Shown here: piece after piece, positions 1-64,000 of the stretch
How positions within the stretch are numbered: the stretch's first letter is position 1
How the letters are laid out: each line of letters opens with the position of its first letter
Origin: Haloterrigena salifodinae
GTDB lineage: Archaea; Halobacteriota; Halobacteria; Halobacteriales; Natrialbaceae
DNA: 64,000 nt
Reading direction: 5' to 3'
NCBI RefSeq assembly: GCF_003977755.1
Contig: NZ_RQWN01000001.1
Coordinates: forward strand, 310,001-374,000
Program-made: the position numbers and the translations under genes
The notes under the pieces: model-generated
Told to the model about the DNA's origin: nothing
Databases searched by the model: none
The model's input: the letters and a program-made list of their open reading frames with translations, nothing else

Positions 1-1350
1 GAGGGCGGCCGTCGCGTCCTGCGTGACGTCGCTGTTCTGCTCGGCGCTGGTGTCGTAGTCGTAGGACATCCCCGGCGCGTTCTCGACGTCGTTGCCGCCG
101 ATGGTGACGGTCGTACTCGAGGTCTGCGCCTCGGAGTCGTACGTGTACCCCGGCGACGCGTACACGTTGAGCGCAGCGGCGGTGCCAATCTGTGCGTTGT
201 AGTTCTGCTGGGAGGCCATCTGGACGGCCTCGGCCTCGCTGTCGTTGACAGCGATGGCAACCGCGGTGTTCTGGAGGTTGATATTAAGCTGCTCGACGGC
301 CTGCTCCTGCTCGACGCTGGTCGTCGCGGTCTGGGAGTCGTCCTTGTCCTTCTTGTTCTTCGACGGCGTCTCCGTGTCGACGACGCTGCTGTCGCCGGCG
401 GACGCGACGTTCATTTCTCCCATCGAGGCGAGCAGGTTGGCGGCGTTGGCGGAGCCGGTCTGTTCGTTGAGATTGGTCTGGTCGGTGACCTGGATCGCCG
501 TCGCGGTGCTGTTCTCGCCGACGGCGATGGCGACGGCGGCACCCTGTTCGTTGACGTTCGTCTGTTCGACGGCCTGCTGCTGAGTCAGCCAACTGTTCGC
601 GTTCTGCTCGGTGTATTCACCCTGGCCGGCGTAGATGTTCGACGCGTTGGCGGCACCTTCCTGCAGGTTCTGGTTGTGCTGGTCGGTCTGCTGAAGGGCC
701 GTCGCCGAACTGTTCTCCGCGGCGAGGGCGAAGGCGACGCTTTGTTCGTTGTAGTTCCCCTGCGCGACGTCCTGGGTCTGGGTCACGCTGGCCTCGGCGG
801 ACTGCGTGACGGTCTTTTTGTCGCCTTTCTCCGTGGCGACGCCCCAGCCGTTGAACTGCTGGCTGCCGTCGTCGCCCATGATCATGTAAACGGTGCCGAC
901 GTCTTCGAACTGAGTCGTCTGGCTGCTGACGACGTTGTTCTCGGCCGACGCCTCGCCGGTCTGGGAGTTGGCGTTGAGCTGGTTGGCTTCCTGGATGGCG
1001 GTCGCCTCGCCGCCGTCGATCGCGATCGACACCGCCTCACCCTGCTCGTTGATGTTCACCTGGTCGACGTTCTGGTGCTGGACGACCTCGGTGTTGCTCA
1101 TCTGGTCCGCGTTCAGTTCCTCGGACGCGTGAGCGTCGATATACTCCTCAAGGCTCGTTTCGTTGAGATCGGCGCCGAAGACCAGGTAGAGGTCTTCGCC
1201 GTCCTCGAGCGCGTGAACCGAATCGGCCTGAACGTCGTCGTTGCCGCCCGCCATCGCGGCTGGCGCGCCGGCGGCCAGCATCGATATGGAAACGATACAG
1301 GCCATCAATACTGTCGTATACCGTGAGCGTCTCGTGTCTTCTTCTGTCAT
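1..1350 (-). CDS. Secreted Gln/Asn-rich curlin-like repeat protein (C-terminus beyond window)
   Basis: The frame is open from the ATG at 1350 to base 1, giving 450 residues without a stop, so the 3' end is missing. It is absent as a complete ORF because it leaves the window. Residues 10-35 form a Sec-type signal peptide (hydrophobic core then APAAMA). The mature part has four copies of a ~45-residue unit (about 93-139, 193-238, 259-304, 350-396) and the start of a fifth near 440. The unit reads Q-D/N-V-x-Q-x-N-x3-Q, then V-A-x-A, A-T-A-x-Q, Q-x-N-x-N-x-Q-x-G and A-x-A-x-N. Regularly spaced Gln and Asn with alternating small residues resemble curlin and other amyloid repeats. The same unit occurs once in each of the two small secreted proteins transcribed divergently at 2454 and 2822. 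A Lys/Asp linker lies near 331-338. Amyloid assembly is inferred; I know no named family. Confidence 0.8.
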   Translation of the reverse strand, partial: MTEEDTRRSRYTTVLMACIVSISMLAAGAPAAMAGGNDDVQADSVHALEDGEDLYLVFGADLNETSLEEYIDAHASEELNADQMSNTEVVQHQNVDQVNINEQGEAVSIAIDGGEATAIQEANQLNANSQTGEASAENNVVSSQTTQFEDVGTVYMIMGDDGSQQFNGWGVATEKGDKKTVTQSAEASVTQTQDVAQGNYNEQSVAFALAAENSSATALQQTDQHNQNLQEGAANASNIYAGQGEYTEQNANSWLTQQQAVEQTNVNEQGAAVAIAVGENSTATAIQVTDQTNLNEQTGSANAANLLASMGEMNVASAGDSSVVDTETPSKNKKDKDDSQTATTSVEQEQAVEQLNINLQNTAVAIAVNDSEAEAVQMASQQNYNAQIGTAAALNVYASPGYTYDSEAQTSSTTVTIGGNDVENAPGMSYDYDTSAEQNSDVTQDATAAL

Positions 1351-2303
1351 GGTAGCTCTGATTTTCGATCGTGAGTTTGTTCTGTTGCTGAACGATTCGA
1401 CGCGAACGGTCCTATCCCAAAGACAGACTTTGTTATCTACAGGTTGGAAAACGTATTAGTCGCCCTACTAACTAGAACTCCGCCGCTACTCGCGGAAACG
1501 ACCGTCTACCTCCGTCAGACGACCACTCGAACGGTAGATTACGCGCCGCCGTCCGGAGGTATCGACGGATCGACACGCGATACGCCACTACAGTCGACTT
1601 GCGCTCGAAATTCTTTGGTTCGAGAAGCTTCGTCGACAGCGAAATCCAAAACTACCGACGGTAGTAGTGATCGAATGACCGTTTCACGATCGAAGGGAGA
1701 TCCAGCGCGCGGTAATCGACAGTGAACGTGAACGGTTATCATCGATGGCGAGGAGAGGTCGGCTTCAACGGCGGCCGCGATCAGCACGGCGCGACGGCTG
1801 TCGTGGGAGCGATCGCGGCGCCTCTCGACGCGATGCGGTCCGACGCTCACCGGACGGGCCGAGAAGGGGACACCGACGATCAGCGCCGGGGACGGGAGCC
1901 GCGGGTCTCGGAGCCGATCGATCCATCACCGCTGCCGGACCAGCAATTCTCGCGCGATGAGTCCCAGTGTGTAGACGCGACGATGCCGGCATCACGCGAC
2001 CTCAGAGCGGTGCTTAATCGACTCTCGAGGCCTTCGAACCGACGGTATCGATGAGCGCACGCTCGTTCACGGCGACAAACTGTTCTCGTCGCAGAGACTA
2101 TTACGACGTCGCGATCAAAGTTACAACCGTTCTACACGGGCTATTTCGAAGACGGCGCGGAATCAGTTCTGCGGGAAATTCCGGTAGTAGCGAATATCTA
2201 TCCGCATCTGCGCAAATATTACACACATTTCATTATATTTCCCACACATCCTAACGATTGTAACTGTCCGCAATATCGGCTATACATCGTAACCGTTGGG
2301 CGG
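1351..2303. other. Long intergenic region between the divergent repeat-protein genes
   Basis: About 950 bases with no convincing gene. Short ORFs occur on both strands but have Arg/Ser-rich shadow-like compositions and no recognisable motif. The region becomes AT-rich near 2190-2260, unlike the surrounding GC-rich DNA, which suggests regulatory sequence for the divergent secreted-protein genes. Confidence 0.5.
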
Positions 2304-2310
2304 TTTAATA
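2304..2310 (+). promoter_or_regulatory. Candidate TATA box for the tandem repeat-protein genes
   Basis: TTTAATA follows a GC-rich BRE-like context (GGGCGG). Transcription would begin near 2330-2335, leaving a leader of about 120 nt before the ATG at 2454. No better AT-rich element lies closer to the start codon. Confidence 0.4.
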
Positions 2311-2350
2311 CGGAACCCGGCTGTTGTCCCGACTGGGCAACACGGCACGT

Positions 2351-2425
2351 TGGACGCTCGAGACGGCTGGATTCGCGATCCGTGCGACGCGAATCGGTCA
2401 CGATGGAGTGGTGCTCGAGCGTCCA
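2351..2425 (+). promoter_or_regulatory. Nested inverted repeats in the 5' leader of the repeat-protein genes
   Basis: TGGACGCTCGAG at 2351-2362 pairs perfectly with CTCGAGCGTCCA at 2414-2425. Inside it, GATTCGCG (2370-2377) pairs with CGCGAATC (2388-2395). Together they would make a long two-stem hairpin in the leader RNA, ending 28 nt before the ATG at 2454. It could be an RNA regulatory element or, as DNA, an operator. Only the pairing is directly seen. Confidence 0.5.
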
Positions 2426-2453
2426 TGCGTGTGTGGGTGCCCAATGATCAACC

Positions 2454-2807
2454 ATGAAACGCGCAATCTCGATGCTGCTGGCGATCGCACTGGCGTGTAG
2501 CTTCGTATTCGCAGGCGGTGCGGCTGCACAGGTCAACGACGTCGATCAGGATACCAACCAAGACGCGGACCTCTACCAGAAGGCGGACGCGGACGTCAAG
2601 CAGTACCAGGACGTCGACCAGACGAACGTCGGCCTGCAGGGCGGTAACGTCGCGTACGCTGCGTACGGAGACGCCACGGCCCAGAACAACCTAGACCAGA
2701 CCAACAACAACGCGCAAATCGGTGTCGCTGAAGCCGAGAACGAAGGCGAAATCAACCAGGACGCCAACCAGGAAGCTGAGAACGAGTTCGAGTTCGACGT
2801 CTTCTAA
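2454..2807 (+). CDS. Small secreted curlin-like repeat protein, copy 1
   Basis: 117 residues. Residues 1-26 are a Sec signal peptide (MKRAISMLLAIALACSF, then AGGAAAQ, cut probably after AAA or AAQ). The mature protein is ~91 residues, very acidic and Gln/Asn-rich. Residues 27-50 carry short D-Q/N-D motifs. Residues ~51-93 hold one copy of the repeat unit found four times in the divergent large protein at 1-1350: QDVDQTNVG, QGGNVAYAAYG, DATAQNNLDQTNNNAQIG. The end is acidic (EINQDANQEAENEFEFDVF). It is followed after 14 bases by a near-duplicate, so the two are probably cotranscribed. A single-repeat secreted subunit of an extracellular fibre is a reasonable inference from the repeat pattern, not a demonstrated function. 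Confidence 0.85.
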   Translation: MKRAISMLLAIALACSFVFAGGAAAQVNDVDQDTNQDADLYQKADADVKQYQDVDQTNVGLQGGNVAYAAYGDATAQNNLDQTNNNAQIGVAEAENEGEINQDANQEAENEFEFDVF

Positions 2808-2821
2808 CTACCTGATCAACA

Positions 2822-3175
2822 ATGAAACGCGCAATCTCGATGCTGCTGGCGATCGCACTGGCGTGTAGCTTCGTATTCGCAGGCGGTGCGGCTGCACAGG
2901 TCAACGACGTCGATCAGGATACCAACCAAGACGCGGACCTCTACCAGAAGGCAGACGCGGACGTCAAGCAGTCCCAGGACGTCGACCAGACGAACGTCGG
3001 CCTGCAGGGCGGTAACGCCGCCTACGCAGTGTTCGGCGACGCCACGGCCGAGAACAACCTAGACCAGTCGAACACCAACGTGCAGTACGGTGAGGCCGAG
3101 GCCGAGAACGAAGGCGAAATCAACCAGGACGCCGACCAAGACGCTGAGAACGAGTTCGAAGTCGACTTGTTCTAG
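2822..3175 (+). CDS. Small secreted curlin-like repeat protein, copy 2
   Basis: 117 residues, a tandem duplicate of the gene at 2454 with the same signal peptide. The two genes are identical for about the first 140 bases and nearly so to about 180; they diverge after that, so the proteins share their N-terminal halves but differ through the repeat unit (QSQDVDQTNVG, QGGNAAYAVFG, DATAENNLDQSNTNVQYG) and the acidic tail ending EFEVDLF. Gln, Asn and Gly positions of the repeat are kept while others vary, which suggests selection on a structural pattern. The 8 bases before the ATG (TGATCAAC) are also duplicated. A T-rich terminator follows at 3197. Confidence 0.85.
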   Translation: MKRAISMLLAIALACSFVFAGGAAAQVNDVDQDTNQDADLYQKADADVKQSQDVDQTNVGLQGGNAAYAVFGDATAENNLDQSNTNVQYGEAEAENEGEINQDADQDAENEFEVDLF

Positions 3176-3195
3176 AGACACCCGGCTTCGTTCAC

Positions 3196-3204
3196 TTATT
3201 TTTA
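3196..3204 (+). terminator. T-rich terminator after the tandem repeat-protein genes
   Basis: A T-tract (TTATTTTTA) 20 bases past the stop codon of the second copy, typical of haloarchaeal intrinsic termination. No strong hairpin is needed or seen. Confidence 0.5.
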
Positions 3205-3542
3205 GCCGTCCGGATCGCCGCGGACCGCAGTTGTGCTCCCGAGCAGCCAACGGTAGACGGTTCGTCGGAATAGGTCGTGAGTAACGATCTAGTCACGGCC
3301 GAAAGCACAGCGAGAACACGCTCTCCGATCCGGGACCGCGTTCGATCGCGTGCGGATGTGAAAAACGCCGAGTAACTCGTCGTAGGGCCGTTTCATACGT
3401 CGGTCTCGCGAACCGATGCCGTCGCGTTAGCCGTCGGTTAGCAGACGCATATCGGCGAAACAGTTCTATTGATTAATGCCCGAATCTGCCGACGAGTGAG
3501 TCGCTGGGGACGGGCAACGTGCCTCGGTGTGCTAACTGAACT
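3205..3542. other. Intergenic region
   Basis: No gene is supported here. An AT-rich element at 3469-3478 (TTGATTAATG) lies 65 bases before the ATG at 3543 and may be that gene's TATA box. Confidence 0.4.
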
Positions 3543-4175
3543 ATGAACCAACGAACCGCGATGGCGCTGACGATCGGACTCGCGGCAGCGGCGGTCGTCG
3601 CCGCGGGTGCAACGGTGATCGCTGCACCCGGCGACCCCGTAAGCGATTCGACCGAAAACACATCAGAAACCATGACAGAAACCGAATTCTCGTGGGGTAC
3701 GGTAATCCACGAAACCGACGCCGAAACCGGCGACACCAACGTCGAAGTGATCGTCGACGCCGACGATGACGTTTCGATATCGACGATAACGGCCCCCAAT
3801 GCGACGGATATGCACGACGAGGAAGCGACTGCGGACGGTGCAGCCGTCGAGTCGTTCCCCTGGGGTGCAGTGATCCACGCGACCGATTCCGACACCGGTG
3901 CGACCGATATCGAAGTGATCGTCGACGCCGATAATGACGTCTCGGTTTCCGTGACGTCGGTCTCCGAAAACGGCGCTCAGACGTCGACATCGTCCGTTAC
4001 GTCCACGAGCGAAACGAGCGAGAGCGGGACGAGCGTCTCGCAGTCGACCGTTTCGTCGACGACGGTCTCCAGCTCGTCAGTGACCAGTAGCTCCACCGAC
4101 GTCACGCAATCGTCGAACTGGACCGATGACGAATCGATCGAGATCGATATCGATACCGAGACGGAGGACGACTAA
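3543..4175 (+). CDS. Secreted Ser/Thr-rich protein with a duplicated domain
   Basis: 210 residues. Residues 1-28 form a signal peptide or N-terminal anchor (long Ala/Val core, ending VIAAPG). The body holds two copies of a ~32-residue unit, near 49-80 and 103-135: FSWGTVIHETD...TNVEVIVDAD and FPWGAVIHATD...TDIEVIVDAD. The shared W-G-x-V-I-H core and E-V-I-V-D-A-D strand look like a small beta-structure. Residues ~136-190 are a Ser/Thr-rich stretch of the kind that is O-glycosylated in haloarchaeal surface proteins, followed by an acidic end. There is no C-terminal membrane segment. I do not recognise the family. Its position next to the curlin-like genes suggests an extracellular role. Confidence 0.75.
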   Translation: MNQRTAMALTIGLAAAAVVAAGATVIAAPGDPVSDSTENTSETMTETEFSWGTVIHETDAETGDTNVEVIVDADDDVSISTITAPNATDMHDEEATADGAAVESFPWGAVIHATDSDTGATDIEVIVDADNDVSVSVTSVSENGAQTSTSSVTSTSETSESGTSVSQSTVSSTTVSSSSVTSSSTDVTQSSNWTDDESIEIDIDTETEDD

Positions 4176-4232
4176 CTCGAGCGGATACGCCGCTCCGGGA
4201 TGTGGCTTCCGAGCGCCGCTGATTCCGATTTT

Positions 4233-5627
4233 CTAGTGGCCCTGTTCGTCCAGCACCGCTCGCTCCGCACGGCGGGTGACCTCGCGGATCGGAACGTCGG
4301 TCTCGCGCGCGACCGCCAGCGCGTCGTCGTGCTCCGCGCTCACGTCGTACATCTCGCCGTCCGCGTCGCTGGCGATTTTCACGGTCACCTCGTAGGTTTC
4401 GCCGTCGATCTCGAGGGCCACCGTCTCGAACGCCCGATTCGCGATCCACCGGTGGGTCGCGCCGGCGTCCCGCACGCCTAGCGTTCCGGTCTCTTCGGCC
4501 AGCGCTCGAGCGACCCGTTCCCGATCCGCGGGCTTGCAGATCACCTTCACGAGGTGGCCGGGGCGGGACTTCTTCATCGTCGCCGGCAGAATCGAAACGT
4601 CCCGCGCGCCCGCGGTGGCCAGCGTCTCCTGCAGGCCGCCCAACACCTCCGGCGTCGCGTCGTCGAGGTTCGTCTCGAGGACGGCGATGTCGTCCTTCAC
4701 GAGTTCCCCCTGCGCGTCGCCGACCAGGACACGGAGAACGTTCGGGTGGGGATCGAGGTCGTAGCCGCCGGCACCGTAGCCGACCCCGCGGAGATCGAGC
4801 GAGGGCAACGAGTCGACGCCGTCGGCGAAGTGGCCCAGAATCGCCGCGCCGGTGGGCGTCAGCAGTTCGGCGTCGACGGGGCCGCCACGAAGCGGCCAGT
4901 CCGCTCGCTCGGCGATCTCGACGACGGCCGGCGTCGGGACGGGATACTCGCCGTGGCTCATCGAGACGCTGCCGCCGCCCGTCGCGAGCGGCGTCGTGAC
5001 GATCCGATCGGGCTCGAGGTCGTGGACGAGCAGGGCGGCACCGACCACGTCGGCGATGGCGTCGTCGGCGCCCACCTCGTGGAAGTGGATCTCCGCTATG
5101 GACTCGCCGTGGACGCTGGCCTCGGCCTCGCCGAGTAGTTCGAAGATGGCGAGTGCGTCGCGTTCGACCGCCGGCTCGAGGTCCATCCCCGCGACGATGT
5201 CGCGGACCTCGCGGTAGCTCCGGTGGGGGCCGTGTCCCTCGGCGCGGACGTCATCTCCGTCGGAATGAGCGTGAGCGTCCTCGTCGGCGTGAGTGTGTCC
5301 GTCGTCGCCGTGCTCGTGTGCGTGGTTATGGCCGTGCTCGTGTGCGTCGTGGTCGGTATCGCCGTGGTCGTGACCGTGGCCGCCGTCGCCGCTGGACTCC
5401 CCGTCGCCGTCGTGCCCGCCGGGATCCGCCGCCGAATCGTCGGTCAGGAACACGTCGACCGTCGTCGACGAAATGCCGCACTTGACCGTCTCGTCGATTT
5501 CGTACGCCACCGCGAGGTCGTCCGTCACGGCCTCGAGGGCGTCGGGATCGGCGCCGGCATCGAGCAAGGCGGCGAGGATCATATCGCCGCTTGCGCCCAT
5601 GCGGCCGTCGAACGCGAGGAGTTGCAT
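4233..5627 (-). CDS. larC: LarC-type nickel insertion protein (DUF111 family)
   Basis: 464 residues from MQLLAFDGRMGASGDM, the conserved family N-terminus; a longer in-frame start at 5792 would add 55 residues unlike the family. LarC proteins insert nickel into the pyridinium-bis-thiocarboxylate nucleotide to make the NPN cofactor used by lactate racemase and relatives. Conserved stretches visible are the N-terminal GASGDM, the AEIHFHEVGA(D)DAI motif, a TPTGAAIL segment and NLDDATPE. A His/Asp-rich linker (DNA ~5250-5410, residues about 75-125) holds more than a dozen histidines and probably binds or stores Ni2+. It is one continuous frame, unlike the frameshifted larC1/larC2 of lactobacilli. 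No larA, larB or larE is in the window. Confidence 0.9.
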   Translation of the reverse strand: MQLLAFDGRMGASGDMILAALLDAGADPDALEAVTDDLAVAYEIDETVKCGISSTTVDVFLTDDSAADPGGHDGDGESSGDGGHGHDHGDTDHDAHEHGHNHAHEHGDDGHTHADEDAHAHSDGDDVRAEGHGPHRSYREVRDIVAGMDLEPAVERDALAIFELLGEAEASVHGESIAEIHFHEVGADDAIADVVGAALLVHDLEPDRIVTTPLATGGGSVSMSHGEYPVPTPAVVEIAERADWPLRGGPVDAELLTPTGAAILGHFADGVDSLPSLDLRGVGYGAGGYDLDPHPNVLRVLVGDAQGELVKDDIAVLETNLDDATPEVLGGLQETLATAGARDVSILPATMKKSRPGHLVKVICKPADRERVARALAEETGTLGVRDAGATHRWIANRAFETVALEIDGETYEVTVKIASDADGEMYDVSAEHDDALAVARETDVPIREVTRRAERAVLDEQGH

Positions 5628-5875
5628 AGCTAGGTCGCCGGGTGGAACGATCAAAAAGGCATCCTCTCGGCGCGACTCCCATGGAGGACGATCGGTGCCG
5701 CGCCGCGTTCTCGAGGCGGTGTCGGTACCACCAAAACCGACCGATGCCGGTACATCTATGTGCGCTGCCGTATCAGTTAGATATGGTATCAACTAGCACA
5801 GGCAACGACGTAGGCTAGCAAAAAACCTATCCGCTCACGAAGCGGAACCACTGACATCGCCGTCCATCCCGAATC

Positions 5876-8107
5876 ATGAACGAAGTTCAACTGGAGGTTG
5901 CGAAGGCGTACCCGAACGACTCGGGTCGTGGTATCGCCCGACTCGACCCGGACACGCTGTTGCATCTGAAGCTGAGTCCGGGCGACATCATCGAAATCGA
6001 AGGCGCCGACACCACCGCCGCGAAGGTGTGGCGCGCCGACCGGCAGGACTGGAACACCGATACGGTCCGCATCGACGGGTTCACCCGTCAGAACGCCGAC
6101 GTGGGGATCGGCGAACGCGTAACGATCCGCAAGGCAGAAGCCACGAAAGCGGATAAGCTCACCCTCGCACCCCCCGAGGAGGCGTCGGTCCAGTTCGGTT
6201 CCGACGCCGCCGGCATGGTGAAACGACAGATCTTGAAGCGGCCGGTCGTTGGTCGCGACATCGTCCCGGTCATGTCCTCGACGAACCATCCGTTCATGCG
6301 GTCGCCCGGCCAGGCGATTCCGCTCATCGCCGTCGAGACGGAACCCGAGGGCGTGGTCCTCATCACCGAGGACACCGACGTCGAGCTTCGCGAGGAGCCA
6401 ATTTCGGGCTTCGAGAAGACCGGCGGCGGCATTACCTACGAGGACATCGGCGGTCTGCAAAGCGAGATCCAGCGGGTCAGGGAGATGGTCGAACTCCCGA
6501 TGAAACACCCGCAGATCTTCAAGAAGCTCGGCATCGAGCCCCCGCAGGGCGTCCTGCTCCACGGGCCGCCGGGCACCGGGAAGACCCTACTCGCGAAGGC
6601 CGTCGCCAACGAGACCTCCGCGAGCTTCTTCTCGATTGCGGGGCCGGAGATCATCTCGAAGTACTACGGCGAGTCCGAACAGCAGTTACGGGAGATCTTC
6701 GAGGACGCGACCGAGGAGTCGCCGTCGATCATCTTTATCGACGAACTCGACTCCATCGCACCCAAACGGGAGGACGTCACCGGCGAGGTCGAGCGCCGCG
6801 TCGTCGCCCAGTTGCTGACCATGATGGACGGTCTCGAGTCCCGCGGTCAGGTCATCGTCATCGCGGCGACCAACCGCGTGGACTCGGTTGACCCCGCACT
6901 GCGCCGGCCGGGCCGGTTCGACCGCGAGATCGAGATCGGCGTCCCGGACGAAGTCGGCCGCGAGGAGATCCTCCAGATCCACACCCGTGGGATGCCCCTC
7001 TCTGACGACGTCGACCTCGGCCACCTGGCCGACGAGACCCACGGCTTCGTCGGCGCCGACATCGAGTCGCTGACGAAGGAAGCCGCGATGAAGGCCCTGC
7101 GCCGGTACCTCCCCGAGATCGATCTCGACGAGGAGGACATCCCGCCGAGCCTGATCGACCGGATGATCGTCAAGCGCCAGGACTTCCGCGGCGCCTTGAA
7201 CGAGGTCGAGCCCTCGGCGATGCGGGAGGTGCTCGTCGAACTCCCGAAGATCTCCTGGGACGACGTCGGCGGCCTCCACTCCGCCAAGGAGCAGGTCCAG
7301 GAGTCCGTCGAGTGGCCCCTCTCGAACCCCGAGCGGTTCGACCGGCTGGGGGTCGATCCGCCAGCCGGCGTCTTGCTGTACGGGCCGCCGGGCACCGGGA
7401 AGACGCTCATGGCGAAAGCGGTCGCCAACGAGACCAACGCGAACTTCATCTCGGTGCGCGGTCCGCAACTCCTCTCGAAGTGGGTCGGCGAATCGGAGAA
7501 GGCCATCCGGCAGACCTTCCGCAAGGCGCGGCAGGTCTCCCCGACGGTGATCTTCTTCGACGAGCTCGACGCGCTCGCGCCGGGACGGGGCGGTGAAACC
7601 GGCTCGAACGTCTCCGAGCGAGTCGTCAACCAGCTCCTGACGGAACTCGACGGGCTCGAGGAGATGGAGAACGTGATGGTCATCGGCGCGACCAACCGAC
7701 CGGACATGATCGACCCCGCGCTGCTGCGCTCGGGGCGGTTCGACCGGCTGGTCATGATCGGCGAACCCGACGTCGACGGCCGCGAACGCATCCTCGAGAT
7801 CCACACCGAGAACACGCCGCTGGCCGCGGACGTCACGCTGCGCGAGATCGCCGAGATCACCGACGGCTACGTCGGCAGCGACCTCGAGTCGATCGCCCGC
7901 GAGGCGGCCATCGAGGCGCTGCGCGAGGACGAGGAGGCCGACATCGTCGAGATGCGCCACTTCCGGCAGGCCATGGAGAACGTTCGGCCGACGATCACGG
8001 ACGACATCCTGGACTACTACGAGCAGATCGAAGAGGAGTTCCAGGGCGGCGGATCGGGCGGCCCCGGACCGACGGGTCGCCGCGACAGTCGGATCGGCTT
8101 CCAGTAA
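5876..8107 (+). CDS. Cdc48/VAT-type AAA+ ATPase
   Basis: 743 residues, the usual length for archaeal VAT/p97. Residues 1-180 form the N-domain (double-psi barrel plus four-stranded part, starting [19 protein letters not shown]). The D1 ring has Walker A GPPGTGKT at ~230-237 and Walker [11 protein letters not shown] near 285-294. D2 has Walker A at ~503-510 and Walker [11 protein letters not shown] near 560-570. Both have the sensor N in ATNR and the arginine-finger region RPGRFDR/RSGRFDR. The protein unfolds ubiquitin-like-tagged or damaged proteins for the proteasome and other pathways. The C-terminus is a Gly-rich tail. It is monocistronic with a terminator at 8129. Confidence 0.97.
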
Positions 8108-8128
8108 TCGCACCCTCGGGCTGGACGC

Positions 8129-8138
8129 GTTATTTTTT
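8129..8138 (+). terminator. T-rich terminator after cdc48
   Basis: GTTATTTTTT lies 22 bases after the stop codon of the AAA+ ATPase gene, a typical archaeal T-tract. Confidence 0.5.
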
Positions 8139-8285
8139 GCGGTTTTCGATCGACGAGCAGTCGTTTCTCGGAGCGGCGTCTGAACTGAGCCTCACTATCG
8201 ATGGGATACCAGCCGATAGCTACTCGAGTCTCTCTCTCGACCCGCGCCGTACGCCGGCCGCGGGAGTTTCCGATCGGTCGTCGGC

Positions 8286-9218
8286 TTACTCGCTCGACGA
8301 TCGACCCAGATCCAGCGCGTGTCCGAACTCCTCGCGCAGCGCCCGTCGCTTGACGAGGACGAAGCCGACCGCGATGAAGCCGAAGCCGGCAGCCGTCGTC
8401 GCGTCGACGACTTCCCCAAGGTAGAGCCAGCCGACCAACGCGGCGACGATCGGCGCGACGTAGGAGACCATGTTGATCTCGACGGCGCCCAGCCGCTCGA
8501 GCAGATCGAAGTAGAGCAGAAAGCCCAGCGCGCTGGCGACCAGCGACAGGTAGCCCAGCGCGCCGAGCGCTTCGGGATGGGTCCACGTCGACGGCTCGAG
8601 CGGTTCGCCGAGCACCAGACTGACGCCGTGCATCAGGAGGGCGCCGCCGATCATCGACCAGGCCTCCATGGTCTCGATCGGGAGCGAGGCGTCGATCCGG
8701 CGGGTGAGGACGCTCCCCAGTCCGAAGGCGGCCGCCGCACAGAAGACGAGCCCCGTCGCGACGGCGTCGACCGACAGCAGGTTCGAGGGATCGGGGCGCG
8801 CGACGACCGCGACGCCGAGCAGGCCGACTAGGAGGCCGCCGACGCCGACTGGGGAAAGCGCGTCCGAGGGGACGAGCAGGCGAGCGAACCCGGTGGTCAG
8901 CACCGGCGAGAGGCTCACGACGATCGCGGCCGCGGCCGCCGTCGTGTGTTGCTGGCCGACGAAGAGGAAGGCGTGGTAGGCCGCGATCAACAGGACGGCA
9001 CCGACGGCGACCAGCGACCACTCGCCGCGGTCGCGGGGTCGCCAGTCGTCGACCGCGACAGCGGCGTAGGCGAGCATCAGGACGCCCGCGATGTCGTACC
9101 GAAAGGCGGCGAACAACACCGGCGGGAAGTGGTCGAGGCCGGCGCTGATCGCGACGAACGCGGAGCCCCAAACGGTTGCGAGCGCGAGAAAGCGAACGAG
9201 ATCGCGAAAGCGGCTCAT
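8286..9218 (-). CDS. EamA (DMT) family membrane transporter
   Basis: 310 residues with ten predicted membrane helices arranged as two five-helix EamA repeats. The start shows the family pattern (LATVWGSAFVAISAGLDHFPP, FAAFRYDIAG), and the second repeat has LLYFDLLERLGAVEINMVSYVAPIVAALVGWLYLGE, a hallmark of this family. Members export amino acids, nucleosides or other metabolites; the substrate here cannot be deduced. The gene stands alone, with the regulator at 9354-9719 upstream on the same strand but a gap of 135 bases between them. Confidence 0.92.
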   Translation of the reverse strand: MSRFRDLVRFLALATVWGSAFVAISAGLDHFPPVLFAAFRYDIAGVLMLAYAAVAVDDWRPRDRGEWSLVAVGAVLLIAAYHAFLFVGQQHTTAAAAAIVVSLSPVLTTGFARLLVPSDALSPVGVGGLLVGLLGVAVVARPDPSNLLSVDAVATGLVFCAAAAFGLGSVLTRRIDASLPIETMEAWSMIGGALLMHGVSLVLGEPLEPSTWTHPEALGALGYLSLVASALGFLLYFDLLERLGAVEINMVSYVAPIVAALVGWLYLGEVVDATTAAGFGFIAVGFVLVKRRALREEFGHALDLGRSSSE

Positions 9219-9353
9219 ACCGGCCGTCTCGTCGGCACGGTTCTACGCGTTTCGATTCGAAACGGGGTCGACGAACGGGATCGAAAAAGATCGGACGCTG
9301 TACGGAATGGACGGCCGCTGTACGACGAGTTGCGTTACCGCGATGTTCGAGGG

Positions 9354-9719
9354 TTAGAGCGACGGCAGTTCGCGGATCTCCGGCTCTTCCTCGGTTTGCC
9401 GAAACTGCTCGAGTAGCGGCTTGATATCGTCGAACCCGTCAGCGAGGACGATGTCGCCGTTGCGGAGGTCGTACTCGATGATGTCGTAGTCGGCGAGTCG
9501 CGGGAGGTGGTTGTGAACCAGCGAGACATAGACCCGCTGTCGGTCCTCCTTGTCGATCTCGACCGGGTGGACGTCGAACTCCCAGGCGGCGATCCGGGTG
9601 ACGACGTCCTCGAGGTGGGCACCGCGGTTCTCGGCGAGCTGGTAGAGCAGGTATCGACGTTCGGACTCGGCGAGAAGAGAGCAGGCGGCTTCCATCCGGG
9701 TGGCGTTCGCGTCGTTCAT
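9354..9719 (-). CDS. DUF7344-type winged-helix regulator
   Basis: 121 residues. The layout is that of a common haloarchaeal family: a helix with E-S-E-R-R-Y-L-L-Y-Q-L, an ED-V-x-x-I segment, then V-x-V-S-L-V-H-N-H-L-P-R-L-A-D-Y-D-I-I-E-Y and a strand (NGDIVLADG). The H-x-H-L-P-x-L block is the recognition helix region of a winged HTH. These proteins are taken to be transcriptional regulators of unknown target. A TATA box 20-29 bases upstream of the ATG predicts a leaderless transcript and supports the start at 9719. Confidence 0.85.
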   Translation of the reverse strand: MNDANATRMEAACSLLAESERRYLLYQLAENRGAHLEDVVTRIAAWEFDVHPVEIDKEDRQRVYVSLVHNHLPRLADYDIIEYDLRNGDIVLADGFDDIKPLLEQFRQTEEEPEIRELPSL

Positions 9720-9737
9720 ACTCGATCAAGGCGTCCA

Positions 9738-9748
9738 GCCATATTACA
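9738..9748 (-). promoter_or_regulatory. TATA box of the DUF7344 regulator gene
   Basis: On the minus strand GTGTAATATGG is centred about 25 bases upstream of the ATG at 9719, the spacing at which archaeal RNA polymerase would start at or very near the start codon. Confidence 0.5.
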
Positions 9749-10144
9749 CCTACTGCCAACACAGATAGGGGCGATCGGCTGAACAGTTCGCTCGTGCCGT
9801 CCCAAAACCCGCCGATGGCGGGCCGGTATCCGATATCACCGACTGATAGCACCAGGCGATCGGAGCCGACCGACGTCGGGCGGCTCGACCGATGACGCCG
9901 ACGCTCACGAACCCGGGACGACCGTCCGCTCGAGATTTCGCGGTTCGGGACCGGTTGATTCCCGAATACCGCTCCCTAAGCACCGTGATCACGGCGGCAA
10001 GGTGGGGACGTTCTCTCCGGATGTGCTGCCGTCAACGAGACGGATTCGTTCTACGGTTGTTACAGTAGTACACAGTACCGCAGGTATGTGGTATATGTTA
10101 TCGCGGACAGAATAGTTAAGTTGGCGAGTGGCTTAGTCGTTCGT
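9749..10144. other. Intergenic region
   Basis: No gene is supported. AT-rich elements near 10087-10101 (GTGGTATATG) and 10110-10118 may be the promoter of the RNase H-like gene at 10145; an in-frame ATG at 10088 lies within this element and is therefore unlikely to be the start. Confidence 0.4.
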
Positions 10145-10783
10145 ATGGCCGCTCACGGCCGGTCCAACCTGCGGGACCTGTTCGACGAGTCGCCCACACC
10201 GCACATCGCCCACCCCCCGCGCACCCATCACCGGGACTTCTACGTCGCCACCGACGGCTCCTTCCGGGAGTCCGGCGGCGGACTGGGCGCTGTTATCGAA
10301 ACGCGCGACGGCACCCGCGTCGCCCGCGTCGCGACCGCGGACGCGCCCCCGGACAACAACGTCGCCGAGTATCGGGCGCTCCATCTCGGTCTCGACGTCC
10401 TCGCCGCTCGCGCGCCGCGAGACGCCTGCGTCGGCGTGCTCGTGGACCACGACTCGTTGGCCAGCAACGTCAACAGCACTATCCTTGCGACGAACCATCC
10501 GGACGGCAAATCGCCGCGTCCGGTCTCGATCCCGCCCGCGTCGCACAACCACTGGCGCGGTATCGAAGCCCGGCTCACCGGGTTCGGCGAGGTCAGGGCC
10601 GCGCGCATCGACAGCGGACAGAACCCGGCCCACCCACTCGCGAACGCCCCCGATCGCTACCGACACGTCAACCAGGAACCCGAGCGCTGCGTCCTGCCGG
10701 AGACGCCGGAACCGGCCGCCGCTGAGTTCCCGCCGCCGTCTCGAGCCGATCGTAACGGCGGGAGCGGGCGCGCCTCGGACTGA
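10145..10783 (+). CDS. RNase HI-like protein
   Basis: 212 residues from MAAHGRSNLRDLFDE. The RNase H fold is indicated by YVATDGSFRESGGGLGAVIE (first catalytic Asp near residue 37), NNVAEYRALHLGLDVL (catalytic Glu) and VDHDSLASNVN (Asp of the SDS-like motif). RNase H enzymes of this archaeal type I group cut RNA in RNA/DNA hybrids or act as related nucleases. The segment after the third Asp is longer and more Pro/His-rich than in bacterial RNase HI. The usual final N-x-x-A-D motif appears as GQNPAHPLANA, so the fourth acidic residue is not obvious and full activity is uncertain. Confidence 0.8.
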   Translation: MAAHGRSNLRDLFDESPTPHIAHPPRTHHRDFYVATDGSFRESGGGLGAVIETRDGTRVARVATADAPPDNNVAEYRALHLGLDVLAARAPRDACVGVLVDHDSLASNVNSTILATNHPDGKSPRPVSIPPASHNHWRGIEARLTGFGEVRAARIDSGQNPAHPLANAPDRYRHVNQEPERCVLPETPEPAAAEFPPPSRADRNGGSGRASD

Positions 10784-10855
10784 CGCCGTCCTCCGCGTCC
10801 GCGACGGCGGCGCGGAACCGCCACCGTTATCTCGTCGTTCCGGCGACCACATTCT

Positions 10856-11320
10856 ATGAGTCTTCGCGTCGCGGTCGCCGCCCCGTTCATCCAGAACGGC
10901 ACCCGGCGCCTCCAGGAAAACGAGTTCGTGGTCGCGCTCTCGCTCGACCGCGACTGGTTCTCGCCCGACCAGTCGAAACGCCTGATCGACGTCGCCACCC
11001 AGGACGGCCTCCTCGAGCGCACCGACGACGCCCTCGAGGCCACGTTCGATCCCGGCGAGGTGACCGTCCCCGACGAGTTCGTCCCTGACGAGGAACTCCT
11101 ACAGGAGCGCTCGGCGTTCGAACGCGTCCTCGACGCGCTCGTCGCCGAGGGGATGGAGAAACACGAGGCGGTCGGCGCCATCAACCAACTGCAGGACGAC
11201 CTCGGCCTGACCATCGAGGCCGCCGCGGTCGTCTACGCCCGGCGGGAGGGCGTCGACGTGAGCGAACTGGTTCCCGTCGCGCGGGAGGCCCTCGCCGACG
11301 CGGAAGCCGAAGGGCGTTAG
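10856..11320 (+). CDS. DUF2240 family protein
   Basis: 154 residues, soluble. It matches a conserved haloarchaeal family: N-terminal LRVAVAAPFIQNGTRRLQENEFVVALSLDRDWFSPDQ, a short winged-helix-like region (Q-S-K-R-L-I-D-V-A-T-Q-D-G-L-L-E-R), and a helical C-terminal half (EKHEAVGAINQLQDDLGLTIEAAAVVYAR). Biochemical role is unknown. The next gene starts 24 bases downstream, so the two may be cotranscribed. Confidence 0.8.
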   Translation: MSLRVAVAAPFIQNGTRRLQENEFVVALSLDRDWFSPDQSKRLIDVATQDGLLERTDDALEATFDPGEVTVPDEFVPDEELLQERSAFERVLDALVAEGMEKHEAVGAINQLQDDLGLTIEAAAVVYARREGVDVSELVPVAREALADAEAEGR

Positions 11321-11343
11321 TTCCAGGCCGCCCGACCGGGTGT

Positions 11344-11754
11344 ATGGTTGAGGAGCGGATCACCGACGGTCGCCGAATCGCCGAACTGCTCGCCTCCGAA
11401 CTCGACGGCCGTGAGGACGACGAACTCGCGTCGATCGAGGTCGCGAACGCCGACCGCGACGTCGAGCCGACGACCGACGGTGCGCGCGCCTACGACGTGG
11501 CGCTCGCGCCCCCTCGCTCGGACGACGACGAACGGATCGCGCGCGTCTTCGTCCACGAGGATAGGGCCCGACTCGAGTTCGAGACGGGACAGGACGTCGC
11601 GGCCGAGGCTGCCGAGGACCTCGAGTTACGCGTCCGTCCGAAAGCGACGAAACCGCCGCGAACGCTCGTGTTCGTCGAGAGCGGCGCCGCGGTCAAACGG
11701 GCGACGGACGTCGTGAAAGCGGTGGTTCGGGCGGAAAAAACGGAATCGTTCTAG
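11344..11754 (+). CDS. Conserved haloarchaeal protein of unknown function
   Basis: 136 residues, acidic, no signal peptide or membrane segment. It has an N-terminal helix (RITDGRRIAELLASELDGRE) and a strand-rich middle with R-I-A-R-V-F-V-H-E-D-R-A-R-L-E-F; a basic end (PKATKPPRTLVFVESGAAVKRATDVVKAV) may bind nucleic acid. It lies in the same direction 23 bases after the DUF2240 gene. Family not recognised. Confidence 0.7.
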   Translation: MVEERITDGRRIAELLASELDGREDDELASIEVANADRDVEPTTDGARAYDVALAPPRSDDDERIARVFVHEDRARLEFETGQDVAAEAAEDLELRVRPKATKPPRTLVFVESGAAVKRATDVVKAVVRAEKTESF

Positions 11755-11799
11755 CGCGGACCGCCCGCGGTTCGGGCGGCGGATCCTCGCCGGCTCGGT

Positions 11800-14439
11800 T
11801 CAGTAGTCGTCGGGGGTGATTCGGTCCTGATCAGCGTAGACGAACGCCGTTCCTTCGTCAAACGCGAGATCCGTCACCGATCCCGAGTAGCGGAACCGGT
11901 GGTAGCCGGCGTCGATCGAGCCGACGGCCGTCTGTCCGTCCCGAATCGAGGCCGCCTCGCTCGAGTCGTCGCCGGCGATCGCCGCGATCCGTCCGTCGAC
12001 GCTCACCTCGTAGCTCGCAGGCGAGCCGTTGCTGACGACCGTGAGGACGTGGTCGAGTTCCTCGCCGTACTCGTTGGGATCGACCCGCTCGTCGTCGAGG
12101 TAGACGCGGGCCGAGCCGTTGATCGTGAGCGACTCGAGGTCGCCGCTGAACTCGAAGGCGTCGCGCCAGCCCCGCAGCGAACCGCCCACGCGTCCGTCGA
12201 CGATCGACGTGTCGTCGTTGATCGACGCGCCCTGGTAGTTCGTCGGTTCGGCGTCGCCGCTGACGCGGAAGTCGTAGCTGGTCTTGCCGATGATACCAAC
12301 GCCGTCGATCAACAGCGTGTGCTCGGGGTCGTCAGCGGCGTGCCACGGCATGTCGCCCTTCCAGCCGTCGCCGGTCGCACCCGACTGCGGGTAGCGATCG
12401 AGGTTCGACTGTCGGTCGTCGACGAACGGCTCGGCCGGGCCGTCGACGGTGACGTCGACGAGCAGCGAGTCGAACTCCCAGGCGTGGCGGTCGTCGGCGA
12501 CGCGGCCCGCGGCGCGCGTGCCGTCGTCGCTGACCCACATGCGGGACTCCTCGATCGTCCCACCGTTGTACGTGGAGGGCTCGATCGGTCCTTCTTCGAC
12601 CTCGAAGTAGTAGTCGGTCGGCTCGCTCTCGCCCTCGGCGACGAACTCGTAGGTGTGTTCGAACGACTTGTGCCACGGCATGTCACCCTTCCAGCCGTCG
12701 CCGGTCGCACCCGACTGCGGGTAGCGATCGAGGTTCGACTGTCGGTCGTCGACGAGCGGCTCGGCCGGGCCGTCGACGGTGACGTCGACGAGTAGCGAGT
12801 CGAACTCCCAAGCGTGGCGGCCGTCGGCGACGCGACCCGCGGCGCGCGTGCCGTCGTCGCTGACCCACATGCGGGACTCCTCGACCGTCCCACCGTTGTA
12901 CGTGGAGGGCTCGATGGGGCCCTCCTCGACCTCGAAGTAGTAGTCGGTCGGCTCGCTCTCACCTTGGGCGACGAACTCGTAGGTGTGTTCGAACGCGCGT
13001 TCGCCGTCACCGCTGTCGTCCGTCCCGTCGCCACCATCGGTGTTTCCGTCGTTGCTGCCGTCGGTTCCGTCGCCACCGCCGTCGGTGGGTTCGTCCGACG
13101 ATCCGCTGTCGGTGCCGTGCCACGGCATGTCTCCCTTCCAGTCGTCGCCGGCTGCGCCCGAACGCGGGTAGCGATCGAGGTTCGACTGCCGGTCGTTGAC
13201 GAGGGGGGTAGCCGGACCGTCGACGGTGACGTCGACGAGCGGCGAATCGAACTCCCAGGCGTGTCGGCCGTCGACGACGCGGCCCGCAGCGCGCGTGCCG
13301 TCGTCGTTAACCCACATGTACTCCGGTTCGATCGTCGCGCCGTTGTACGATGAAGGCTCGATCGGCCCTTCTTCGACCTCGAAGTAGTAGTCGGTCGGCT
13401 CGCTCTCACCTTGGGCGACGAACTCGTAGGTGTGCTGGAGGTTCTCGTGGTCGCCGCGGGTTCGCTGCTCACCGCCCGAGGCCGCCGCCTCGGCCGACGT
13501 GGGAACGCCGTCGGGAATCGAGAGATCGGGATCGCTCGAGACGGCGCTGCCGACGGTGACGGTCGAGCCGGCGCCCCGACGGATGTTGCCGCTGTAGCCG
13601 CCGCTCTCGAAATTGGCGCGGCCGGGCGAGTTGTTCGCGCCGGCGACCAGCGCGTACGGGTACGGGCCGTCGGAGAAGTTCGAGTCGCGGATGGTCACGG
13701 TGCCGCCGTTCCAGACCCAGACGGGGCGGCCGTTCGTCTCGCCGTAGCCGCCGTATCCCTGCCCGTAGTCGGTGTTGTCGTTGTACGCGACGCAACCGAT
13801 GATCGCGTCGTTCCCGCTCGCGACGCGGTACGTCGAAACGCCGTTGTTCTTGCCGAGACAGTACTCGAATCGAGCGCTGCCGCCGTGGGCGGTGTTCGAA
13901 CAGTAGAAGGCGTTGTTCGGCCACCCCTGTACGTTACAGCGGCGGAACGTCACGTCGGCGTTGTTGTTCCGGTGCATGAAGACCGCGCCGGGCCCGTGAA
14001 CGAAATCCGCACCTTCCTTCGTCGACCCGTCGCCGAGATAGACGTTTTCGACGAGCACGTCGCCGCGGCCGGCGTTGATCGAGATCATGAACCCGTCGCC
14101 CCGGTGGAGGCCTTTGAAGCCGACGTTCCGGATCGTCGAGTTCGCTCCGTTAACCATCAACAGCACGCTGCTGCCGGTCGTGAGATCGATCAGTTTGTTC
14201 TCGAACGTTTCCCCGCTGCCGATGTTGATCGTCTGTCCCTGGGCCCGAATCACGTCGTAGTCGGCCGCGCTCGCAGCGCCGGTCGCTCCGGTCACTGCGG
14301 TCGCCGCGGCCGTCGTTGCCCCCGCCAATTTCAGGTACGAGCGACGGTCAAGTAACGTGTTATTATCCCCGTCATCCGCTCTCTCGGGGTTCGTGCCGCT
14401 GGATTCACCATCATCCAATACTGCAGGATCGCGTGCCAT
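11800..14439 (-). CDS. Tat-exported beta-helix protein with repeated C-terminal domains
   Basis: 879 residues. Residues ~31-59 are a twin-arginine signal (DRRSYLKLAG, then an Ala/Thr-rich core ending GAASA). Residues ~60-300 form a right-handed parallel beta-helix of the pectate-lyase-like type, with strings of short turns such as STIRNVGFKG, DVLVENVYLG, DVTFRRCNVQG and TVTIRDSNFSDG. Three ~106-residue repeats follow, each beginning HTYEFVAQGESEPTDYYF and ending GDDWKGDMPWH or GDGWKGDMPWH; the first two are separated by a Gly/Asp/Thr linker. Two diverged copies complete the protein (HTLLIDGVG..., HVLTVVSNG...). Such domains usually bind or cleave polysaccharide. No catalytic set can be named. 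The neighbouring sulfatases and flippase fit a role at the cell surface. Confidence 0.85.
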   Translation of the reverse strand: MARDPAVLDDGESSGTNPERADDGDNNTLLDRRSYLKLAGATTAAATAVTGATGAASAADYDVIRAQGQTINIGSGETFENKLIDLTTGSSVLLMVNGANSTIRNVGFKGLHRGDGFMISINAGRGDVLVENVYLGDGSTKEGADFVHGPGAVFMHRNNNADVTFRRCNVQGWPNNAFYCSNTAHGGSARFEYCLGKNNGVSTYRVASGNDAIIGCVAYNDNTDYGQGYGGYGETNGRPVWVWNGGTVTIRDSNFSDGPYPYALVAGANNSPGRANFESGGYSGNIRRGAGSTVTVGSAVSSDPDLSIPDGVPTSAEAAASGGEQRTRGDHENLQHTYEFVAQGESEPTDYYFEVEEGPIEPSSYNGATIEPEYMWVNDDGTRAAGRVVDGRHAWEFDSPLVDVTVDGPATPLVNDRQSNLDRYPRSGAAGDDWKGDMPWHGTDSGSSDEPTDGGGDGTDGSNDGNTDGGDGTDDSGDGERAFEHTYEFVAQGESEPTDYYFEVEEGPIEPSTYNGGTVEESRMWVSDDGTRAAGRVADGRHAWEFDSLLVDVTVDGPAEPLVDDRQSNLDRYPQSGATGDGWKGDMPWHKSFEHTYEFVAEGESEPTDYYFEVEEGPIEPSTYNGGTIEESRMWVSDDGTRAAGRVADDRHAWEFDSLLVDVTVDGPAEPFVDDRQSNLDRYPQSGATGDGWKGDMPWHAADDPEHTLLIDGVGIIGKTSYDFRVSGDAEPTNYQGASINDDTSIVDGRVGGSLRGWRDAFEFSGDLESLTINGSARVYLDDERVDPNEYGEELDHVLTVVSNGSPASYEVSVDGRIAAIAGDDSSEAASIRDGQTAVGSIDAGYHRFRYSGSVTDLAFDEGTAFVYADQDRITPDDY
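12340..13440 (-). repeat. Three near-identical ~320-base coding repeats
   Basis: Copies lie at about 12340-12660, 12670-12994 and 13117-13440. The first two in plus-strand order are adjacent and differ at only a few bases; the third is separated by the Gly/Asp/Thr linker and is more diverged. Each encodes one ~106-residue domain of the beta-helix protein. Confidence 0.85.
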
Positions 14440-14461
14440 ACGATGCTGTAATTCTCCGTTT

Positions 14462-14472
14462 CCTATATAAGT
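14462..14472 (-). promoter_or_regulatory. TATA box of the beta-helix protein gene
   Basis: On the minus strand ACTTATATAGG is centred about 28 bases upstream of the ATG at 14439, predicting a leaderless mRNA. The region to 14570 is markedly AT-rich compared with its surroundings. Confidence 0.6.
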
Positions 14473-14668
14473 CTTCTCTTGATTATTGAATAAAATAATC
14501 AGAATATCATTGTACCGTGACCAAACGTATAATTATGATTGGTATTATGGGGATGGTTTTGATAAATAGTGGGCTGGTACGACGAGAGCCGGCGGGAGGC
14601 GTTTGTCCCTCGCAGCGAGCGTCTATCCGAGCGGCAGACGGGTTGCTTCGACGGACGTCCGGCCGCGA

Positions 14669-15670
14669 CTAGACGTAGCCGAGCGCGCTCAACCGATCCT
14701 CGACCGCGTCGTCGTCGGCATCCGTCGCGTCGTCGGCCGCGACCGGCGGTTCCGAGATGACCTCCCGGCGCGTGGCGCCGTCGACCTCGAGCCACGGAAC
14801 GGTCAGCAACTGATCGACGTGGAGTCCGCGCGGGTGGCCGTACAGCCGGATCGGCACGGGAACGCCCCGCTCGCCGATCAGGTTTCCGTGGTCGGCGGTC
14901 ACCACGCTCTTTCCGTCGAGCGCCTCGAGGAGGGACTCGACGTGGGGAAGAACGATATCGAGGTTCTCCCGGTAGGCGGCCACGACCGTCTCGACGTCGA
15001 TATTCCGGTCGTGGATGAGTCCGAACCAGGGGTTGGGCGCGCTCGAGCGCTCGTCGTCGTCCAGGTGGTGCTCGAGACCCTTGTGCGAGAACTGTTCCCC
15101 GGTCGGGCCGAGAAACGGGAAGTGGGGCTGCATGAAGTGGACGATGAGCCGTTTGTCGGGGAACCGGTCGCGGGCGGCGATCGCCTCCTCGACGACCGCG
15201 TCCGGCCGGACGGTCCGGGCGTCCTCGTCCCAGCAGCGATCCAGGAGGTCAACGACCGCGTGAAACACGTCGCCCTCGAGTTCGTAGACGTGGGGGTTAG
15301 CGGTGACGTACACCGTATCGTGGAGGTCCTTTCCAGCGAAGTTCGCCTCCATGAACTCCCAGCTATCGCTGCCCCGGGATCGTTTCCGGGAGAGCGTCCC
15401 CTCAAGGTCCGACTGGGCGGCGAACATATCGTGCCGACAGCCGTCGAGGATGAGCAGGTTGTCCCAGTCGGCGTCCATCACATCGACGCCGTCGTCGGTT
15501 CCCCGGCGCTCGTTTCGAAACTGGGCCGCCCGCGAGTTGATCCGCAGACCGAGCGTGAACAGTTCCTTCTGGAGGAGCCTGGGATTTCGAACGACCTTCT
15601 GGAGGTTCTCGAGCGAGTATCGCTCCGGAAGAACGGATCGAGTAGCCATGTGTTCGAACCCGTGACTCAC
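14669..15670 (-). CDS. Sulfatase-like (alkaline phosphatase superfamily) protein 1
   Basis: 333 residues; MATRSVLPERYSLENLQ at 15649 is an alternative start. The metal-binding features of the alkaline phosphatase/sulfatase fold are partly visible: DADWDNLLILDGCRHDMF (N-terminal metal Asp and nearby nucleophile region), FMQPHFPFLGP and VVTADHGNLIGE (second metal site, D-H-G). The usual C-x-P-x-R formylglycine motif is absent; GCRHD occupies the first site. Such proteins are common in haloarchaeal polysaccharide clusters and may act on sulfate or phosphate esters of glycans. It shares the C-terminal R-L-x-x-L-G-Y-V with the second sulfatase at 15719, which points to a family feature or common recognition. 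Confidence 0.8.
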   Translation of the reverse strand: MSHGFEHMATRSVLPERYSLENLQKVVRNPRLLQKELFTLGLRINSRAAQFRNERRGTDDGVDVMDADWDNLLILDGCRHDMFAAQSDLEGTLSRKRSRGSDSWEFMEANFAGKDLHDTVYVTANPHVYELEGDVFHAVVDLLDRCWDEDARTVRPDAVVEEAIAARDRFPDKRLIVHFMQPHFPFLGPTGEQFSHKGLEHHLDDDERSSAPNPWFGLIHDRNIDVETVVAAYRENLDIVLPHVESLLEALDGKSVVTADHGNLIGERGVPVPIRLYGHPRGLHVDQLLTVPWLEVDGATRREVISEPPVAADDATDADDDAVEDRLSALGYV

Positions 15671-15718
15671 ATCGTCCTTTGTTAGTCTCCCGTGACGACC
15701 GATTATCCCGCTGTTACC

Positions 15719-17182
15719 TTAGACGTAGCCGAGTTTCTCGAGGCGGTCCTGTACGCCCGCGTCGACGTCGTCGGTCGAGCCGTCGTCGTCGTCCTCGAGT
15801 GCCCGTCGCTTGGACTCGATCGCGTCGGTCTCGAACCGGTCGGTCGCCCAGTCGGGGACGGCCCATCGCAGTTCGTCGCCACTCGAGCCGTCCGTTTCAC
15901 CCTGGGCCTCACTCTCGTCACCGACGCGGCGCTGCCAACACGGGCGGTCGCGATCGAGTTCGTACTCGCGGCGGCTCCCCAGCGAATCCCAGACGTACTT
16001 CGTCGATCCGTCGTAGGCCGCCCGCATCAGCCGATCCCAGTACTCCAGTCGATCGGGCGGTTCGGGACCGGCGCTCATGCCGACGTGTTCCGCGACGACG
16101 CGGTCGGCCGTGGGATCGACGACCTCGTCGCGGGCCATCGCCGCGAGCAGCGACGGCAACTCGAGGTGAGAAACGAACTCGGATTCGGTTTCGGGGTAGC
16201 CCTCGGGCGGATTGACGACGAGCAGCGGCACGTGTAACAGTCCCTCGGAGAGGCTGCTCTTGTGGCGGACGAGTCCGTCCTCGCACTTGTACCCCTGATT
16301 CTCGCCGTGATCGGCGGTGATCACGACCGTCGTCTCGCGGGCCGTGTTCGCCCGCACCCAGTCGACGAAGTCGGCGATCGTCCGGTCGAGGTAGTCGATC
16401 GCCGCGCCGTACAGCTCGCGGCGCGTCTCGAGGAACTCCCGGTGCTCCTCGGGGGTCTCCATCAGTTCCCAGACGGTCCGATCGGCCGTCGTGAACGCGT
16501 TCGACGCCGCGTGAAGCGATCGGTCGAACGCCCGGAGGTTCCGAAGCGGGGTGTGGGCCTCCATGAACGAACCGAACAGGACGAACGGTCCGTCGGTGTC
16601 GTCGATCAGCCGCCTCGAGGTGCGGGTGACGGCGCGCGCGCCGTCGTCGAACAGCTTCGGAATCGGCGCGTCCTCGGAGACCGTATCGAGGAAGCCGGTA
16701 ACGCCGTTGGCGAGGCTGTACAGCGGTCGATCGTGGGTGAGCGCGGTACGGAGGAAGTCGAGGTAGACGGCCGGTCCCGACCGGTCGCTGGCCGAACGAA
16801 CGGCGACCGGATCGGCTCCCTCCGGAAACCGGTAGGCCTCGGTGACGTCGACGAACTCGTCGAAGAACGCGTCGAAGCCGTACGGCGAGCCGGCGAAGAC
16901 GTTCGTACTCACCCCCAGCGCCCGGTGTGACTCGAGGTCCCCGAAGAGCGTCTCCGAGCGATCGATCCCGGAGACGGACGGGTCGTGGGTGTGAACGCCG
17001 TGTTCGTGCGGGAGCGCCCCGGTCACCATGCTGGCGTAGCTCGGGGCGCTCCAGGAGCTCGCGGCCCGACACTGCTCGTACGACAGGTCGGCCCGCCCGT
17101 CGAGCCGCCGGGCGCACGCGTCGAACGTGTCCTTCCTGACGGAGTCGAGACAGAGCAAAACGACGTTTCGCATAGCGGTCAC
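15719..17182 (-). CDS. Sulfatase-family protein 2
   Basis: 487 residues (MRNVVLLCLDSVRKDTF at 17173 is an equally good start). The fold is that of sulfatases: NVVLLCLDSVRKD with the first metal Asp, FVLFGSFMEAHTPL, VVITADHGENQG with the second metal site, and a late HKSSLSEGLLHVPLLV. Where formylglycine-dependent enzymes have C/S-x-P-x-R, this has S-A-P-S-Y (in WSAPSYASMVTG), so the serine is present but the arginine is not; activity as a classical sulfatase is doubtful and a phosphoester or transferase function is possible. The end DRLEKLGYV parallels the neighbouring gene. No signal peptide is seen, so it probably works in the cytoplasm or at the membrane. Confidence 0.85.
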   Translation of the reverse strand: MTAMRNVVLLCLDSVRKDTFDACARRLDGRADLSYEQCRAASSWSAPSYASMVTGALPHEHGVHTHDPSVSGIDRSETLFGDLESHRALGVSTNVFAGSPYGFDAFFDEFVDVTEAYRFPEGADPVAVRSASDRSGPAVYLDFLRTALTHDRPLYSLANGVTGFLDTVSEDAPIPKLFDDGARAVTRTSRRLIDDTDGPFVLFGSFMEAHTPLRNLRAFDRSLHAASNAFTTADRTVWELMETPEEHREFLETRRELYGAAIDYLDRTIADFVDWVRANTARETTVVITADHGENQGYKCEDGLVRHKSSLSEGLLHVPLLVVNPPEGYPETESEFVSHLELPSLLAAMARDEVVDPTADRVVAEHVGMSAGPEPPDRLEYWDRLMRAAYDGSTKYVWDSLGSRREYELDRDRPCWQRRVGDESEAQGETDGSSGDELRWAVPDWATDRFETDAIESKRRALEDDDDGSTDDVDAGVQDRLEKLGYV

Positions 17183-17401
17183 TCTTCTCGAACACTCATT
17201 GTTACGAACCTGTTATCGGCGATCTCCCGGAGTGGGTGACCAGTTACAGATCGATTATCACGAGTTGCGACGACAGTCATCGTTCGAATACTGACCGCTG
17301 GACCGACCGTCGTCCCGCCTCCGCGCGAACCGCCAGCGGCGCGCGGAGCTCAGTAGCGTCTCGAGACCGCGGGGACGGTAACCGGCCCACTACAAAAGGG
17401 G

Positions 17402-18910
17402 ATGTCGGAGAATCCATCGACGATGTCGAACGACTCTGCCGGAATCGCCGATCTCCGCTCCGTCGCCGACGGCGCGTCACTGCACTATCTCGGCACCGTC
17501 GTCGTCAACGTCGTCGGGTTCCTGTTGAACATCCTGTTGACCCGGCTGCTCGGCGCCAGCGTGTACGGGATCTACGCCTATGGGACGATGATCCTCAACG
17601 CAGTGTTGCTGTTCGCCACCGTCGGGACCGACGTCTCGATCACGAAGTACCTCTCGGCGAACCAGGACGATCCCGCCTACCAGCGCCGGATGCTCGGGTT
17701 GGCCTACCTGACGACGATCGTCGGCAGTCTCGTCACCGCGGCGATCGTCTACACCGTCGCCCCGACGATCACCGCCCACACGCTCGAGGAGCCGATGCTG
17801 ACGATCGCCCTCCGAATCTTCGCCATCGCGTTGCCGTTTCAGGCGCTCGGCAAGATCGCCTCGAGCACGGTTCGAGGCCTCGAGAAACCGACCGAGAAGA
17901 CCGTCATCATGGTCGTCGGACCGACGATCAGGCTCGTCGCGGTCGCGGCCGCCGTGGCGCTCGGCTACTCGCTGCTCGGTATCGCGGCGGCGTTCGCGGT
18001 CGCGGCGGTGATGGCCGCGTTGTTCGGGATCGGCTACTCGCTGTCGCGAACCGATCTCCGACCGTCCGGACGCTTCTCTCGGTCCGAGACGACCGAGTTT
18101 TACAACTTCTCGGCGCCGTTGACACTCTCGAAGGCCTCGTCGTTCCTGTTCAAACGCGTCGACGTCTTCATGGTCGGCTTCCTGCTTGCATCGGCCGACG
18201 TCGGGATCTACAACATCGCCGTCCTGCTCGCGGGCGTGATCGCGATGCCGCTGGCCGGCTTCAACCAGTTCTTCCCTCCGGTGGCCTCGCGGCTGTACTC
18301 GAACGAGGAGTACGACACGCTCGAGTCGATATACGCGACCGTCACCCGCTGGTCGATCACGGCCTCGGTCGCCATCGCACTCCCGTTGTACGTCTACCGG
18401 ACCGAGGTGCTCACACTGTTCGGTCCCGAGTTCGTCGCCGGGACGCTCGTCGTCACGCTGTTTATCGCCGGGCAGTTGTTCAACGCCGCCGCCGGGCCGG
18501 CAAACGACCTTCTGACGATGACCGACCACCAGTACCTCGTGATGGGCAACCACTTCGTCTTCGGCGTCTGTAACGTCGTCCTCAACTACTACTTCATCCT
18601 CGAGTTCGGGCTGATCGGCGCCGCGCTCGCGACGGCCACCGTCCTGGCGACCCTGAACGTCGTCCGCGTCCTCGAGGTGTGGTACCTCGAAGGGTTGTTC
18701 GCCTACTCGCTGGCGCTGTGGAAGCCCTGCGTCGCCACCGCCGTCAGCGCCGTCGTCATGTACGGACTCCGGCTGTACCTCGGCGGGACGGTCGTCGTCT
18801 TCGTCGGCGGGGCGGCCGGCACCGCCGCCTTCCTCGGGACGCTGTACCTGCTCGGGCTCGACGAGCAGGACATCCAGATCGCGGACGAGTACCTCGGACT
18901 GGTCTCGTAA
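17402..18910 (+). CDS. Polysaccharide/oligosaccharide flippase (MOP superfamily)
   Basis: 502 residues with about 12-14 membrane helices. The N-terminal pattern ASLHYLGTVVVNVVGFLLNILLTRLLGASVYGIYAYG is typical of Wzx/AglR-type flippases, which turn lipid-linked glycans across the membrane. Further family marks are TVGTDVSITKYLS, a KASSFLFKRVDVFMVGFLL segment and the C-terminal half with repeated helix pairs. It is divergent from the two sulfatase genes with a 220-base gap, so the three may form one surface-glycan locus. No glycosyltransferases lie in the window. Confidence 0.9.
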   Translation: MSENPSTMSNDSAGIADLRSVADGASLHYLGTVVVNVVGFLLNILLTRLLGASVYGIYAYGTMILNAVLLFATVGTDVSITKYLSANQDDPAYQRRMLGLAYLTTIVGSLVTAAIVYTVAPTITAHTLEEPMLTIALRIFAIALPFQALGKIASSTVRGLEKPTEKTVIMVVGPTIRLVAVAAAVALGYSLLGIAAAFAVAAVMAALFGIGYSLSRTDLRPSGRFSRSETTEFYNFSAPLTLSKASSFLFKRVDVFMVGFLLASADVGIYNIAVLLAGVIAMPLAGFNQFFPPVASRLYSNEEYDTLESIYATVTRWSITASVAIALPLYVYRTEVLTLFGPEFVAGTLVVTLFIAGQLFNAAAGPANDLLTMTDHQYLVMGNHFVFGVCNVVLNYYFILEFGLIGAALATATVLATLNVVRVLEVWYLEGLFAYSLALWKPCVATAVSAVVMYGLRLYLGGTVVVFVGGAAGTAAFLGTLYLLGLDEQDIQIADEYLGLVS

Positions 18911-18955
18911 GCGGCGAGAATCGACCGCCGGATCGAGGCCGCTCGTTCGCCGCCG

Positions 18956-19615
18956 CTACTCGAGGTCCTCGAGAATCGTCGGCAGCTCGATTGCGATCGA
19001 CGCCTGTTCGATGTGCGCCACCGCGCGCGGATCGCGGTCGGGTCCGTCCTTGAGGAGGACCTGGATCGCGTCCATGCCGGCGTCGGTCGACCCCGAGACG
19101 TCGGCCTCGACTTCGTCGCCGACGTAGACGGCATCGTCGGGGTCGACGTCCAGTTCGGCGGCGATGGCTTCGAACGCGCGCGAGTCGGGTTTGCCGGCCT
19201 CGAGTTCGCCGGTGACGAGCGCGGCGTCGAAGGCGTCCTCCCAGCCCAGCGTCGCGAGTTTGTCCCGCTGGGCGCGAACGGGGCCGTTTGTGAGCAGGCC
19301 AACGCGGTACTCCCCGCGGAGGTCCGCGAGCATCGACTCGACGCCGGGCAGGGGCTCGAGCGCGTCGGCGATCGTCTCCCGATAGGCGTTGGCGACCGCG
19401 CCGGGATCGGCGTCGGTCTCGCGGTCGTCGAGCAGGTCCGCGAAGATCGGTTTGCGCGTCTCGCGGGTGAGGTTCCGTCGGTGGGCCGCGAGGTACTCCT
19501 CGCGGGAGAGCGACGGCGCGTCGGCGGCGGTCGTCGCCTCCGAGAGCAGCGTCGCTCGGTCCCGCGTAGGGACGGCCAGCGTGTAATCGAGGTCGAAGAT
19601 GACCGCCCGTGGCAT
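18956..19615 (-). CDS. HAD-family phosphatase-like hydrolase
   Basis: 219 residues from MPRAVIFDLDYTLA. Four HAD motifs are visible: D-L-D-Y-T (nucleophile Asp at residue 8), L-L-T-N-G, a Lys in E-A-G-K-P-D-S, and Y-V-G-D-E-V-E-A-D. The cap between motifs I and II is helical (class C1). Substrate unknown; relatives hydrolyse small phosphate esters. The gene follows mgsA by 85 bases on the same strand. Confidence 0.9.
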   Translation of the reverse strand: MPRAVIFDLDYTLAVPTRDRATLLSEATTAADAPSLSREEYLAAHRRNLTRETRKPIFADLLDDRETDADPGAVANAYRETIADALEPLPGVESMLADLRGEYRVGLLTNGPVRAQRDKLATLGWEDAFDAALVTGELEAGKPDSRAFEAIAAELDVDPDDAVYVGDEVEADVSGSTDAGMDAIQVLLKDGPDRDPRAVAHIEQASIAIELPTILEDLE

Positions 19616-19701
19616 AGGTATCACGGGGGACTCGAGGAGGTTGAAGCTATCCCTTTTCGAACGGGTGACACCCCCGACATCATTTGCCGGCCGTCGGTCG
19701 C

Positions 19702-20070
19702 TCAGTCGGCCAACCCCTCGATGAGAAACTCCGCGGACGAGTGATTCGTCGCCAGCGCGACGTCGTGAACGTCACAGATCCGCAACAGCGCCGAGATATC
19801 GGGTTCGTGGGGCTGGGCCCGCAGCGGATCCCGGAGGAAGACGATGCCGTCGAGTTTGTCCTCCGCGACCTCGGCGCCGATCATCAGGTCGCCGCCGAGC
19901 GGGCCCGACTCCTTGCGCTCGATCTCGAGGTTGGTCTCCTCCTGTAGCCGTTTGCCGGTCGTGCCGGTCGCGATCAGTTCGTACTCGCGGAGTTGGGCCT
20001 CGTGGGTCTGTGCGAACTCGATCAGATCGGGCTTCTTCTCGTCGTGGGCGATCAGCGCGACGCGAGTCAT
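19702..20070 (-). CDS. mgsA: Methylglyoxal synthase
   Basis: 122 residues, the usual archaeal/bacterial core length. It converts dihydroxyacetone phosphate to methylglyoxal and phosphate. Diagnostic stretches: VALIAHDEKK, ATGTTGKRL, SGPLGGDLMIG (catalytic Asp region), FLRDPLRAQPHEPDI (catalytic His region) and CDVHDVALATNHSSAE. All phosphate-binding and catalytic positions known from the E. coli enzyme appear to be present. Confidence 0.96.
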   Translation of the reverse strand: MTRVALIAHDEKKPDLIEFAQTHEAQLREYELIATGTTGKRLQEETNLEIERKESGPLGGDLMIGAEVAEDKLDGIVFLRDPLRAQPHEPDISALLRICDVHDVALATNHSSAEFLIEGLAD

Positions 20071-20129
20071 AGCGAACGATCGATCCCCGACGGGATAACG
20101 CTAGGCTCCGCTTGGCCCGGTTCGGCAAG

Positions 20130-20825
20130 TCAAAACTCCTCGACGTGCGGCCGGAGGTCCAACTCGAGGGTCCACGAGGACCGATCCTGCGTGACGAGAT
20201 GCCAGTAGGAGTCGGCGATGGCGTCCGGATCGAGATACGCCACCGCGTCGCGATCGGATTCGTCGACGTCTGGCGGCCGGATCCCCCCGTCGATCACGAC
20301 GTGGGCGACGTGGATCCCCTCGGGGCCGAGTTCGCGGGCCATCGACTCGGCCATCCCGCGGACGGCGAACTTGGCCGCGCTGAAACCGATCGCGCCCTCT
20401 CGGCCGCGGATCGCCGACGTCGCGCCGGTGAAGATGATCGTGCCGCCGTCCCCCGCAAGCATGTCGTCGACGACCGCCTGCGAGCACAGTAAGGCGCCGA
20501 TGGCGGAGACGCGCCAGGCCCGTTCGAACGCGTCCGGCGAAATCTCCCGTAGTCCCTGCCAGGCGCCGCCGCTGGCGTGATTGACGAGGACGTCCACCGG
20601 ACCGAACTCGTCGCGGACCGCGCGAAAGCCCGCCTCGACCTGCTCGGGGTCCGTGATGTCCGTCGGAACGGCGACGGCGTCGTCGCCGAGGTCGTCCGCC
20701 AGGTCCTCAAGGTAGTCCGCCGACCGGGCGAACAGCCCGACCTGACAGCCCTCGTCGACGAACTTGCGGGCGAGCGATTCTCCGAGACCGGGACCGACGC
20801 CGGCGATCACGGCTGTGCGCGTCAT
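20130..20825 (-). CDS. SDR-family oxidoreductase with Phe at the catalytic Tyr position
   Basis: 231 residues from MTRTAVIAGVGPGLG; an upstream in-frame start at 20966 adds 47 residues without family resemblance. The Rossmann fold has G-x-G-P-G-L-G for the dinucleotide, PTDITD for the adenine pocket and NHASGGAW in place of the N-N-A-G motif. The active-site block reads GAIGFSAAKFAVRGM: the Lys is kept but the Tyr of Y-x-x-x-K is Phe. Similar Phe-bearing SDRs (with H-V-V-I-D-G after it) exist as a subfamily, so this is probably ancestral rather than a recent mutation, but classical alcohol dehydrogenase chemistry is questionable. Confidence 0.88.
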   Translation of the reverse strand: MTRTAVIAGVGPGLGESLARKFVDEGCQVGLFARSADYLEDLADDLGDDAVAVPTDITDPEQVEAGFRAVRDEFGPVDVLVNHASGGAWQGLREISPDAFERAWRVSAIGALLCSQAVVDDMLAGDGGTIIFTGATSAIRGREGAIGFSAAKFAVRGMAESMARELGPEGIHVAHVVIDGGIRPPDVDESDRDAVAYLDPDAIADSYWHLVTQDRSSWTLELDLRPHVEEF

Positions 20826-20950
20826 GTGGCCAGCGACGGTCGCGCTGACTACCGTTCGGGGGCCAGCATTCGCGGGGTCCGATCGACCGGCGCGGGCCAG
20901 CGAACGGCTCTGGAAAAACGGCCTCTCTCCTCGAGCGGGAACGTCTCCGT

Positions 20951-21136
20951 GTGGAACGACGGACAATTTCGATTATCGGGATGTCCTGCAACGGTTGCGA
21001 ACGGAACGTCGAGAGCGCGCTGACGACCATCGAGAGCGTCTCGGACGTGGCGGCCGACCACGAGGACGATGTCGTCGAGGTCGTCGTCGACGACGTAACG
21101 GCGGACGACCTCCACGCCACCATCCGCGAGACCGGC
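20951..21136 (+). pseudogene. Truncated CopZ-like heavy-metal-associated domain
   Basis: Starts at GTG (20951) and gives RRTISIIGMSCNGCERNV, a copper-chaperone HMA domain with the metal-binding C-x-x-C (C13, C16). It matches the small haloarchaeal CopZ-like proteins as far as ATIRETG, about two to four residues before their normal end. It then runs without a stop into sequence that is antisense to a second HMA domain and on to 22261, overlapping the methyltransferase gene. The 3' end has therefore been lost by a rearrangement at about 21137-21142. It may still make a metal-binding domain with an unrelated tail. Confidence 0.7.
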
Positions 21137-21142
21137 GAGGCG

Positions 21143-21244
21143 GTCCCCGACGCCGTCGGTGCGGTCGTAGGCCTTCCGGATGCTCTCGGCGCAGAACGAG
21201 CAGCTCATTCCACCGACGGCGAACTGTTCCCGGGCGATCCCCAT
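21143..21244 (-). pseudogene. Remnant of a metal-transporter N-terminal HMA domain
   Basis: From ATG at 21244 the minus strand encodes EQFAVGGMSCSFCAESIRKAY followed by DRTDGVGD, the N-terminal metal-binding domain found at the start of haloarchaeal heavy-metal transporters. The match ends after about 34 residues, where the sequence becomes the antisense of the CopZ-like domain. The rest of the domain and any transporter body are missing. It appears to be the other half of the deletion that removed the end of the gene at 20951. Confidence 0.65.
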
Positions 21245-21380
21245 CGTTTTCGTCTTACTAGGGACTCGAGCGCCAAAAGCGACCGCTCAACACCGATCGC
21301 GGCGGCGGCCGATTTCGCGACTGCCGCGACGGTGACGGACCCGACGGCCGATTTTTGTCCGTGGCGACCGCAAACGACGT

Positions 21381-22181
21381 ATGAGCGACTCGAGCGGGGC
21401 CGACGACCGATCGGCGAGACACGTCTGGTCTGCGGGCCGCTATCCCGCGATGGCGCCGAACATGCTGCCCGCCATCGCGCGACTGGTCAACGCCGCAGGG
21501 ATCGATCCGGGCAACCGCGTCCTCGACGTCGGCTGCGGGACCGGCAACGCCGCGCTGACGGCCCGCCGGTCGGGCGCCGAGGTCGTCGGCCTCGACCTCG
21601 CACACGGCATGCTCGAACTCGCCCGCGAGAACGCCGCGCTCGCGGGGTACGACGATATCGGCTGGCTCGCTGGCGACGCCGAGGCGCTCCCGGTCCCCGA
21701 CGGCGCGTTCGACGTCGTCCTCTCGAACTTCGGCCACGTGTTCGCGCCGGACTCGACGGCCGCCGGCGCGGAACTGTGCCGCGCGACGAAATCGGGCGGC
21801 CGAGTCTGCTTTACAGCGTGGTCGCCCAACGGCGTCGTCGGCGATCTCACCGAGGTGCTGACCGACCACGTCGACGAGTCGCCCAGCGACCCGTGGTCGC
21901 ACCTCCGGTGGGGCGATCCCGCGTTCGTCCGCGAGCAGTTCGCCGATGTCGCGGACCCCTCGTTCCAGCGACGCCACCTCGAGTTCCGCTACGCCACGCC
22001 CCACCACTTCTGGCGGGAGTTCGCCGAGGAGTCCGGCCCGCTGTCGCCGGTCCTCCGGCGGATGGACGACGACGAGTCCCGCGACGCGCTCCGCCGGGAC
22101 GCCGTCGCGGCCTTGGAGGAGTGGTTCGGCGACAACGCGATCCGCGTCGAGTATCTGCAGGTTCGGGCCGTCCTCGAGTGA
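21381..22181 (+). CDS. Class I SAM-dependent methyltransferase
   Basis: 266 residues. The UbiE/Methyltransf_11-type core has VLDVGCGTGNAALTA (motif I, SAM binding), VVGLDLAHGML (acidic end of strand 2), LAGDAEALPVPDGAFDVVLSNFG (motifs II-III) and a later SGGRVCFTAWSP. It methylates an unknown small molecule. The N-terminus (RHVWSAGRYPAMAPNMLPAIARLV) is also conserved in this group. The upstream HMA remnant overlaps its start region in another frame. Confidence 0.93.
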   Translation: MSDSSGADDRSARHVWSAGRYPAMAPNMLPAIARLVNAAGIDPGNRVLDVGCGTGNAALTARRSGAEVVGLDLAHGMLELARENAALAGYDDIGWLAGDAEALPVPDGAFDVVLSNFGHVFAPDSTAAGAELCRATKSGGRVCFTAWSPNGVVGDLTEVLTDHVDESPSDPWSHLRWGDPAFVREQFADVADPSFQRRHLEFRYATPHHFWREFAEESGPLSPVLRRMDDDESRDALRRDAVAALEEWFGDNAIRVEYLQVRAVLE

Positions 22182-22218
22182 CGGCGTGCACCGGCGGATC
22201 CTCGATCGACCGGCACGG

Positions 22219-23100
22219 TCAGAGCGATCGCTCGCCGCCGGCATCGAGCGTCGCCGCGTAGACGACGAGCGCCGGCAGCACCGACTCGATAGCGCCGCGG
22301 TTGAACTGCCGGACGAACTCGCCGAGGTCGTCGATCGTCGACTCATCGAACCCGCGCTCGGAGAGGGCCGACGGCGACAGCTGCGGGACGTACGGAAGTT
22401 CGGCGCAGTGATCGTCGACGACCCCGTCGGCGTCGTCACAGCCGCGCTCGAAGGCGTCGCTCTCGAGGACGTCCGCGAGGTCCGACCAGGCCGGTTCGAG
22501 ATAGTTCGGCCACTGGGCGAGACAGCGATAGATGCTCGGCAGCCCGTCCTCGAGGCCGTGAAAGTCGCGGATCTCGTCGACGGTCGGCTCGAGGTCTGTG
22601 GGAACCGCACCGTCGTCGAGCATCGTCACCGACAGGCCGCGGTCGCGGTCGAGCCACTCGGGAAGGGGCGCCGTCGACGGCTCGCCGGTCGGCTCCGGAT
22701 CCGGAAGCTCGTCGTTCATCGCCCGATCGCAGACCGCGAACGTAAACGCCAGCCGCGGCGCCACGACGTCGAACGTCGCGACCTGGCCGCGGAGTTCGCG
22801 CCACTCGACCGGTCGGAGATCGAGGTCGGCACGCCGGTAGCGCGGGACGTCCGCGGGGGAATCCTCGAGCGACGAGAGCACTGCGTCTCGGTAGGAGACG
22901 GTGTATCGACCAAACGCGCGCGTCTCGAAGAGCGGCTTGCATTGGGCCCACAGGTGTCGAGTGAATTCGGGTTCGTTGGCCGTCAGCGTCCGGAAGAACC
23001 AGTTGACGATCGGCGCGCGAAACGTCCCCTTGACGTCCTCGTACAGACCGCGGCGCCAGCCCGTCGCCTCCCGTTCGTACAGCTGTTTGCTCGGGTCCAT
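22219..23100 (-). CDS. DehI-family 2-haloacid dehalogenase
   Basis: 293 residues from MDPSKQLYEREATGWRRG (an upstream start at 23169 is less likely). It resembles group I 2-haloacid dehalogenases (DehI/DL-DEX): an all-helical protein of two pseudo-repeats, here with EDVKGTFRAPIVNWFFRTLTAN, FTRHLWAQCKPLFETRAFG and, in the second half, IRDFHGLEDGLPSIYRCLAQWPNYLEPAWSDL. Known members remove halogen from D- and/or L-2-haloacids by direct water attack with no covalent intermediate. It is divergent, with a 139-base shared promoter region, from an unrelated HAD-type dehalogenase. Similarity is recognised by pattern only; activity and stereochemistry are unknown. Confidence 0.75.
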   Translation of the reverse strand: MDPSKQLYEREATGWRRGLYEDVKGTFRAPIVNWFFRTLTANEPEFTRHLWAQCKPLFETRAFGRYTVSYRDAVLSSLEDSPADVPRYRRADLDLRPVEWRELRGQVATFDVVAPRLAFTFAVCDRAMNDELPDPEPTGEPSTAPLPEWLDRDRGLSVTMLDDGAVPTDLEPTVDEIRDFHGLEDGLPSIYRCLAQWPNYLEPAWSDLADVLESDAFERGCDDADGVVDDHCAELPYVPQLSPSALSERGFDESTIDDLGEFVRQFNRGAIESVLPALVVYAATLDAGGERSL

Positions 23101-23239
23101 GCGAGTTGCCACGACGGAGACGACCATCAGTCTCGGGCCGGCAGCGGTTCGAACGGATTCGAATCGCACTCGACTCGCCCGCGGTCCGATTCACCGCCGG
23201 GCCAAGCTATTTCGCCGTTCGCGGGGTACCGAGACCGTC

Positions 23240-23932
23240 ATGTCGTTCGATCCCGACGCGGTCGAGACGCTCGCGTTCGACTCGTACGGTACGCTCGTGG
23301 ACGTTTCCGCGGTCGCCGAACCGATCTCGGAACGCGTCGACGACTTCGACCCCTCTCTCGTCGCCAAAATCTGGCGCCAGCGCTCGCTGGCGAACGCGAT
23401 GGTCGGCAACGCGATCAGCGAGTACGACGCGTTCTACGAGATGAACCGCAACGCCCTGCGGGTTGCACTCGAGACGGTCGGCGTCGAACTCGACGCGGAC
23501 GAGCGCGAGGAGATTCTCTCGACGTACCACGAGCTGCCGGTCTTCGACGACGTCCGCGACGGTATGGAGCGCTTCCGGGACCTCGGATACGACTGCTACG
23601 TCGTCTCCAACGGAAACGAGGAGATGCTCGAGTCGCTGGTCGAGGGCGCCGACCTCGAGGACGTCCTCGAGGACACCGTCAGCGCCGACGAGATCGAGCA
23701 GTTCAAACCCCAACCGGAGCTCTACCGCCACGCCGCCGACGAGATCGGGACGCCGATCGAGGAGATCGCGTTCGTCGCCGCGGGCTGGTGGGACGTCCCC
23801 GGTGCGATGAACGCCGGAATGCAGGGCGTCTGGATCAACCGGTCGGACACGCTCTGGGGACCCTACGAGACGGAACCAGACCTGACGATCGACAGTTTCC
23901 ACGACCTGGCCGAGGAACTCGAGACGACCTGA
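23240..23932 (+). CDS. Haloacid dehalogenase type II (HAD superfamily)
   Basis: 230 residues from MSFDPDAVETLAFDSYGTLVD. Motifs of L-2-haloacid dehalogenase-type HADs are visible: F-D-S-Y-G-T-L-V-D with the nucleophile Asp near residue 14, YVVSNGNEEML, KPQPELYRHA with the Lys, and FVAAGWWDVPGAMNAGMQGVWINR, matching the W-D-x-x-G-A motif specific for this group rather than for phosphatases. The predicted reaction is hydrolysis of 2-haloacids (such as chloroacetate) to 2-hydroxyacids through an aspartyl ester. A divergent DehI-family gene next to it supports a haloacid-related role. Confidence 0.9.
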   Translation: MSFDPDAVETLAFDSYGTLVDVSAVAEPISERVDDFDPSLVAKIWRQRSLANAMVGNAISEYDAFYEMNRNALRVALETVGVELDADEREEILSTYHELPVFDDVRDGMERFRDLGYDCYVVSNGNEEMLESLVEGADLEDVLEDTVSADEIEQFKPQPELYRHAADEIGTPIEEIAFVAAGWWDVPGAMNAGMQGVWINRSDTLWGPYETEPDLTIDSFHDLAEELETT

Positions 23933-24040
23933 TCGAGGCGCGACGACTCTCGAGTGACAGCAGTCTTCGAGAAGACGTGCGTCAACGGTCAGCCGCGAGC
24001 GCGACTCTCCTCCGGCTGGTTTCGCAGCGGCCGGCCATCC

Positions 24041-24050
24041 AATATAGTAT
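24041..24050 (+). promoter_or_regulatory. TATA box of the small HTH gene
   Basis: AATATAGTAT stands about 45 bases before the ATG at 24091, predicting a transcription start near 24070 and a short leader. Confidence 0.45.
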
Positions 24051-24090
24051 AGAGAACCATTAAAGAGGCTCCACGGCCAGAGGGGGGATA

Positions 24091-24369
24091 ATGAGCGAAC
24101 AGGTCGTTCTCACGTCGAATACCGCCCCGGACGCCGTCGACGACGTTCCGCCGAGCGCGAAACTGGTGTTGACCGTCCTCGCACACGAGGGCTCTCTCAC
24201 GCAGTCGCGACTCGCCGAGGAGACCATGCTCCCCGCCCGAACGGTCCGCTACGCCCTGAAGCAACTCGAGGAGCACGACCTCGTCGATTCCCAGATCTCG
24301 TTTGCGGACGCCAGACAGCACGTCTACTCCATCAACGGCGAGCGGTTCGCGGAGTCGAACGCTCGGTAA
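24091..24369 (+). CDS. Small MarR-like winged-helix protein
   Basis: 92 residues. It is a compact winged helix: PSAKLVLTVLAHEGSLTQSRLAEETMLPARTVRYALKQLEEHDLVDSQ contains helix-turn-helix and recognition helix (T-V-R-Y-A-L-K-Q-L), followed by a wing (ISFADARQHVYSI). Such proteins are abundant haloarchaeal regulators. It lies between the dehalogenase gene and the alpha/beta hydrolase gene on the same strand, but has its own TATA box, so it may regulate its neighbours; this is inference. Confidence 0.85.
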   Translation: MSEQVVLTSNTAPDAVDDVPPSAKLVLTVLAHEGSLTQSRLAEETMLPARTVRYALKQLEEHDLVDSQISFADARQHVYSINGERFAESNAR

Positions 24370-24509
24370 CCGGGACGACCCTCGCCGCTCGGACTCGAGG
24401 GCTGTTCCGAACGGATCACGCTGATCGGCTACCGGCTACGACAGCTTACACGTCCGAATACCGACGGACGCGAACTTCTAATGGCGTCGGCGTGGCAGCA
24501 GCGAGACGC

Positions 24510-25343
24510 ATGGACTACGATACGTGGTCCGAGAACCAGGAGACGACGACGGTCGCCGTCGACGAACACGACCTCGAGGTCGCCTACTACGACGACGGTG
24601 ACGGGGAGCCGATCCTGTTCTGTCACGGCATTCCGACGTCGTCGTTCCTCTGGCGCGACGTCGCACCGGCGCTGTCGGACGACTACCGGGTGATCGCCCC
24701 GGACATGGTCGGCTACGGAAACTCGGCGATGCACGACGGGTTCGACCGCTCGATCAGGGCCCAAGAGGCGATGATCGCCGGCCTGGTCGAGAAGTTGGGT
24801 CTCGAGTCACTGACGTTCGTCGGTCACGACCTCGGCGGCGGCGTCGCCCTGCGCTACGCCGTTCACGATCCGGACGCGGTCGACCGACTCGTCCTGTCGA
24901 ACGCGGTCTGTTATGACTCGTGGCCCATCGAGACCATCGTCGACCTCGGACTGCCCGCGACGATCAACGAGATGAGCGTCGACGACGTCCACGAGACGCT
25001 CGAGGAAGTCTTCCGCGATACCCGATACGACGACCCTGAGGAGACGTTCGTCGACGGGATGCTCGCCCCGTGGGACTCCGAGGAGGCGGTCGTCTCGCTG
25101 TCGCGCAACGCGATCGGGACCAACACGAGCCACACGACCGAGATCGATCCGAGCGAGATCCCCGCCCGGACGCTCCTGCTGTGGGGTGCCGAGGACGAGT
25201 TCCAGGAGATCGAGTACGCCGAGCGCCTCGAGGGCGATATCTCCGACGCCGAACTCGTCGGACTCGACGAGGCGTCTCACTGGGTCATGGCCGACCGGCC
25301 CGACGCCTACACCGAGCGGCTCCGCGAGTTCCTCGACGCGTGA
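24510..25343 (+). CDS. Alpha/beta hydrolase with Asp nucleophile (dehalogenase/epoxide hydrolase-like)
   Basis: 277 residues from MDYDTWSENQETTTV (GTG at 24492 is an alternative). The oxyanion-hole motif FCHGIPTSSFLWRDVAP resembles the H-G-N-P-T-S-S of haloalkane dehalogenases. The nucleophile elbow is FVGHDLGGGVALRYA, with Asp rather than Ser, as in haloalkane and fluoroacetate dehalogenases and epoxide hydrolases. An acid in LLLWGAEDEFQ and the base His in EASHWVMADRP complete the triad. The halide-binding Trp that follows the nucleophile in true haloalkane dehalogenases is Leu here, so the substrate remains open. It lies 0.6 kb from two haloacid dehalogenase genes. Confidence 0.88.
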   Translation: MDYDTWSENQETTTVAVDEHDLEVAYYDDGDGEPILFCHGIPTSSFLWRDVAPALSDDYRVIAPDMVGYGNSAMHDGFDRSIRAQEAMIAGLVEKLGLESLTFVGHDLGGGVALRYAVHDPDAVDRLVLSNAVCYDSWPIETIVDLGLPATINEMSVDDVHETLEEVFRDTRYDDPEETFVDGMLAPWDSEEAVVSLSRNAIGTNTSHTTEIDPSEIPARTLLLWGAEDEFQEIEYAERLEGDISDAELVGLDEASHWVMADRPDAYTERLREFLDA

Positions 25344-25597
25344 ACCGCGGTGTGACTATCACCCGTCGCACGCGGTTTCAATCGGGTCATCGATCCGGTT
25401 CTCGAGATCCTCGCCGCGGTCGGTCTCGAACAACCGCCGGCCGTGATCCCGCCCGAAAACGCCTCGAGTCGCGTCGGCTCGGGCGCCGTTTCGTGTAGCG
25501 TTCGGCTCGTTTCGACGAATCGCTCGTCTCCGGTCAGCGTCTCGGCCGGGACCGTGCAGTCGGAAGCGTTTTTCTCCCGGACTCGTAGGTCCACTCG

Positions 25598-26017
25598 ATG
25601 ACATCACTCAGCGCACACCACGTCGGAATCACCGTCGAAGACCTCGAAGAAACGCTCCCGTTCTACCGCGACGTCCTCGGACTCGACGTCGTCGAGCGGT
25701 TCAGCGTCGGCGGCGAGGAGTTTTCGGACGCCGTGGGCGTCGAGGGGGCCCGCGGGGAGTTTGCTCACCTCGAGGCCGACGGGATCCGGATCGAACTCGT
25801 CGAGTACGACCCCGAAGCGCGGGGCTCGCCCGCGGCGGGGCTCAACCAGCCCGGCGCGAAACACGTCGGACTGGCGGTCGACGACCTCGACGCGTTCTAC
25901 GCGGCGCTTCCCGACGACGTCCCGACGATCAGCGAGCCGCGGACGACGGAAAGCGGAACGTCGATTCTGTTCCTCCGCGATCCGGAGAACAACCCGATCG
26001 AAGTGCTCGAGGCGTGA
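25598..26017 (+). CDS. VOC/glyoxalase-superfamily protein
   Basis: 139 residues with two beta-alpha-beta-beta-beta modules: HHVGITVEDLEETLPFYRDVLGLDVVERF and KHVGLAVDDLDAFYAALPDDV. Metal-ligand candidates are His8, Glu in RIELVEYD, His in AKHVGL and Glu in NPIEVLEA, as in glyoxalase I and methylmalonyl-CoA epimerase. The exact reaction is unknown; with mgsA 5.5 kb away, a role in methylglyoxal detoxification is possible but only speculative. Confidence 0.88.
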   Translation: MTSLSAHHVGITVEDLEETLPFYRDVLGLDVVERFSVGGEEFSDAVGVEGARGEFAHLEADGIRIELVEYDPEARGSPAAGLNQPGAKHVGLAVDDLDAFYAALPDDVPTISEPRTTESGTSILFLRDPENNPIEVLEA

Positions 26018-26077
26018 GGAGAGGGGAACCCAGACAACGCCGTATCAACCGGTCGATACCGCCGAGAGACAGACGGA

Positions 26078-26359
26078 TTACCGAGCGAGCGACGACTTCA
26101 GGTCCGATTGGACCTGCTCGACGGCTTCGTCGCAGTTCGAGCAGGCGGTCTTTTCGGAGTCGATGTAGACGGTCCCGCACCGCAAGCACTGGAAGAGGTT
26201 TCCGGGGGCGTTCGGCGACGGTGCGGCGTTGTCCGTTTCGACGCCGTCAACGTCGGCGTCGTCCGCAGATCGGCCGTCGTCCGCGAACAGCGTCGAGCGG
26301 ATACGGTTGCGAAGGCGACCGAGATGCGAGTTAGATTTCTCGTTGGTTCGAATGGCCAT
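26078..26359 (-). CDS. Small zinc-ribbon protein
   Basis: 93 residues from MAIRTNEKSNS. The N-terminal part is basic (LGRLRNRIRSTLF), the middle is an acidic low-complexity linker, and residues ~62-82 form a zinc ribbon: FQCLRCGTVYIDSEKTACSNCDEAVEQ (C-x2-C, C-x2-C). Such small ribbons are common in haloarchaea and have no assigned function. An AT-rich element (ATTATAATA, 26373-26381) lies just upstream. Upstream in-frame starts exist but do not resemble other family members. Confidence 0.75.
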   Translation of the reverse strand: MAIRTNEKSNSHLGRLRNRIRSTLFADDGRSADDADVDGVETDNAAPSPNAPGNLFQCLRCGTVYIDSEKTACSNCDEAVEQVQSDLKSSLAR

Positions 26360-26593
26360 ACTGTAGTAGACGATTATAATAGCGAAGTAGCTGATGTCTA
26401 AAGTATTTGGAACGGGAAGCGTTCGCATTCGGGATATTCCGGCTCGTCACTGTCGAACGCGCACGATCTTCTCAATCCGATGACTGTCTCGATCTCCCGG
26501 ACGAACCCGGTCGAACTCGCTTGCGGAACGGCCGCGATCGCGAGCGCCGACGGGATAGCAACCTTTTCGAGCGGCGGGGGACCACTCGCAGGC

Positions 26594-27394
26594 ATGAACT
26601 TCTTCGATCGGCTGCACGACCGCATTCGGACGGTCGACAGCGTCGTCTCGGTCGGGCTCGACCCCGACCAGTCGCGACTCCCCGACCACCTCGCGGAGCA
26701 CGACCTTCCGCGGTGGGCGTTCAACCGCCGGATCATCGACGCCACCCACGAGCACGCCGCCGTCTACAAGCCCAACGCCGCCTTCTACGAGGACTCCGAC
26801 GGCTGGCGGGCGCTGGACGAGACGATTGCCTACGCCCACGGGAAGGACGTTCCCGTCCTGCTCGACGCCAAGCGCGCCGACATCGGGAACACGACACGTC
26901 AGTACGCCCAATTGCTTGAGAAAGCCGACGCGATCACCGTCAACCCCTACATGGGCCGGGACTCGCTGCAGCCGTTCCTGTCGAACGAGGAGGCCGGCGT
27001 CTTCGTCCTCTGTCGGACCTCGAACCCCGGCGGCTCCGACATTCAGGACCTCGAACTCGAGACGGGCGAACCCGTCTACGAGCGCGTCGCCGCGCTGGCG
27101 GACCTCTGGAACGAGAACGACAACGTCGGCCTCGTCGTCGGCGCGACCAAACCCGAGGAGCTCGAGGACCTCCGCGAGCAGGTGCCCGATCTCCCCTTCC
27201 TCGTCCCGGGCGTGGGCGCACAGGGCGGCGACGCCGAGGCGGCCGTGGAGTACGGCCTCGCCGACGGCGTCGGACTGGTCAACTCCTCGCGCGGGATCAT
27301 CTTCGCCGGAGAAGACGACGGGGAAGAGTTTGCGAAGGCCAGCGGTCAGGCCGCGAAGCGACTCAAAAAGCGGCTGAATCAGTACCGCGACTAA
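26594..27394 (+). CDS. pyrF: Orotidine 5'-phosphate decarboxylase
   Basis: 266 residues from MNFFDRLHDRI; an in-frame start at 26480 would add an unrelated 38 residues. It is the long (type 2) form of OMP decarboxylase, which makes UMP from OMP in pyrimidine synthesis. Visible motifs are SVGLDPD, YKPNAAFYE, LLDAKRADIGNTT (the catalytic D-x-K-x-x-D), NPYMGRDSLQPFL, LCRTSNPGG and FLVPGVGAQGGD with VNSSRGIIFA near the end (phosphate binding). Monocistronic. Confidence 0.96.
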   Translation: MNFFDRLHDRIRTVDSVVSVGLDPDQSRLPDHLAEHDLPRWAFNRRIIDATHEHAAVYKPNAAFYEDSDGWRALDETIAYAHGKDVPVLLDAKRADIGNTTRQYAQLLEKADAITVNPYMGRDSLQPFLSNEEAGVFVLCRTSNPGGSDIQDLELETGEPVYERVAALADLWNENDNVGLVVGATKPEELEDLREQVPDLPFLVPGVGAQGGDAEAAVEYGLADGVGLVNSSRGIIFAGEDDGEEFAKASGQAAKRLKKRLNQYRD

Positions 27395-27467
27395 GCACAC
27401 CTCATACCGATACACCCGTCCGATCGACTCGAGGAGGTGGCGTTACCGGAACGCGATTCGACGCGCG

Positions 27468-27728
27468 TTACGCGGTTCCGTTTCGGTCCGAATCGACCAC
27501 GCGGCCCGCAACGTGTCCGTCGACGGTCCGGCCGAGGATTTCGACCGTGACCGATTCCGCTGGCGGCCGCTCCTCGAGTCGATCCAGTCCGTCGACGACT
27601 GCGATATCCAGGGGACTCGCTTCGTTCGGATGGTCGGCGACGAGTCGGCCGTCGCGCTCCTCGAGGGAAAGTCGAAACCGCTCGCCGACGGCCAGCGAGT
27701 CGCCGAGGACGTCGCGAATCGAGGTCAC
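27468..27728 (-). CDS. Small conserved haloarchaeal protein, GTG start
   Basis: 86 residues from a GTG at 27728, 5 bases after the stop codon of the zinc-finger gene at 27734-27925. The protein is acidic and strand-rich (ERFRLSLEERDGRLVADHPNEAS, then SVTVEILGRTVDGHVAGRVV). The second half has the pattern of a short beta-barrel. Coupling to the zinc-finger gene suggests the two act together. Function not recognised; the choice of GTG rests on spacing. Confidence 0.6.
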   Translation of the reverse strand: MTSIRDVLGDSLAVGERFRLSLEERDGRLVADHPNEASPLDIAVVDGLDRLEERPPAESVTVEILGRTVDGHVAGRVVDSDRNGTA

Positions 27729-27733
27729 GGCGC

Positions 27734-27925
27734 TCAGAACCGGTTGATGTCGACGTCTTCGGACTCCGACGGCGACGGTTGGGTCGGATCCGCCTGCGCG
27801 GCGCACTCGACGCACAGTTCCTTCCCGTCCTCGTAGTGGATGTCACAGGCGAGCGTGCCGCAGTTCCCACACCGCTCCTGTGCGGGCCGGGACTCGCAGA
27901 TCTGACAGAGGCCGCTGACGCTCAT
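27734..27925 (-). CDS. Small HIT/B-box-like zinc-finger protein
   Basis: 63 residues from MSVSGLCQICESRPAQ. Eight potential ligands are spaced C-x2-C, C-x2-C, C-D-I-H and C-x2-C (CQICES, CGNCGTLACDIH, CVECAAQ), so two interleaved zinc sites are likely, as in B-box and HIT fingers. The C-terminal 20 residues are acidic and disordered. It is the first gene of a two-gene unit with the protein at 27468. Role unknown; protein-protein contacts are typical for such fingers. Confidence 0.8.
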   Translation of the reverse strand: MSVSGLCQICESRPAQERCGNCGTLACDIHYEDGKELCVECAAQADPTQPSPSESEDVDINRF

Positions 27926-28151
27926 ACCCGAAATAGCGTCTCGAGCGCCTTGAAACCGCGGCCGGAACACCCCGGTCGAGAGGGAGATCGGCCGGCGGCG
28001 CTTCAGCCTGTACGCGCAGTCGCGACCGGCTTGCTGTCTCGAATCTCGTCCCGTTGCCTCCGTGACCAGCGGTTGCCGTACGGATACATACTGTGTGCTA
28101 TGTTACCACTGTACGGGAAGGTTTTTGCCATGCGGACCGCTACCGTTCCAT

Positions 28152-29753
28152 ATGAGCCGTGACCGGGCTCTCCTCGAGCGAGCCCTGGACCGTGGCGAAC
28201 AGGACGGTGGCAACGTCGAATTCAAGGAACGACTGTCACGAAACGTCCACCTCGAGGGTGGACGACGGGAGAGCCTGGCCGCGCAACTGCGCCACCGACT
28301 GCTCTCCGGGGACGGCGAGGCGACGTACGTCGTCGGCGTCACCGACGACGGCGGCCTCGCCGGCATCGACCCCGACACGTTCTCCGAGACGATGGACGTT
28401 CTCTCCCTGTTGGCCGAGGAGGCCGACGCCCACATCGACGACGTGCAGACGTGGGGCGTCGAGGACGGACTCGTCGGCGTCGCGCTCATTCAGGAGGGCG
28501 GCGTCCTCGAGACCGACGACGAACACGTCGTCGTTGGGACGGCGGGCCACGTCGACCACGGCAAGAGCACGCTCGTCGGGTCGCTCGTCACGGGCAACCC
28601 CGACGACGGCGACGGCGCAACGCGGGCGTACCTCGACGTCCAGCCACACGAGGTCGAACGGGGCCTCTCGGCCGATCTCTCCTACGCCGTCTACGGCTTC
28701 GACGAGGACGGGCCGGTCCGCGTGCGAAACCCGAACCGAAAGCAGGACCGCGCCGCGGTCGTCGAAGAGGCCGACCGGCTGGTCTCGTTCGTCGACACCG
28801 TCGGCCACGAGCCGTGGCTCCGGACGACGATCCGCGGGCTGGTCGGCCAGAAACTCGACTACGGGCTGCTGGTCGTCGCCGCCGACGACGGGCCCACGCG
28901 CACGACCCGGGAACACCTCGGCGTCCTGCTCGCGACGGATCTGCCGACGATCGTCGCGATTACGAAGGCCGACACCGTCGACGAGGAGCGCATCGAGGAG
29001 GTCGAACGCGAGGTCGAACGGCTCCTGCGGGAGGTCGACAAGTCGCCGCTGCGGGTGTCCCGCCACGGCGTCGACGCCGCGATCGACGAGATCAGCGAGC
29101 GCGTGGTGCCGATCGTCGAGACCAGCGCCATCACGATGGATGGCCTGGAGACGCTGGACGAACTGTTCGACCGGCTCCCGAAGACCGCCCAAGACACCGG
29201 CGAGTTCCGGATGTACGTCGACCGGAGCTACTCGGTGACCGGCGTCGGAGCGGTCGCCTCCGGCACCGTCATGTCCGGCGAGGTCGAGGCCGGCGACGAA
29301 CTCCTGTTGGGGCCGATGCCCGACGGCCGGTTCCAGGAGGTCGAAGTCCGCTCGATCGAGATGCACTACCACCGCGTCGACAAGGCCCAGGCGGGCCGGA
29401 TCGTCGGCATCGCGCTGAAGGGCGTCAAGGAAAGCGCCATCGAGCGCGGCATGGTGCTGCTCCCGCGAGAGACCGACCCCGACCCCGTCCGGGAGTTCGA
29501 GGCCGAGGTCATGGTGCTCAACCACCCCACCCGGATCGGCGAGGGGTACGAACCCGTCGTCCACCTCGAGACGATCGGCGAGGCAGCCGCCTTCTACCCG
29601 GAGAACGGCCGCCTCCTGCCGGGCGATACGGGCGAGACCACCGTCCGATTCAAGTTCCGACCGTACCTCGTCGAGGAGGGCCAGAAGTTCGTCTTCCGCG
29701 AGGGCCGGAGCAAGGGCGTCGGGACGGTGACCGACGTCCATCCGATGGACTAA
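28152..29753 (+). CDS. GTPBP1-type translational GTPase
   Basis: 533 residues from MSRDRALLERALDRGEQ (an in-frame start at 28062 would add a Cys-rich leader unlike the family). An N-terminal ~140-residue region precedes the G domain, as in archaeal GTPBP1 homologues. G motifs: GHVDHGKSTL (G1), DTVGHEPW (G3), TKAD (G4), with switch I around RGLSADLSYAVYGF. EF-Tu-like beta-barrel domains 2 and 3 follow (TGVGAVASGTVMSGEVEAGDELLLGP). It resembles the mammalian GTPBP1/2 factors implicated in ribosome stalling and mRNA turnover; the archaeal role is not established. Confidence 0.92.
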   Translation: MSRDRALLERALDRGEQDGGNVEFKERLSRNVHLEGGRRESLAAQLRHRLLSGDGEATYVVGVTDDGGLAGIDPDTFSETMDVLSLLAEEADAHIDDVQTWGVEDGLVGVALIQEGGVLETDDEHVVVGTAGHVDHGKSTLVGSLVTGNPDDGDGATRAYLDVQPHEVERGLSADLSYAVYGFDEDGPVRVRNPNRKQDRAAVVEEADRLVSFVDTVGHEPWLRTTIRGLVGQKLDYGLLVVAADDGPTRTTREHLGVLLATDLPTIVAITKADTVDEERIEEVEREVERLLREVDKSPLRVSRHGVDAAIDEISERVVPIVETSAITMDGLETLDELFDRLPKTAQDTGEFRMYVDRSYSVTGVGAVASGTVMSGEVEAGDELLLGPMPDGRFQEVEVRSIEMHYHRVDKAQAGRIVGIALKGVKESAIERGMVLLPRETDPDPVREFEAEVMVLNHPTRIGEGYEPVVHLETIGEAAAFYPENGRLLPGDTGETTVRFKFRPYLVEEGQKFVFREGRSKGVGTVTDVHPMD

Positions 29754-29918
29754 GATCGAGACTGAGACTGAGGCCGAGTTCGACCGTTGCAGGTTCGGTG
29801 CGCTCCGCTCGAGGTTTCACCCGGTACCTGTTTTGCTGTCGACTCTGTGGCGTGTATTCCATCTCGTCCGTCCGCCACTATAGTAGCCAGATCGACGCCG
29901 AAGTGGCGTTTGATCGAT

Positions 29919-29957
29919 ATCTTTTAGTATGGGTGTAAAATGAACTTTACTGTAAAG
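29919..29957 (+). promoter_or_regulatory. Promoter and candidate operator of the membrane protein/HTH pair
   Basis: A TATA element (CTTTTAGTAT, 29921-29930) predicts a transcription start near 29950. A perfect 13-base palindrome, CTTTACTGTAAAG (29945-29957), straddles that point; the related TGTAAAA lies at 29934-29940. A dimeric repressor bound there would block initiation, and the second gene of the operon (30411) encodes an Xre-type HTH protein, so autoregulation is a natural inference. Confidence 0.5.
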
Positions 29958-29979
29958 CGGTCTTGACACCGATCGATCC

Positions 29980-30414
29980 ATGACGGGAGAACTATCGACG
30001 GACCAACGGCGACGGTACAGGGAACTGATGAACCGGTCGATGGGCCTCGGCGTCGCCGGCGCTCTCGGTGCGACGGCGCTCTCCGTGGTAGCCTCCAAAG
30101 GGAACGCCAATCTGTTCGCGTTCGCAGGCGTCGGCCTCTACTACCTCGGCGTCGTCGGATACCTCGCGATCTGGCAGCGGACGGGGGTTCGGTTGTTCGA
30201 CGAGCGCGAAGCGGAGATCGAACGGCGAGCGGGACACATCGTGTGGGTTCTCGTGTCGTTCGTCGCGATCTTCGGACTCCCGGCCGATCTGGTACTCGAC
30301 GCGACGGATGCGGTGGATGTCCCCCTCGCGATCCGCGGCACGATCTGGGGATACGCGCTCCTGGTTGCTGTCGGGCTGATCGTCTACGGGTACGTCGAGC
30401 GGCGATACACGTGA
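29980..30414 (+). CDS. DUF2178-like membrane protein
   Basis: 144 residues with four hydrophobic helices arranged as two pairs (about 22-42, 46-66, 89-108 and 119-139). The cytoplasmic loop TGVRLFDEREAEIERRAGHIVW fits the DUF2178 pattern (F-D-E-R-E...I...A). The stop codon overlaps the GTG of an Xre-like HTH gene by four bases, so they are translationally coupled. Similar membrane/HTH pairs are widespread in archaea and bacteria, and the membrane protein may sense a signal and affect the regulator; this is not shown. Confidence 0.8.
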   Translation: MTGELSTDQRRRYRELMNRSMGLGVAGALGATALSVVASKGNANLFAFAGVGLYYLGVVGYLAIWQRTGVRLFDEREAEIERRAGHIVWVLVSFVAIFGLPADLVLDATDAVDVPLAIRGTIWGYALLVAVGLIVYGYVERRYT

Positions 30415-30617
30415 AAAACGAGCTTCGGACGTACCGGGAGGCCGCCGACCTCAGCCAGGGCGAACTCGCCGATGCGGTCGGCGTCTCCCGGCAGACGATC
30501 AACGCGATCGAACGCGACCGATACGATCCGTCGCTGGAACTCGCGTTCCAACTGGCAGCCTACTTCGACTGCCGCGTCGAGGACCTCTTCGATCCGGAAC
30601 TCGACGACGAGACGTAA
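30411..30617 (+). CDS. Small Xre-family helix-turn-helix regulator
   Basis: 68 residues from GTG at 30411, inside the GTGA overlap with the DUF2178-like gene. The sequence NELRTYREAADLSQGELADAVGVSRQTINAIERDRYDPSLELAFQLA is a complete Cro/C1-type HTH of the YozG group, followed by YFDCRVEDLFDP. It most likely binds the palindrome at 29945-29957 and controls its own operon. Confidence 0.92.
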   Translation: MKNELRTYREAADLSQGELADAVGVSRQTINAIERDRYDPSLELAFQLAAYFDCRVEDLFDPELDDET

Positions 30618-30636
30618 CTGACAGCCACATCGTCGA

Positions 30637-31074
30637 CTACTCGAGGTCGCTCGCCGATCGGTACCGGTCGCTGCCGACCGTTCGCGCAGCGAGTCCCAGT
30701 AGAACCGCCCACTCGAGGAGCCTTCGGACGCGCTCTTGGGGGTCGTCCAGACGTTGTGATCGGGCCCCGCGCTCAAATCCCGGACGCTCGTCTCGCAGTT
30801 CGTCGATGACGGTAGCGACTGACAGCGGCTCGTCGGCTTGCTCGAGCGCCTCGAGGACCGAGTCGGCGCCGTAGACGCGCTCCCGGAACGCCTCTCGAAG
30901 CTGCGGATCCGCGGATTCGAGTGACTCCACAGGCGGCGATCGCTCGGTCGCTCGACGGTAGCCGGCCGACGCCTCGGTGACGAGGCCGAGCGCCCGCAGG
31001 AATACCAACCACGCCTCCACCGCGTCGCGGGACTCGAGTCGGGTTTCGGGAACCGGTTTGAACCGCGCGGTCAG
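30637..31074 (-). CDS. Haloarchaeal protein of unknown function, probable CTG start
   Basis: 145 residues if translation begins at CTG (31074), in a CTGA overlap with the mch stop codon, which mirrors the usual ATGA junction. This gives TARFKPVPETRLESRDAVEAW, a plausible family N-terminus; the next standard start, GTG at 31020, would remove 18 residues. The protein is helical and basic/acidic mixed, with LREAFRERVYGADSVLEALEQADEPLSVATVIDEL and a late ERVRRLLEWAVLLGLA that looks like a winged-helix segment. Tight linkage to mch suggests cotranscription only. Function unknown. Confidence 0.6.
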   Translation of the reverse strand: MTARFKPVPETRLESRDAVEAWLVFLRALGLVTEASAGYRRATERSPPVESLESADPQLREAFRERVYGADSVLEALEQADEPLSVATVIDELRDERPGFERGARSQRLDDPQERVRRLLEWAVLLGLAARTVGSDRYRSASDLE

Positions 31075-32003
31075 AGGTCGAAGGAGTCGACGAGCAGTTC
31101 CTCGTCGGTCTCGCCGTGGACGTAGGTCGGGCCGCCGACCACGTCGATGGTGACCTTCGCGGGCGCGAAGAGGTCCGACGGGACTTCGGAGAAGTCCCAC
31201 TCGAGGTCGTCGAAGACCTCGCCGAACGGCCGGCCGTGGTCCTCGGCGGCTGTCGAGGGCACGTCGTCGAAGACGTCGGCGTCCTCGCGAACCGTGAGGT
31301 GGGCCGTGCCGCCATAGGCGATGGCGTCGTTCGTGCGGGCGATCGCCGTCTGCTCGTCGCCGGCGACGGGAGCGACCGGCGCCCGGCCCGTCGCGGAGAC
31401 GATGTCGAGGGGATCGTAGCCCAGTTCCGAGAGACGGAACGTCGCGAGCTCGGCCGCTCGAGCGGCGTTCGTAATGGATCCGACGAGGCTCGCGGTCGGG
31501 TAAGCGAGCAGGAAGACGCTGCTGGGTTCGACCTCCGCGAGCTCCGCGACCTGCGCGGCGGCGGCCGCGGTCGGATCCCGCTCGGTCTCGACGGCCAGCG
31601 CCGTCAGGTCGAACGCGTCCGTGTAGCCGACGCGGCGGAACTCCTCCTCCTCGGCGACCAGCGCCCGCGCGGGGCCGCTGCCTAGTCCCTCGAAGTCCTC
31701 GGTGGTCAGCTCCCAGCCCGCCTTCTGCGAGCACAGCAGCGAGAGCGCGGGCTGGTCGGTCGCGAGCTGGACGTACGGGATCGGGGCGTCGCCGATCTCG
31801 CCCAAGTGGTGACTCGGCGTCGCCATGCCCGCCGTCTGGATCTCCGTCAGCAACAGTCCGGCCTCGATTCCGCCCTCGAACTCGAGGCCGAAGTCGAGGA
31901 CCGTGGCCTCGTTGTCGAGGTCGTAGCCGCCGATGTTCAACTCCTCGGCGTAATCGAGGGCCTCATCGACCAACTCGATCGCCATCCGGTTGAGACTTTC
32001 CAT
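31071..32003 (-). CDS. mch: Methenyltetrahydromethanopterin cyclohydrolase
   Basis: 310 residues from MESLNRMAIELVDEAL, the family N-terminus; a longer in-frame start at 32189 is rejected. The enzyme interconverts methenyl- and formyl-tetrahydromethanopterin; haloarchaea that lack methanogenesis use it (or a folate equivalent) for C1 transfer. Recognisable parts are ATVLDFGLEFEGGIEAGLLLTEIQTAGMA, QLATDQPALSLLCSQKAGWEL, ETERDPTAAAAAQVAELAEVEPSSVFLLAYPTASLVGS and AYGGTAHLTV. Length and composition are those expected of the family. Confidence 0.96.
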   Translation of the reverse strand: MESLNRMAIELVDEALDYAEELNIGGYDLDNEATVLDFGLEFEGGIEAGLLLTEIQTAGMATPSHHLGEIGDAPIPYVQLATDQPALSLLCSQKAGWELTTEDFEGLGSGPARALVAEEEEFRRVGYTDAFDLTALAVETERDPTAAAAAQVAELAEVEPSSVFLLAYPTASLVGSITNAARAAELATFRLSELGYDPLDIVSATGRAPVAPVAGDEQTAIARTNDAIAYGGTAHLTVREDADVFDDVPSTAAEDHGRPFGEVFDDLEWDFSEVPSDLFAPAKVTIDVVGGPTYVHGETDEELLVDSFDL

Positions 32004-32070
32004 ACCGACGCGTTCGCTCCCCGCCGTAAAACAGTTTGTTAGTTCGGAGCCGCGAGGGTGATCGGTGGCG

Positions 32071-32409
32071 CTACTCCGCCTCTGGCTCGTCCTCGCGTTC
32101 GTCCCGGTTCGTCGCTGGCCGGCCGAGGTGTTCCTCGACGGCCTCGACCTTCTGCTCGGCGGAAACGTCTCGAGACCGCTTGTCGTCAATCTTCAACACG
32201 GTGCTCACCCGGTCGCCGTCGACCGCCTCGTGGGCCGCCTGAGCGGCCGCGAACAACTCCCCGATGTCGTTGGCTTCGATCACCGTCCCCATCGGGTTCG
32301 TCTCGTACTCGACGTCGTAGGCCTCGAGCGCGTCGACGGCCTTCGCGACCTCGCCGGACATGCTGCCCTCGATCACCGGTGCGACGCTCAGCAGTGCGAT
32401 TACCGTCAT
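32071..32409 (-). CDS. MTH1187-family thiamine-binding protein
   Basis: 112 residues. The ferredoxin-like fold (MTVIALLSVAPVIEGSMSGEVAKAVDALEAYDVEYETNPMGTVIEA) is that of DUF77/YkoF-like proteins, which bind thiamine or its HMP precursor. The C-terminus (about 20 residues) is acidic and probably disordered. It lies 67 bases upstream of mch on the same strand and could be cotranscribed with it. Confidence 0.9.
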   Translation of the reverse strand: MTVIALLSVAPVIEGSMSGEVAKAVDALEAYDVEYETNPMGTVIEANDIGELFAAAQAAHEAVDGDRVSTVLKIDDKRSRDVSAEQKVEAVEEHLGRPATNRDEREDEPEAE

Positions 32410-32528
32410 TACTGGAAGCGTCGACGAGGAAGCCCCTAAATCCGTGCCATTCGCGGCGTCGCGACTCGAGGGGGCGCGAAAACCGAAACCGGACCGATGA
32501 GAAGAGTGACTGGGACCTGCCGGTCGAC

Positions 32529-32876
32529 TCAGTCCGCCCGCGGGTGCGGGGAGTCGGTCGGCGGGTAGATGATCACGTCGCCGTTCGCGTAGACGTACAC
32601 CTCGTGCTCGAGGGCGGTGAAGGCGATGTGCCCGCCCGTGCGTTCGGTGCCGTCGGCCTTCTTGCTGAAGATGCGATCGAGCGCGTCGGGGTCGACGCTG
32701 TCGTAGAGGGAGAACTCGCCCTGGGAGACGTCGGTGTCCGCGATCGAGGCGAGCGCGTGGACGATCGTCGTCGTGATCGTCGCGGTGCCGTCGGGATCGT
32801 GGTTGAAGACGTAGCGGTCGTTGGTCTGGTCGTACTGCAGGTCGTCGGCGTCGGCGGTTGAAAGTTCAGTTTGCAT
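32529..32876 (-). CDS. HalOD1 output-domain protein
   Basis: 115 residues, a stand-alone HalOD1 domain. This haloarchaeal domain is found at the ends of signal-transduction proteins and alone. The family features are an N-terminal acidic part, T-I-V-H-A-L-A-S-I-A-D, D-P-D-A-L-D-R-I-F, and a terminal H-I-A-F-T-A-L-E-H-E-V-Y-V-Y-A-N-G-D-V-I-I-Y. Its ligand and output are unknown. A TATA box at 32924-32931 and a short leader support the start at 32876. Confidence 0.88.
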   Translation of the reverse strand: MQTELSTADADDLQYDQTNDRYVFNHDPDGTATITTTIVHALASIADTDVSQGEFSLYDSVDPDALDRIFSKKADGTERTGGHIAFTALEHEVYVYANGDVIIYPPTDSPHPRAD

Positions 32877-32923
32877 AGGAGGTCTCGGAGTTCAATCGTC
32901 TATTGATTCGTAGTTACTCGGAG

Positions 32924-32931
32924 TATAAAAG
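32924..32931 (-). promoter_or_regulatory. TATA box of the HalOD1 gene
   Basis: CTTTTATA on the minus strand, about 50 bases upstream of the ATG at 32876, giving a leader of about 25 nt that holds CTCCTATG-like sequence next to the start. Confidence 0.5.
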
Positions 32932-33267
32932 CCAATCGCAGCCGATATTGGTAAACGGACGCGACTGAACATCAGTAGAATAGTTCAAATACGGTTATTC
33001 TCGGCGATACGTGACCGTCGAGTGCGAAAACCGGTCGCGGAGCCGATACCGAGCCGGCGGCGACGTAAGAGCGGATTACTCGCCGCCGAGCGATCAATCT
33101 CGCAACTAATCGCTGATTGCCGACGATTCTCGCCCGACGAGGATCGCCGAACGACCGAGCAGCGACGGAATAGCGGAAGGATTCACTCGATTCCGGGTCC
33201 TAGTGTCGATAGTGCCGCGCGAAAAATGCTCCGAGCGATCGTCGACGCGTGACGTCGGTTGCTACCG
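32932..33267. other. Intergenic region
   Basis: Nothing supported. A short open frame at 33022-33252 is Arg/Ser-rich and shows no family features. Confidence 0.4.
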
Positions 33268-33459
33268 CTACGCCGGTTGCCGGTGGAACGACTCGAGGAT
33301 GTCGAGTCCGCGCCGGGTCTTGGCGAACGCCGCGATCGGTCGTTCCGATTCGCAGTGGTCGCACCGGAACCGGTTTCCGGGCGCCGGGAGGGCGGTCGGA
33401 TCGGCGGTCCACTGTTCCCCGCAATCGGCGCATTCGAGTCGAATCCAACCCTCTCGCAT
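33268..33459 (-). CDS. Small zinc-ribbon protein
   Basis: 63 residues. A zinc ribbon is formed by ECADCGEQW and RCDHCESERP (C-x2-C twice, 24 residues apart). The end is LDILESFHRQPA. Single-domain ribbons of this kind are conserved in haloarchaea, possibly as nucleic-acid-binding modules. Function is not known. Confidence 0.78.
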   Translation of the reverse strand: MREGWIRLECADCGEQWTADPTALPAPGNRFRCDHCESERPIAAFAKTRRGLDILESFHRQPA

Positions 33460-33581
33460 ACGCGTGCCAGTACGTAATCTATCAACTTAATCCCACCTCG
33501 AACCCGGCCGGTCGGCGCCGCCGCTGGCGGCTTGCCATCGCCATCCACGAACGTATTCCGCCGCGCGCCCGATGGCGATGT

Positions 33582-34028
33582 ATGGCTACTGGTTCGACCG
33601 ACGACATCGAGGAGGCCCTCGAGGAGTTTGGCGACGACCTGCCCGCCGAGGTCGACGAGGCAGCGATCAGCCGCATGCAAACCGTCGCTCGCGCCCTCGA
33701 CGAGGGATTCCACCTCCCGGGGACGAACTTCCGGTTCGGACTCGATCCGATCGTCGGGATCCTCCCCGGCGCCGGCGACACCGCGACCGCGCTCGTCTCG
33801 CTGTACATCGTCGCCGAGTCCGCCCGCATGGGCGTCTCCCAGTCGACGCTCCTGCGCATGCTGGCGAACATCGCCGTCGACACCATCGGCGGCTCAGTTC
33901 CTATACTCGGCGTCATCTTCGACGCCTTCTGGAAGTCCAACAAGTGGAACGTCAAGCTAGCGATCGAGGAACTCGCCGACTCGAGCGGGGATTCAGCGTC
34001 TGGGCCGGAAACCGTCGTCATCGATTAA
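33582..34028 (+). CDS. DUF4112 family protein
   Basis: 148 residues from MATGSTDDIEEALEEFG. The core matches DUF4112: LPGTNFRFGLDPIVGILPGAGDTATALVSLYIVAESARMGVS, then MLANIAVDTIGGSVPILGVIFDAFWKSNKWN. Two to three hydrophobic segments suggest membrane association. Biochemical role unknown. An in-frame start at 33249 is rejected because it lies within the opposite-strand zinc-ribbon gene. Confidence 0.88.
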   Translation: MATGSTDDIEEALEEFGDDLPAEVDEAAISRMQTVARALDEGFHLPGTNFRFGLDPIVGILPGAGDTATALVSLYIVAESARMGVSQSTLLRMLANIAVDTIGGSVPILGVIFDAFWKSNKWNVKLAIEELADSSGDSASGPETVVID

Positions 34029-34181
34029 CGACTCGAGTCCACGGGGTTCTCGCCGCTCTTCTTTACCGGCTGACGCCACCGCGTCTGAACCTCGAGACGG
34101 ATAGCAGACGGTAGGTAATATACGCTTCAATAAATCGCCGACTAGCAATACGCTTCGCGGTCGCTCGCGGAAGTAAATTCG

Positions 34182-34395
34182 GAGAAGTGCGCCGGCGGGG
34201 GAGTTGACCCACGCCTAAGAACCTGCTCGCTAACGCTCGCAGAACCTCGGTCTGATTCAGATCCAGACTGATGTTTCGATATCCGGACTCCTCGCTTCGC
34301 TCGTCGTCGTTGGATATCGAAAAATGCGCTGGCGGGGATTTGAACCCCGGTTGTGACCATGGCAAGGTCACGTGATACCACTACACTACCAGCGC
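34182..34395 (-). repeat. Duplicated tRNA-Gly unit, copy A
   Basis: 214 bases, repeated at 34713-34926 with an offset of 531. Besides the tRNA gene (34325-34395) the unit holds a decayed tRNA 3' end (34188-34210), a GAACCTGCTCGC block and an 11-base inverted repeat TTTCGATATCC (34274-34284) / GGATATCGAAA (34312-34322) just 3' of the tRNA on its strand, which may act in 3'-end formation. Confidence 0.75.
34325..34395 (-). tRNA. tRNA-Gly(GCC), copy A
   Basis: 71 nt. Acceptor stem GCGCTGG pairs with CCAGCGC, discriminator A. The T arm is CCGGGGTTCAAATCCCCGC. The anticodon loop TTGCCAT gives anticodon GCC in a stem TGACC/GGTCA. No CCA is encoded. It is identical to the second copy at 34856. Confidence 0.95.
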
Positions 34396-34712
34396 ACACA
34401 CGTGCACTCGGTCTCGAGTACACTCGAACCGATGGGCCACGATCACTTATAAATGTCGAAAGCGAGAGTGTCAAGCCATCTAGCTTCGATGGTGGGAATG
34501 GCCTCGAGAGCGGCTACAGAAGCTAGACTGGTCAAATCGCGGTTGGCATCCGACCGTCTGTTCCTACCGGTGTTCGAACTCGAACGAGGGCTTCGAGTGA
34601 GAGACTCGCACCGCGACGGAGCGTTCCGGGTAGGACGATCGGAGCGACGTGCTGGCTGAAATGGAAACTGCGTCCGAGAACCTGCCTCGCTCCGCTCGTG
34701 GGAATTGAATTG
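34396..34712. other. Spacer between the two tRNA-Gly units
   Basis: About 317 bases. Apart from the copy A promoter nothing is supported. The right part (34670-34712) carries a GAACCTGCCTCGCTCCGCTCG block similar to blocks inside the units, so it also seems to derive from repeated sequence. Confidence 0.4.
34446..34453 (-). promoter_or_regulatory. TATA box of tRNA-Gly copy A
   Basis: TTTATAAG on the minus strand, about 50 bases upstream of the tRNA 5' end, so a short 5' leader would be removed by RNase P. Confidence 0.55.
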
Positions 34713-34926
34713 AGAGAAGTGCGCTGGCGGGGATTTGAACCACGCTCGAGAACCTGCTCGCTCGCGCTCGCAGAACCTCGGTCTGATTCAAACCCAGTAC
34801 GATGTTTCGATATCCGGACTCCTCGCTTCGCTCGTCGTCGTTGGATATCGAAAAATGCGCTGGCGGGGATTTGAACCCCGGTTGTGACCATGGCAAGGTC
34901 ACGTGATACCACTACACTACCAGCGC
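34713..34926 (-). repeat. Duplicated tRNA-Gly unit, copy B
   Basis: Second copy of the 214-base unit. Its vestigial tRNA 3' end (34720-34741) is identical to the last 22 bases of the functional tRNA, so it is less decayed than that of copy A. The inverted repeat is at 34805-34815/34843-34853. Confidence 0.75.
34856..34926 (-). tRNA. tRNA-Gly(GCC), copy B
   Basis: 71 nt, identical to copy A over its whole length, with anticodon GCC, seven-base acceptor stem and discriminator A. The two copies are 531 bases apart in the same orientation. Confidence 0.95.
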
Positions 34927-34958
34927 CCTGCTACACTTACACCTACACCGGGATAGAT

Positions 34959-34966
34959 GTATAAGG
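34959..34966 (-). promoter_or_regulatory. TATA box of tRNA-Gly copy B
   Basis: CTTATACA on the minus strand, about 35 bases upstream of the tRNA 5' end; transcription would start a few bases before the mature tRNA. Confidence 0.5.
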
Positions 34967-35053
34967 GTTGCGAATCGACCCGGTATCGGCAAGGAGGCAC
35001 ACGCGTTCAACCTCGATGCCGGGTTGCGAAATCGGACGACGGGCCAGCGGGGC

Positions 35054-38000
35054 TCACAGTTCACGTTCGGCCGCCGCCGGTAGTGTCACCGCGAACGTCG
35101 CCCCCTCGTCGGGCTCGGACTCGAGACGGATCACGCCGCCGTGGCGCTCGATGATCCGCTCGCACAGCGCGAGTCCGATGCCGGTGCCGTCGTGCTCGCC
35201 CTGGGAGTGGAGGCTCTCGAACACCTCGAAGATCTCGTCGGCGTCGTCGGGATCGATCCCGATCCCCTCGTCCCGGACGGCGATCTCCCAGCGGTCGTCC
35301 CTGCCCGCGCGTCGCCGAGCGGAGACGTGAACGCGCGGCGGGTCGTCGCCGCTGTACTCGAGGGCGTTCTCCAGAAGGTTCTGGAACAGTTGGCGCAACT
35401 GATCGCGGTCGCCCGTCACGCACGGCAGTTTCTCGGCGGAGATCTCGGCGTCCGTTTCCTCGATCCGGACCTGGAGATCCTCGAGGATGTTTTCGAGAAT
35501 GCCGTCCATATCGACGGGTTCGAACGGATCGCCGCCCGTCTCGACACGGGAGTACGCGAGCAGGCCGTCGATCATGTCGCGCATGCGCTCGGCGCCGTCG
35601 ACCGCGAAGTCGATGAACTCCCGGCCGTCCTCGTCCAAGACGTCCGCGTACCGGCTCTCGATCAACCGGAGATAGCTCGAGACCATCCGCAGGGGTTCCT
35701 GTAGGTCGTGGCTGGCGGCGTAGGCGAACTGCTCTAATCGCTCGTTGGACTCCTCGAGTCGCTCGACCAGTTCCTCGAGCCGCCGCTCGCGTTCGACCTG
35801 TTCGGTGATCTCCTGTGCGAGGCTCAGCCCGGCGAAGATCTCGCCGTCGGCATCCCGTAGCGGCGCCGCCCAGATCTGCCAGTGATCGCCGTCGAACGTG
35901 ATCGTCGTGCTGTCGGTCTCGCCGTCCTCGATGGCGGCCCGGTACAGCGGGGCCAGTTGTCTGCTGACGTCGTCCGGAAAGATCACCGACATTCGTTCGC
36001 CTTCCATCTGCTCCGCCTCGGGCAGCGTGTCGCCCAGAACCGCGCCCTCGATCAGCGTGTACCGGAGGTTCTCGTCGTACACGCCGACCGCGCCGTTCGG
36101 GAAGTGCTCGGCCAGCGTCCGGTAGCGGCGTTCGGACTCCTCGAGCTGTCGTTCGCGGCGTTTCAGCTCGGTGATATCCGAGATCGCCCCGTCCAGTCGG
36201 ACGGGGGTGCCGTCGTCGTACTCGACCTCGCCGCGGGCGACGATCCACACGAGGTCGCCGTCCGCGTTCCGAACGCGGTATTTGGCCTCGAGTTCGCCCG
36301 TCTCTTCGACGGCGCGCTCGAGTCGCTCCCGCGTCCGGGCCCGGTCGTCCTCGTGGATCGATTCGTAGAAGGCACCCATCGGCGCGCCGTCGGCGACCAG
36401 TTCCGGATCCATGCCGTAGGTCGACGCGAAATAGTCGTCGGCGGTGACGACGTCCTCCTGAACGTCCCAGGTCCAGATCCCGACAGACGCGGCTTCGGTC
36501 GCGACGTCCAGTTGCGTTCGGACCGCCTGCAGATCCCGCTCGCGCTCCCGTTTCTCGGTGACGTCCCGGACGAGGCAGATGAGTTCGCCGTCGTCGGTCT
36601 CGGTCAGCGAGTGCTGGGAAAGGAAGGTAGTGCCGTCGCTGCGCACGCAGGTCGTCGTCCCCGACCACTGTCCCGCCGCCGAGATACGCGGCAGAATGTC
36701 GTCGGCGAAGCGGGACGGTTTGGCTTCGATCCCGAGGTCGTCCCAGTGTTCGCCGATCATCTCCTCGGGCTCGTATCGGAACGTTTCCGCGTACGCGTCG
36801 TTGACGTAGATGAACTCGCCGTTCTTGTCGAGCAGGCTGATCCCTTCGCGGGCGACCTCGAGCGCCCGCACGACGCGTCGCCGTTCCTGCTCTCGGCGCT
36901 TTCGCTCAGTGATGTCCCGAACGACACCGATCTCCTCCTGTCGGCCGTCCTCCGTCCGTCGCGTCGCGAACGTCCCTTCGACGGGAACGCGATCCCCATC
37001 GGCCCGCTGCAGTTTCGCTTCCATGGCCGGGTTCTCGGCAGTCGGCTCCCCCTCGTTGCCCGTCGTCAGTCGCTTTTTCGACTCCTCGATTGCGGCCTCG
37101 TCGACGACGAGGGAGGCGTGTTCGCCGACCAGCTCCTCGCGGTCGTAGCCGGTCATTCGAGCGTACGCCTCGTTGACCATCGTGAACCGGCCATCCTCGC
37201 CTTTCACGTAGATCCCGTCGGACATCGTCTCGACGATCGTCTCGTACTTGGCCAGCTCCCGTTCGCGTTGCTTCCGCTCGGTGACGTCGCGACCGATACC
37301 GGCCAGGACGCGCTTTCCCTCGGGATTTTCGAGTCCGACAGCGACGAACTCGTAGGGGATCCGCTCGCCGTTCTTGGTCAGCACCTCCACCTCGTGTCGC
37401 GCGCTTCCGGTTTCGAAGACCTCCTCGATTTCCTCCGCGGTTCGCTCGCGGTCATCCTCGACGATGAACTCCAGGGGCCGCATCGATTCGATCTCCGCAT
37501 CGGTGTAGCCGGTGACCGCGTTCAGCGTCTCGTTCCACCGCTGGAAGTCGCCCGTCTCGTCGATGACGTAGAACACGTCGTCGACCGCGTCGAGAATGCC
37601 GTCGGTGTACTCCGTGTACCGCTCGAGTCGCGCCTCGCGCTCGCGCAAGCGTCGGTCCTTCGCTGCGCGGCCGATCGCCCCCGCGATGACGTTCGCGACG
37701 CCGCGAAGGAACGTCGCGTCGCGCTCGGAGAACGTCCGCTGGTCGCTCGAGTAGACCCCGAGAGCGCCCCACGGCTCGTCCTCTGAGCCGACGGCGACGG
37801 TGATTCCGCTGGTAATGTCATGACCGGCGAACAACTCGGCTTCGAAGACAGCCCCGTCGGACCGACGGTCCTCGACGATCACCGGGTCGTCGGTACACAG
37901 CGTGACGCCGACCAGCGATTCCCGGCCCGCGGGGACGGTCGCCGATCCAACGACGCCCGAATGCCAGCCGACGCCCCCTCGCAATGAGGCCGCGTTCCCG

Positions 38001-38185
38001 CCCGGGTGCATTTCGAGCACGCCGCAGTACTCGGCACCCAGCGCGTCGCTGACGGCCGCGGCTGCGTCGTCGATCAGCCCGTCGAGGTCGGCCGGTTCCA
38101 GCGCCCGCTGGCTGAGTTCCGCGACCACCTCCTGTTGCCGAAGTCGGCTCTCGAGTTCCGCCTCGGTCGGCGAGGGCGATTCCAT
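35054..38185 (-). CDS. GAF/multi-PAS sensor histidine kinase
   Basis: 1043 residues, no membrane segment, so a soluble sensor. Order: GAF domain (~20-175), then five PAS/PAC domains (~190-310, 315-430, 435-555, 560-680, 690-805), each ending in a D-I/V-T-E-R/L-K linker, a coiled coil (LEELVERLEESNERLEQFAYAAS), HisKA with the phospho-acceptor His in ASHDLQEPLRM near 838, and HATPase_c with N box (LFQNLLENALEYS), G1 (RDEGIGID) and G2 (HDGTGIGLALCERII). It would autophosphorylate and pass phosphate to a separate receiver; no response regulator is nearby. Signals bound by the PAS domains are unknown. Confidence 0.95.
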   Translation of the reverse strand: MESPSPTEAELESRLRQQEVVAELSQRALEPADLDGLIDDAAAAVSDALGAEYCGVLEMHPGGNAASLRGGVGWHSGVVGSATVPAGRESLVGVTLCTDDPVIVEDRRSDGAVFEAELFAGHDITSGITVAVGSEDEPWGALGVYSSDQRTFSERDATFLRGVANVIAGAIGRAAKDRRLREREARLERYTEYTDGILDAVDDVFYVIDETGDFQRWNETLNAVTGYTDAEIESMRPLEFIVEDDRERTAEEIEEVFETGSARHEVEVLTKNGERIPYEFVAVGLENPEGKRVLAGIGRDVTERKQRERELAKYETIVETMSDGIYVKGEDGRFTMVNEAYARMTGYDREELVGEHASLVVDEAAIEESKKRLTTGNEGEPTAENPAMEAKLQRADGDRVPVEGTFATRRTEDGRQEEIGVVRDITERKRREQERRRVVRALEVAREGISLLDKNGEFIYVNDAYAETFRYEPEEMIGEHWDDLGIEAKPSRFADDILPRISAAGQWSGTTTCVRSDGTTFLSQHSLTETDDGELICLVRDVTEKRERERDLQAVRTQLDVATEAASVGIWTWDVQEDVVTADDYFASTYGMDPELVADGAPMGAFYESIHEDDRARTRERLERAVEETGELEAKYRVRNADGDLVWIVARGEVEYDDGTPVRLDGAISDITELKRRERQLEESERRYRTLAEHFPNGAVGVYDENLRYTLIEGAVLGDTLPEAEQMEGERMSVIFPDDVSRQLAPLYRAAIEDGETDSTTITFDGDHWQIWAAPLRDADGEIFAGLSLAQEITEQVERERRLEELVERLEESNERLEQFAYAASHDLQEPLRMVSSYLRLIESRYADVLDEDGREFIDFAVDGAERMRDMIDGLLAYSRVETGGDPFEPVDMDGILENILEDLQVRIEETDAEISAEKLPCVTGDRDQLRQLFQNLLENALEYSGDDPPRVHVSARRRAGRDDRWEIAVRDEGIGIDPDDADEIFEVFESLHSQGEHDGTGIGLALCERIIERHGGVIRLESEPDEGATFAVTLPAAAEREL

Positions 38186-38388
38186 GCTACCGAGACCGTG
38201 TGTGACATAGCGGTAAAATTCCTCGGAATGGGTCGTTCGACCCGCCGCGGTAACGCTCCGCTGCTCGCGCGCTCGCGACGGCCGTCGAAGACGTGTTGAC
38301 AGTTACCTATCACCGACGGCGAGTGTGTGCCCGCACGGCACGAATTCGGGGGTGTGAGCCCTTGTCAGCCGCAATCGAATCCGCTATC

Positions 38389-38396
38389 CTTTTAAG
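38389..38396 (+). promoter_or_regulatory. TATA box of the ribosomal protein operon
   Basis: CTTTTAAG stands about 60 bases before the first ATG (38453), giving a leader of roughly 30 nt. It is the only clear AT-rich element upstream of the cluster. Confidence 0.55.
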
Positions 38397-38452
38397 ATCC
38401 CCTCCGCAAGACATCGCTACAGTCTAGTGACGCGGCGCCGAAGCGTTTCGGC

Positions 38453-39358
38453 ATGACCGTCAGCGTACTCGTTCCGTCGTCACTCACCCGGGAAGCCGAG
38501 GACAAACGCGAGGCAACTCGCAAACTCGGATACGTCGCCCGCGCGGCGACGATCTTCCGGGCCGATCGCCTGATCGTCTACCCAGACCGGGACGGCGAAA
38601 CCGGGCGATTCGACGGCGGGTTCGTAAGCACCGTCTTGCGGTACGCCGCAACGCCCCCCTACCTTCGCAACGAGGCCTGGGGGATGCGGGACGAACTGGA
38701 GTACGCGGGCGTCTTGCCGCCGCTCCGCGCCATGTCACAGACCGGCTCCGAATCTACCGGTTCGGGGTCGTCAAGACAAGGGATCGTGACCGAGGTCGGA
38801 CCTGAAGGGCGCGTCCGGGTCAATTGCGGACTGCAACACCCGATCTCCCTCAACGTACCGCCGAAAATGGCGGTCGAGGAGGGGGAGCGCGTGACCGTCA
38901 GGATCTCTTCGCGACGACCGGTCCGGGCGAAACTCGTCGACGAGCCCCTCCCAGGGCTGTCGGTCGAGCGGACGGACCTGCAGACAGCACTCGGCCGTGA
39001 GGACGCCGGCGTCCGCATCGCGTCGTCCCGGTACGGTGAAGAACTCACCATCGGGCGACTCGAGACGCTGGCCGGACGTATCGAGGGCGACGGGATGACC
39101 GTCGCCTTCGGCGCGCCCGAGAGAGGGCTGCCTGCTATCCTCGGAATCGAGGCATCGGCCATCGAAGCGTCGTCGGGACAAGGCGACGCGATCGAACCGT
39201 CGTCCGACCGGGACGACGCAGCCGATGACGGAGTCGAACCCACAGCCGATCCGGGGTTCGACCTCTGGCTAAACACGGTTCCGGACCAAGGGAGCGAGGT
39301 CGTGCGAACGGAGGAGGCTCTGTTCGCTACCCTCGCGCCCCTCTCACTGAGAGAGTGA
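38453..39358 (+). CDS. SPOUT-family RNA methyltransferase (putative RNA uridine N3 methyltransferase)
   Basis: 301 residues. It begins VSVLVPSSLTREAEDKREATRKLGYVARAATIFRADRL, the conserved start of the archaeal DUF171/SPOUT family related to human SPOUT1. The trefoil-knot domain is interrupted after residue ~105 by an OB-fold insert (RQGIVTEVGPEGRVRVNCG...). The family has been linked to N3-methylation of rRNA uridine. It is placed directly before uL3, four bases apart, as in many archaea, and so is cotranscribed with the ribosomal genes. The C-terminal half holds an acidic low-complexity insert (~230-265). Confidence 0.9.
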   Translation: MTVSVLVPSSLTREAEDKREATRKLGYVARAATIFRADRLIVYPDRDGETGRFDGGFVSTVLRYAATPPYLRNEAWGMRDELEYAGVLPPLRAMSQTGSESTGSGSSRQGIVTEVGPEGRVRVNCGLQHPISLNVPPKMAVEEGERVTVRISSRRPVRAKLVDEPLPGLSVERTDLQTALGREDAGVRIASSRYGEELTIGRLETLAGRIEGDGMTVAFGAPERGLPAILGIEASAIEASSGQGDAIEPSSDRDDAADDGVEPTADPGFDLWLNTVPDQGSEVVRTEEALFATLAPLSLRE

Positions 39359-39362
39359 TAGA

Positions 39363-40382
39363 ATGCCACAAGCAAATTCACCACGCAAAGGCTCACTCGG
39401 GTTCGGCCCACGAAAGCGTGCGACCAGCGAGGTCCCGCGCTTCAACTCGTGGCCGGACGACGAAGGACAGCCGACGCTCCAGGGTTTCGCGGGCTATAAG
39501 GCCGGCATGACCCACGTCGTCATGGTCGACGATAAAGCGAATTCGCCGACCGAGGGGATGGAACAGACCGTCCCCGTGACGATCGTGGAGACGCCGCCCA
39601 TGCGCGCCGTTGCTCTGCGAGCGTACGAAGAAACGCCGTACGGCATGAAGCCGGTCACCGAGGTCTGGACCGACGAGTTCGTCCCCGAACTCGATCGCGT
39701 CCTCGACATCCCCGGTGATGACTACGACACTGACGCCGCCGAAGACGAACTTCGCGGCCTCCTCGAGGAGGGACGCGTCGACGACGTTCGCGTCATCACG
39801 CACACGGTTCCGTCCGAGATTCCCTCGGTCCCCAAGAAGAAACCGGACGTGATGGAGACGCGCGTCGGCGGCGGTTCCGTCGAGGACCGCATCGACTTCG
39901 CGCTCGAGACCGTCGCAGACGGTGGCGAGCACGTCATGAACGACGTCTTCCGCGCCGGCGAGTACGTCGACGCGAGCGGCGTCACGAAAGGGAAAGGGAC
40001 GCAGGGTCCCGTCAAGCGATGGGGCGTCCAGAAACGAAAGGGCAAGCACGCCCGGCAGGGATGGCGCCGCCGCATCGGGAACCTCGGTCCCTGGAACCCG
40101 TCCCGCGTTCGGTCGACGGTCCCCCAGCAGGGGCAGACCGGCTACCACCAGCGGACGGAACTGAACAAGCGCCTCGTCGACATCGGCGACGGTGCCGACG
40201 CGACGGTCGACGGCGGCTTCGTCAACTACGGCGAAGTCGACGGACCGCACGCGCTGATCAAGGGCTCGCTCCCCGGACCACAACAGCGCCTCGTGCGCTT
40301 CCGTCCGGCGATCCGACCCGGAGACCAGCCGCGCCTCGATCCCGAGGTCCGGTACGTCTCCACCGCATCTAACCAGGGATAA
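39363..40382 (+). CDS. rpl3: Ribosomal protein uL3
   Basis: 339 residues, the archaeal/eukaryotic long form of uL3, which lies at the peptidyl-transferase region of the large subunit and nucleates assembly. Diagnostic parts are SPRKGSLGFGPRKRATSEVPRF at the start, GYKAGMTHVVMVDD, and KGKGTQGPVKRWGVQKRKGKHARQGWRRRIGNLGPW, which extends into the ribosome core. First ribosomal gene of the cluster. Confidence 0.98.
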   Translation: MPQANSPRKGSLGFGPRKRATSEVPRFNSWPDDEGQPTLQGFAGYKAGMTHVVMVDDKANSPTEGMEQTVPVTIVETPPMRAVALRAYEETPYGMKPVTEVWTDEFVPELDRVLDIPGDDYDTDAAEDELRGLLEEGRVDDVRVITHTVPSEIPSVPKKKPDVMETRVGGGSVEDRIDFALETVADGGEHVMNDVFRAGEYVDASGVTKGKGTQGPVKRWGVQKRKGKHARQGWRRRIGNLGPWNPSRVRSTVPQQGQTGYHQRTELNKRLVDIGDGADATVDGGFVNYGEVDGPHALIKGSLPGPQQRLVRFRPAIRPGDQPRLDPEVRYVSTASNQG

Positions 40383-40385
40383 CAC

Positions 40386-41138
40386 ATGGAAGCAACAGTA
40401 CGCGACCTGGACGGCGCCGAAGCGGACTCGGTCGAGCTCCCGGCGGTCTTCGAGACAAACTACCGCCCGGACCTGATCGCCCGCGCCGTTCGCGTCGCCC
40501 AGGCAAACCGGAAACAGGACTACGGCGCCGACGAGTTCGCCGGCCTTCGAACGCCGGCCGAATCGTTCGGTAGCGGCCGCGGGATGGCCCACGTCCCCCG
40601 GCAGGAAGGACGCGGTCGCCGCGTTCCCCAGACCGTCAAGGGACGCAAGGCCCACCCGCCGAAAGCCGAGAAGGACCAGTCCGAATCGATCAACACGAAA
40701 GCAAAGAAGCTGGCCGTCCGAAGCGCCATCGCCGCGACGACCGACGCTGAGATCGTCGCCGAGCGCGGCCACGAGTTCGACGGTGACCTCGAGCTGCCCG
40801 TCGTCGTCGACGACGAGTTCGAGGACCTCCAGAAGACCCGTGAGGTCGTCGACTTCCTCGAGGCAACGGGCCTCGCGGACGACATCGAACGCGCAGACGA
40901 GGGTCGCAGCGTCCGTTCTGGCCAGGGGAAAGCCCGCGGCCGGAAGTACAAGACGCCGACGTCGGTCCTCTTCGTCACCTCCAGCGAGACCGGCCCGTCC
41001 CGCGCGGCCCGGAACCTCGCCGGTGCCGACGTGACGACGGCCGCGGAGGTCAACGCGGAGGATCTCGCACCCGGCGCACAGCCGGGTCGACTGACCGTCT
41101 GGACCGAGAGCGCACTCGAGGAGGTGGCCGACCGATGA
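40386..41138 (+). CDS. rpl4: Ribosomal protein uL4
   Basis: 250 residues. uL4 lines the exit tunnel; the tunnel loop is visible as GSGRGMAHVPRQEGRGRRVPQTVKGRKAHPPKAEK. The end GKARGRKYKTPTSVLFVTS is also typical. The last codons contain GAGGAGGTGG, the ribosome-binding site of the following uL23 gene, which overlaps by four bases. Confidence 0.98.
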   Translation: MEATVRDLDGAEADSVELPAVFETNYRPDLIARAVRVAQANRKQDYGADEFAGLRTPAESFGSGRGMAHVPRQEGRGRRVPQTVKGRKAHPPKAEKDQSESINTKAKKLAVRSAIAATTDAEIVAERGHEFDGDLELPVVVDDEFEDLQKTREVVDFLEATGLADDIERADEGRSVRSGQGKARGRKYKTPTSVLFVTSSETGPSRAARNLAGADVTTAAEVNAEDLAPGAQPGRLTVWTESALEEVADR

Positions 41139-41389
41139 GTTCGATCATCGAACACCCTCTCGTGACCGAGAAGGCGATGAACGACATGGACTTCGAGAAC
41201 AAGCTCCAGTTCGTCGTCAACCCGGACGCGTCCAAGCCGGAGATCCGCGACGAGATCGAAGAGCGCTTCGAGATCTCGGTACAGGACATCAACACGCAGG
41301 TAACGATGAAGGGTAAAAAGAAAGCGGTCGTCCGCCTCGATGAGGAGGACGACGCACAGGAAGTCGCTTCACGAATCGGGGTGTTCTGA
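41135..41389 (+). CDS. rpl23: Ribosomal protein uL23
   Basis: 84 residues, the short archaeal form. uL23 sits at the tunnel exit and docks SRP and the translocon. Motifs IEHPLVTEKAMNDMDFENKLQFVV and INTQVTMKGKKKAVVRL are typical. ATGA overlap with uL4. Confidence 0.97.
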   Translation: MSSIIEHPLVTEKAMNDMDFENKLQFVVNPDASKPEIRDEIEERFEISVQDINTQVTMKGKKKAVVRLDEEDDAQEVASRIGVF

Positions 41390-41391
41390 GA

Positions 41392-42114
41392 ATGGGACGA
41401 CGCATTCAAGGACAGCGACGTGGTCGCGGGACCTCGACGTTCCGTGCCCCTTCGCACCGCTACAAGGCGGAACTCGAGCACAAGAAGTCCGAGGACGACG
41501 ACGTCGTTCGCGGGACGGTCGTGGACATCGAACACGACCCCGCGCGATCGGCTCCCGTCGCCGCCATCGAGTTCGAGGACGGCGACCAGCGCCTCGTCCT
41601 CGCGCCGGAAGGCATCGGCGTCGGCGAGGAGATCCAGGTCGGCGTCTCTGCGGAGATCAAGCCGGGTAACACGCTCCCGCTCGCGGAGATCCCGGAAGGG
41701 GTCCCGGTCTGTAACGTCGAAGCCAACCCTGGCGACGGCGGTCGGTTCGCCCGCGCGTCGGGCGTCAACGCAGACCTGATCACCCACGACCGCAACGCCG
41801 CGGTCATCCAGCTTCCCAGCGGCGAGGTCAAGCGCCTCGATCCGCAGTGTCGAGCCACCATCGGCGTCGTCGCCGGCGGAGGCCGCACGGAGAAGCCGAT
41901 GGTCAAGGCAGGCAACAAGCACCACAAGATGAAAGCCCGGGGCACCAAGTGGCCCCGCGTCCGCGGTGTCGCGATGAACGCCGTCGACCACCCGTTCGGT
42001 GGCGGCGGCCGACAGCACCCCGGCAAACCCAAGTCCGTCTCGCGGGACGCCCCGCCGGGACGGAAGGTGGGTGACATCTCCTCGCGTCGTACCGGCCGAG
42101 GTGGAAACAAATGA
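41392..42114 (+). CDS. rpl2: Ribosomal protein uL2
   Basis: 240 residues. uL2 supports the peptidyl-transferase centre and the intersubunit bridge. [26 protein letters not shown] begins the protein, and the highly conserved loop [21 protein letters not shown], with its functionally important histidine, is intact. Overlaps uS19 by four bases. Confidence 0.98.
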
Positions 42115-42533
42115 GTCAGGAGTACCGAACCGGCCGCGAAGGTGAGTTCACCTACCGCGGTCACACGCTCGAGGAGCTGCAGGCGATGGAGCTCGAGGAA
42201 GTTGCGGAACTGCTCCCCGCTCGCCAGCGGCGAAGTATCGAACGCGGTCTCTCCGTCGAGAAGCAGAAGCTGCTCGAGGAGGCCCGCGAGAAAGAAGAGG
42301 AAGAGACGGCGAACGCGCCGATCCGAACGCACCTGCGGGATATGCCGATCCTGCCGGAGTTCGTCGGGCTGACCTTCGAGGTCTACACCGGCCAGGCGTT
42401 CGAGCGCGTCCGCGTCGAACCCGAGATGATCGGACACTATCTCGGCGAGTTCCAGCTGACCCGCACGTCCGTCGAGCACGGACAGGCCGGGATCGGCGCG
42501 ACTCGATCCTCGAAGTTCGTCCCACTGAAGTGA
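42111..42533 (+). CDS. rps19: Ribosomal protein uS19
   Basis: 140 residues, the archaeal form with a long N-terminal extension ([30 protein letters not shown]). The conserved C-terminal region holds [36 protein letters not shown] and [14 protein letters not shown]. It lies in the head of the small subunit next to uS13. Confidence 0.98.
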
Positions 42534-42540
42534 TCATCGT

Positions 42541-43020
42541 ATGGGAATCAACTACTCAGTCGACGCGGACCCGGACAAGACCGCGAAAGCGATGCTCCGG
42601 GAGCGTCACATGAGCAACAAGCACAGCAAGGAGGTCGCTCGCGCGATCAAGGGTCGCACCGTCGAGGAGGCCCAGGAGTATCTCCAAAGCGTCATCGACG
42701 AAGAGCAGTCGGTTCCGTTCAAGTCCCACAACGCCGGTGCCGGTCACCGATCGGACATCGACGGCTGGGACGCCGGCAAGTACCCCGAGAAGGTCTCGGG
42801 GGAGTTCCTCGACCTGCTCGAGAACGTCGAGGCCAACGCCGACCACCAGGGATTCGACGGCGCCTCGATGGAGATCGTCCACGTCGCCGCCCACAAGGTC
42901 GGCGAGTCCGTCGGCCGCAAGCCCCGCGCGATGGGGCGGGCGTCCTCGTGGAACACGCCGGAGGTCGACGTCGAGATCGTGGTCAGCGAGCAACCAGAGG
43001 ACGAAGAAGGTGATAGTTAA
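42541..43020 (+). CDS. rpl22: Ribosomal protein uL22
   Basis: 159 residues. uL22 lines the exit tunnel with a long beta hairpin, seen as [36 protein letters not shown]. The N-terminal globular part includes [23 protein letters not shown]. The C-terminal codons GAAGGTGAT (Glu-Gly-Asp) double as the Shine-Dalgarno of uS3. Confidence 0.98.
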
Positions 43021-43976
43021 TGGCTGACGAACAACAGTTCATCGAAAACGGCCTGCAGCGGTCTCAGATCGATGAGTTCTTCCAGGAAGAGCTCGGCCGC
43101 GCAGGCTACGGTGGCATGGACGTCGCCAAGACGCCGATGGGAACCCAGATCGTCCTCAAGGCCGAGAAGCCCGGGATGGTCATCGGCAAGGGCGGCGAGA
43201 ACATCCGGAAGGTCACGACGGCCCTCGAGGAGAAGTTCAACCTCGAGGACCCCCAGATCGACGTCCAGGAGGTCGAGGAACCCGACCTCAACGCGCGGAT
43301 CGTCGCGGACCGACTGGCCAACGCGCTCGAGCGCGGCTGGTACTTCCGCAAGGCCGGTCACACGACGATCGACCGGATCATGGAAGCCGGCGCGCTCGGC
43401 GCCGAGATCGTCCTCTCCGGGAAGGTCACCGGCGCCCGATCGCGTGTCGAGAAGTTTAACCGCGGCTACATCAAGCACAACGGTGAGCCCGCCGAAGAGG
43501 TCGTCGACCACGGCCAGGGCGTCGCGGTGATGAAACTCGGCACCATCGGTGTCGACGTCAAGATCATCCCGCCGGGAGCCGAACTCCCCGACGACTTCGA
43601 GATCCACGAAGAGATGGACCCCGAGGAACTCGTCCCCGATGCCGTCGAGGCCAACGAGGCCGAGGGCGTCGAGGAACTCCTCGAGGGCGAACCCGAGGAA
43701 GCCGAAGCCAGCGCCGAAGGCGACGAGGCCTCGGCCGACGACGCCGTCGAGACCGAATCCGAGATCGACGAGGAGTCCGTCGAGGAAGTCATCGAGGAGG
43801 AGGTCGCCGGCGAGGACGAGGAAGACGTCGAAATCCCCGACGAGTCCCCGATCGAGGAGGATCTGGACGAACTCGAGGAAGACGTCGAAGCCGAGGCTGA
43901 AGAACTCGTCGCCGAGATGGACGAGGAAGCCGACGCTGATGCCGACGCGGACGAAGACGAGGGAGGTGACGCCTGA
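43020..43976 (+). CDS. rps3: Ribosomal protein uS3 with long acidic tail
   Basis: 318 residues. The ribosomal part is residues 1-205: a KH domain with [17 protein letters not shown] (G-x-G-G loop) and the C-terminal S3 domain ([42 protein letters not shown]). The last ~110 residues are almost entirely Glu, Asp, Ala and Val, a haloarchaeal extension that keeps the protein soluble in KCl and is probably disordered. uS3 lines the mRNA entry channel. Confidence 0.98.
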
Positions 43977-44194
43977 TGGCGATCCTCCACGTCGACGAGA
44001 TCCGCGACATGACGCCCGCCGAACGGCAGGAGGAGCTCGAGGAACTCGAGACCGAACTGCTGAACCAGAAGTCCGTCCTCGCCGCCGGTGGCGCCCCGGA
44101 GAACCCGGGTCGCATCGGCGAGCTCGGCCGCACCATCGCGCGGATCAAGACGATCCAGCGCGAGGAAGGCGACCTGGACGAAGACGACGAATAA
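43976..44194 (+). CDS. rpl29: Ribosomal protein uL29
   Basis: 72 residues, two antiparallel helices: [56 protein letters not shown]. It lies next to uL23 at the tunnel exit. The start ATG overlaps the uS3 stop (TGATGG), and GGAGGTGA in the end of uS3 is its ribosome-binding site. Confidence 0.97.
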
Positions 44195-44201
44195 CACACA
44201 G

Positions 44202-44666
44202 ATGCCACTGACACCCGAGACGCTGCCGCGACACGAGCTCAACGGACTTCCCGTTCGCGTCGTCGAGAGCGACGACGCCTCCCGGGAGGGCCTCGAGGGG
44301 CGAGTCGTCATCGAGACGACCAACACCCTCTCCGTAGAGGTTCGTGAGAACGGCGAGTCTCGGGTGGTGATGGTACTGAAATCGGGCTCGACGTTCGAGT
44401 TCGCGATCACAGATGACGCCGCCGACCTCGAGAAGGGGTCGGGGACCGCGTCCAAACTGGCCGACACTCAACCCGCTGGGACGGAGCAATCCGCACCGGT
44501 GGACCGAGCTGGCGGCGATGCTGCCAGCTGTCGTGGTGACGATCCCTCGCGGGATCGCCGCCACGCTGCCGGCGAGGGCGTGGCCTACGTTACGGTCGAT
44601 GGATCGCGGCTGCTCTCACGACCCGCCCGACGCACGGAAACGAATGGTGACTCACCATGGCAATAG
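44202..44666 (+). CDS. rnp1: Ribonuclease P protein component 1 (Rpp29/Pop4 homologue)
   Basis: 154 residues from ATG at 44202. The Sm-like barrel core is [39 protein letters not shown] and [18 protein letters not shown] ~50-residue acidic/polar insert (~80-128) separates it from the last strand, [22 protein letters not shown]. The protein binds RNase P RNA and helps mature tRNA 5' ends. Encoded between uL29 and uS17, as is usual in archaea, and overlapping the uS17 start by ten bases. Confidence 0.93.
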
Positions 44667-45091
44667 GACTAGACGTTGAAACCCCTCCGGAACCAGAGAA
44701 CCCGGAGGAATACGACTACGAGAAGTGTCCGTTCTACGGCGAACTTCCCGTTCGAGGGCAGATCCTCGAGGGAACCGTCGTCTCGACGGACATGGACAAG
44801 ACCGTAGTCGTCGAACGAGAGTACGACGTAGCGGTTCCGAAGTACGACCGCTACATGAAGCGACGCTCGCGCATCCCGGCTCACGTGCCGGGCGTGCTCG
44901 AGCCGCTCTCGGTCGGTGACACGGTCAAGATCGCAGAGACCCGACCACTGTCGAAGACCAAATCGCACGTGGTCGTCGAAGTAACCCAAGAAGCGACCGC
45001 GGAGGACGTCGCCGACCTCACCGGCCAGGCCGAACCTGAGCCGGAGCTGTCGACCGAGGACTTCGCGGGCGAAGACGAGGGTGATCAGTGA
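44657..45091 (+). CDS. rps17: Ribosomal protein uS17
   Basis: 144 residues, with an acidic N-terminus (~30 residues), an OB-fold ([45 protein letters not shown]) and an acidic C-terminus. Starts ten bases before the stop of rnp1. The C-terminal GAGGGTGATCAG provides the ribosome-binding site of uL14. Confidence 0.97.
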
Positions 45092-45489
45092 TGGAGGCGA
45101 TGAAAGCCGACGTCACTCAGGGACTCAAGAAGGGATCCCTGATCACGTGTGCCGACAACACTGGCGCGCGCGAACTGAAGGTCATCAGCGTCTCGGGCTA
45201 CCACGGCACCAAGAACCGCCAGCCGAAGGCGGGACTCGGTGACAAGGTGACCGTCTCGGTCACGAAGGGTACCCCCGAGATGCGCCGCCAGGTCCTCGAG
45301 GCAGTTATCGTCCGCCAGCGGAAGTCGATCCGCCGGCCCGACGGCACCCGCCTCAAGTTCGAGGACAACGCGGCCGTCATCATCGACGAGAACGAGGAGC
45401 CCCGCGGGACGGAGATCAAGGGGCCGATCGCCCGCGAAGTCGCAGAGCGCTTCGGAGCAATCGCCTCTACCGCGACGATGATCGTATAG
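45091..45489 (+). CDS. rpl14: Ribosomal protein uL14
   Basis: 132 residues from ATG at 45091, inside TGATGG with the uS17 stop; GTG at 45088 is in frame but unlikely. Conserved parts are [21 protein letters not shown], the loop [34 protein letters not shown] and the end [16 protein letters not shown]. It faces the small subunit and forms bridge B8. Confidence 0.98.
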
Positions 45490-45491
45490 AT

Positions 45492-45848
45492 ATGAGCGAA
45501 CAACCATCCAAACAGCGAAATCAGACGGAGCGTGCACCGCTGCACAAGCGACAGAAGCAGCTTCACGCGACGCTGTCCGACGAGCTCCGAGAGGAGTACG
45601 ACACCCGTCGAACCCGCGTCAATGCGGGCGACACGGTCGAGGTCATGCGCGGCGACCACGCCGGCGACGAAGGCGAGGTTCTGCGCGCGATCCTCGAGGA
45701 CGGAACGATTCACGTCGAAGACGTGACGGTCGAGACGGCCGACGGCGAAGAGGTGCCGCGACCGCTCGACCCGTCGAACGTCCGTATCACGGAGCTCGAC
45801 CTCGAGGACGAGCGTCGCGAGGCACGCCTCGAAGGTGATAGCGAATGA
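45492..45848 (+). CDS. rpl24: Ribosomal protein uL24
   Basis: 118 residues. The KOW motif is [22 protein letters not shown]. The N-terminal half has the archaeal signature [30 protein letters not shown]. An assembly initiator of the large subunit. GAAGGTGAT near its 3' end serves eS4, which overlaps by four bases. Confidence 0.97.
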
Positions 45849-46546
45849 CGAAACACCAGAAACGACTGTCCGTACCGAAGTCCTGGCCGGTCGAACGCAA
45901 GACCGAGACGTTCACGGTCAAGGCCGGCGCCGGTCCGCACGGCGAAGAGGGTGTCCCCCTCGTCGTCCTGCTGCGGGACGTCCTCGGCTACGTCGACTCG
46001 AAGAAGGAAGCGCGATACGCCCTGAGCGAGGACGCGATCCTCGTCAACGGGGTGCCGATCAACGACGAGAAGCGACCGATCGGCATCTTCGACATCGTCG
46101 CGTTCCCCGGTCGAGAGGAGTACTTCCGCGTCTTCCCCGACGAAGGCGGTCGGCTCGCGCTGACCGAAATTGACGAGGACGCCGCCGGCAGCCGCCTCGG
46201 CAAGATCGAGGGCAAGCAGCAGGTCCCCGGCGGGGACACGCAGCTGACCCTCCACGACGGCACGAACGTCCTCGTCGAGGACGGCAGCGAGTACGACACG
46301 ACCGACTCGATCGTCGTCGACAACGACGACAAATCGATCGTCGCCCACTTCCCGTTCGAGGAGGGCGCGCTCGTGACGGCCGTCCGTGGCAACCACGGCG
46401 GCAAGATCGGCGAGATCGACGCGATCGACATCACGCCTGGCAGCGGTCCGAACACCGTCGGCGTCTCCACGGACGACGACGGGTTCGAGACGATTCAGGA
46501 GTACATCGTCGTGATCGACGAGAACTTCACAGGTGATGACGAATGA
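45845..46546 (+). CDS. rps4e: Ribosomal protein eS4
   Basis: 233 residues. Domains in order: N-terminal basic part ([17 protein letters not shown]), an S4 RNA-binding domain (~40-100, [30 protein letters not shown]), a central domain and a KOW domain ([21 protein letters not shown]). Present only in archaea and eukaryotes. The C-terminal ACAGGTGATGAC provides the ribosome-binding site of uL5. Confidence 0.97.
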
Positions 46547-47082
46547 GCGAAGCTGACGCCGGTGACTTCCACGAGATGCGCGAACCGCGCGTCGAGAAGG
46601 TCGTCGTCCACATGGGCGTCGGTCAGGGTGGTCGCGAACTCGGCAAGGCCGAGGACATCATCGAAGAGGTCACGAGTCAGGAGAGCGTCCGGACCCAGGC
46701 GAAACGGACCGAACCCGACTTCGGCATTCGCCAGGGCGACCCGATCGGCACGAAGGTTACCCTTCGCGACGACGACGCCTACGACTTCCTCGAGACGGCA
46801 CTGCCGCTGTCGAACATCTCGGCCAAACAGTTCGACGACACGGGCAACTTCAGCTTCGGCGTCGAGGAACACACCGAGTTCCCGAGCCAGGAGTACGACC
46901 CGAACGTCGGGATCTACGGGCTGGACGTCACCGTCAACATGGTGCGCCCGGGCTACCGCGTCTCCAAGCGCGACAAAGCCACCCGCTCGATTCCGTCGCG
47001 ACACCGACTGACCCCCGAGGACGCAATCGCGTTCCTCGAGGCGAACTTCGACGTGACCGTCGAGGAGGCAGACGATGAGTGA
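46543..47082 (+). CDS. rpl5: Ribosomal protein uL5
   Basis: 179 residues. [19 protein letters not shown] and [23 protein letters not shown] are typical; [31 protein letters not shown] is the conserved central loop. It binds 5S rRNA and contacts the P-site tRNA. Overlaps uS14 by eight bases. Confidence 0.98.
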
Positions 47083-47269
47083 AAGCGAAACCGAAAGCGA
47101 CGTAGAAAACGAGCGCACGGGCGAGCACGCCGCAAAACGCACCGGGCAGGAAGAGGCCTGCCAGCGCTGTGGCCGTAAGCAGGGGTTAGTCGGCAAGTAC
47201 GACATCAACCTCTGTCGGCAGTGCTTCCGTGAGATCGCTCGCGACATGGGATTCAAGAAGTATCGATAA
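47075..47269 (+). CDS. rps14: Ribosomal protein uS14 (zinc form)
   Basis: 64 residues. A zinc ribbon with [36 protein letters not shown] (C-x2-C, C-x2-C) is followed by the conserved basic end. A haloarchaeal acidic N-terminal extension of ~20 residues is present. Confidence 0.97.
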
Positions 47270-47270
47270 C

Positions 47271-47663
47271 ATGACTGGAAACGATCCACTCAGTAACGCG
47301 CTCTCGGGGCTCGACAACGCCGAGAGCGTGGGACATCTCACCCACGAGGTAACGCCCGCCTCGAACGAGATCGGCAGCGTGCTCGAGGTCTTCTACGACC
47401 GCGGGTACATCGACGGCTTCGAGTACGTCGACGACGGCAAAGCCGGTCAGTTCGAGATCGAACTGAAAGGAGCGATCAACGAGTGTGGCCCCGTCAAGCC
47501 CCGCTACAGCGTCGGTGCCGAGGACTTCGAGAAGTGGGAGAAGCGCTATCTCCCCGCTCGAGACTTCGGTGCGCTCGTCGTTACGACGAGCAGTGGCATC
47601 ATGAGCCACTACGAGGCGCGTGAGCAGGGAATCGGCGGCCAGGTGATCGCATACGTCTACTAA
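47271..47663 (+). CDS. rps8: Ribosomal protein uS8
   Basis: 130 residues from [18 protein letters not shown], two bases after the uS14 stop (longer frame from 47229 rejected as it overlaps uS14). The C-terminal signature is [35 protein letters not shown]. It binds the central domain of 16S rRNA. Confidence 0.98.
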
Positions 47664-47665
47664 CA

Positions 47666-48199
47666 ATGCGAGTTGAACTGGAAACCCCTGACAACGTAAC
47701 CGTCGAGATCGACCACCTCGACGTAACCGTCGAGGGACCGGAGGGGAGCGTCACGCGACGCCTCTGGTACCCCGACGTGAGCGTCGACGTCGAAGGCGAC
47801 ACCGTGGTAATCGAAAGCGAGTCCGAGGACGCGAAGACCAACGCGACCGTCGGTACCTTCGAGAGCCACCTCACCAACGCCTTCCACGGCGTGACCGAGG
47901 GCTGGGAGTACAAGATGGAAGTCTTCTACTCTCACTTCCCGATGCAGGTCCGCGTGGAGGACGACGAGGTCGTCATCGAGAACTTCCTCGGCGAAAAGGC
48001 AGCGCGACGAACGACTATCCACGGTGACACCGACGTCTCCGTCGACGACGAGGCGCTGACGCTCTCCGGTCCGAACAAGGAGGACGTCGGCCAGACGGCG
48101 GCGGACATCGAGCAGCTGACGCGCGTCAGCGGCAAGGACACCCGCGTCTTCCAGGACGGGGTCTACATCACCGAGAAGCCCGCGACCGGAGGTGCCTGA
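47666..48199 (+). CDS. rpl6: Ribosomal protein uL6
   Basis: 177 residues with two similar L6 domains; MRVELETPDNVTVEIDHLDVTVEGPEGSVTRRLWYP begins it, and HFPMQVRVEDDEVVIENFLGEKAARRTTIHGDTDVSV is the archaeal central part. Located near the GTPase centre. Its 3' end contains GGAGGTG for the eL32 gene. Confidence 0.98.
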   Translation: MRVELETPDNVTVEIDHLDVTVEGPEGSVTRRLWYPDVSVDVEGDTVVIESESEDAKTNATVGTFESHLTNAFHGVTEGWEYKMEVFYSHFPMQVRVEDDEVVIENFLGEKAARRTTIHGDTDVSVDDEALTLSGPNKEDVGQTAADIEQLTRVSGKDTRVFQDGVYITEKPATGGA

Positions 48200-48202
48200 T
48201 AG

Positions 48203-48913
48203 ATGGCAGACGAAGAACCACAGGAACTCGAGGACATCAGCGGCGTCGGCGCGAGCAAGGCCGACGCGCTGCGCGATGCCGGTTTCGAGTCCATCGAGGA
48301 CGTCAAAGAGGCCGACCAGGACGACCTGGCCGAGGCCGAGGGCATCGGGAACGCACTCGCCGCGCGTATCAAGGCCGACGTCGGTGACCTCGAGGTCACC
48401 GAGGAGACTGAGGCCGAGATCGAAGACGAGGGCGCCGAGGAAGAAGAGCCGGAGGAGGACGTCGAAACGGAGCTTCAGCCCCGCGGGCTGACCGAGAAGA
48501 CGCCCGATCTCTCCGAGGAAGAACAGCGGCTGCTCAACCGCCGCAAGAGCGAGGGCAAGCCGCAGTTTAACCGACAGGACTACCACAAGAAAAAGCGGAC
48601 GCCCGAATCCTGGCGCCGACCCCGCGGCACGCTGTCCAAGCAACGCCGCGGCATCAAGGGCAAGGGCCCGAAGGTCCAGGCCGGCTACCGCACGCCGAAG
48701 TCCGTTCGGGGCAAACACCCCAGCGGCTTCGAGGAAGTCTACGTCGAGAACACGGACGACCTCGAGGGCGTCGACGGCGACACCGAAGCGGTTCGGATCG
48801 CCTCTTCTGTCGGCGCGCGCAAGCGCGAACGGATCGAAGAACAGGCCGAGGAGCAGGGCGTTCGCGTCCTGAACCCGACCTACGAGGAAGTCGAGGTGGA
48901 ATCCAATGACTGA
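48203..48913 (+). CDS. rpl32e: Ribosomal protein eL32 with N-terminal helix-hairpin-helix extension
   Basis: 236 residues, nearly twice the core length. Residues 1-60 form a helix-hairpin-helix like segment ([48 protein letters not shown]) found in haloarchaeal eL32, then an acidic linker. The core begins near 95: [45 protein letters not shown] and ends with [16 protein letters not shown]. It overlaps eL19 by eight bases. Confidence 0.97.
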
Positions 48914-49355
48914 TCTCTCCGCACAGAAGCGACTCGCAGCCGACGTCCTGGACGTCGGAGAGAACCGCGTCTGGCTCGACCCCGAAGCCCAGAGCGATAT
49001 CGCCGAAGCGATCACTCGCGACGAGATCCGCGAACTCGTCGACGAGGGTCGCATTCAGGCCGACGACGCGAAGGGCAACTCCCGCGGCCGCGCTCGAGAG
49101 CGCAACAAGAAGCGCGCCTACGGCCACCGCAAGGGCCCGGGCAAGCGCCGCGGCAAGAAGGGCGCCCGCCAGAACGAGAAAGAAGAGTGGCAGGACAAGA
49201 TTCGCGCACAGCGACGGAAGCTGCGTGACCTCCGCGACAAGGGCGAAATCACGCCCACGCAATACCGCGAGCTCTACAAGAAGGCTGGCGGCGGAGAGTT
49301 CCGTAGCGTCCGGTACCTGATGAACTACATCGACGACAACTACGGTGACCAATAA
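48906..49355 (+). CDS. rpl19e: Ribosomal protein eL19
   Basis: 149 residues. [25 protein letters not shown] and the long basic helix ([32 protein letters not shown]) are typical. It forms a bridge to the small subunit. The last codons TACGGTGACCAA supply the ribosome-binding site of uL18, whose ATG overlaps by one base. Confidence 0.98.
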
Positions 49356-49903
49356 TGGCGACAGGACCACGATACAAAGTTCCGATGCGGCGTCGCCGTG
49401 AGGTCCGGACGGACTACCATCAGAGGTTGCGCCTGCTGAAATCGGGCAAACCGCGCCTCGTCGCTCGCAAGAGCAACAAGCACACTACGGCGCAGCTGAT
49501 AACCCCCGGACCACAGGGCGACGAGACGCTCGCGAGCGCACACTCGAGCGATCTCGAGGAGTACGGCTGGGAAGCCCCCACGAGTAACATTTCCGCGGCA
49601 TACCTGACCGGCCTGCTGGCCGGCCAGCGAGCCGTCGAGGCCGGCGTCGAGGAAGCGGTACTCGACATCGGTCTCAACACCGCGACGCCCGGCAACAAGG
49701 TGTTCGCGGTGCAGGAGGGGGCCATCGACGCCGGCCTCGAGATCCCGCACAACGACAGCGTGCTCGCAGACTGGTCGCGTACCCGCGGCGAACACATCGC
49801 CGAGTACGCCGAGCAGCGAGACGAGCCGCTTTACGGCGGTGACTTCGACGCAACGGATCTACCAGAACACTTCGACGAGGTACGAGAGGCGATCCTCGAA
49901 TGA
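49355..49903 (+). CDS. rpl18: Ribosomal protein uL18
   Basis: 182 residues. [40 protein letters not shown] is the 5S rRNA-binding start. [56 protein letters not shown] follows. It overlaps uS5 by four bases. Confidence 0.98.
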
Positions 49904-50556
49904 GCGCAAACGACTACAACGACGACGGATGGCAGCCGGTCACCCGTCTCGGCCGGATGGTCCAGGAGGGCGACATCGACACGATGGACGCCGCCCTCGA
50001 GTCGGGCCTCCCGCTGAAGGAGCCCGAGATCGTCGACCAGCTCCTCCCGGGACTGGACGACGAAGTGCTGGACATCAACATGGTCCAGCGCATGACCGAC
50101 TCCGGACGCCGCGTGAAGTTCCGATGTGTCGTCGTCGTGGGCAACCGCGACGGCTACGTCGGCTACGCGGAAGGCCGAGACGATCAGGTCGGCTCCGCCA
50201 TTCAGAAGGCGATCGGTATCGCGAAGCTGAACATGATCAAGGTTCCCCGCGGCTCCGGGTCGTGGGAGGACCGTTCGGACCGACCACACTCGCTGACCCG
50301 ACGGACGACCGGCAAGGCCGGCTCCGTCGAAGTCGAGGTCATCCCCGCCCCCGAAGGGCTGGGGCTGGCCGCCAGCGACACGGTTCGACACGTCCTCGAG
50401 CTGGCCGGCATCGAGAACGCCTGGACCAAGAGCCACGGCAACACTCGAACGACGGTCAACCTCGCGAAAGCGACGTTCAACGCGCTCGAGAACGCGTCCC
50501 AGTCGCGTCACCCGCGACGGCGACCGAACCGAGAGGAAGCCGAGGTGAGTGAGTAA
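49900..50556 (+). CDS. rps5: Ribosomal protein uS5
   Basis: 218 residues. A double-stranded-RNA-binding-like domain ([35 protein letters not shown]) is followed by the S5 C-terminal domain ([42 protein letters not shown]). It lies at the mRNA entry site and affects decoding accuracy. GAGGTGAGTGAG at the end serves uL30. Confidence 0.98.
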
Positions 50557-51023
50557 TGAAGGCTGTTGTGCAGGTACGCGGTGAGGTGAACCGCCACGAA
50601 GACGTCGAAGACACGCTGCAGATGCTCAACATCCACAGCGTCAACCACTGTGCGCTCGTCCCCGAGACCGACACCTACACGGGGATGGTCCACAAGGTCA
50701 ACGACTACGTCGCCCACGGCGAACCCGACACCGAGGTGCTCGAGACCGTGCTCGAAAAGCGCGCCGAGCCCCTCGAGGGCAAGCAGTCCGACGTCGACGA
50801 GGAGTGGCTGGCCGAGAACGCCGACTACGACGACTTCGGTGCGCTCGCCGAGGCGCTGCTCGCCGAGGAGACGACGCTGCGCGAGCAGGGACTGTCGCCG
50901 ACGCTGCGACTCCACCCCCCGCGTGGGGGCCACGAGGGCATCAAAAAACCGACGGCTGAGGGCGGTCAACTCGGAAAGCATACAACGGGGCAGATTAACG
51001 ACCTGCTAGAATCGATGCGATAA
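50556..51023 (+). CDS. rpl30: Ribosomal protein uL30
   Basis: 155 residues, the long archaeal form. The L30 core is KAVVQVRGEVNRHEDVEDTLQMLNIHSVNHCALVPETDTYTGMVHKVNDYVAHG; the C-terminal half (THE PRGGHEGIKKPTAEGGQLGKHTTGQINDLL type) is specific to archaea. Confidence 0.97.
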   Translation: MKAVVQVRGEVNRHEDVEDTLQMLNIHSVNHCALVPETDTYTGMVHKVNDYVAHGEPDTEVLETVLEKRAEPLEGKQSDVDEEWLAENADYDDFGALAEALLAEETTLREQGLSPTLRLHPPRGGHEGIKKPTAEGGQLGKHTTGQINDLLESMR

Positions 51024-51025
51024 CC

Positions 51026-51529
51026 ATGACGAGTAAAAAACGACGCCAACGCGGATCGCGCACCCACAGCGGCGGTTCCCACAAGAACCGACGCGGTGCG
51101 GGCCACCGCGGTGGCCGCGGCCGTGCCGGACGCAGCAAACACGAATTCCACAACTACGAACCGAAGGGGAAACACGGCTTCAAGCGTCCCCACGACATCC
51201 GCGAAGAGGTCGCGGAGATCGACGTCCAGAAGCTCGACGAGGACGCGATCCTCTACGTCGCCGAGGGGCAAGCCGAGGAGACCGACGACGGCTACGCGAT
51301 CGACGCCCGTGACGTCGTTGAGGACGGCCACGAGGTCGACAAGGTGAAAGTCCTCGGTTCGGGACAGGTCCGCAACGCCCTCGAGGTGACGGCGGACGCC
51401 TTCTCGGACGCAGCCGAGGAGAAACTCGAGGCCGCCGGCGGCGAGGCGGTGCTCTCGGAACGAGGTCAGGAGGCTGACGCTGCGGACGAATCCGAAGCAG
51501 AAGCCGACGCCGAACAGGACGAGGAATAA
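51026..51529 (+). CDS. rpl15: Ribosomal protein uL15
   Basis: 167 residues. The N-terminal extended basic part (KKRRQRGSRTHSGGSHKNRRGAGHRGGRGRAGRSKHEFH) penetrates the ribosome core; the globular part has KVKVLGSGQVRNALEVTADAFS. The C-terminal ~20 residues are acidic. SecY follows after three bases. Confidence 0.98.
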   Translation: MTSKKRRQRGSRTHSGGSHKNRRGAGHRGGRGRAGRSKHEFHNYEPKGKHGFKRPHDIREEVAEIDVQKLDEDAILYVAEGQAEETDDGYAIDARDVVEDGHEVDKVKVLGSGQVRNALEVTADAFSDAAEEKLEAAGGEAVLSERGQEADAADESEAEADAEQDEE

Positions 51530-51532
51530 AAT

Positions 51533-53035
51533 ATGGGATGGAAGGAAGCCGCCGAACCGGTCTTGACGCGGATGCCTACAGTGCGCCGTCCGGAGGGACA
51601 CGTTCCCTTCAAGCGCAAGCTGACATGGTCAGCTGGCATCCTCGTACTGTACTTCTTCCTGACGAACATCGCGTTGCTCGGGGTTCGAAGCGGAGGAGCT
51701 ACCGACCTCTTCGGTCAGTTCCGTTCGGTTCTGGCCGGCGAGCAGGGATCGATCCTGCATGTCGGTATTGGACCGATAGTCACCGCGAGCATCGTCTTGC
51801 AGTTGCTCGGTGGAGCAAACCTACTCGGTCTCGACACGGACGACCCACGGGATCAGGTGCTCTACCAGGGGCTGCAGAAGCTGCTCGTCGTCATAATGAC
51901 GGTGCTGACCGCACTCCCGATGGTGTTCGCCGGCGACTTCCTTCCGGCCATGCAATCGCTGAGTCTCGGCGGTCTCGAATTCAACCAGACGCAGGTCCAG
52001 GCGCTGATCTTCGCCCAGATCTTCATCGGCGGGATTCTCCTGCTGTACATGGACGAAGTCGTCAGCAAATGGGGCGTCGGGAGCGGGATCGGCCTGTTCA
52101 TCATCGCCAGCGTGAGCCAGAGTCTCGTCACCGGGTTCCTGCGACCGGCCCAGGGCGGGTTCTTCTACAACTGGTACCAGATCTTCACTGGCGAAATTCA
52201 GGTCGGCTCGCTGGTCTCCAGCGACGGGTTGATGACGCTGCTGGTCACCGACCAGGGCGGACAGCTCATCGCCTTGCTGACGACGCTGCTAATCTTCGGG
52301 ATCGTCGTCTACGCGGAGTCCGTGCGGGTCGAGATCCCGCTCAGTCACGCCCGCGTGAAGGGCGCTCGTGGTCGCTTCCCCGTGAAGCTCATCTACGCGA
52401 GCGTCCTGCCGATGATCCTCGTTCGCGCGCTGCAGGCGAACCTGCAGTTCATCGGCCAGATCCTCGCCATGCAGGGTGGCGCCAACGGCGAAGGGCCGAT
52501 CCAGCTGTTCGGCCAGGAACTCGCGTGGCTCGGCACGTACTCCAACGGCCAGCCCGACGGCGGGTTCTTCTACTATGTCGCGCCGATCTACTCGCCGCGC
52601 GACTGGATGTGGTTTACGGCTGACGTCGGCCAGGAGGCGTGGCAGGTACTGATCCGGATGTCCATCGACGTGGTGTTCATGGTCGTCGGCGGCGCAGTGT
52701 TCGCCATCTTCTGGGTCGAGACGACCGACATGGGCCCCGAGGCCACGGCGAAGCAGATCCAAAACTCCGGGATGCAGATCCCGGGCTTCCGACAGAACAT
52801 CGGCGTCATCGAGAAGGTCATGGAGCGGTACATCCCGCAAGTGACTGTTATCGGCGGCGCGCTGGTCGGCCTGCTGGCCGTCTGGGCGAACATGCTCGGT
52901 ACCATCGGCGGTGTCACCGGGACCGGCCTGCTGCTGGCCGTCTCCATCACCTACAAGCTCTACGAGGAAATCGCTGAAGAGCAGATGATGGAGATGCACC
53001 CGATGATGCGCGAGATGTTCGGCGGCGGCGACTGA
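51533..53035 (+). CDS. secY: Preprotein translocase subunit SecY
   Basis: 500 residues with ten membrane helices, slightly longer than methanogen SecY because of the loop with NGEGPIQLFGQELAWLGTYSNGQPDG. Start GWKEAAEPVLTRMPTVRRPEGHVPFKRKLTWSAGIL; plug region near GATDLFGQ; later YAESVRVEIPLSHARVKGARGRFPVKLIYAS, the cytosolic loop that contacts the ribosome. It forms the protein-conducting channel with SecE and Secbeta, and is the last intact gene of the cluster. Confidence 0.98.
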   Translation: MGWKEAAEPVLTRMPTVRRPEGHVPFKRKLTWSAGILVLYFFLTNIALLGVRSGGATDLFGQFRSVLAGEQGSILHVGIGPIVTASIVLQLLGGANLLGLDTDDPRDQVLYQGLQKLLVVIMTVLTALPMVFAGDFLPAMQSLSLGGLEFNQTQVQALIFAQIFIGGILLLYMDEVVSKWGVGSGIGLFIIASVSQSLVTGFLRPAQGGFFYNWYQIFTGEIQVGSLVSSDGLMTLLVTDQGGQLIALLTTLLIFGIVVYAESVRVEIPLSHARVKGARGRFPVKLIYASVLPMILVRALQANLQFIGQILAMQGGANGEGPIQLFGQELAWLGTYSNGQPDGGFFYYVAPIYSPRDWMWFTADVGQEAWQVLIRMSIDVVFMVVGGAVFAIFWVETTDMGPEATAKQIQNSGMQIPGFRQNIGVIEKVMERYIPQVTVIGGALVGLLAVWANMLGTIGGVTGTGLLLAVSITYKLYEEIAEEQMMEMHPMMREMFGGGD

Positions 53036-53055
53036 GAAATACCTGCGGCCTTCTC

Positions 53056-53064
53056 CGTTATTTT
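53056..53064 (+). terminator. Possible terminator after secY
   Basis: A short T-rich run (CGTTATTTT) about 20 bases after the secY stop codon, weak but correctly placed. Confidence 0.3.
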
Positions 53065-53080
53065 CGACTCTCGAGAGCAA

Positions 53081-53640
53081 TCTGTTTCGTTCGTCGCCTT
53101 CCAGGGGTGGCAGCTGCTGTTCTACGATCAGGAGAGCATCGCCGACCCGCTCGAGACGATCCCGAAGGCGATCTACGTCTCGGTCCCGGTGGCGGTGTCG
53201 ATCTACATGCTCGTGGCGGTGGTGACGTACAATCTCGCGCCCCAAGCCGTTCGAAACAGTCCCCATACCGCGCTGGTCGAGGCCGCCTCGGCGATCGGCG
53301 GGGCGGTCGGGCTCGCGAGCGCGGCGGCGATCGTCATCTCGCTGTCGGCGCTGTTCTCGACGGGGAGCGCGATCAACGCGACGCTGTTCTCGACGGGCTA
53401 CTTCGCCAAGGGAATGCTGTCCGACGACCTGCTGCCCGATCGGGCGGGCGACTCGAGCGAGAGCGGCGTTCCCGAACGCACTCTGCTGATTCTCGGGGTC
53501 GTGACGGCGGCGTTCACCGCCTACGGAAGCCTCTCGGCGATCACCGCGTTCGCCTCGCTTTCGTTCATCGTCGTCTTCGGCGCGATGAGCGCGCTCGCGT
53601 TCACCAAGCGCGACGCCCTCTTGCCGACGCTCGCCGGCCC
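53081..53640 (+). pseudogene. 5'-truncated APC-family permease remnant
   Basis: The frame opens within a membrane protein, starting VSFVAFQGWQLLFYDQESIADPLETIPKAIYVSVPVAV, and continues through STGSAINATLFSTGYFAKGMLSDDLLP and LTIL-type helices to FASLSFIVVFGAMSALAFTKRD. These align with the last ~190 residues of the intact APC permease at 59740 (FVSFEGWQLLFYDQDQFDDPDETLAKG..., STASAINSTLFSEALFAKNLISDDILP, FASLAFIVVFGSMSALALTVRD). The first ~210 residues, including the start, are missing. There is no stop before the CNNM gene, so the frame runs into it. No promoter or start precedes the fragment, which is most likely not functional. Confidence 0.75.
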
Positions 53641-53683
53641 AGACCTGAGACGTCTGGGCGCCGTACCAGGTGAACGGGACACG

Positions 53684-54766
53684 ATGAACCCCGTCATGAT
53701 CGTCGCCCGTCTCGCGGCTGGACTCGCGTTCATCCTCGCCAACGCCTTCTTCGTCGCCATCGAGTTCGGCCTGACCCGGGCGCGACAGTACTCCGCCGAG
53801 GAGTTCGACGAACCCGGGCTCCAGCGGGCCTGGGAAATGACCGACGATCTCGAGATCTACCTCACGAGCTGTCAGGTGGGAATCACGGCCTCGAGCATCG
53901 CCGTCGGTATCGTGGCCGAACCGGCGCTCGCGGCCCTGTTCGAGCCCTTCCTCGCGGACTCCCGGCTCGCGTCGGTCGGTGCCGGCGGGATCCTCGCATT
54001 CGTCATCATCAATCTCGTCCACCTGACCCACGGCGAGCAGACGCCGACATATCTCGGCGTCGAGCGATCGAAGACCGTCTGTCGATACTGTGCGACGCCC
54101 CTGTACTGGTTCGCGTGGCTTATCTCGCCGATCATCCGCATCGGCGACGGCGTGGCCAAGTGGACGCTCGGGCTGTTCGGCGTCGAGATGAGCGGCGCGT
54201 GGCTCGAGACCGAGGTCGACACGATCGAGTCGCGGGCCGAACTGCGAACCGAACTCGCATCGGTCCTGGAGGAAGGGGACCTCCCGGACGAGCGACGCGA
54301 GGAGGTGCTGAACGCCCTCGAGATCGGAACGGAATCGGTCGAAGAGGTCGCAGTCCCGTCGGATGACGTCGTCGCCCTGTCGACGGCGGTCGAGCCCGAG
54401 GAGAACCTCCGACGCATCGAGGAGTCGCCCCACACCCGATACCCGCTCGTCGGTGACGACCTGTCGGACTACCGCGGCAACGTTTACGTGCCGATGCTGC
54501 CCCACCGCGGCGAGGACCTGGTCGACGACGACAGCGACGTCGACATCGAGTCGATCGCGTCGAAGCCCCTGGAGATCGACCCCGACACGTCGGTCAGCGA
54601 CGCGATCGACCGGTTCCAGGCGGCCAACGACGAACTGGCGCTGGTCACGGACGACGACGGCGTCGTCGGACTGCTCACCGTCACGGACGCCGTCGAGGAG
54701 ATCATGGGCGAACTCCGGGATCCGATGGACGTGCGAGCGGACACAGAGGCAGGGGCAGAGGCGTAG
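53684..54766 (+). CDS. CNNM/DUF21 hemolysin-family membrane protein with CBS domains
   Basis: 360 residues from MNPVMIVARLAAGLAFILANAFFVAIEFGLTRARQYS. The DUF21 (CNNM) transmembrane domain covers about 1-190 with the typical signatures ANAFFVAIEFGLTR, TSCQVGITASSIAVGIVAEPA and HLTHGEQTPTYLGVER; a pair of CBS domains follows (~215-345, VSDAIDRFQAANDELALVTDDDGVVGLLTVTDAVEEIMGEL). Related proteins transport or sense Mg2+ or other divalent ions. An in-frame longer start (53189) would fuse the remnant permease to it and is rejected. A 7-base inverted repeat CCCAGAC/GTCTGGG lies 26-46 bases upstream. Confidence 0.9.
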   Translation: MNPVMIVARLAAGLAFILANAFFVAIEFGLTRARQYSAEEFDEPGLQRAWEMTDDLEIYLTSCQVGITASSIAVGIVAEPALAALFEPFLADSRLASVGAGGILAFVIINLVHLTHGEQTPTYLGVERSKTVCRYCATPLYWFAWLISPIIRIGDGVAKWTLGLFGVEMSGAWLETEVDTIESRAELRTELASVLEEGDLPDERREEVLNALEIGTESVEEVAVPSDDVVALSTAVEPEENLRRIEESPHTRYPLVGDDLSDYRGNVYVPMLPHRGEDLVDDDSDVDIESIASKPLEIDPDTSVSDAIDRFQAANDELALVTDDDGVVGLLTVTDAVEEIMGELRDPMDVRADTEAGAEA

Positions 54767-54960
54767 CGCCGACGGTCGCCTCCCGATAGCCGAGCGCTTC
54801 GAGACGCTGCTCTACGTTCCGCCGATTCTTCCCGTCGAGCCCCGGGAGGTCACCGGACGGCTTCTCGACCGCGGGGATCGGTGCCGACTCGAGGACCGCC
54901 GGCGCGTCGTCGCCGAGCGTGGTGATGGTAGACACGCGATATCGAATTACTTGGGGGCAA

Positions 54961-55770
54961 CTATCGGAGAGAACTATCGTCGATCCGAAGCGACTCCTCG
55001 TCGACGGCATCGAACTCGGCAGCCACGAGGTTGCCGGCTGGATCGAAGAGTTCCGATTCGTCCCTCAGTACGTACAGTTCGCCCTGTTCCGTTTCCGAAC
55101 CTTCCTGCGGGAAAAAGAGGAACCGATCGTTCGTGCCGAAGTACTCAGCGTGGACGGTCTCGTAATCCGTAAACAGACCGCTTTGCTCGATATCCTGTGG
55201 GACCCAGCCCTGCGGTCCCGACGTGATTCTGAACGGCGCGCTCGAGAAGAAGTTCTCGGGGCGGACAGCAGCCTCGCCGCCGTCGTCATCCAGAATTTCG
55301 AAGTCCTCGTTGATCTCGAGTTCGAAGGGGAGATCCGCTTCGGTGAGCGGTCGGTACCGGACGCGGACGAGATCAGTAATCCCTAACTCGTTTTCGGGTG
55401 GTGTTAATAACCGGTCATCGAATACGTACTTCGCTCCCTCCTCGATTTGCACGTCTCGGGGCACGAAGAGATACCCCTCTCTGTTCGTGTTGAAGTGTTG
55501 AATGACGCGCACGCTGTGATTCCGGAGGACGTCCGGGTTGTCGACGACGGGAGCATCCTGCAGTGGCGGTGAAACGACCCGGAAGACTTCGCCTGAGAAG
55601 TACATCTCGCCGGTCGTGATCGCTTCTCGAAATTGGCCGCTGCCGTCGTTCGACGACGAGGACTCCTGCCCTCCGGCGGTTCCGATCGCACCGAGTCCGA
55701 GTGCAGCCGAGGCGACCGAACCCGCCTTTACGAACCAACGTCGTGATTTCCGGCCGCGGTGATCGTTCAT
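54961..55770 (-). CDS. Tat-exported protein of unknown function
   Basis: 269 residues. Residues 1-33 are a twin-arginine signal (SRRWFVKAG, then SVASAALGLGAIGTAGG). The mature protein begins with a Ser/Asn/Gly linker and continues as a strand-rich, acidic domain with FREAITTGEMYFSGEVFRVVSPPLQDAPVV, REGYLFVPRDVQIEEGAKYVFDDRLLTPPENELG and a later YFGTNDRFLFFPQEGSETEQGELYVLRDE. No lipobox is present, so it is likely secreted or anchored otherwise. Family not recognised. The gene stands alone between convergent and same-strand neighbours. Confidence 0.78.
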   Translation of the reverse strand: MNDHRGRKSRRWFVKAGSVASAALGLGAIGTAGGQESSSSNDGSGQFREAITTGEMYFSGEVFRVVSPPLQDAPVVDNPDVLRNHSVRVIQHFNTNREGYLFVPRDVQIEEGAKYVFDDRLLTPPENELGITDLVRVRYRPLTEADLPFELEINEDFEILDDDGGEAAVRPENFFSSAPFRITSGPQGWVPQDIEQSGLFTDYETVHAEYFGTNDRFLFFPQEGSETEQGELYVLRDESELFDPAGNLVAAEFDAVDEESLRIDDSSLR

Positions 55771-55879
55771 GGTAAATCAACATCCATCGAGGACGCTCGG
55801 CCTTTTAGGCCGCTTGCCGATAGTCCACGGGCCAGCTTTTGCATGCATCTATCGGTCGTTATCACGGGTTTCAGGAAAT

Positions 55880-56497
55880 CTAGTTCTCGGATTTGGACCG
55901 AAGTCGTTGCCGGAAGAATCCGACGAGTTCGTCGACGTAGTCGGTTCCCCAAACCGCGACGATCATTGCTCCGACCGCGTTGAACACGAAGTCGGTGACG
56001 ATGTCGTCGATGCCGAAGACGGTGACAACCGTACCGCCGAGGGCGAACTCCAGTACCTCCCAGATGACGCCGATCGCGAGGACGAAAACGACGATGAACA
56101 CGGATCGAAACGTCGACGGGACGTTCATCTCGTCGGAATGGAGTTCGAACGCACGGAAGGCGGCGTATCCCAGGCCGGCGATAACCGATGCCGAGACCGT
56201 GTGGGCGATCTCGTCGTACCACTGGTACGTTTCGTACAGCCAGAGCGATCCTATGGTGTGGAGAATGACGGCGGCGGTAATCCAGAGGACGAGTCCGGCG
56301 TCCATCGAGTATCCGTACTCCCGACGCAACCACGCCGGGAGAAGCGTTATCCCGAGGGCTAACCCCGCTGTTCCGGTAATCGCGAACTGAATCGTCACCG
56401 CCCCGTAACCGAGGAGCGCAACGAGTGCGAGCTGCAGCCCCCGAACAATACGGCGCTCTTGGGTATCTGTCAGTCCCACTGCGTCGCTGAGCGTCAT
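55880..56497 (-). CDS. Membrane protein, DUF2238/YjdF-like
   Basis: 205 residues from MTLSDAVGLTDTQERR, with five to six membrane helices. WYDEIAHTVSASVIAGLGYAAFRAFE and VIWEVLEFALGGTVVTVFGIDDIVTDFVFNAVGAMIVA resemble the DUF2238 family (aspartate and His in a helix, then W-E-x-x-E). Function unknown. Its ATG overlaps the stop of the upstream membrane gene by four bases, so the two probably act together. Confidence 0.78.
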   Translation of the reverse strand: MTLSDAVGLTDTQERRIVRGLQLALVALLGYGAVTIQFAITGTAGLALGITLLPAWLRREYGYSMDAGLVLWITAAVILHTIGSLWLYETYQWYDEIAHTVSASVIAGLGYAAFRAFELHSDEMNVPSTFRSVFIVVFVLAIGVIWEVLEFALGGTVVTVFGIDDIVTDFVFNAVGAMIVAVWGTDYVDELVGFFRQRLRSKSEN

Positions 56498-57081
56498 AGT
56501 GATTCTGCTCCGTTTGCGGCCCGATCGACGGCCCCCGCCGGCTGGAATCGTCTGACGTACCACTGAAAGATCCCACCGAGCGCGAGTCCGACGACGGTAA
56601 CGACGACGAAATCCCGCTGCAGTTCGGCCTGCGAGCGCAGGTACGCGGTTCCGAGCCATCGATCCGAGTAGAACTGCGCGACGGTCCAAAGCGCCTGGAG
56701 TGCTATCGTCGTCAACACCGCGAAACCGACGGAAAACCGACGGCTTAGTTTGACCGCCGTAAACGCTTCGAGCTCGACGACGACGATGAGTGCGAGCGCT
56801 GCGACGGTGATATACACCGAGGTTTCGAACGGAAATACAACTGCACCGGCGACGGCAGCGAACGCAACGACTGCTAGGAGCGGCCAAGAGACCAGTGCCG
56901 TCCAGTCGCCGGTCGTTAGCGCCGGCGCTGCGACCGCGGCGACGATGAGTAATTCGAACCCGCCCCAGAGTAGAACGCCCGCGTATATGTCCTCGAGGCC
57001 GCCCAGCGCCACGATAGTCACTAGCAACCAGCCGATGATGGCGTTGGTTCGCTCGTCGCGGATGAGTTCCGCAAGCGTCAC
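56494..57081 (-). CDS. Integral membrane protein of unknown function
   Basis: 195 residues, about six hydrophobic helices and short loops: NAIIGWLLVTIVALGGLEDIYAGVLLWGGFELLIVAAVAAPAL near the N-terminus and DFVVVTVVGLALGGIFQWYVRRFQPAG near the C-terminus. Translationally coupled (ATGA) to the DUF2238-like gene. Family not recognised with certainty. Confidence 0.75.
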   Translation of the reverse strand: MTLAELIRDERTNAIIGWLLVTIVALGGLEDIYAGVLLWGGFELLIVAAVAAPALTTGDWTALVSWPLLAVVAFAAVAGAVVFPFETSVYITVAALALIVVVELEAFTAVKLSRRFSVGFAVLTTIALQALWTVAQFYSDRWLGTAYLRSQAELQRDFVVVTVVGLALGGIFQWYVRRFQPAGAVDRAANGAESL

Positions 57082-57358
57082 AGAGTACTAACACGGTTCG
57101 AGCCACTAAAATGCGTAGCAGATTTGTAGCTCTCTGACCGCCTCGAGATCCGGAGTCGATGAAACCCAGAGCGATGATCCAGGTCCGTTGTCCGTATTCC
57201 CGCACCTAATTCTCGGTATCGACACAGGACCTCAACGATCCATAACTCGGCGCTATCTGCCGGCGCCGGCGCGGAACTCGAGCGCCGCACGGTCGGTGGC
57301 TCCGTCTCTACTCGGCGGTCGCACGGAGGGACGGCTCGCGACGGACGATCGTCGCTCG
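57082..57358. other. Intergenic region
   Basis: Nothing supported. Together with 57359-57441 it separates the membrane pair from the glycosylase-like gene; 57359-57441 itself contains the alternative-frame acidic tail discussed for that gene. Confidence 0.4.
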
Positions 57359-57441
57359 TCAGTTCGGATCCGCGCCGTCGGTCGCGTCCGCTCCCGTTCC
57401 CGCTCCGGAACCCGTGTTTGTGTTTGCATCGGTACCCGTGT

Positions 57442-57945
57442 CTACGTCCGTATCAGCGCCCGCATCAGCGTCGTCGACCGGTCCTTCGCCCAACCGAACA
57501 GGTGTCGCTTTTCGTTGGCGTAGTAGTAGCGGTACGCGTCGACGTAGTCGTCGGCCGTCCACTCCCCGGTCAACTGCGGGGGATCCGCAAGCCCCTCCGT
57601 CGGCCACTCGAGGTTCCGAACGAGATCCCCGTCGAGCGAACGGACGGTCGCCCAGCAGCCGTGGCGCTCCGTCGGCTCGTGATCCCAGCGGTAACGCCAC
57701 TCCTCGTGGGCGAGTTCGGTGTAGTCGTACAGGTACTCCCAGTTGGCGAGCGATCGGGCGGCCCACCGAGTCAGCGGATTGTCCGGGTGAGAGAAGTAGA
57801 GTGCCTCGGACTCCGGATACCCGTTCTGCTGGACCGCAGTCGTCAGCACCATCGAACACTCGAAGACGCTGCTGGAGACGTGTCTGTCGACGAGCCACCG
57901 CGCGGTCCGCTCGAGGTCGCGGTCGAGCCAGAAGGCGTTGACCAT
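57442..57945 (-). CDS. Pyrimidine-dimer-glycosylase-like protein, possible 3' frameshift
   Basis: 167 residues from MVNAFWLDRDLERTARWLVDRHV (ATG at 58044 is an in-frame alternative). The pattern D-R-D-x-x-x-x-A-R-x-x-x-D-R-H-V...HPDNPLTRWAARSLANWEYLYDYTELAHEEWRYRW resembles a family of phage/archaeal proteins distantly related to T4 endonuclease V (pyrimidine dimer DNA glycosylase). The assignment is by memory of the pattern and not firm. Near 57495 a shift to another minus-strand frame would continue as EGPVDDADAGADTDVDTGTD and further acidic repeats to a stop at 57359, which looks like a normal haloarchaeal disordered tail, whereas the annotated end (KDRSTTLMRALIRT) is basic. Confidence 0.65.
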   Translation of the reverse strand: MVNAFWLDRDLERTARWLVDRHVSSSVFECSMVLTTAVQQNGYPESEALYFSHPDNPLTRWAARSLANWEYLYDYTELAHEEWRYRWDHEPTERHGCWATVRSLDGDLVRNLEWPTEGLADPPQLTGEWTADDYVDAYRYYYANEKRHLFGWAKDRSTTLMRALIRT

Positions 57946-58078
57946 TCGACTCGAACGACGCGACGCGAGACGGTAGGTCCACTGCCGGTCGTCGCCGTCA
58001 GTAACGGTCGCTGACACCCCATCAAGAGCAGGTGCCCTATCCACAATCCTCCGCCACGACAGTTACAATCGGTTCCTA

Positions 58079-59743
58079 ATGCGACGACGAACTCTCGGAC
58101 GCGACAATATCTCGACCGGAACCGATTCTCATGGGGGAGCGAACGCAGAGAACACGGGGGACGTCCAGAGGCGGCCGACGCGACGCGACCTGCTCGCCGG
58201 TATCGGTGGCGCGAGCGCGACTCTGTTGGCCGGGTGTTCGACGACGGTGGGGACGGGACCCGCTCCGACGCTCCGGATCGGCACCCTCCGACCGCCGATC
58301 ATGCTCGATCCGATCACGGCTGAATCGATCGGCTCGGAACAAGCCGTCGAGCGCGTCTTCGAGGGCCTCTACGCGTACGGCGAGGGGACCGACGTCGTCC
58401 CCGCGATCGCAGACGGCGAGCCGACGACCGAAAACGACGGGCGCGAATTCGTCGTCGAACTCGACGACGGCGCTCGGTTCCAGAACGACCGGGACGTGAT
58501 CGCCGAGGACGTCGTCTATTCGTACACCGCGCCGCTCGAGGAGGACGCGCCGACGGCGTGGCGGGTGAGCCCGTTCGAATCGGTCGAGGCCGAGGACGAA
58601 CGCACCGTCCGGTTCACGCTCTCGGAGCCGTATCCGGCGCTCGAGCACGCGCTCACGCATCCGATCGTGCCCCGGCAGGAGCGCGAGGACGACAGGGAGG
58701 CGTTCGCCGCGAACCCAATCGGCGCCGGTCCGTACGAGGTCGCCTCGTTCAGCGCGGAGAAGAAGGCCACGTTGATCCGCTGGGACGACTACTGGGGCGA
58801 GACCCGACCGGCGATCGAGCGCCTCACGCTGGCGTACGTCGAGTTCCCGATGACCCAGCTGACCAGCCTTCGGACGAATCGCAACGATATGATCGAGCCG
58901 GTCTCGCCGCTGATCGTCGATCACGTCGGCGACGTCGCGAACGCGTCGGTGAAGCGCCAGCAGGGGTACACGTCGTTTTACTACGGGTTCAATCTGAACG
59001 AGGGGCCCACGACCGACCCGCGAGTCCGCGAGGCGATCAGCTACTGCATCGACCTCGAGAAGGCGGTCTCCGAGTTCATCGAGCCGATGGGACAGCGCCA
59101 GTACGGCCCGCTGCCGCCGCAGGTGGCCGAGGAGTGGGACATGCCGACCGACGAGTGGACGGACCTCGCCAACGAGAAAAACGTGGAGCGGGCCAAGAAC
59201 CTGTTCCGCGAGGCCGACGCGGCAAGCGGCCAGCTTCGCATACTCACGTCGATGGATCCCAAACACAAGGAGTTAGGCGAGGCGCTCGCCGGCGGACTTC
59301 GGGACGCCGATCACGGCGCCCTCGTCATCTCGAAGCCCGAAACGAAGTTCGTCGAACGGTACGTCTCCGGTTCCCAGCGCGATTACTCGGTGTTCGTCGG
59401 CGAGATCAGCGGTACCCCCGATCCGGACTCGCACCTCTACCCGACGTTTCACGAGAACATGACGGGCGTGACGAACGGGACGTTCTATCGCGAGGACGCG
59501 GTCATGAACCGACTCGAGTCGGCTCGACGGACGGACGATCGCGAACGGCGACGAGAGCTCTACGAGGCGGCAGTCACGAAACTGCTCGAGGACCGGGTCT
59601 GCCTGCCGATCTGCTCGTTCGAGAACAGTTTCGCCGTGGACGCGGGCGTCGAGAACTTCCGCGTCCATCCGATCTCGAAAGTCAATCCGCGGCTCGCGGG
59701 GGAGCAGGGAGTCGTGACGATCGACGGAGGTGATGGCTCGTGA
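58079..59743 (+). CDS. Tat lipoprotein, family 5 solute-binding protein
   Basis: 554 residues. A Tat signal with lipobox occupies residues ~35-52 (TRRDLLAG ... LLAGC), so the protein is a lipid-anchored extracellular receptor. The rest has the peptide/nickel-binding (SBP_bac_5) layout: LRIGTLRPPIMLDPITAESIGSEQAVERVFEGLYAY, EFVVELDDGARFQNDRDVIAEDVVYSY, NPIGAGPYEV, FYYGFNLNEGPTTDPRVREAISYCIDLEKAV and a C-terminal lobe. The stop overlaps the start of an APC permease gene by four bases. No ABC permease or ATPase is nearby, so the binding protein seems to be paired with a secondary transporter. Confidence 0.93.
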   Translation: MRRRTLGRDNISTGTDSHGGANAENTGDVQRRPTRRDLLAGIGGASATLLAGCSTTVGTGPAPTLRIGTLRPPIMLDPITAESIGSEQAVERVFEGLYAYGEGTDVVPAIADGEPTTENDGREFVVELDDGARFQNDRDVIAEDVVYSYTAPLEEDAPTAWRVSPFESVEAEDERTVRFTLSEPYPALEHALTHPIVPRQEREDDREAFAANPIGAGPYEVASFSAEKKATLIRWDDYWGETRPAIERLTLAYVEFPMTQLTSLRTNRNDMIEPVSPLIVDHVGDVANASVKRQQGYTSFYYGFNLNEGPTTDPRVREAISYCIDLEKAVSEFIEPMGQRQYGPLPPQVAEEWDMPTDEWTDLANEKNVERAKNLFREADAASGQLRILTSMDPKHKELGEALAGGLRDADHGALVISKPETKFVERYVSGSQRDYSVFVGEISGTPDPDSHLYPTFHENMTGVTNGTFYREDAVMNRLESARRTDDRERRRELYEAAVTKLLEDRVCLPICSFENSFAVDAGVENFRVHPISKVNPRLAGEQGVVTIDGGDGS

Positions 59744-61092
59744 GCGACGACAACGGCGGCGGCGATAACGGCGGTGACGACGGAAGCGGATTCGGCGTCG
59801 GAACGGCTGTCGCGCTGGGCGTCGGCGGCATCGTCGGCGGCGGCATCTACGCGGCGATCGGTATCGTCGTGGCCGCCGCGGGGATTCTGACGTGGTTCGC
59901 CTACAGTCTGGCGACCGTCGTCGTCTTCTGCTGTGCGTACTCGTACATCAAGCTCAACGACGCGACCGAGAGCAGCGGCGGCTCTGTCTCCTATATCGAG
60001 GAGCTGTCGGGCAGATCGACAGTGGCCGGCGTCGTCGGCTGGACGCTCGTCGTCGGCTACATCGGGACGATGGCGATGTACGCCTACGCGTTCGGGATGT
60101 ACGCGCAGATGATGATCGGTGTCGAGTACGTCTTCGGACTCCCCATCCGACAGTTCCTCTCGATCGGTATCGTCGCCGTCTTCGTCGGACTGAACCTCCT
60201 CGGTGCGGGCTCGTCGGCGTCGGTCGAGCGGTTGCTCGTGTTCGTGCAGGCGGGGATCATCGCCGTCTTCGGCCTCATCGGACTCTGGTACGGCGCGGCG
60301 AACTTCCAGTTGCGACTCGGGCTCTCGCAGCTCGGGTTCAACCCGGTTCTCGCGGCGTCCGTCGGGTTCGTGTCGTTCGAGGGTTGGCAGCTCCTGTTCT
60401 ACGATCAGGACCAGTTCGACGATCCCGACGAGACCCTCGCGAAGGGCGTGTTCATCTCGATCCCGATCGCGGCGGCGATCTACATCCTCGTCGGCTTCGT
60501 CATCACGACGCTGTTGCCCGAGGAGGTGATCGCCGCCCAGCCCGAACCGGCGTTGCTCTACGGCGCCCTGCTCATCTCGAAGTGGCTCGCACTGGCGGTC
60601 GGCATCGCTGGACTCGTCTCGACGGCCAGCGCGATCAACTCGACGCTGTTCAGCGAAGCGCTGTTCGCGAAGAACCTCATCAGCGACGACATCCTCCCCC
60701 ACGAGATGGGCGATCCGGACGCCGACGCTGCGCCGAAACGGGCCGTGCTCGTCATCGGCGCCCTGACGGCTGCGTTCACCGCGCTCGGCAGCCTCGAGGC
60801 CGTCGTGGAGTTCGCCTCGCTGGCGTTTATCGTCGTCTTCGGGTCGATGAGCGCGCTCGCGCTGACGGTGCGCGATTCCGACGACGTGGACGTCAACCCA
60901 ATTCCGCCGCTGATCGGCGCGATCGGCTCGGCCGCGTTCTTCGTCATGCTGACGTGGTACCTCTACTCACAGCTCCCCGCGGTCTTCTGGCTGGTCGTCG
61001 TCATCGCCGTGCTCGTTTTCTCGGTCGAGGCGATGTACTTCAAGCGTCAGGAGCTCTCGGAAGGCGTTCGAGCCGTCGAAAAGCGAATCTGA
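59740..61092 (+). CDS. APC-superfamily amino acid permease
   Basis: 450 residues from GTG at 59740, preceded by GGAGGTGA. Twelve membrane helices. VALGVGGIVGGGIYAAIGIVVAAAG is the typical substrate-binding unwound helix 1 of APC transporters (G-x-G-G-G/S-I). FVSFEGWQLLFYDQDQFDDPDETLAKGVFISIPIAAAIYIL and STASAINSTLFSEALFAKNLISDDILPHEMG are family motifs. Start codon and stop codon of the upstream solute-binding protein overlap (GTGA). A truncated paralogue of its C-terminal half lies after secY. Substrate unknown, perhaps an amino acid or dipeptide bound by the upstream lipoprotein. Confidence 0.92.
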   Translation: MSDDNGGGDNGGDDGSGFGVGTAVALGVGGIVGGGIYAAIGIVVAAAGILTWFAYSLATVVVFCCAYSYIKLNDATESSGGSVSYIEELSGRSTVAGVVGWTLVVGYIGTMAMYAYAFGMYAQMMIGVEYVFGLPIRQFLSIGIVAVFVGLNLLGAGSSASVERLLVFVQAGIIAVFGLIGLWYGAANFQLRLGLSQLGFNPVLAASVGFVSFEGWQLLFYDQDQFDDPDETLAKGVFISIPIAAAIYILVGFVITTLLPEEVIAAQPEPALLYGALLISKWLALAVGIAGLVSTASAINSTLFSEALFAKNLISDDILPHEMGDPDADAAPKRAVLVIGALTAAFTALGSLEAVVEFASLAFIVVFGSMSALALTVRDSDDVDVNPIPPLIGAIGSAAFFVMLTWYLYSQLPAVFWLVVVIAVLVFSVEAMYFKRQELSEGVRAVEKRI

Positions 61093-61268
61093 TCGCTCTC
61101 GGCCGGCGTCATCGAACGCTCGCGGACGCTGCCGATGACGCATCCGTCGGAGCCGCGTCCTCACCCGCTCGTCGCAGTGAGAACGTAGGCCGAACCCCTA
61201 TCGGTTCTCTCGTCGGACCGGCAGACGTACTCGAGCGTTCGGAAGACACCGGGTCGAACGCCGGACAG

Positions 61269-61702
61269 ATGCAAGAACTGAACATCGCTCTCGTCGCGCT
61301 CGGCGGACTGACGTTGCTTCTGCGCCTTGTCGCCGGGCTCTTGGAGAACCGATCGTCGTCCTCGAGCAGTTCGCCCGCCTCACGATGGGGCTGGCCGTCA
61401 TGGCCGCTGCGCTGCGGATCCCGAAGCGGTACTTCCGGACGAACAACGTCGCGATGGCGGCGGTGCTCGTTCCCGGACTCGTCGCCATGTGGCTCGTCAG
61501 CGGCGGCCTCGCCTACGCGCTGCTGGACGTCCCGCTCTGGATCGCGCTGCTCATCGGAGCGATCGTCACGCCCACAGACCCGGTGCTGACGGGGACGATC
61601 GGCACCGGCCATCTACGCTCGAGTACGGTCCGTCTTCGCGAAGTCCTACACGTTGCCTGTGAAACGGCCGTTGGCGACGTCGGTCCTCATCGATCGGTGT
61701 GA
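61269..61702 (+). pseudogene. Broken Na+/H+ antiporter (CPA1/NhaP type)
   Basis: ATG at 61269 gives QELNIALVALGGLTLLLRLVAGLLENR, an antiporter N-terminus. At about 61342 the sensible reading moves to another frame, GEPIVVLEQFARLTMGLAVMAAALRIPKRYF, with several dozen expected residues missing between the two. This continues as MWLVSGGLAYALLDVPLWIALLIGAIVTPTDPVL (the T-P-T-D-P-V-L core with the ion-binding Asp) and then leaves the family at GTIGTGHL, stopping at 61702. Both a deletion/frameshift and a 3' truncation are thus seen; more than 250 residues of a normal antiporter are absent. Confidence 0.8.
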
Positions 61703-61877
61703 TAGAAGTATTATCTTCGTATCAACACCCACCTATCAGGAGTTCCTCTCTTTCGAGACCTCTTGTCAGCAGTAATCGGGCGGTTTCGAAACGGAAGTAA
61801 ATAGCTGCCGAGGCGTCTCACCTGCTGTCGCAAGGGCCGTATTTTTACCCCGAACTTCGTCTTACTCGGACCACGGG

Positions 61878-63047
61878 ATGACAACAGCGCAAGATGTAGC
61901 AATCATCGGCGCATCGATGACGAAGTTCGGGCAACGCGAGGAGGAGTGGATCCTCGAGCTCCTCGCGGAGGCCGGGCTGGAGTGCCTCGCGGACGCGGGT
62001 GCCGAGGCCAGCGACGTCGACCACCTGTACGTCTCGAACATGGCCAGCGGCGAGTTCGAGGGGATGACGGGCGTGATGAACGCTCTCGCACACGACCTCG
62101 GCGCGATGCCAGCGTACACCGAGCGCGTCGACCAGACGAGTTCCAGCGGCGGCGCGGGAATCTACGCCGCCTGGCAGTCGATCGCCAGCGGCGCCAGCGA
62201 CCTGACGCTGCTCGTCGGCGGCGAGAAAATGACCCACCGAACGACCGGCGAATCGACCGACATCATCGCCTCGGTCACCCACCCCGCCGAGTACAAACAC
62301 GGCGTCACCCTCCCCTCCTTCGCCGGCCTCACCGCCCGCCACTACCTCGAGCGGTTCGACGCGTCTCGCGAGAGTCTGGCGACGGTCGCCGCCAAAAACC
62401 ACAAAAACGGCGTCGACAATCCGAACGCCCAGTTCCAAAAGGAAGTCGCCGTCGACACCATCCTCGAGTCGCCGGTAATCGCGGATCCGCTGCGGCTGTA
62501 CGACTTCTGTCCAGTTACAGACGGCTCGGCCGCCCTCCTGCTCTGTTCCGAGGAGACCGCTCGAGAGTACACGGACGACTACGTCGTCATTTCGGGTATC
62601 GACGGCGCCACGGACACGCACGTCGTCCACGAACGAGAGGATCCGACCGTGATGGGCGGCGTCGTCGAGAGCGGCGAGGGCGCCTACGAGATGAGCGGCT
62701 ACGGCCCCGACGACATCGACGTCGCCGAACTCCACGATATGTTCACCATCCTCGAATTCCTCCAGATGGAGGGGCTGGGCTTCGCCGAGCAGGGCGAAGC
62801 GTGGGAACTCGTCGAGGACGGCTACACCGAGCGCGACACGGGCGAACTGCCAATCAACACCTCCGGCGGCCTCAAGTCGAAAGGGCATCCGCTGGGTGCT
62901 AGTGGGGTCGCACAGGCGGTCGAAATCTACGAACAACTGATGGACGAAGCGGGCCCGCGACAGGTCGACGCGGACGTCGGCCTCTGCTGTAACGTCGGCG
63001 GCTTCGGCAACTGCGTTATCACCACCATCATGGAGGCAGCACGATGA
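61878..63047 (+). CDS. Thiolase-like protein (archaeal, DUF35-coupled)
   Basis: 389 residues. The thiolase fold is shown by VAIIGASMTKFGQREEEW, VDHLYVSNMASGEF and the C-terminal INTSGGLKSKGHPLGASGVAQAVEIYEQL, with the catalytic His in G-H-P-L-G. The nucleophile region reads QTSSSGGAGIYAAWQSI, so the Cys that carries the acyl group in thiolases is Ser here. The second Cys may be CCNVGGFGNC. Its gene overlaps an OB-fold partner by four bases, as for archaeal acetoacetyl-CoA thiolase with its DUF35 subunit (mevalonate pathway in some archaea). Function is uncertain because of the substitution. Confidence 0.9.
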   Translation: MTTAQDVAIIGASMTKFGQREEEWILELLAEAGLECLADAGAEASDVDHLYVSNMASGEFEGMTGVMNALAHDLGAMPAYTERVDQTSSSGGAGIYAAWQSIASGASDLTLLVGGEKMTHRTTGESTDIIASVTHPAEYKHGVTLPSFAGLTARHYLERFDASRESLATVAAKNHKNGVDNPNAQFQKEVAVDTILESPVIADPLRLYDFCPVTDGSAALLLCSEETAREYTDDYVVISGIDGATDTHVVHEREDPTVMGGVVESGEGAYEMSGYGPDDIDVAELHDMFTILEFLQMEGLGFAEQGEAWELVEDGYTERDTGELPINTSGGLKSKGHPLGASGVAQAVEIYEQLMDEAGPRQVDADVGLCCNVGGFGNCVITTIMEAAR

Positions 63048-63403
63048 GCATGGACGCCTACGAGTACGAGGACGGCTCGATCAGCTACCCCGGTCACCCG
63101 CGCAGTCGCGGCGGTGCCGAACCCGTCGGAACGATTGATCTCAGCGAGTACACCGGCGAAGTCGTCACCTGGACGACCAGCACGGCGACCCCGCCCGGCG
63201 TTCGCGAACCGAACACGCTCGCTATCGTCGAGTTCGACGTGGAGGGTGAGTCGGTCCGCGCGCTCGGACAGGTGACCACGGACGAGATCAAAACCGGCGA
63301 CGAAGTCGAACCCGTCTACGTCGAGGAACTTCGCGAGCCCGGCGCCGGCATCCGCGAGCCCGAGAGCCAGGACTGGGACGGCTACCGGTTCCAACCGCTC
63401 TGA
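63044..63403 (+). CDS. DUF35-type OB-fold protein, partner of the thiolase
   Basis: 119 residues. The OB-fold is seen in GTIDLSEYTGEVVTWTTSTATPPGVREPNTLAIVEFDVEGESVRALGQV and TGDEVEPVYVEELREPG. The N-terminal zinc ribbon common to many DUF35 proteins (C-x2-C twice) is missing: no Cys is present. It overlaps the thiolase by four bases (ATGA) and should bind it and present CoA substrates. Confidence 0.85.
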   Translation: MSMDAYEYEDGSISYPGHPRSRGGAEPVGTIDLSEYTGEVVTWTTSTATPPGVREPNTLAIVEFDVEGESVRALGQVTTDEIKTGDEVEPVYVEELREPGAGIREPESQDWDGYRFQPL

Positions 63404-63541
63404 GAGCGCCGGTCCTTGAGGAGTTAGAGAACGCGCATGGCTCGAGTCAGACGGAGCTGGATGAAACTCGAGCCGAACAGAATGAAACACTGATAGCGGA
63501 CGGTACCGGAATTCAGGGCCGTCGTCGATGACGGCGAGCGA

Positions 63542-63805
63542 TTACTGGATGGAGTACCCCGCCGCGATGGTCAGCAGGAAGACCATGAACACGGCGGTGG
63601 CCATCATGTAGCTGATCGACCGCGGCTCTTCCTTCAGGTGCTGGAAGTAGCCGGCGATCAACCCGACCTTGATGATCGCCAGGATGATCGTTCCGATTAA
63701 CGCCATCTGGTAGCTGAACGCCTCGAGGTGGAAGAAGACGAACTTCCCCGTCGCCAGCGCCACCAGTGCGATGTATATGAGGGTGTACGTCCGAATATCA
63801 GCCAT
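63542..63805 (-). CDS. Cytochrome c oxidase subunit IV family protein
   Basis: 87 residues from MADIRTYTLIYIALVALATG (an in-frame start at 63892 would add a basic, implausible leader). Three membrane helices (about 6-26, 34-54, 64-84) with the conserved FFHLEAFSYQMALIGTIILAIIKVGLIAGYFQHLKEEPRS, where K and H-L are typical of the small COX4-like subunit of prokaryotic heme-copper oxidases. Other oxidase genes are expected beyond the window. Confidence 0.85.
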   Translation of the reverse strand: MADIRTYTLIYIALVALATGKFVFFHLEAFSYQMALIGTIILAIIKVGLIAGYFQHLKEEPRSISYMMATAVFMVFLLTIAAGYSIQ

Positions 63806-63948
63806 TGGTGTACAATGCGGATGACGGCCACTTATACCTTCCTCAAACGATCGACGTCGGCGAGTCCCGGTGCCTTTTCGGCGCGATCTCACGGCTGGCG
63901 CTTGAGGGAAACGACACGTAGATGGGAGCGCAGTCCAACCGTTTACTA

Positions 63949-64000
63949 ATGAGTGAACGTTCGGTGTTCGCCCGCCGAGTCGGGATCGCCTGTGCGCTCG
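63949..64000 (+). CDS. Start of a gene running off the window
   Basis: ATG at 63949 opens a frame (MSERSVFARRVGIACAL) that reaches the window end. A short stretch of basic then hydrophobic residues would suit a signal or membrane segment. It is divergent from the oxidase subunit gene. Nothing more can be said. Confidence 0.4.
   Translation, partial: MSERSVFARRVGIACAL

Follow-up and report, generated by a model that had tools for sequence, protein, structure and literature searches.

At one edge of the analysed window, a 64,000-nucleotide stretch of the Haloterrigena salifodinae genome, the gene of a large secreted repeat protein lies 1.1 kb from, and divergent to, two genes for small secreted proteins, each with one copy of the same repeat. 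The frame of the large protein is open-ended in the window; in the whole genome (L007:9836-11350) the protein is 504 aa long and ends beyond the window, the rest of its gene lying at G000:C1:309836-310000. The features of the locus are the following.

1..1350, minus strand: the first 450 of the 504 residues of the large secreted protein with five repeats
1249..1350, minus strand: signal peptide of the large protein, judged by eye to be Sec-type and to span residues 1-34 with cleavage near AMA/GG
937..1092, minus strand: repeat 1, residues 87-138
637..792, minus strand: repeat 2, residues 187-238
436..594, minus strand: repeat 3, residues 253-305
166..321, minus strand: repeat 4, residues 344-395
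1..9, minus strand: first three residues of repeat 5, 448-450, the remainder outside the window
2454..2807, plus strand: first small secreted protein, 117 aa with a single repeat
2589..2744, plus strand: single repeat of the first small protein, at about residues 46-97
2822..3175, plus strand: second small secreted protein, likewise 117 aa with a single repeat, a tandem paralogue of the first
2957..3112, plus strand: single repeat of the second small protein, at about residues 46-97
3543..4175, plus strand: possible accessory gene, 210 aa, whose homologues are found close to the small genes in some near relatives

Export types were labelled Sec or Tat by the pattern RR.[YFS][LIVMTG] within the first 70 residues, and this Tat motif is absent from the window's large protein. 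The mature large protein holds 15.7% D+E versus 1.5% K+R, with no Arg at all, and its pI, like that of both mature small proteins, is 4.05. The initial annotation had described this layout, a 450-aa minus-strand frame diverging from two 117-aa plus-strand proteins, together with the Sec signals (Sec-type as read by eye) and the acidic composition, and on all these points it was right. Pfam and NCBIfam gave nothing above cut-off for the four window proteins scanned, Rfam gave no match at gathering scores over positions 1-6000, and a promoter scan of 1351-3542 found none of the bacterial type, the model being bacterial and not suited to archaea.

The repeat unit and its conservation

The repeat had been put at about 45 residues, with four copies and the start of a fifth in the window; the unit in fact measures 52-53 residues, and the whole protein completes the fifth copy. 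Each unit is made of two related halves, both with the core QxxxQxNxNxQ. Written as Q...Q.N.[NSTD].[QE], this core occurs 10 times in the 504-residue large protein; among 10,000 shuffles of the mature sequence, 341 contained it at least once, and the maximum was 2. It is present in 84 of the 5244 ORFs of the named related loci, which by their position are large proteins, their fragments or small secreted proteins.

The locus search, which started from two peptide patterns, returned 65 loci as a lower bound. A large protein is encoded in 61 of them, with five repeat matches in 60 cases and six in one, and 54 were taken into alignment A2 (L063, L067, L068, L070, L093, L096 and L110 were excluded for being a duplicate, closely related to a retained row or too long at the start). 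With repeat bounds set by the analyst on the alignment, repeats 1-4 are 52, 52, 53 and 52 residues long in 54/54 aligned relatives and repeat 5 has 52 residues in 51/54, and the four linkers between them range over 45-53, 10-75, 38-83 and 37-60 residues. Fixed repeats separated by variable linkers are what equal layers would need. The regular Gln/Asn spacing noted earlier is also borne out, alternate positions of the repeat being nearly invariant Gln, Asn or small (mean positional variability 0.37 and 0.42 bits inward versus 1.87 and 2.2 bits outward), a pattern typical of a buried ladder.

Relatives of the large protein were found in 30 of 37 genomes of the same family, the own genome included, and in 97 of 391 genomes sampled across the order. 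The named loci belong to Natrialbaceae, Haladaptataceae, Haloferacaceae (Halegenticoccus, Halogranum) and Halalkalicoccaceae, none being titled Haloferax, and of 96 viral-contig stretches that matched a pattern, 0 encode a relative. Divergence from the G002 orthologue (dN 0.098, dS 0.336) indicates that the large protein is under purifying selection. The grouping of one multi-repeat with two single-repeat secreted proteins, recognised at the outset from a single stretch, proves to be a conserved locus sharing a periodic Gln/Asn unit; the literature searched, which took in few subscription journals and no preprints, yielded no description of this family.

The presence of single-repeat partners varies with export type. 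Of the 39 Sec-type loci, 28 have a divergent partner within 3 kb, versus 1 of 22 Tat-type loci (Fisher p 1.8e-7, uncorrected for shared descent); among 3984 other ORFs, 5 satisfy this test. Within a mostly Tat clade, the two members without the Tat motif, L095 and L098, both have divergent single-repeat genes. The contrast is not clean: L097 is an exception that combines a Tat-like motif with a divergent partner, and the Tat loci L099 and L104 are exceptions with a small family member on the other side. Eleven of the 39 Sec loci have no divergent partner by profile, L084 with only 490 bases upstream among them, and at the partner site of six of the eleven a degenerate secreted Q/N protein was recognised by eye. 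Upstream sequence is short in L084 and L117 (<500 bases) and in L090, L096, L100 and L102 (<2500 bases).

Predicted structure and the layout of FapC

AlphaFold2 was applied to the H. salina orthologue of the large protein with the 54-sequence alignment. The model contains strand pairs of 26-32 residues in repeats 2-5 and a slightly broken pair in repeat 1; mean pLDDT over ten-residue blocks is 86-95 in the repeat cores and 55-78 at the repeat edges, and confidence is low in the linkers and at both termini (overall mean pLDDT 64.7, pTM 0.59, with 142 of 504 residues at 90 or above and 196 below 50). Where the model is confident, the repeats are predicted to be all-beta, and the predicted pairs would fit either hairpins in one sheet or arches in two. 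Covariation between neighbouring repeats is highest, among 17 offsets, for the same-position term (0.081), but reaches 0.077 at offsets 2 and 8, with Neff 13. The small-protein model is poor (pLDDT 57.5, pTM 0.21).

As to the stacked beta-solenoid for which the initial annotation had proposed to look, each repeat is predicted to have paired long strands, and the fold searches list a CsgA as a weak match. The top three PDB chains in Foldseek are FapC, this CsgA and FapC again (E 0.29, 0.55 and 3.1; probability 0.01-0.02; TM 0.06), and VIA-align to the CsgA gives Z 3.0 over 99 residues at 3.8 A. Since unrelated proteins of a viral fold library give better E (best 1.1e-3 at TM 0.07, TM range 0.04-0.14), these rankings prove nothing, and no fold assignment is claimed from them. 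By sequence, the PDB holds no match for the window's large protein, and FapC chains are not among the sequence matches at E <= 10; a profile search of the PDB retrieved a single sequence, that of a PhoQ sensor (E 0.016, 40 residues), which was taken as chance.

The closer analogy is the layout of FapC, of the FapC/FapB functional amyloid of Pseudomonas, rather than curlin. According to excerpts of PMC12392863 (PDB 9U4U), FapC has imperfect repeats, each forming one cross-beta layer, with linkers of variable length; the layers, residues 45-96, 110-161 and 173-234, are 52, 52 and 62 residues long, and their interior has highly conserved Asn/Gln. The haloarchaeal family similarly has equal units with variable linkers (10-83 residues), a likeness of layout alone in which the archaeal layers are presumed, as well as conserved Asn/Gln at positions predicted to lie inside and putative subunit and nucleator genes together. 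It differs in having five repeats where FapC has three, in the motif QxxxQxNxNxQ per half unit, in its single-repeat partners and in belonging to an archaeon without an outer membrane.

A self-stacking reading and its alternatives

The best reading of these data is that the proteins form an unnamed haloarchaeal family laid out like FapC and self-stacking outside the cell. An extracellular self-stacking beta protein system, made of the large protein and single-layer partners, is given about even chances here. One large chain would form five equal layers of 52-53 residues joined by variable, poorly ordered linkers; each layer would pair two long strands, with Gln, Asn and small residues forming a fixed ladder on their inward side, and would stack on its neighbours. 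The small proteins would be single layers able to join such a stack. Chains would traverse the membrane unfolded via Sec and, once exported, form a fibre or mat, either on the cell surface or within the biofilm matrix. The stack would be started, capped or anchored by the large protein, which in some relatives would use a PGF-CTERM cell-surface tail (PF18204 is found at the C-terminus in 5 of 25 relatives and has no match in the window's full-length large protein), and would be extended by the small proteins. The data establish the genes, the repeats with their conservation and fixed length, the association with partners and the strand predictions; we infer the layer-on-layer stacking, polymerisation into fibres or amyloid, strand topology, division into nucleator and subunit roles and biofilm or surface function. 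It is possible, if on balance doubtful, that the system is a distinct haloarchaeal functional amyloid, neither curli nor Fap, in which a five-layer, long-strand Gln/Asn stack nucleates or caps single-layer fibres, with partners accompanying the Sec forms and the mostly partnerless Tat forms arriving folded.

Membership of curlin, whose style the initial annotation had recognised in the repeat, would make the family an archaeal branch of CsgA/CsgB, which appears highly unlikely. None of 25 family members matches PF07012 at E <= 10, nor do the window proteins. CsgG has 0 matches in the genome at E <= 0.1, in a search whose control is positive in 4 of 14 genomes, including E. coli; its absence is of limited weight, because an archaeon has no outer membrane. 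Unit and motif differ as well, 52-53 residues with QxxxQxNxNxQ per half and linkers standing between units versus about 23 residues and QX10Q for the curlin repeat in the excerpted PMC10192328. With the curli system described there, the family shares Gln, Asn or small residues at every other position, half units that are pseudo-symmetric, a total of five repeats (the number in E. coli CsgA) and the adjacency of major and minor proteins.

Of 100 column-shuffled decoys, 57 reach the score of the whole-unit profile against E. coli CsgA and 27 that against CsgB (the whole-unit test used the first 60 of 269 repeat rows); for the small-protein profile the numbers are 3 and 10 of 100, and a profile link to the E. 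coli curlins was rejected; a plain HMM of the unit meets curlins at E 0.08 to 6. The profiles thus suggest little or no similarity to the E. coli proteins. What speaks for a curlin origin, besides the common alternating style, is a curlin-repeat protein of the same genome (G000:C2, L039:994-1617; 19-residue repeats, PF07012 at 1e-36), found in 4 of 61 relatives, all within the genus, the present family being in 30 of those 61. In the search with the small-protein profile it ranks directly below the family's own members (E 0.14). Against its repeats the small-protein profile scores 18.6, above all 100 decoys (maximum 12.7), at an hhalign probability of 15.7%, and the score of the whole-unit profile is reached by 2 of 100 decoys. 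Like the small proteins, it is a small secreted protein with alternate Gln/Asn/Ala/Val. The family bears a weak likeness to the genus's own curlin, mainly via the small proteins, from which homology is not implied.

A folded, non-polymeric surface protein, with five long beta-hairpins in one sheet or a barrel-like adhesin and the small proteins as ligands or inhibitors, is rather unlikely. In the AlphaFold model, short turns connect long, paired strands in the manner of hairpins, and 21 of 22 Tat-type forms stand without a divergent partner; because Tat generally exports folded proteins, that form may fold inside the cell. The unit common to single-repeat and large proteins nevertheless suggests like-on-like stacking, and in L125 five single-repeat genes stand in tandem, the retrieved stretch containing no large protein. 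Intrinsically disordered acidic secreted proteins, whose repeats would be a low-complexity spacer or hydration layer, could account for the very acidic, Arg-free, Q/N-rich composition and for the low-confidence linkers and termini, but near-invariant inward residues, fixed unit length and core pLDDT of 86-95 are unlike such a spacer and render this improbable. Being small and secreted, the two single-repeat proteins could also be halocin-like antimicrobial precursors, giving toxic peptides for which the large protein would provide immunity or storage. The NCBIfam JUQZ_fam_ocin matches (E 0.0099 and 0.018) that point this way are weak, at 16.1 and 15.3 bits versus a cut-off of 40, and cover the signal-peptide region (residues 1-47 and 1-52 of 117); moreover, the haloarchaeal precursor HFX_0892 acts through alpha-helices (excerpts of PMC12893001), whereas the present proteins are predicted beta, and this explanation is very improbable.

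Biofilms of Haloferax volcanii are reported to contain extracellular Congo red- and thioflavin T-positive material, a putative amyloid whose genetic basis is not established according to PMC4180959, HVO_1403 being suggested. The present family offers conserved, small, easily expressed candidates for fibre or surface-matrix material in other haloarchaea. It makes a sharp prediction, 52-residue layers with an alternating Gln/Asn ladder, and would show how a stacking beta protein is exported without an outer membrane and remains in solution at molar salt concentrations, and whether fixed layers with variable linkers evolved separately from Fap; were the distinct-amyloid reading true, the family could supply the amyloid in the matrix of some halophilic archaea.

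The product of the possible accessory gene at 3543..4175 has an N-terminal hydrophobic segment, two WG..IH..D...V.VIVDAD units and a Ser/Thr-rich tail, and homologues occur in L041-L044, L061-L063 and L073, with shorter ones in L050.

Locus organization and the repeat unit

The window spans G000:C1:310001-374000 in a 4.96 Mb haloarchaeal genome and carries a gene for a large secreted protein, divergent from two genes for small ones:

1-1350, minus strand: N-terminal 450 of the 504 residues of the large protein
2454-2807, plus strand: small secreted protein 1, divergent from the large gene, 117 residues, one repeat
2822-3175, plus strand: small secreted protein 2, divergent from the large gene, 117 residues, one repeat

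The large protein, whose closest named relative found is that of Haloterrigena salina JCM 13891 (99% identity), begins with a Sec-type signal, read by eye, and a brief N-terminal region, followed by five repeats. Alignment with its relatives (54 proteins; 270 and 269 half units) divides the unit into two related halves, with the consensus A-x-V-x-Q-x-Q-x-V-x-Q-x-N-x-N-x-Q...A-x-A-x-A for the first and A-x-A-x-Q-x-S-x-Q-x-N-x-N-x-Q-x-G-x-A-x-A-x-N for the second, the core Gln and Asn being 80-100% conserved. Column entropy in the two halves averages 0.37 and 0.42 bits where residues point inward, compared with 1.87 and 2.2 bits where they point outward. Repeats 1-4 are 52, 52, 53 and 52 residues long in 54/54 proteins and the fifth is 52 long in 51/54, with linkers of 10 to 83 residues; the core motif occurs 10 times in the large protein, compared with a maximum of 2 in 10,000 shuffles. 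Judged by this conserved core, low inward entropy, constant unit length and motif excess, the repeats are real, constrained and fixed in size.

Searched with the small-protein profile, the genome yielded both small proteins and, in the large protein and a paralogue on contig 3, five matches apiece; after these came a curlin-repeat protein, described below, at E 0.14 and one further match at 0.22. Over their first 177 bases the small genes are 98.9% identical to each other versus 96.6% to their H. salina counterparts, whereas over the last 177 bases the order is reversed (85.3% and 95.5%), a pattern suggestive of gene conversion affecting the signal half within 2454-3175. Nearby, 3543-4175 encodes an apparently secreted protein that contains a WG..IH..D unit twice and has a Ser/Thr tail; in near relatives, and likewise in Natronorubrum bangense, its homologues lie close to the small genes.

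Distribution, secretion forms and partner genes

Relatives of the large protein were found in 30/61 genomes, own counted, comprising 30/37 within the family and 0/24 outside it. A profile search found them in 97/391 genomes sampled in the order, 84 from the same family and 10, 2 and 1 from three others. A pattern-based scan of one genome per species (84,980 species) returned 65 loci, every one haloarchaeal by title, with the large protein in 61 (five repeat hits in 60, six in one). Viral contigs yielded no relative. On the Haladaptatus salinisoli chromosome, five single-repeat small genes stand in tandem (L125:5896-7852), and the 13.8 kb examined there contains no large protein.

The tree of the 54 large proteins separates a Natrialbaceae group of 31, devoid of the Tat motif, from a group of 23 drawn from several families, 21 of which carry it; the genome studied has one member of each. 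Its Tat-type paralogue (L008:6431-7993, plus strand) bears the motif RRGYLKG and a Lys-rich tail.

A divergent partner, defined as a single-repeat ORF at most 3 kb upstream of the large gene with a half-unit score >5 bits or a whole-unit match, accompanies 28/39 Sec-type loci versus 1/22 Tat-type loci (Fisher p 1.8e-7, uncorrected for shared descent). This association is notable because Sec translocates unfolded chains and Tat folded ones. Among other ORFs 5/3984 pass the test, and four of the five are small secreted proteins similar in appearance; two of these four sit in Tat-type loci (L099, L104), flanking the large gene on its opposite side, so most but not all Tat forms stand alone. At six of the 11 Sec loci failing the test, a degenerate secreted Gln/Asn protein was seen by eye at the partner's place, and in some degenerate upstream proteins the two halves appear, again by eye, in opposite order. 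In L065, L068, L070 and L078, small secreted proteins encoded upstream of the large gene carry the second half ahead of the first, which by eye resembles a circular permutation.

Relation to curlin

The initial annotation had likened the repeat to curlin, and membership in that family did not hold up: PF07012 matched 0/25 family members, no CsgG was found for this genome, and the whole-unit scores against CsgA and CsgB were attained by 57 and 27 of 100 decoys (3 and 10 of 100 for the small-protein profile). The controls were themselves modest, the genus's own curlin repeats reaching 30% probability against CsgA and 26% against CsgB, and CsgA against CsgB 64%; the present unit reached ~1% or less.

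The genome does encode a PF07012 protein:

G000:C2:944884-945507 (contig C2 of the same genome; L039:994-1617): secreted curlin-repeat protein, 207 aa, 19-residue repeats, PF07012 E 1e-36

After it come a 258-aa gene, which contains two units of similar kind, and one more gene; a PF07012 protein occurs in 4/61 relatives, all of the same genus. Against these own-genome curlin repeats the small-protein profile gave 15.7% probability, above all 100 decoys, and the whole-unit score was attained by 2/100. This weak likeness could reflect shared style or remote kinship. One archaeal protein with curli-like repeats is mentioned by Dueholm and colleagues (PMC3521004).

Predicted structure and possible assembly

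An AlphaFold2 model of the H. salina orthologue, built with 54 sequences, had mean pLDDT 64.7 and pTM 0.59, with 142 residues at >=90 and 196 at <50; block means of 86-95 mark the repeat cores and 55-78 their edges. Paired long strands are predicted in repeats 2-5 (181-211/215-240, 246-277/282-307, 339-368/372-397, 443-472/476-501) and strands at 83-103, 106-111 and 115-140 in the first. The small-protein model has two 21-residue strands at low confidence. Fold searches returned no significant match. By layout the closest analogue is FapC (PMC12392863), in which each repeat forms a single layer (52, 52 and 62 residues), the linkers vary and Asn/Gln are conserved; the resemblance is a likeness, not kinship.

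In this family, units of fixed size occur together with alternating residues of the buried type, strands predicted by the model and an association with partner genes. The units may stack as layers, to which each small protein would contribute one, while the large protein would begin, cap or anchor the stack; we consider this arrangement an even prospect. The main rival, a folded, non-polymeric surface protein, appears rather unlikely. PGF-CTERM, an archaeosortase anchoring signal, forms the tail (PF18204) of 5/25 relatives, five members of A1, and is absent from the window's large protein; these tails indicate probable anchoring in relatives. Loci L090 and L098 also show a PGF-CTERM-type tail by the PGFG pattern and may overlap with the five PF18204 cases.

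Follow-up and report, generated by a model that had tools for sequence, protein, structure and literature searches.

A solute-binding protein (SBP) of family 5 and a permease of the APC superfamily are encoded by two overlapping genes in a haloarchaeal genome of 4.96 Mb, and the same pair is found in other haloarchaea. The genes were studied in a stretch of 64,000 nucleotides (contig C1, 310001–374000) which we will call the window. They are inherited together, they are adjacent in both possible orders, the binding protein carries a lipoprotein signal and no genes of an ABC importer accompany them. The pairing is more than chance, because the two genes are adjacent in 22 out of 22 genomes of the window's family which have them, their 4-bp overlap is conserved and their adjacency is kept when the order is reversed. 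They form a real and conserved unit, which probably has a function. The reading which we prefer, with a probability of about 0.6, is a two-component importer independent of ATP; the docking of the two proteins, the transfer of ligand, the ligand class and the energy coupling are parts of this reading that we infer.

The gene pair and its conservation

The SBP gene is found on the forward strand in positions 58079–59743 of the window and codes for 554 amino acids (P0001). The protein matches PF00496 (SBP_bac_5) with 196.8 bits, the gathering cut-off being 32.4, over positions 2–364 of the 368 in the model. It has a Tat motif (RRDLL) and a lipobox (LAGC) in its N-terminus, with C53 as the predicted anchor, as in a Tat-exported lipoprotein. 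The permease gene follows on the same strand in positions 59740–61092 and codes for a CAT/ApcT-like protein of 450 amino acids (P0002). It matches PF13520 (AA_permease_2) practically from end to end, with 107.3 bits against a cut-off of 27 (model positions 2–423 of 427). Both reading frames are uninterrupted. The TGA stop codon of the first gene shares bases with the GTG start codon of the second one in a GTGA overlap of 4 bp (59740–59743, forward strand), an arrangement of translational coupling. A Shine-Dalgarno-like element, GGAGGTGA, is found before this start codon (59727–59734, forward strand). The family 5 Tat lipoprotein, the APC permease and their GTGA overlap had been reported in the first-pass annotation and we read them in the same way. 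Its statement that no ABC genes lie nearby is also correct: HMMs of DppB, DppC and the ATPase detected no ABC gene in the window, nor in 10 kb upstream and 8 kb downstream of it.

The window also contains two truncated transporter remnants. In positions 53089–53664 (forward strand), directly after secY, there is the C-terminal part of an APC permease of the unpaired type, with 49% identity to residues 210–380 of P0002; it has no N-terminal half and continues in frame into a CNNM/CBS-domain protein. The other one, just downstream of the pair in positions 61385–61702 (forward strand), is part of a Na+/H+ exchanger and covers positions 38–125 of the 375 in PF00999.

Orthologs of the SBP, with at least 61% identity, are present in 22 of the 125 genomes of the window's family. 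The same 22 genomes have the ortholog of the APC permease (at least 79% identity), always adjacent to the SBP: neither gene is found alone. In a sample of 391 genomes from the whole class there are further pairs in the same order, with identities down to 46% for the SBP and 63% for the permease, and also pairs in the reversed order (APC-SBP), with an SBP identity of about 37–46%. A draw of 247 genomes throughout the phylum (E 1e-100) gave matches confined to the window's own order. The carriers include Halopiger xanaduensis (pHALXA01), Natrinema versiforme (pNVE414), Natrialba aegyptia, Halosolutus gelatinilyticus, Halorussus halophilus, Halorussus vallis, Haladaptatus halobius and Halomarina sp. 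BND7. The annotated copies are labelled as 'ABC transporter substrate-binding protein' and 'APC family permease'. No fusion of the two genes was seen.

At 40 loci we read up to 18 kb of the neighbourhood, and at 60 more about 9.5 kb; the genes were classified by HMMs. The genes next to the pair vary among genomes and some pairs are found in plasmids, so that SBP and permease travel as one unit. No permease gene of an ABC importer was found beside the pairs in these neighbourhoods, save in one divergent operon which has its own SBP. The overlap RTGA is present in 26 of the 29 pairs with the SBP-APC order (the window and 25 of the 28 others) and in three out of eight pairs with the reversed order; an overlap of 4 bp also occurs in another APC-SBP pair, in a Halomarina plasmid. 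The exact element GGAGGTGA is not kept in most orthologs: only the overlap of 4 bp is. Two loci are possibly decaying pairs. In one of them (L131 in genome G214, 7201–10223) Tyr replaces the lipobox Cys and the match to the permease ends prematurely; in the other one (L143 in G270, 7079–8649) both genes are truncated.

Phylogeny of the two proteins

The SBP tree has 85 rows: 37 belong to the clade of paired proteins, 34 are found in ABC operons, 13 have neither DppB nor APC adjacent and one comes from an APC-SBP-ABC cluster. All the 37 proteins in the paired clade (SH-aLRT 100) adjoin an APC permease, with no unpaired members, and at none of the 37 loci do DppB, DppC or ATPase genes share an operon with the paired SBP. 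The clade splits into the SBP-APC order, which we call clade 1 (n=29, SH-aLRT 99; SBP identities from 86% down to 47% to the window SBP), and the APC-SBP order, clade 2 (n=8, SH-aLRT 98). Since both orders are subclades of a single paired clade, the gene order has changed while adjacency was kept. The first-pass annotation would have been refuted by a pair unique to this genome: as the pair is conserved, translationally coupled, monophyletic and not accompanied by ABC genes, such is not the case.

The relatives outside the paired clade are found either in ordinary SBP-DppB-DppC-ATPase operons or standing alone. Among the 13 proteins with no adjacent DppB or APC gene, two, L108 and L147, are of the nik type and occupy the far end of an ABC operon. 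Ten stand-alone family 5 SBPs have neither ABC nor APC genes nearby (L178, L179, L181, L182, L185, L188–L190, L196 and L199). By eye, several stand-alone proteins appear in two recurring contexts: one is next to a ferredoxin-like gene, the other has a carbonic-anhydrase-like gene on one side and a PhoU-like gene on the other. The APC-SBP-ABC cluster (L140 in G242, 3266–11136) has APC, SBP, DppB, DppC and two ATPase genes in a row on one strand. We do not consider it as a true pair: its SBP falls among the ABC-type proteins and it represents a separate juxtaposition.

The partner permeases form one clade for each gene order, with a support of 100 in both cases. A single clade of the two APC groups is not rejected by the AU test (p 0.574), and the constrained tree is 2.7 log units better. 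The distances among SBPs and among permeases are strongly correlated (r=0.94 for all pairs, 0.91 within clade 1; none of 2000 permutations was as high). Any two neighbouring genes which are inherited together would be expected to co-occur and to give such matching trees. A Halosolutus genome of the window's family (G016) clusters with representatives of other families in the SBP tree as well as in the APC tree, which suggests a joint transfer of the two genes.

Possible mechanism and its alternatives

In the window SBP, 23 residues separate the anchor Cys from the first conserved Asp-Pro. The length is the same in every scored member of clade 1 (25 of 25) and 23–27 residues in clade 2; in ABC-linked relatives the median is 46 (21–56). 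The short tether would fit a fixed partner in the membrane, although some ABC-linked SBPs have an equally short one. According to the reading which we prefer, the lipoprotein would be anchored outside the cell by this tether and would capture a scarce solute, amino-acid-like or small peptide-like. The APC permease dedicated to it would then receive the solute and import it by the rocking-bundle mechanism of the LeuT fold, with an ion gradient or exchange as the driving force. The first-pass annotation had already suggested a binding-protein-dependent secondary transporter. The data strongly support the genetic side of this suggestion, a conserved, translationally coupled, monophyletic and ABC-free pair, with the conserved linkage of an SBP and a secondary permease that is found in this functional class; we infer the hand-over of the ligand.

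The permease has its best solved relative in ApcT (MJ0609, E 8.5e-20); it also matches TIGR00909, below the cut-off of this model. A LeuT fold is probable from this similarity. In all the 29 permeases of clade 1 (the window and its orthologs in loci L107–L133 and L143) the lysine in TM5, K158 in ApcT, is replaced by Gln (Q170 in the window), and the TM6 Gln of unpaired relatives is replaced by Glu (E214). The TM5 lysine is kept in the eight permeases of the reversed order and in all 22 unpaired relatives. In BasC this lysine supports a high external affinity: the equivalent mutation K154A reduces Vmax and the apparent affinity on the external side by a factor of about ten (PMC6472337). In GkApcT the lysine is proposed to take the place of the Na2 sodium (PMC5803215). 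Q170 and E214 may have altered the ion coupling or the substrate; coupling or affinity might have changed in the permeases of clade 1, as would be fitting if the affinity came from a partner protein. We also considered the change from Lys to Gln as a hallmark shared by all pairs, but it is found in 29/29 members of one clade, with Lys in 8/8 of the other. As clade 2 keeps the lysine, the TM5 change is no general rule for the pair.

The strongest rival of this importer is an ABC importer encoded elsewhere in the genome. The lipoprotein would serve it in trans, the APC permease would separately move the same or a related solute and the operon would only regulate them together. At least one homolog of DppB, the cluster C ABC permease, is indeed present in the 36 genomes with a pair that were tested (36/36). 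Sharing has a precedent in Pseudomonas aeruginosa, where several family 5 SBPs (DppA1–A5) share one Dpp permease (PMC4206461). The family itself has stand-alone SBPs, and three examples retain 0.91–0.96 of the positions that are invariant among the ABC-linked ones. However, all the SBPs of the paired clade adjoin an APC gene and never a co-oriented ABC permease gene, their overlap is conserved and their adjacency has outlasted the reversal of gene order. Furthermore, in a pair-bearing genome with a single cluster C permease (DppB; G071) the operon of this permease has its own, more distant SBP. We judge an ABC importer in trans to be rather unlikely.

Two other explanations are less likely than the ABC importer in trans. 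The lipoprotein could be a subunit which assists or gates the permease (a stabiliser, a regulator or an outer lid) and does not hand over any ligand. The same genetic linkage would be found, and the LAT transporters of the APC family do have an extracellular ancillary subunit (PMC6472337), but the lipoprotein covers nearly the whole family 5 model and has no heavy-chain-like domain, so that we find this role improbable. It could also be a sensor which reports the external solute to a signalling partner, the permease being the uptake route. The haloarchaeal lipoproteins BasB and CosB report solutes for chemotaxis, and a bacterio-opsin-activator-type regulator is found near the pair in Haladaptatus, as are response regulators in Halorussus. 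However, these regulators are not conserved as neighbours and no transducer gene is annotated beside any of the pairs inspected; a sensor appears very improbable.

Several other features of the two proteins were considered and put aside. Paired SBPs keep about 0.7 (0.68) of the residues invariant in ABC-linked proteins, versus about 0.9 in stand-alone SBPs. This does not point to a specific loss of ABC-docking residues, since L148, an ABC-linked SBP which has diverged to the same degree, retains 0.71: the loss corresponds to divergence only. In the permease, five of the 20 pair-specific positions are found in the outer loop EL4 (p 0.003), but we do not consider them as a docking patch because control clades of unpaired APCs are equally or more concentrated there. 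AlphaFold2 models of both proteins were too poor (mean pLDDT 39 and 33), as the alignment was shallow, and were set aside. The ligand anchors of DppA are R383 and D436 (PMC12136057). They have no counterpart in the alignment of the window SBP and its ABC-linked relatives, so that analogy with DppA does not reveal the ligand.

Comparison with known transport systems

No description of an SBP-APC pair was found in the literature searched, which is weak evidence of absence given its incomplete coverage. If the two-component importer is real, it would illustrate how a binding protein may move from an ATP-driven to a gradient-driven importer, and the annotation of haloarchaeal genes as 'ABC transporter substrate-binding protein' would change. 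APC permeases have the LeuT fold and a rocking-bundle movement; for this reason a working SBP-APC pair would contradict a recent proposal on the elevator mechanism. According to it, some feature of this mechanism may be required for the use of binding proteins, and further classes are called for as a test (PMC12344293).

The nearest outside relatives of the binding protein are found in Dpp/Opp/Nik operons (cluster C), whose binding proteins belong to the same Pfam family PF00496. However the pair lacks the two permease genes (DppB and DppC) and the ATPase gene which accompany the SBP in such importers, and it has an APC permease in their place. The permease shares its family and probable fold with transporters of the ApcT/GkApcT/CAT type, which act with no binding protein; the window's clade differs from them by Gln instead of the TM5 lysine (K158/K191) and Glu instead of the TM6 Gln (E214). 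An APC permease with an extracellular partner is also found in the SLC7/SLC3 heteromeric transporters. The heavy chains are extracellular ancillary subunits of the animal LAT transporters; they are glycosidase-like and not an SBP, whereas the partner of our permease matches PF00496 only.

TRAP and TTT systems resemble the pair more closely in function, as they have a secondary permease dependent on an extracytoplasmic binding protein, but their permeases and binding proteins belong to other families. TRAP is defined by a DctP/TAXI SBP and a DctQM permease, TTT by a TctC-type SBP and a TctAB permease; the two proteins of the pair have their only Pfam matches in other families. The mechanism of TRAP permeases is of the elevator type, and the same is believed of TTT permeases. 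These two were the only secondary transporters known to use binding proteins before TAXI-GltS of Bordetella pertussis was described, where the coupling was inferred mainly from genetics (PMC12344293, 2025). The pair resembles TAXI-GltS in the kind of genetic evidence and in several features: in both cases the gene of an SBP lipoprotein overlaps that of a secondary transporter, both gene orders are found and there are no native partner genes near (PMC12344293). TAXI-GltS also has known fusions and high-affinity ligand binding. The families are different too. By their Pfam matches the two proteins are neither a TAXI SBP nor a GltS (ESS) permease: TAXI-GltS joins a TAXI SBP with an elevator-like Na+/glutamate symporter of the ESS family, and here a cluster C SBP of family 5 is joined with an APC permease of the LeuT fold. 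Binding-protein-dependent secondary transport is already known from TRAP, TTT and TAXI-GltS; the pairing of a family 5 SBP with an APC permease would be a new variant of it.
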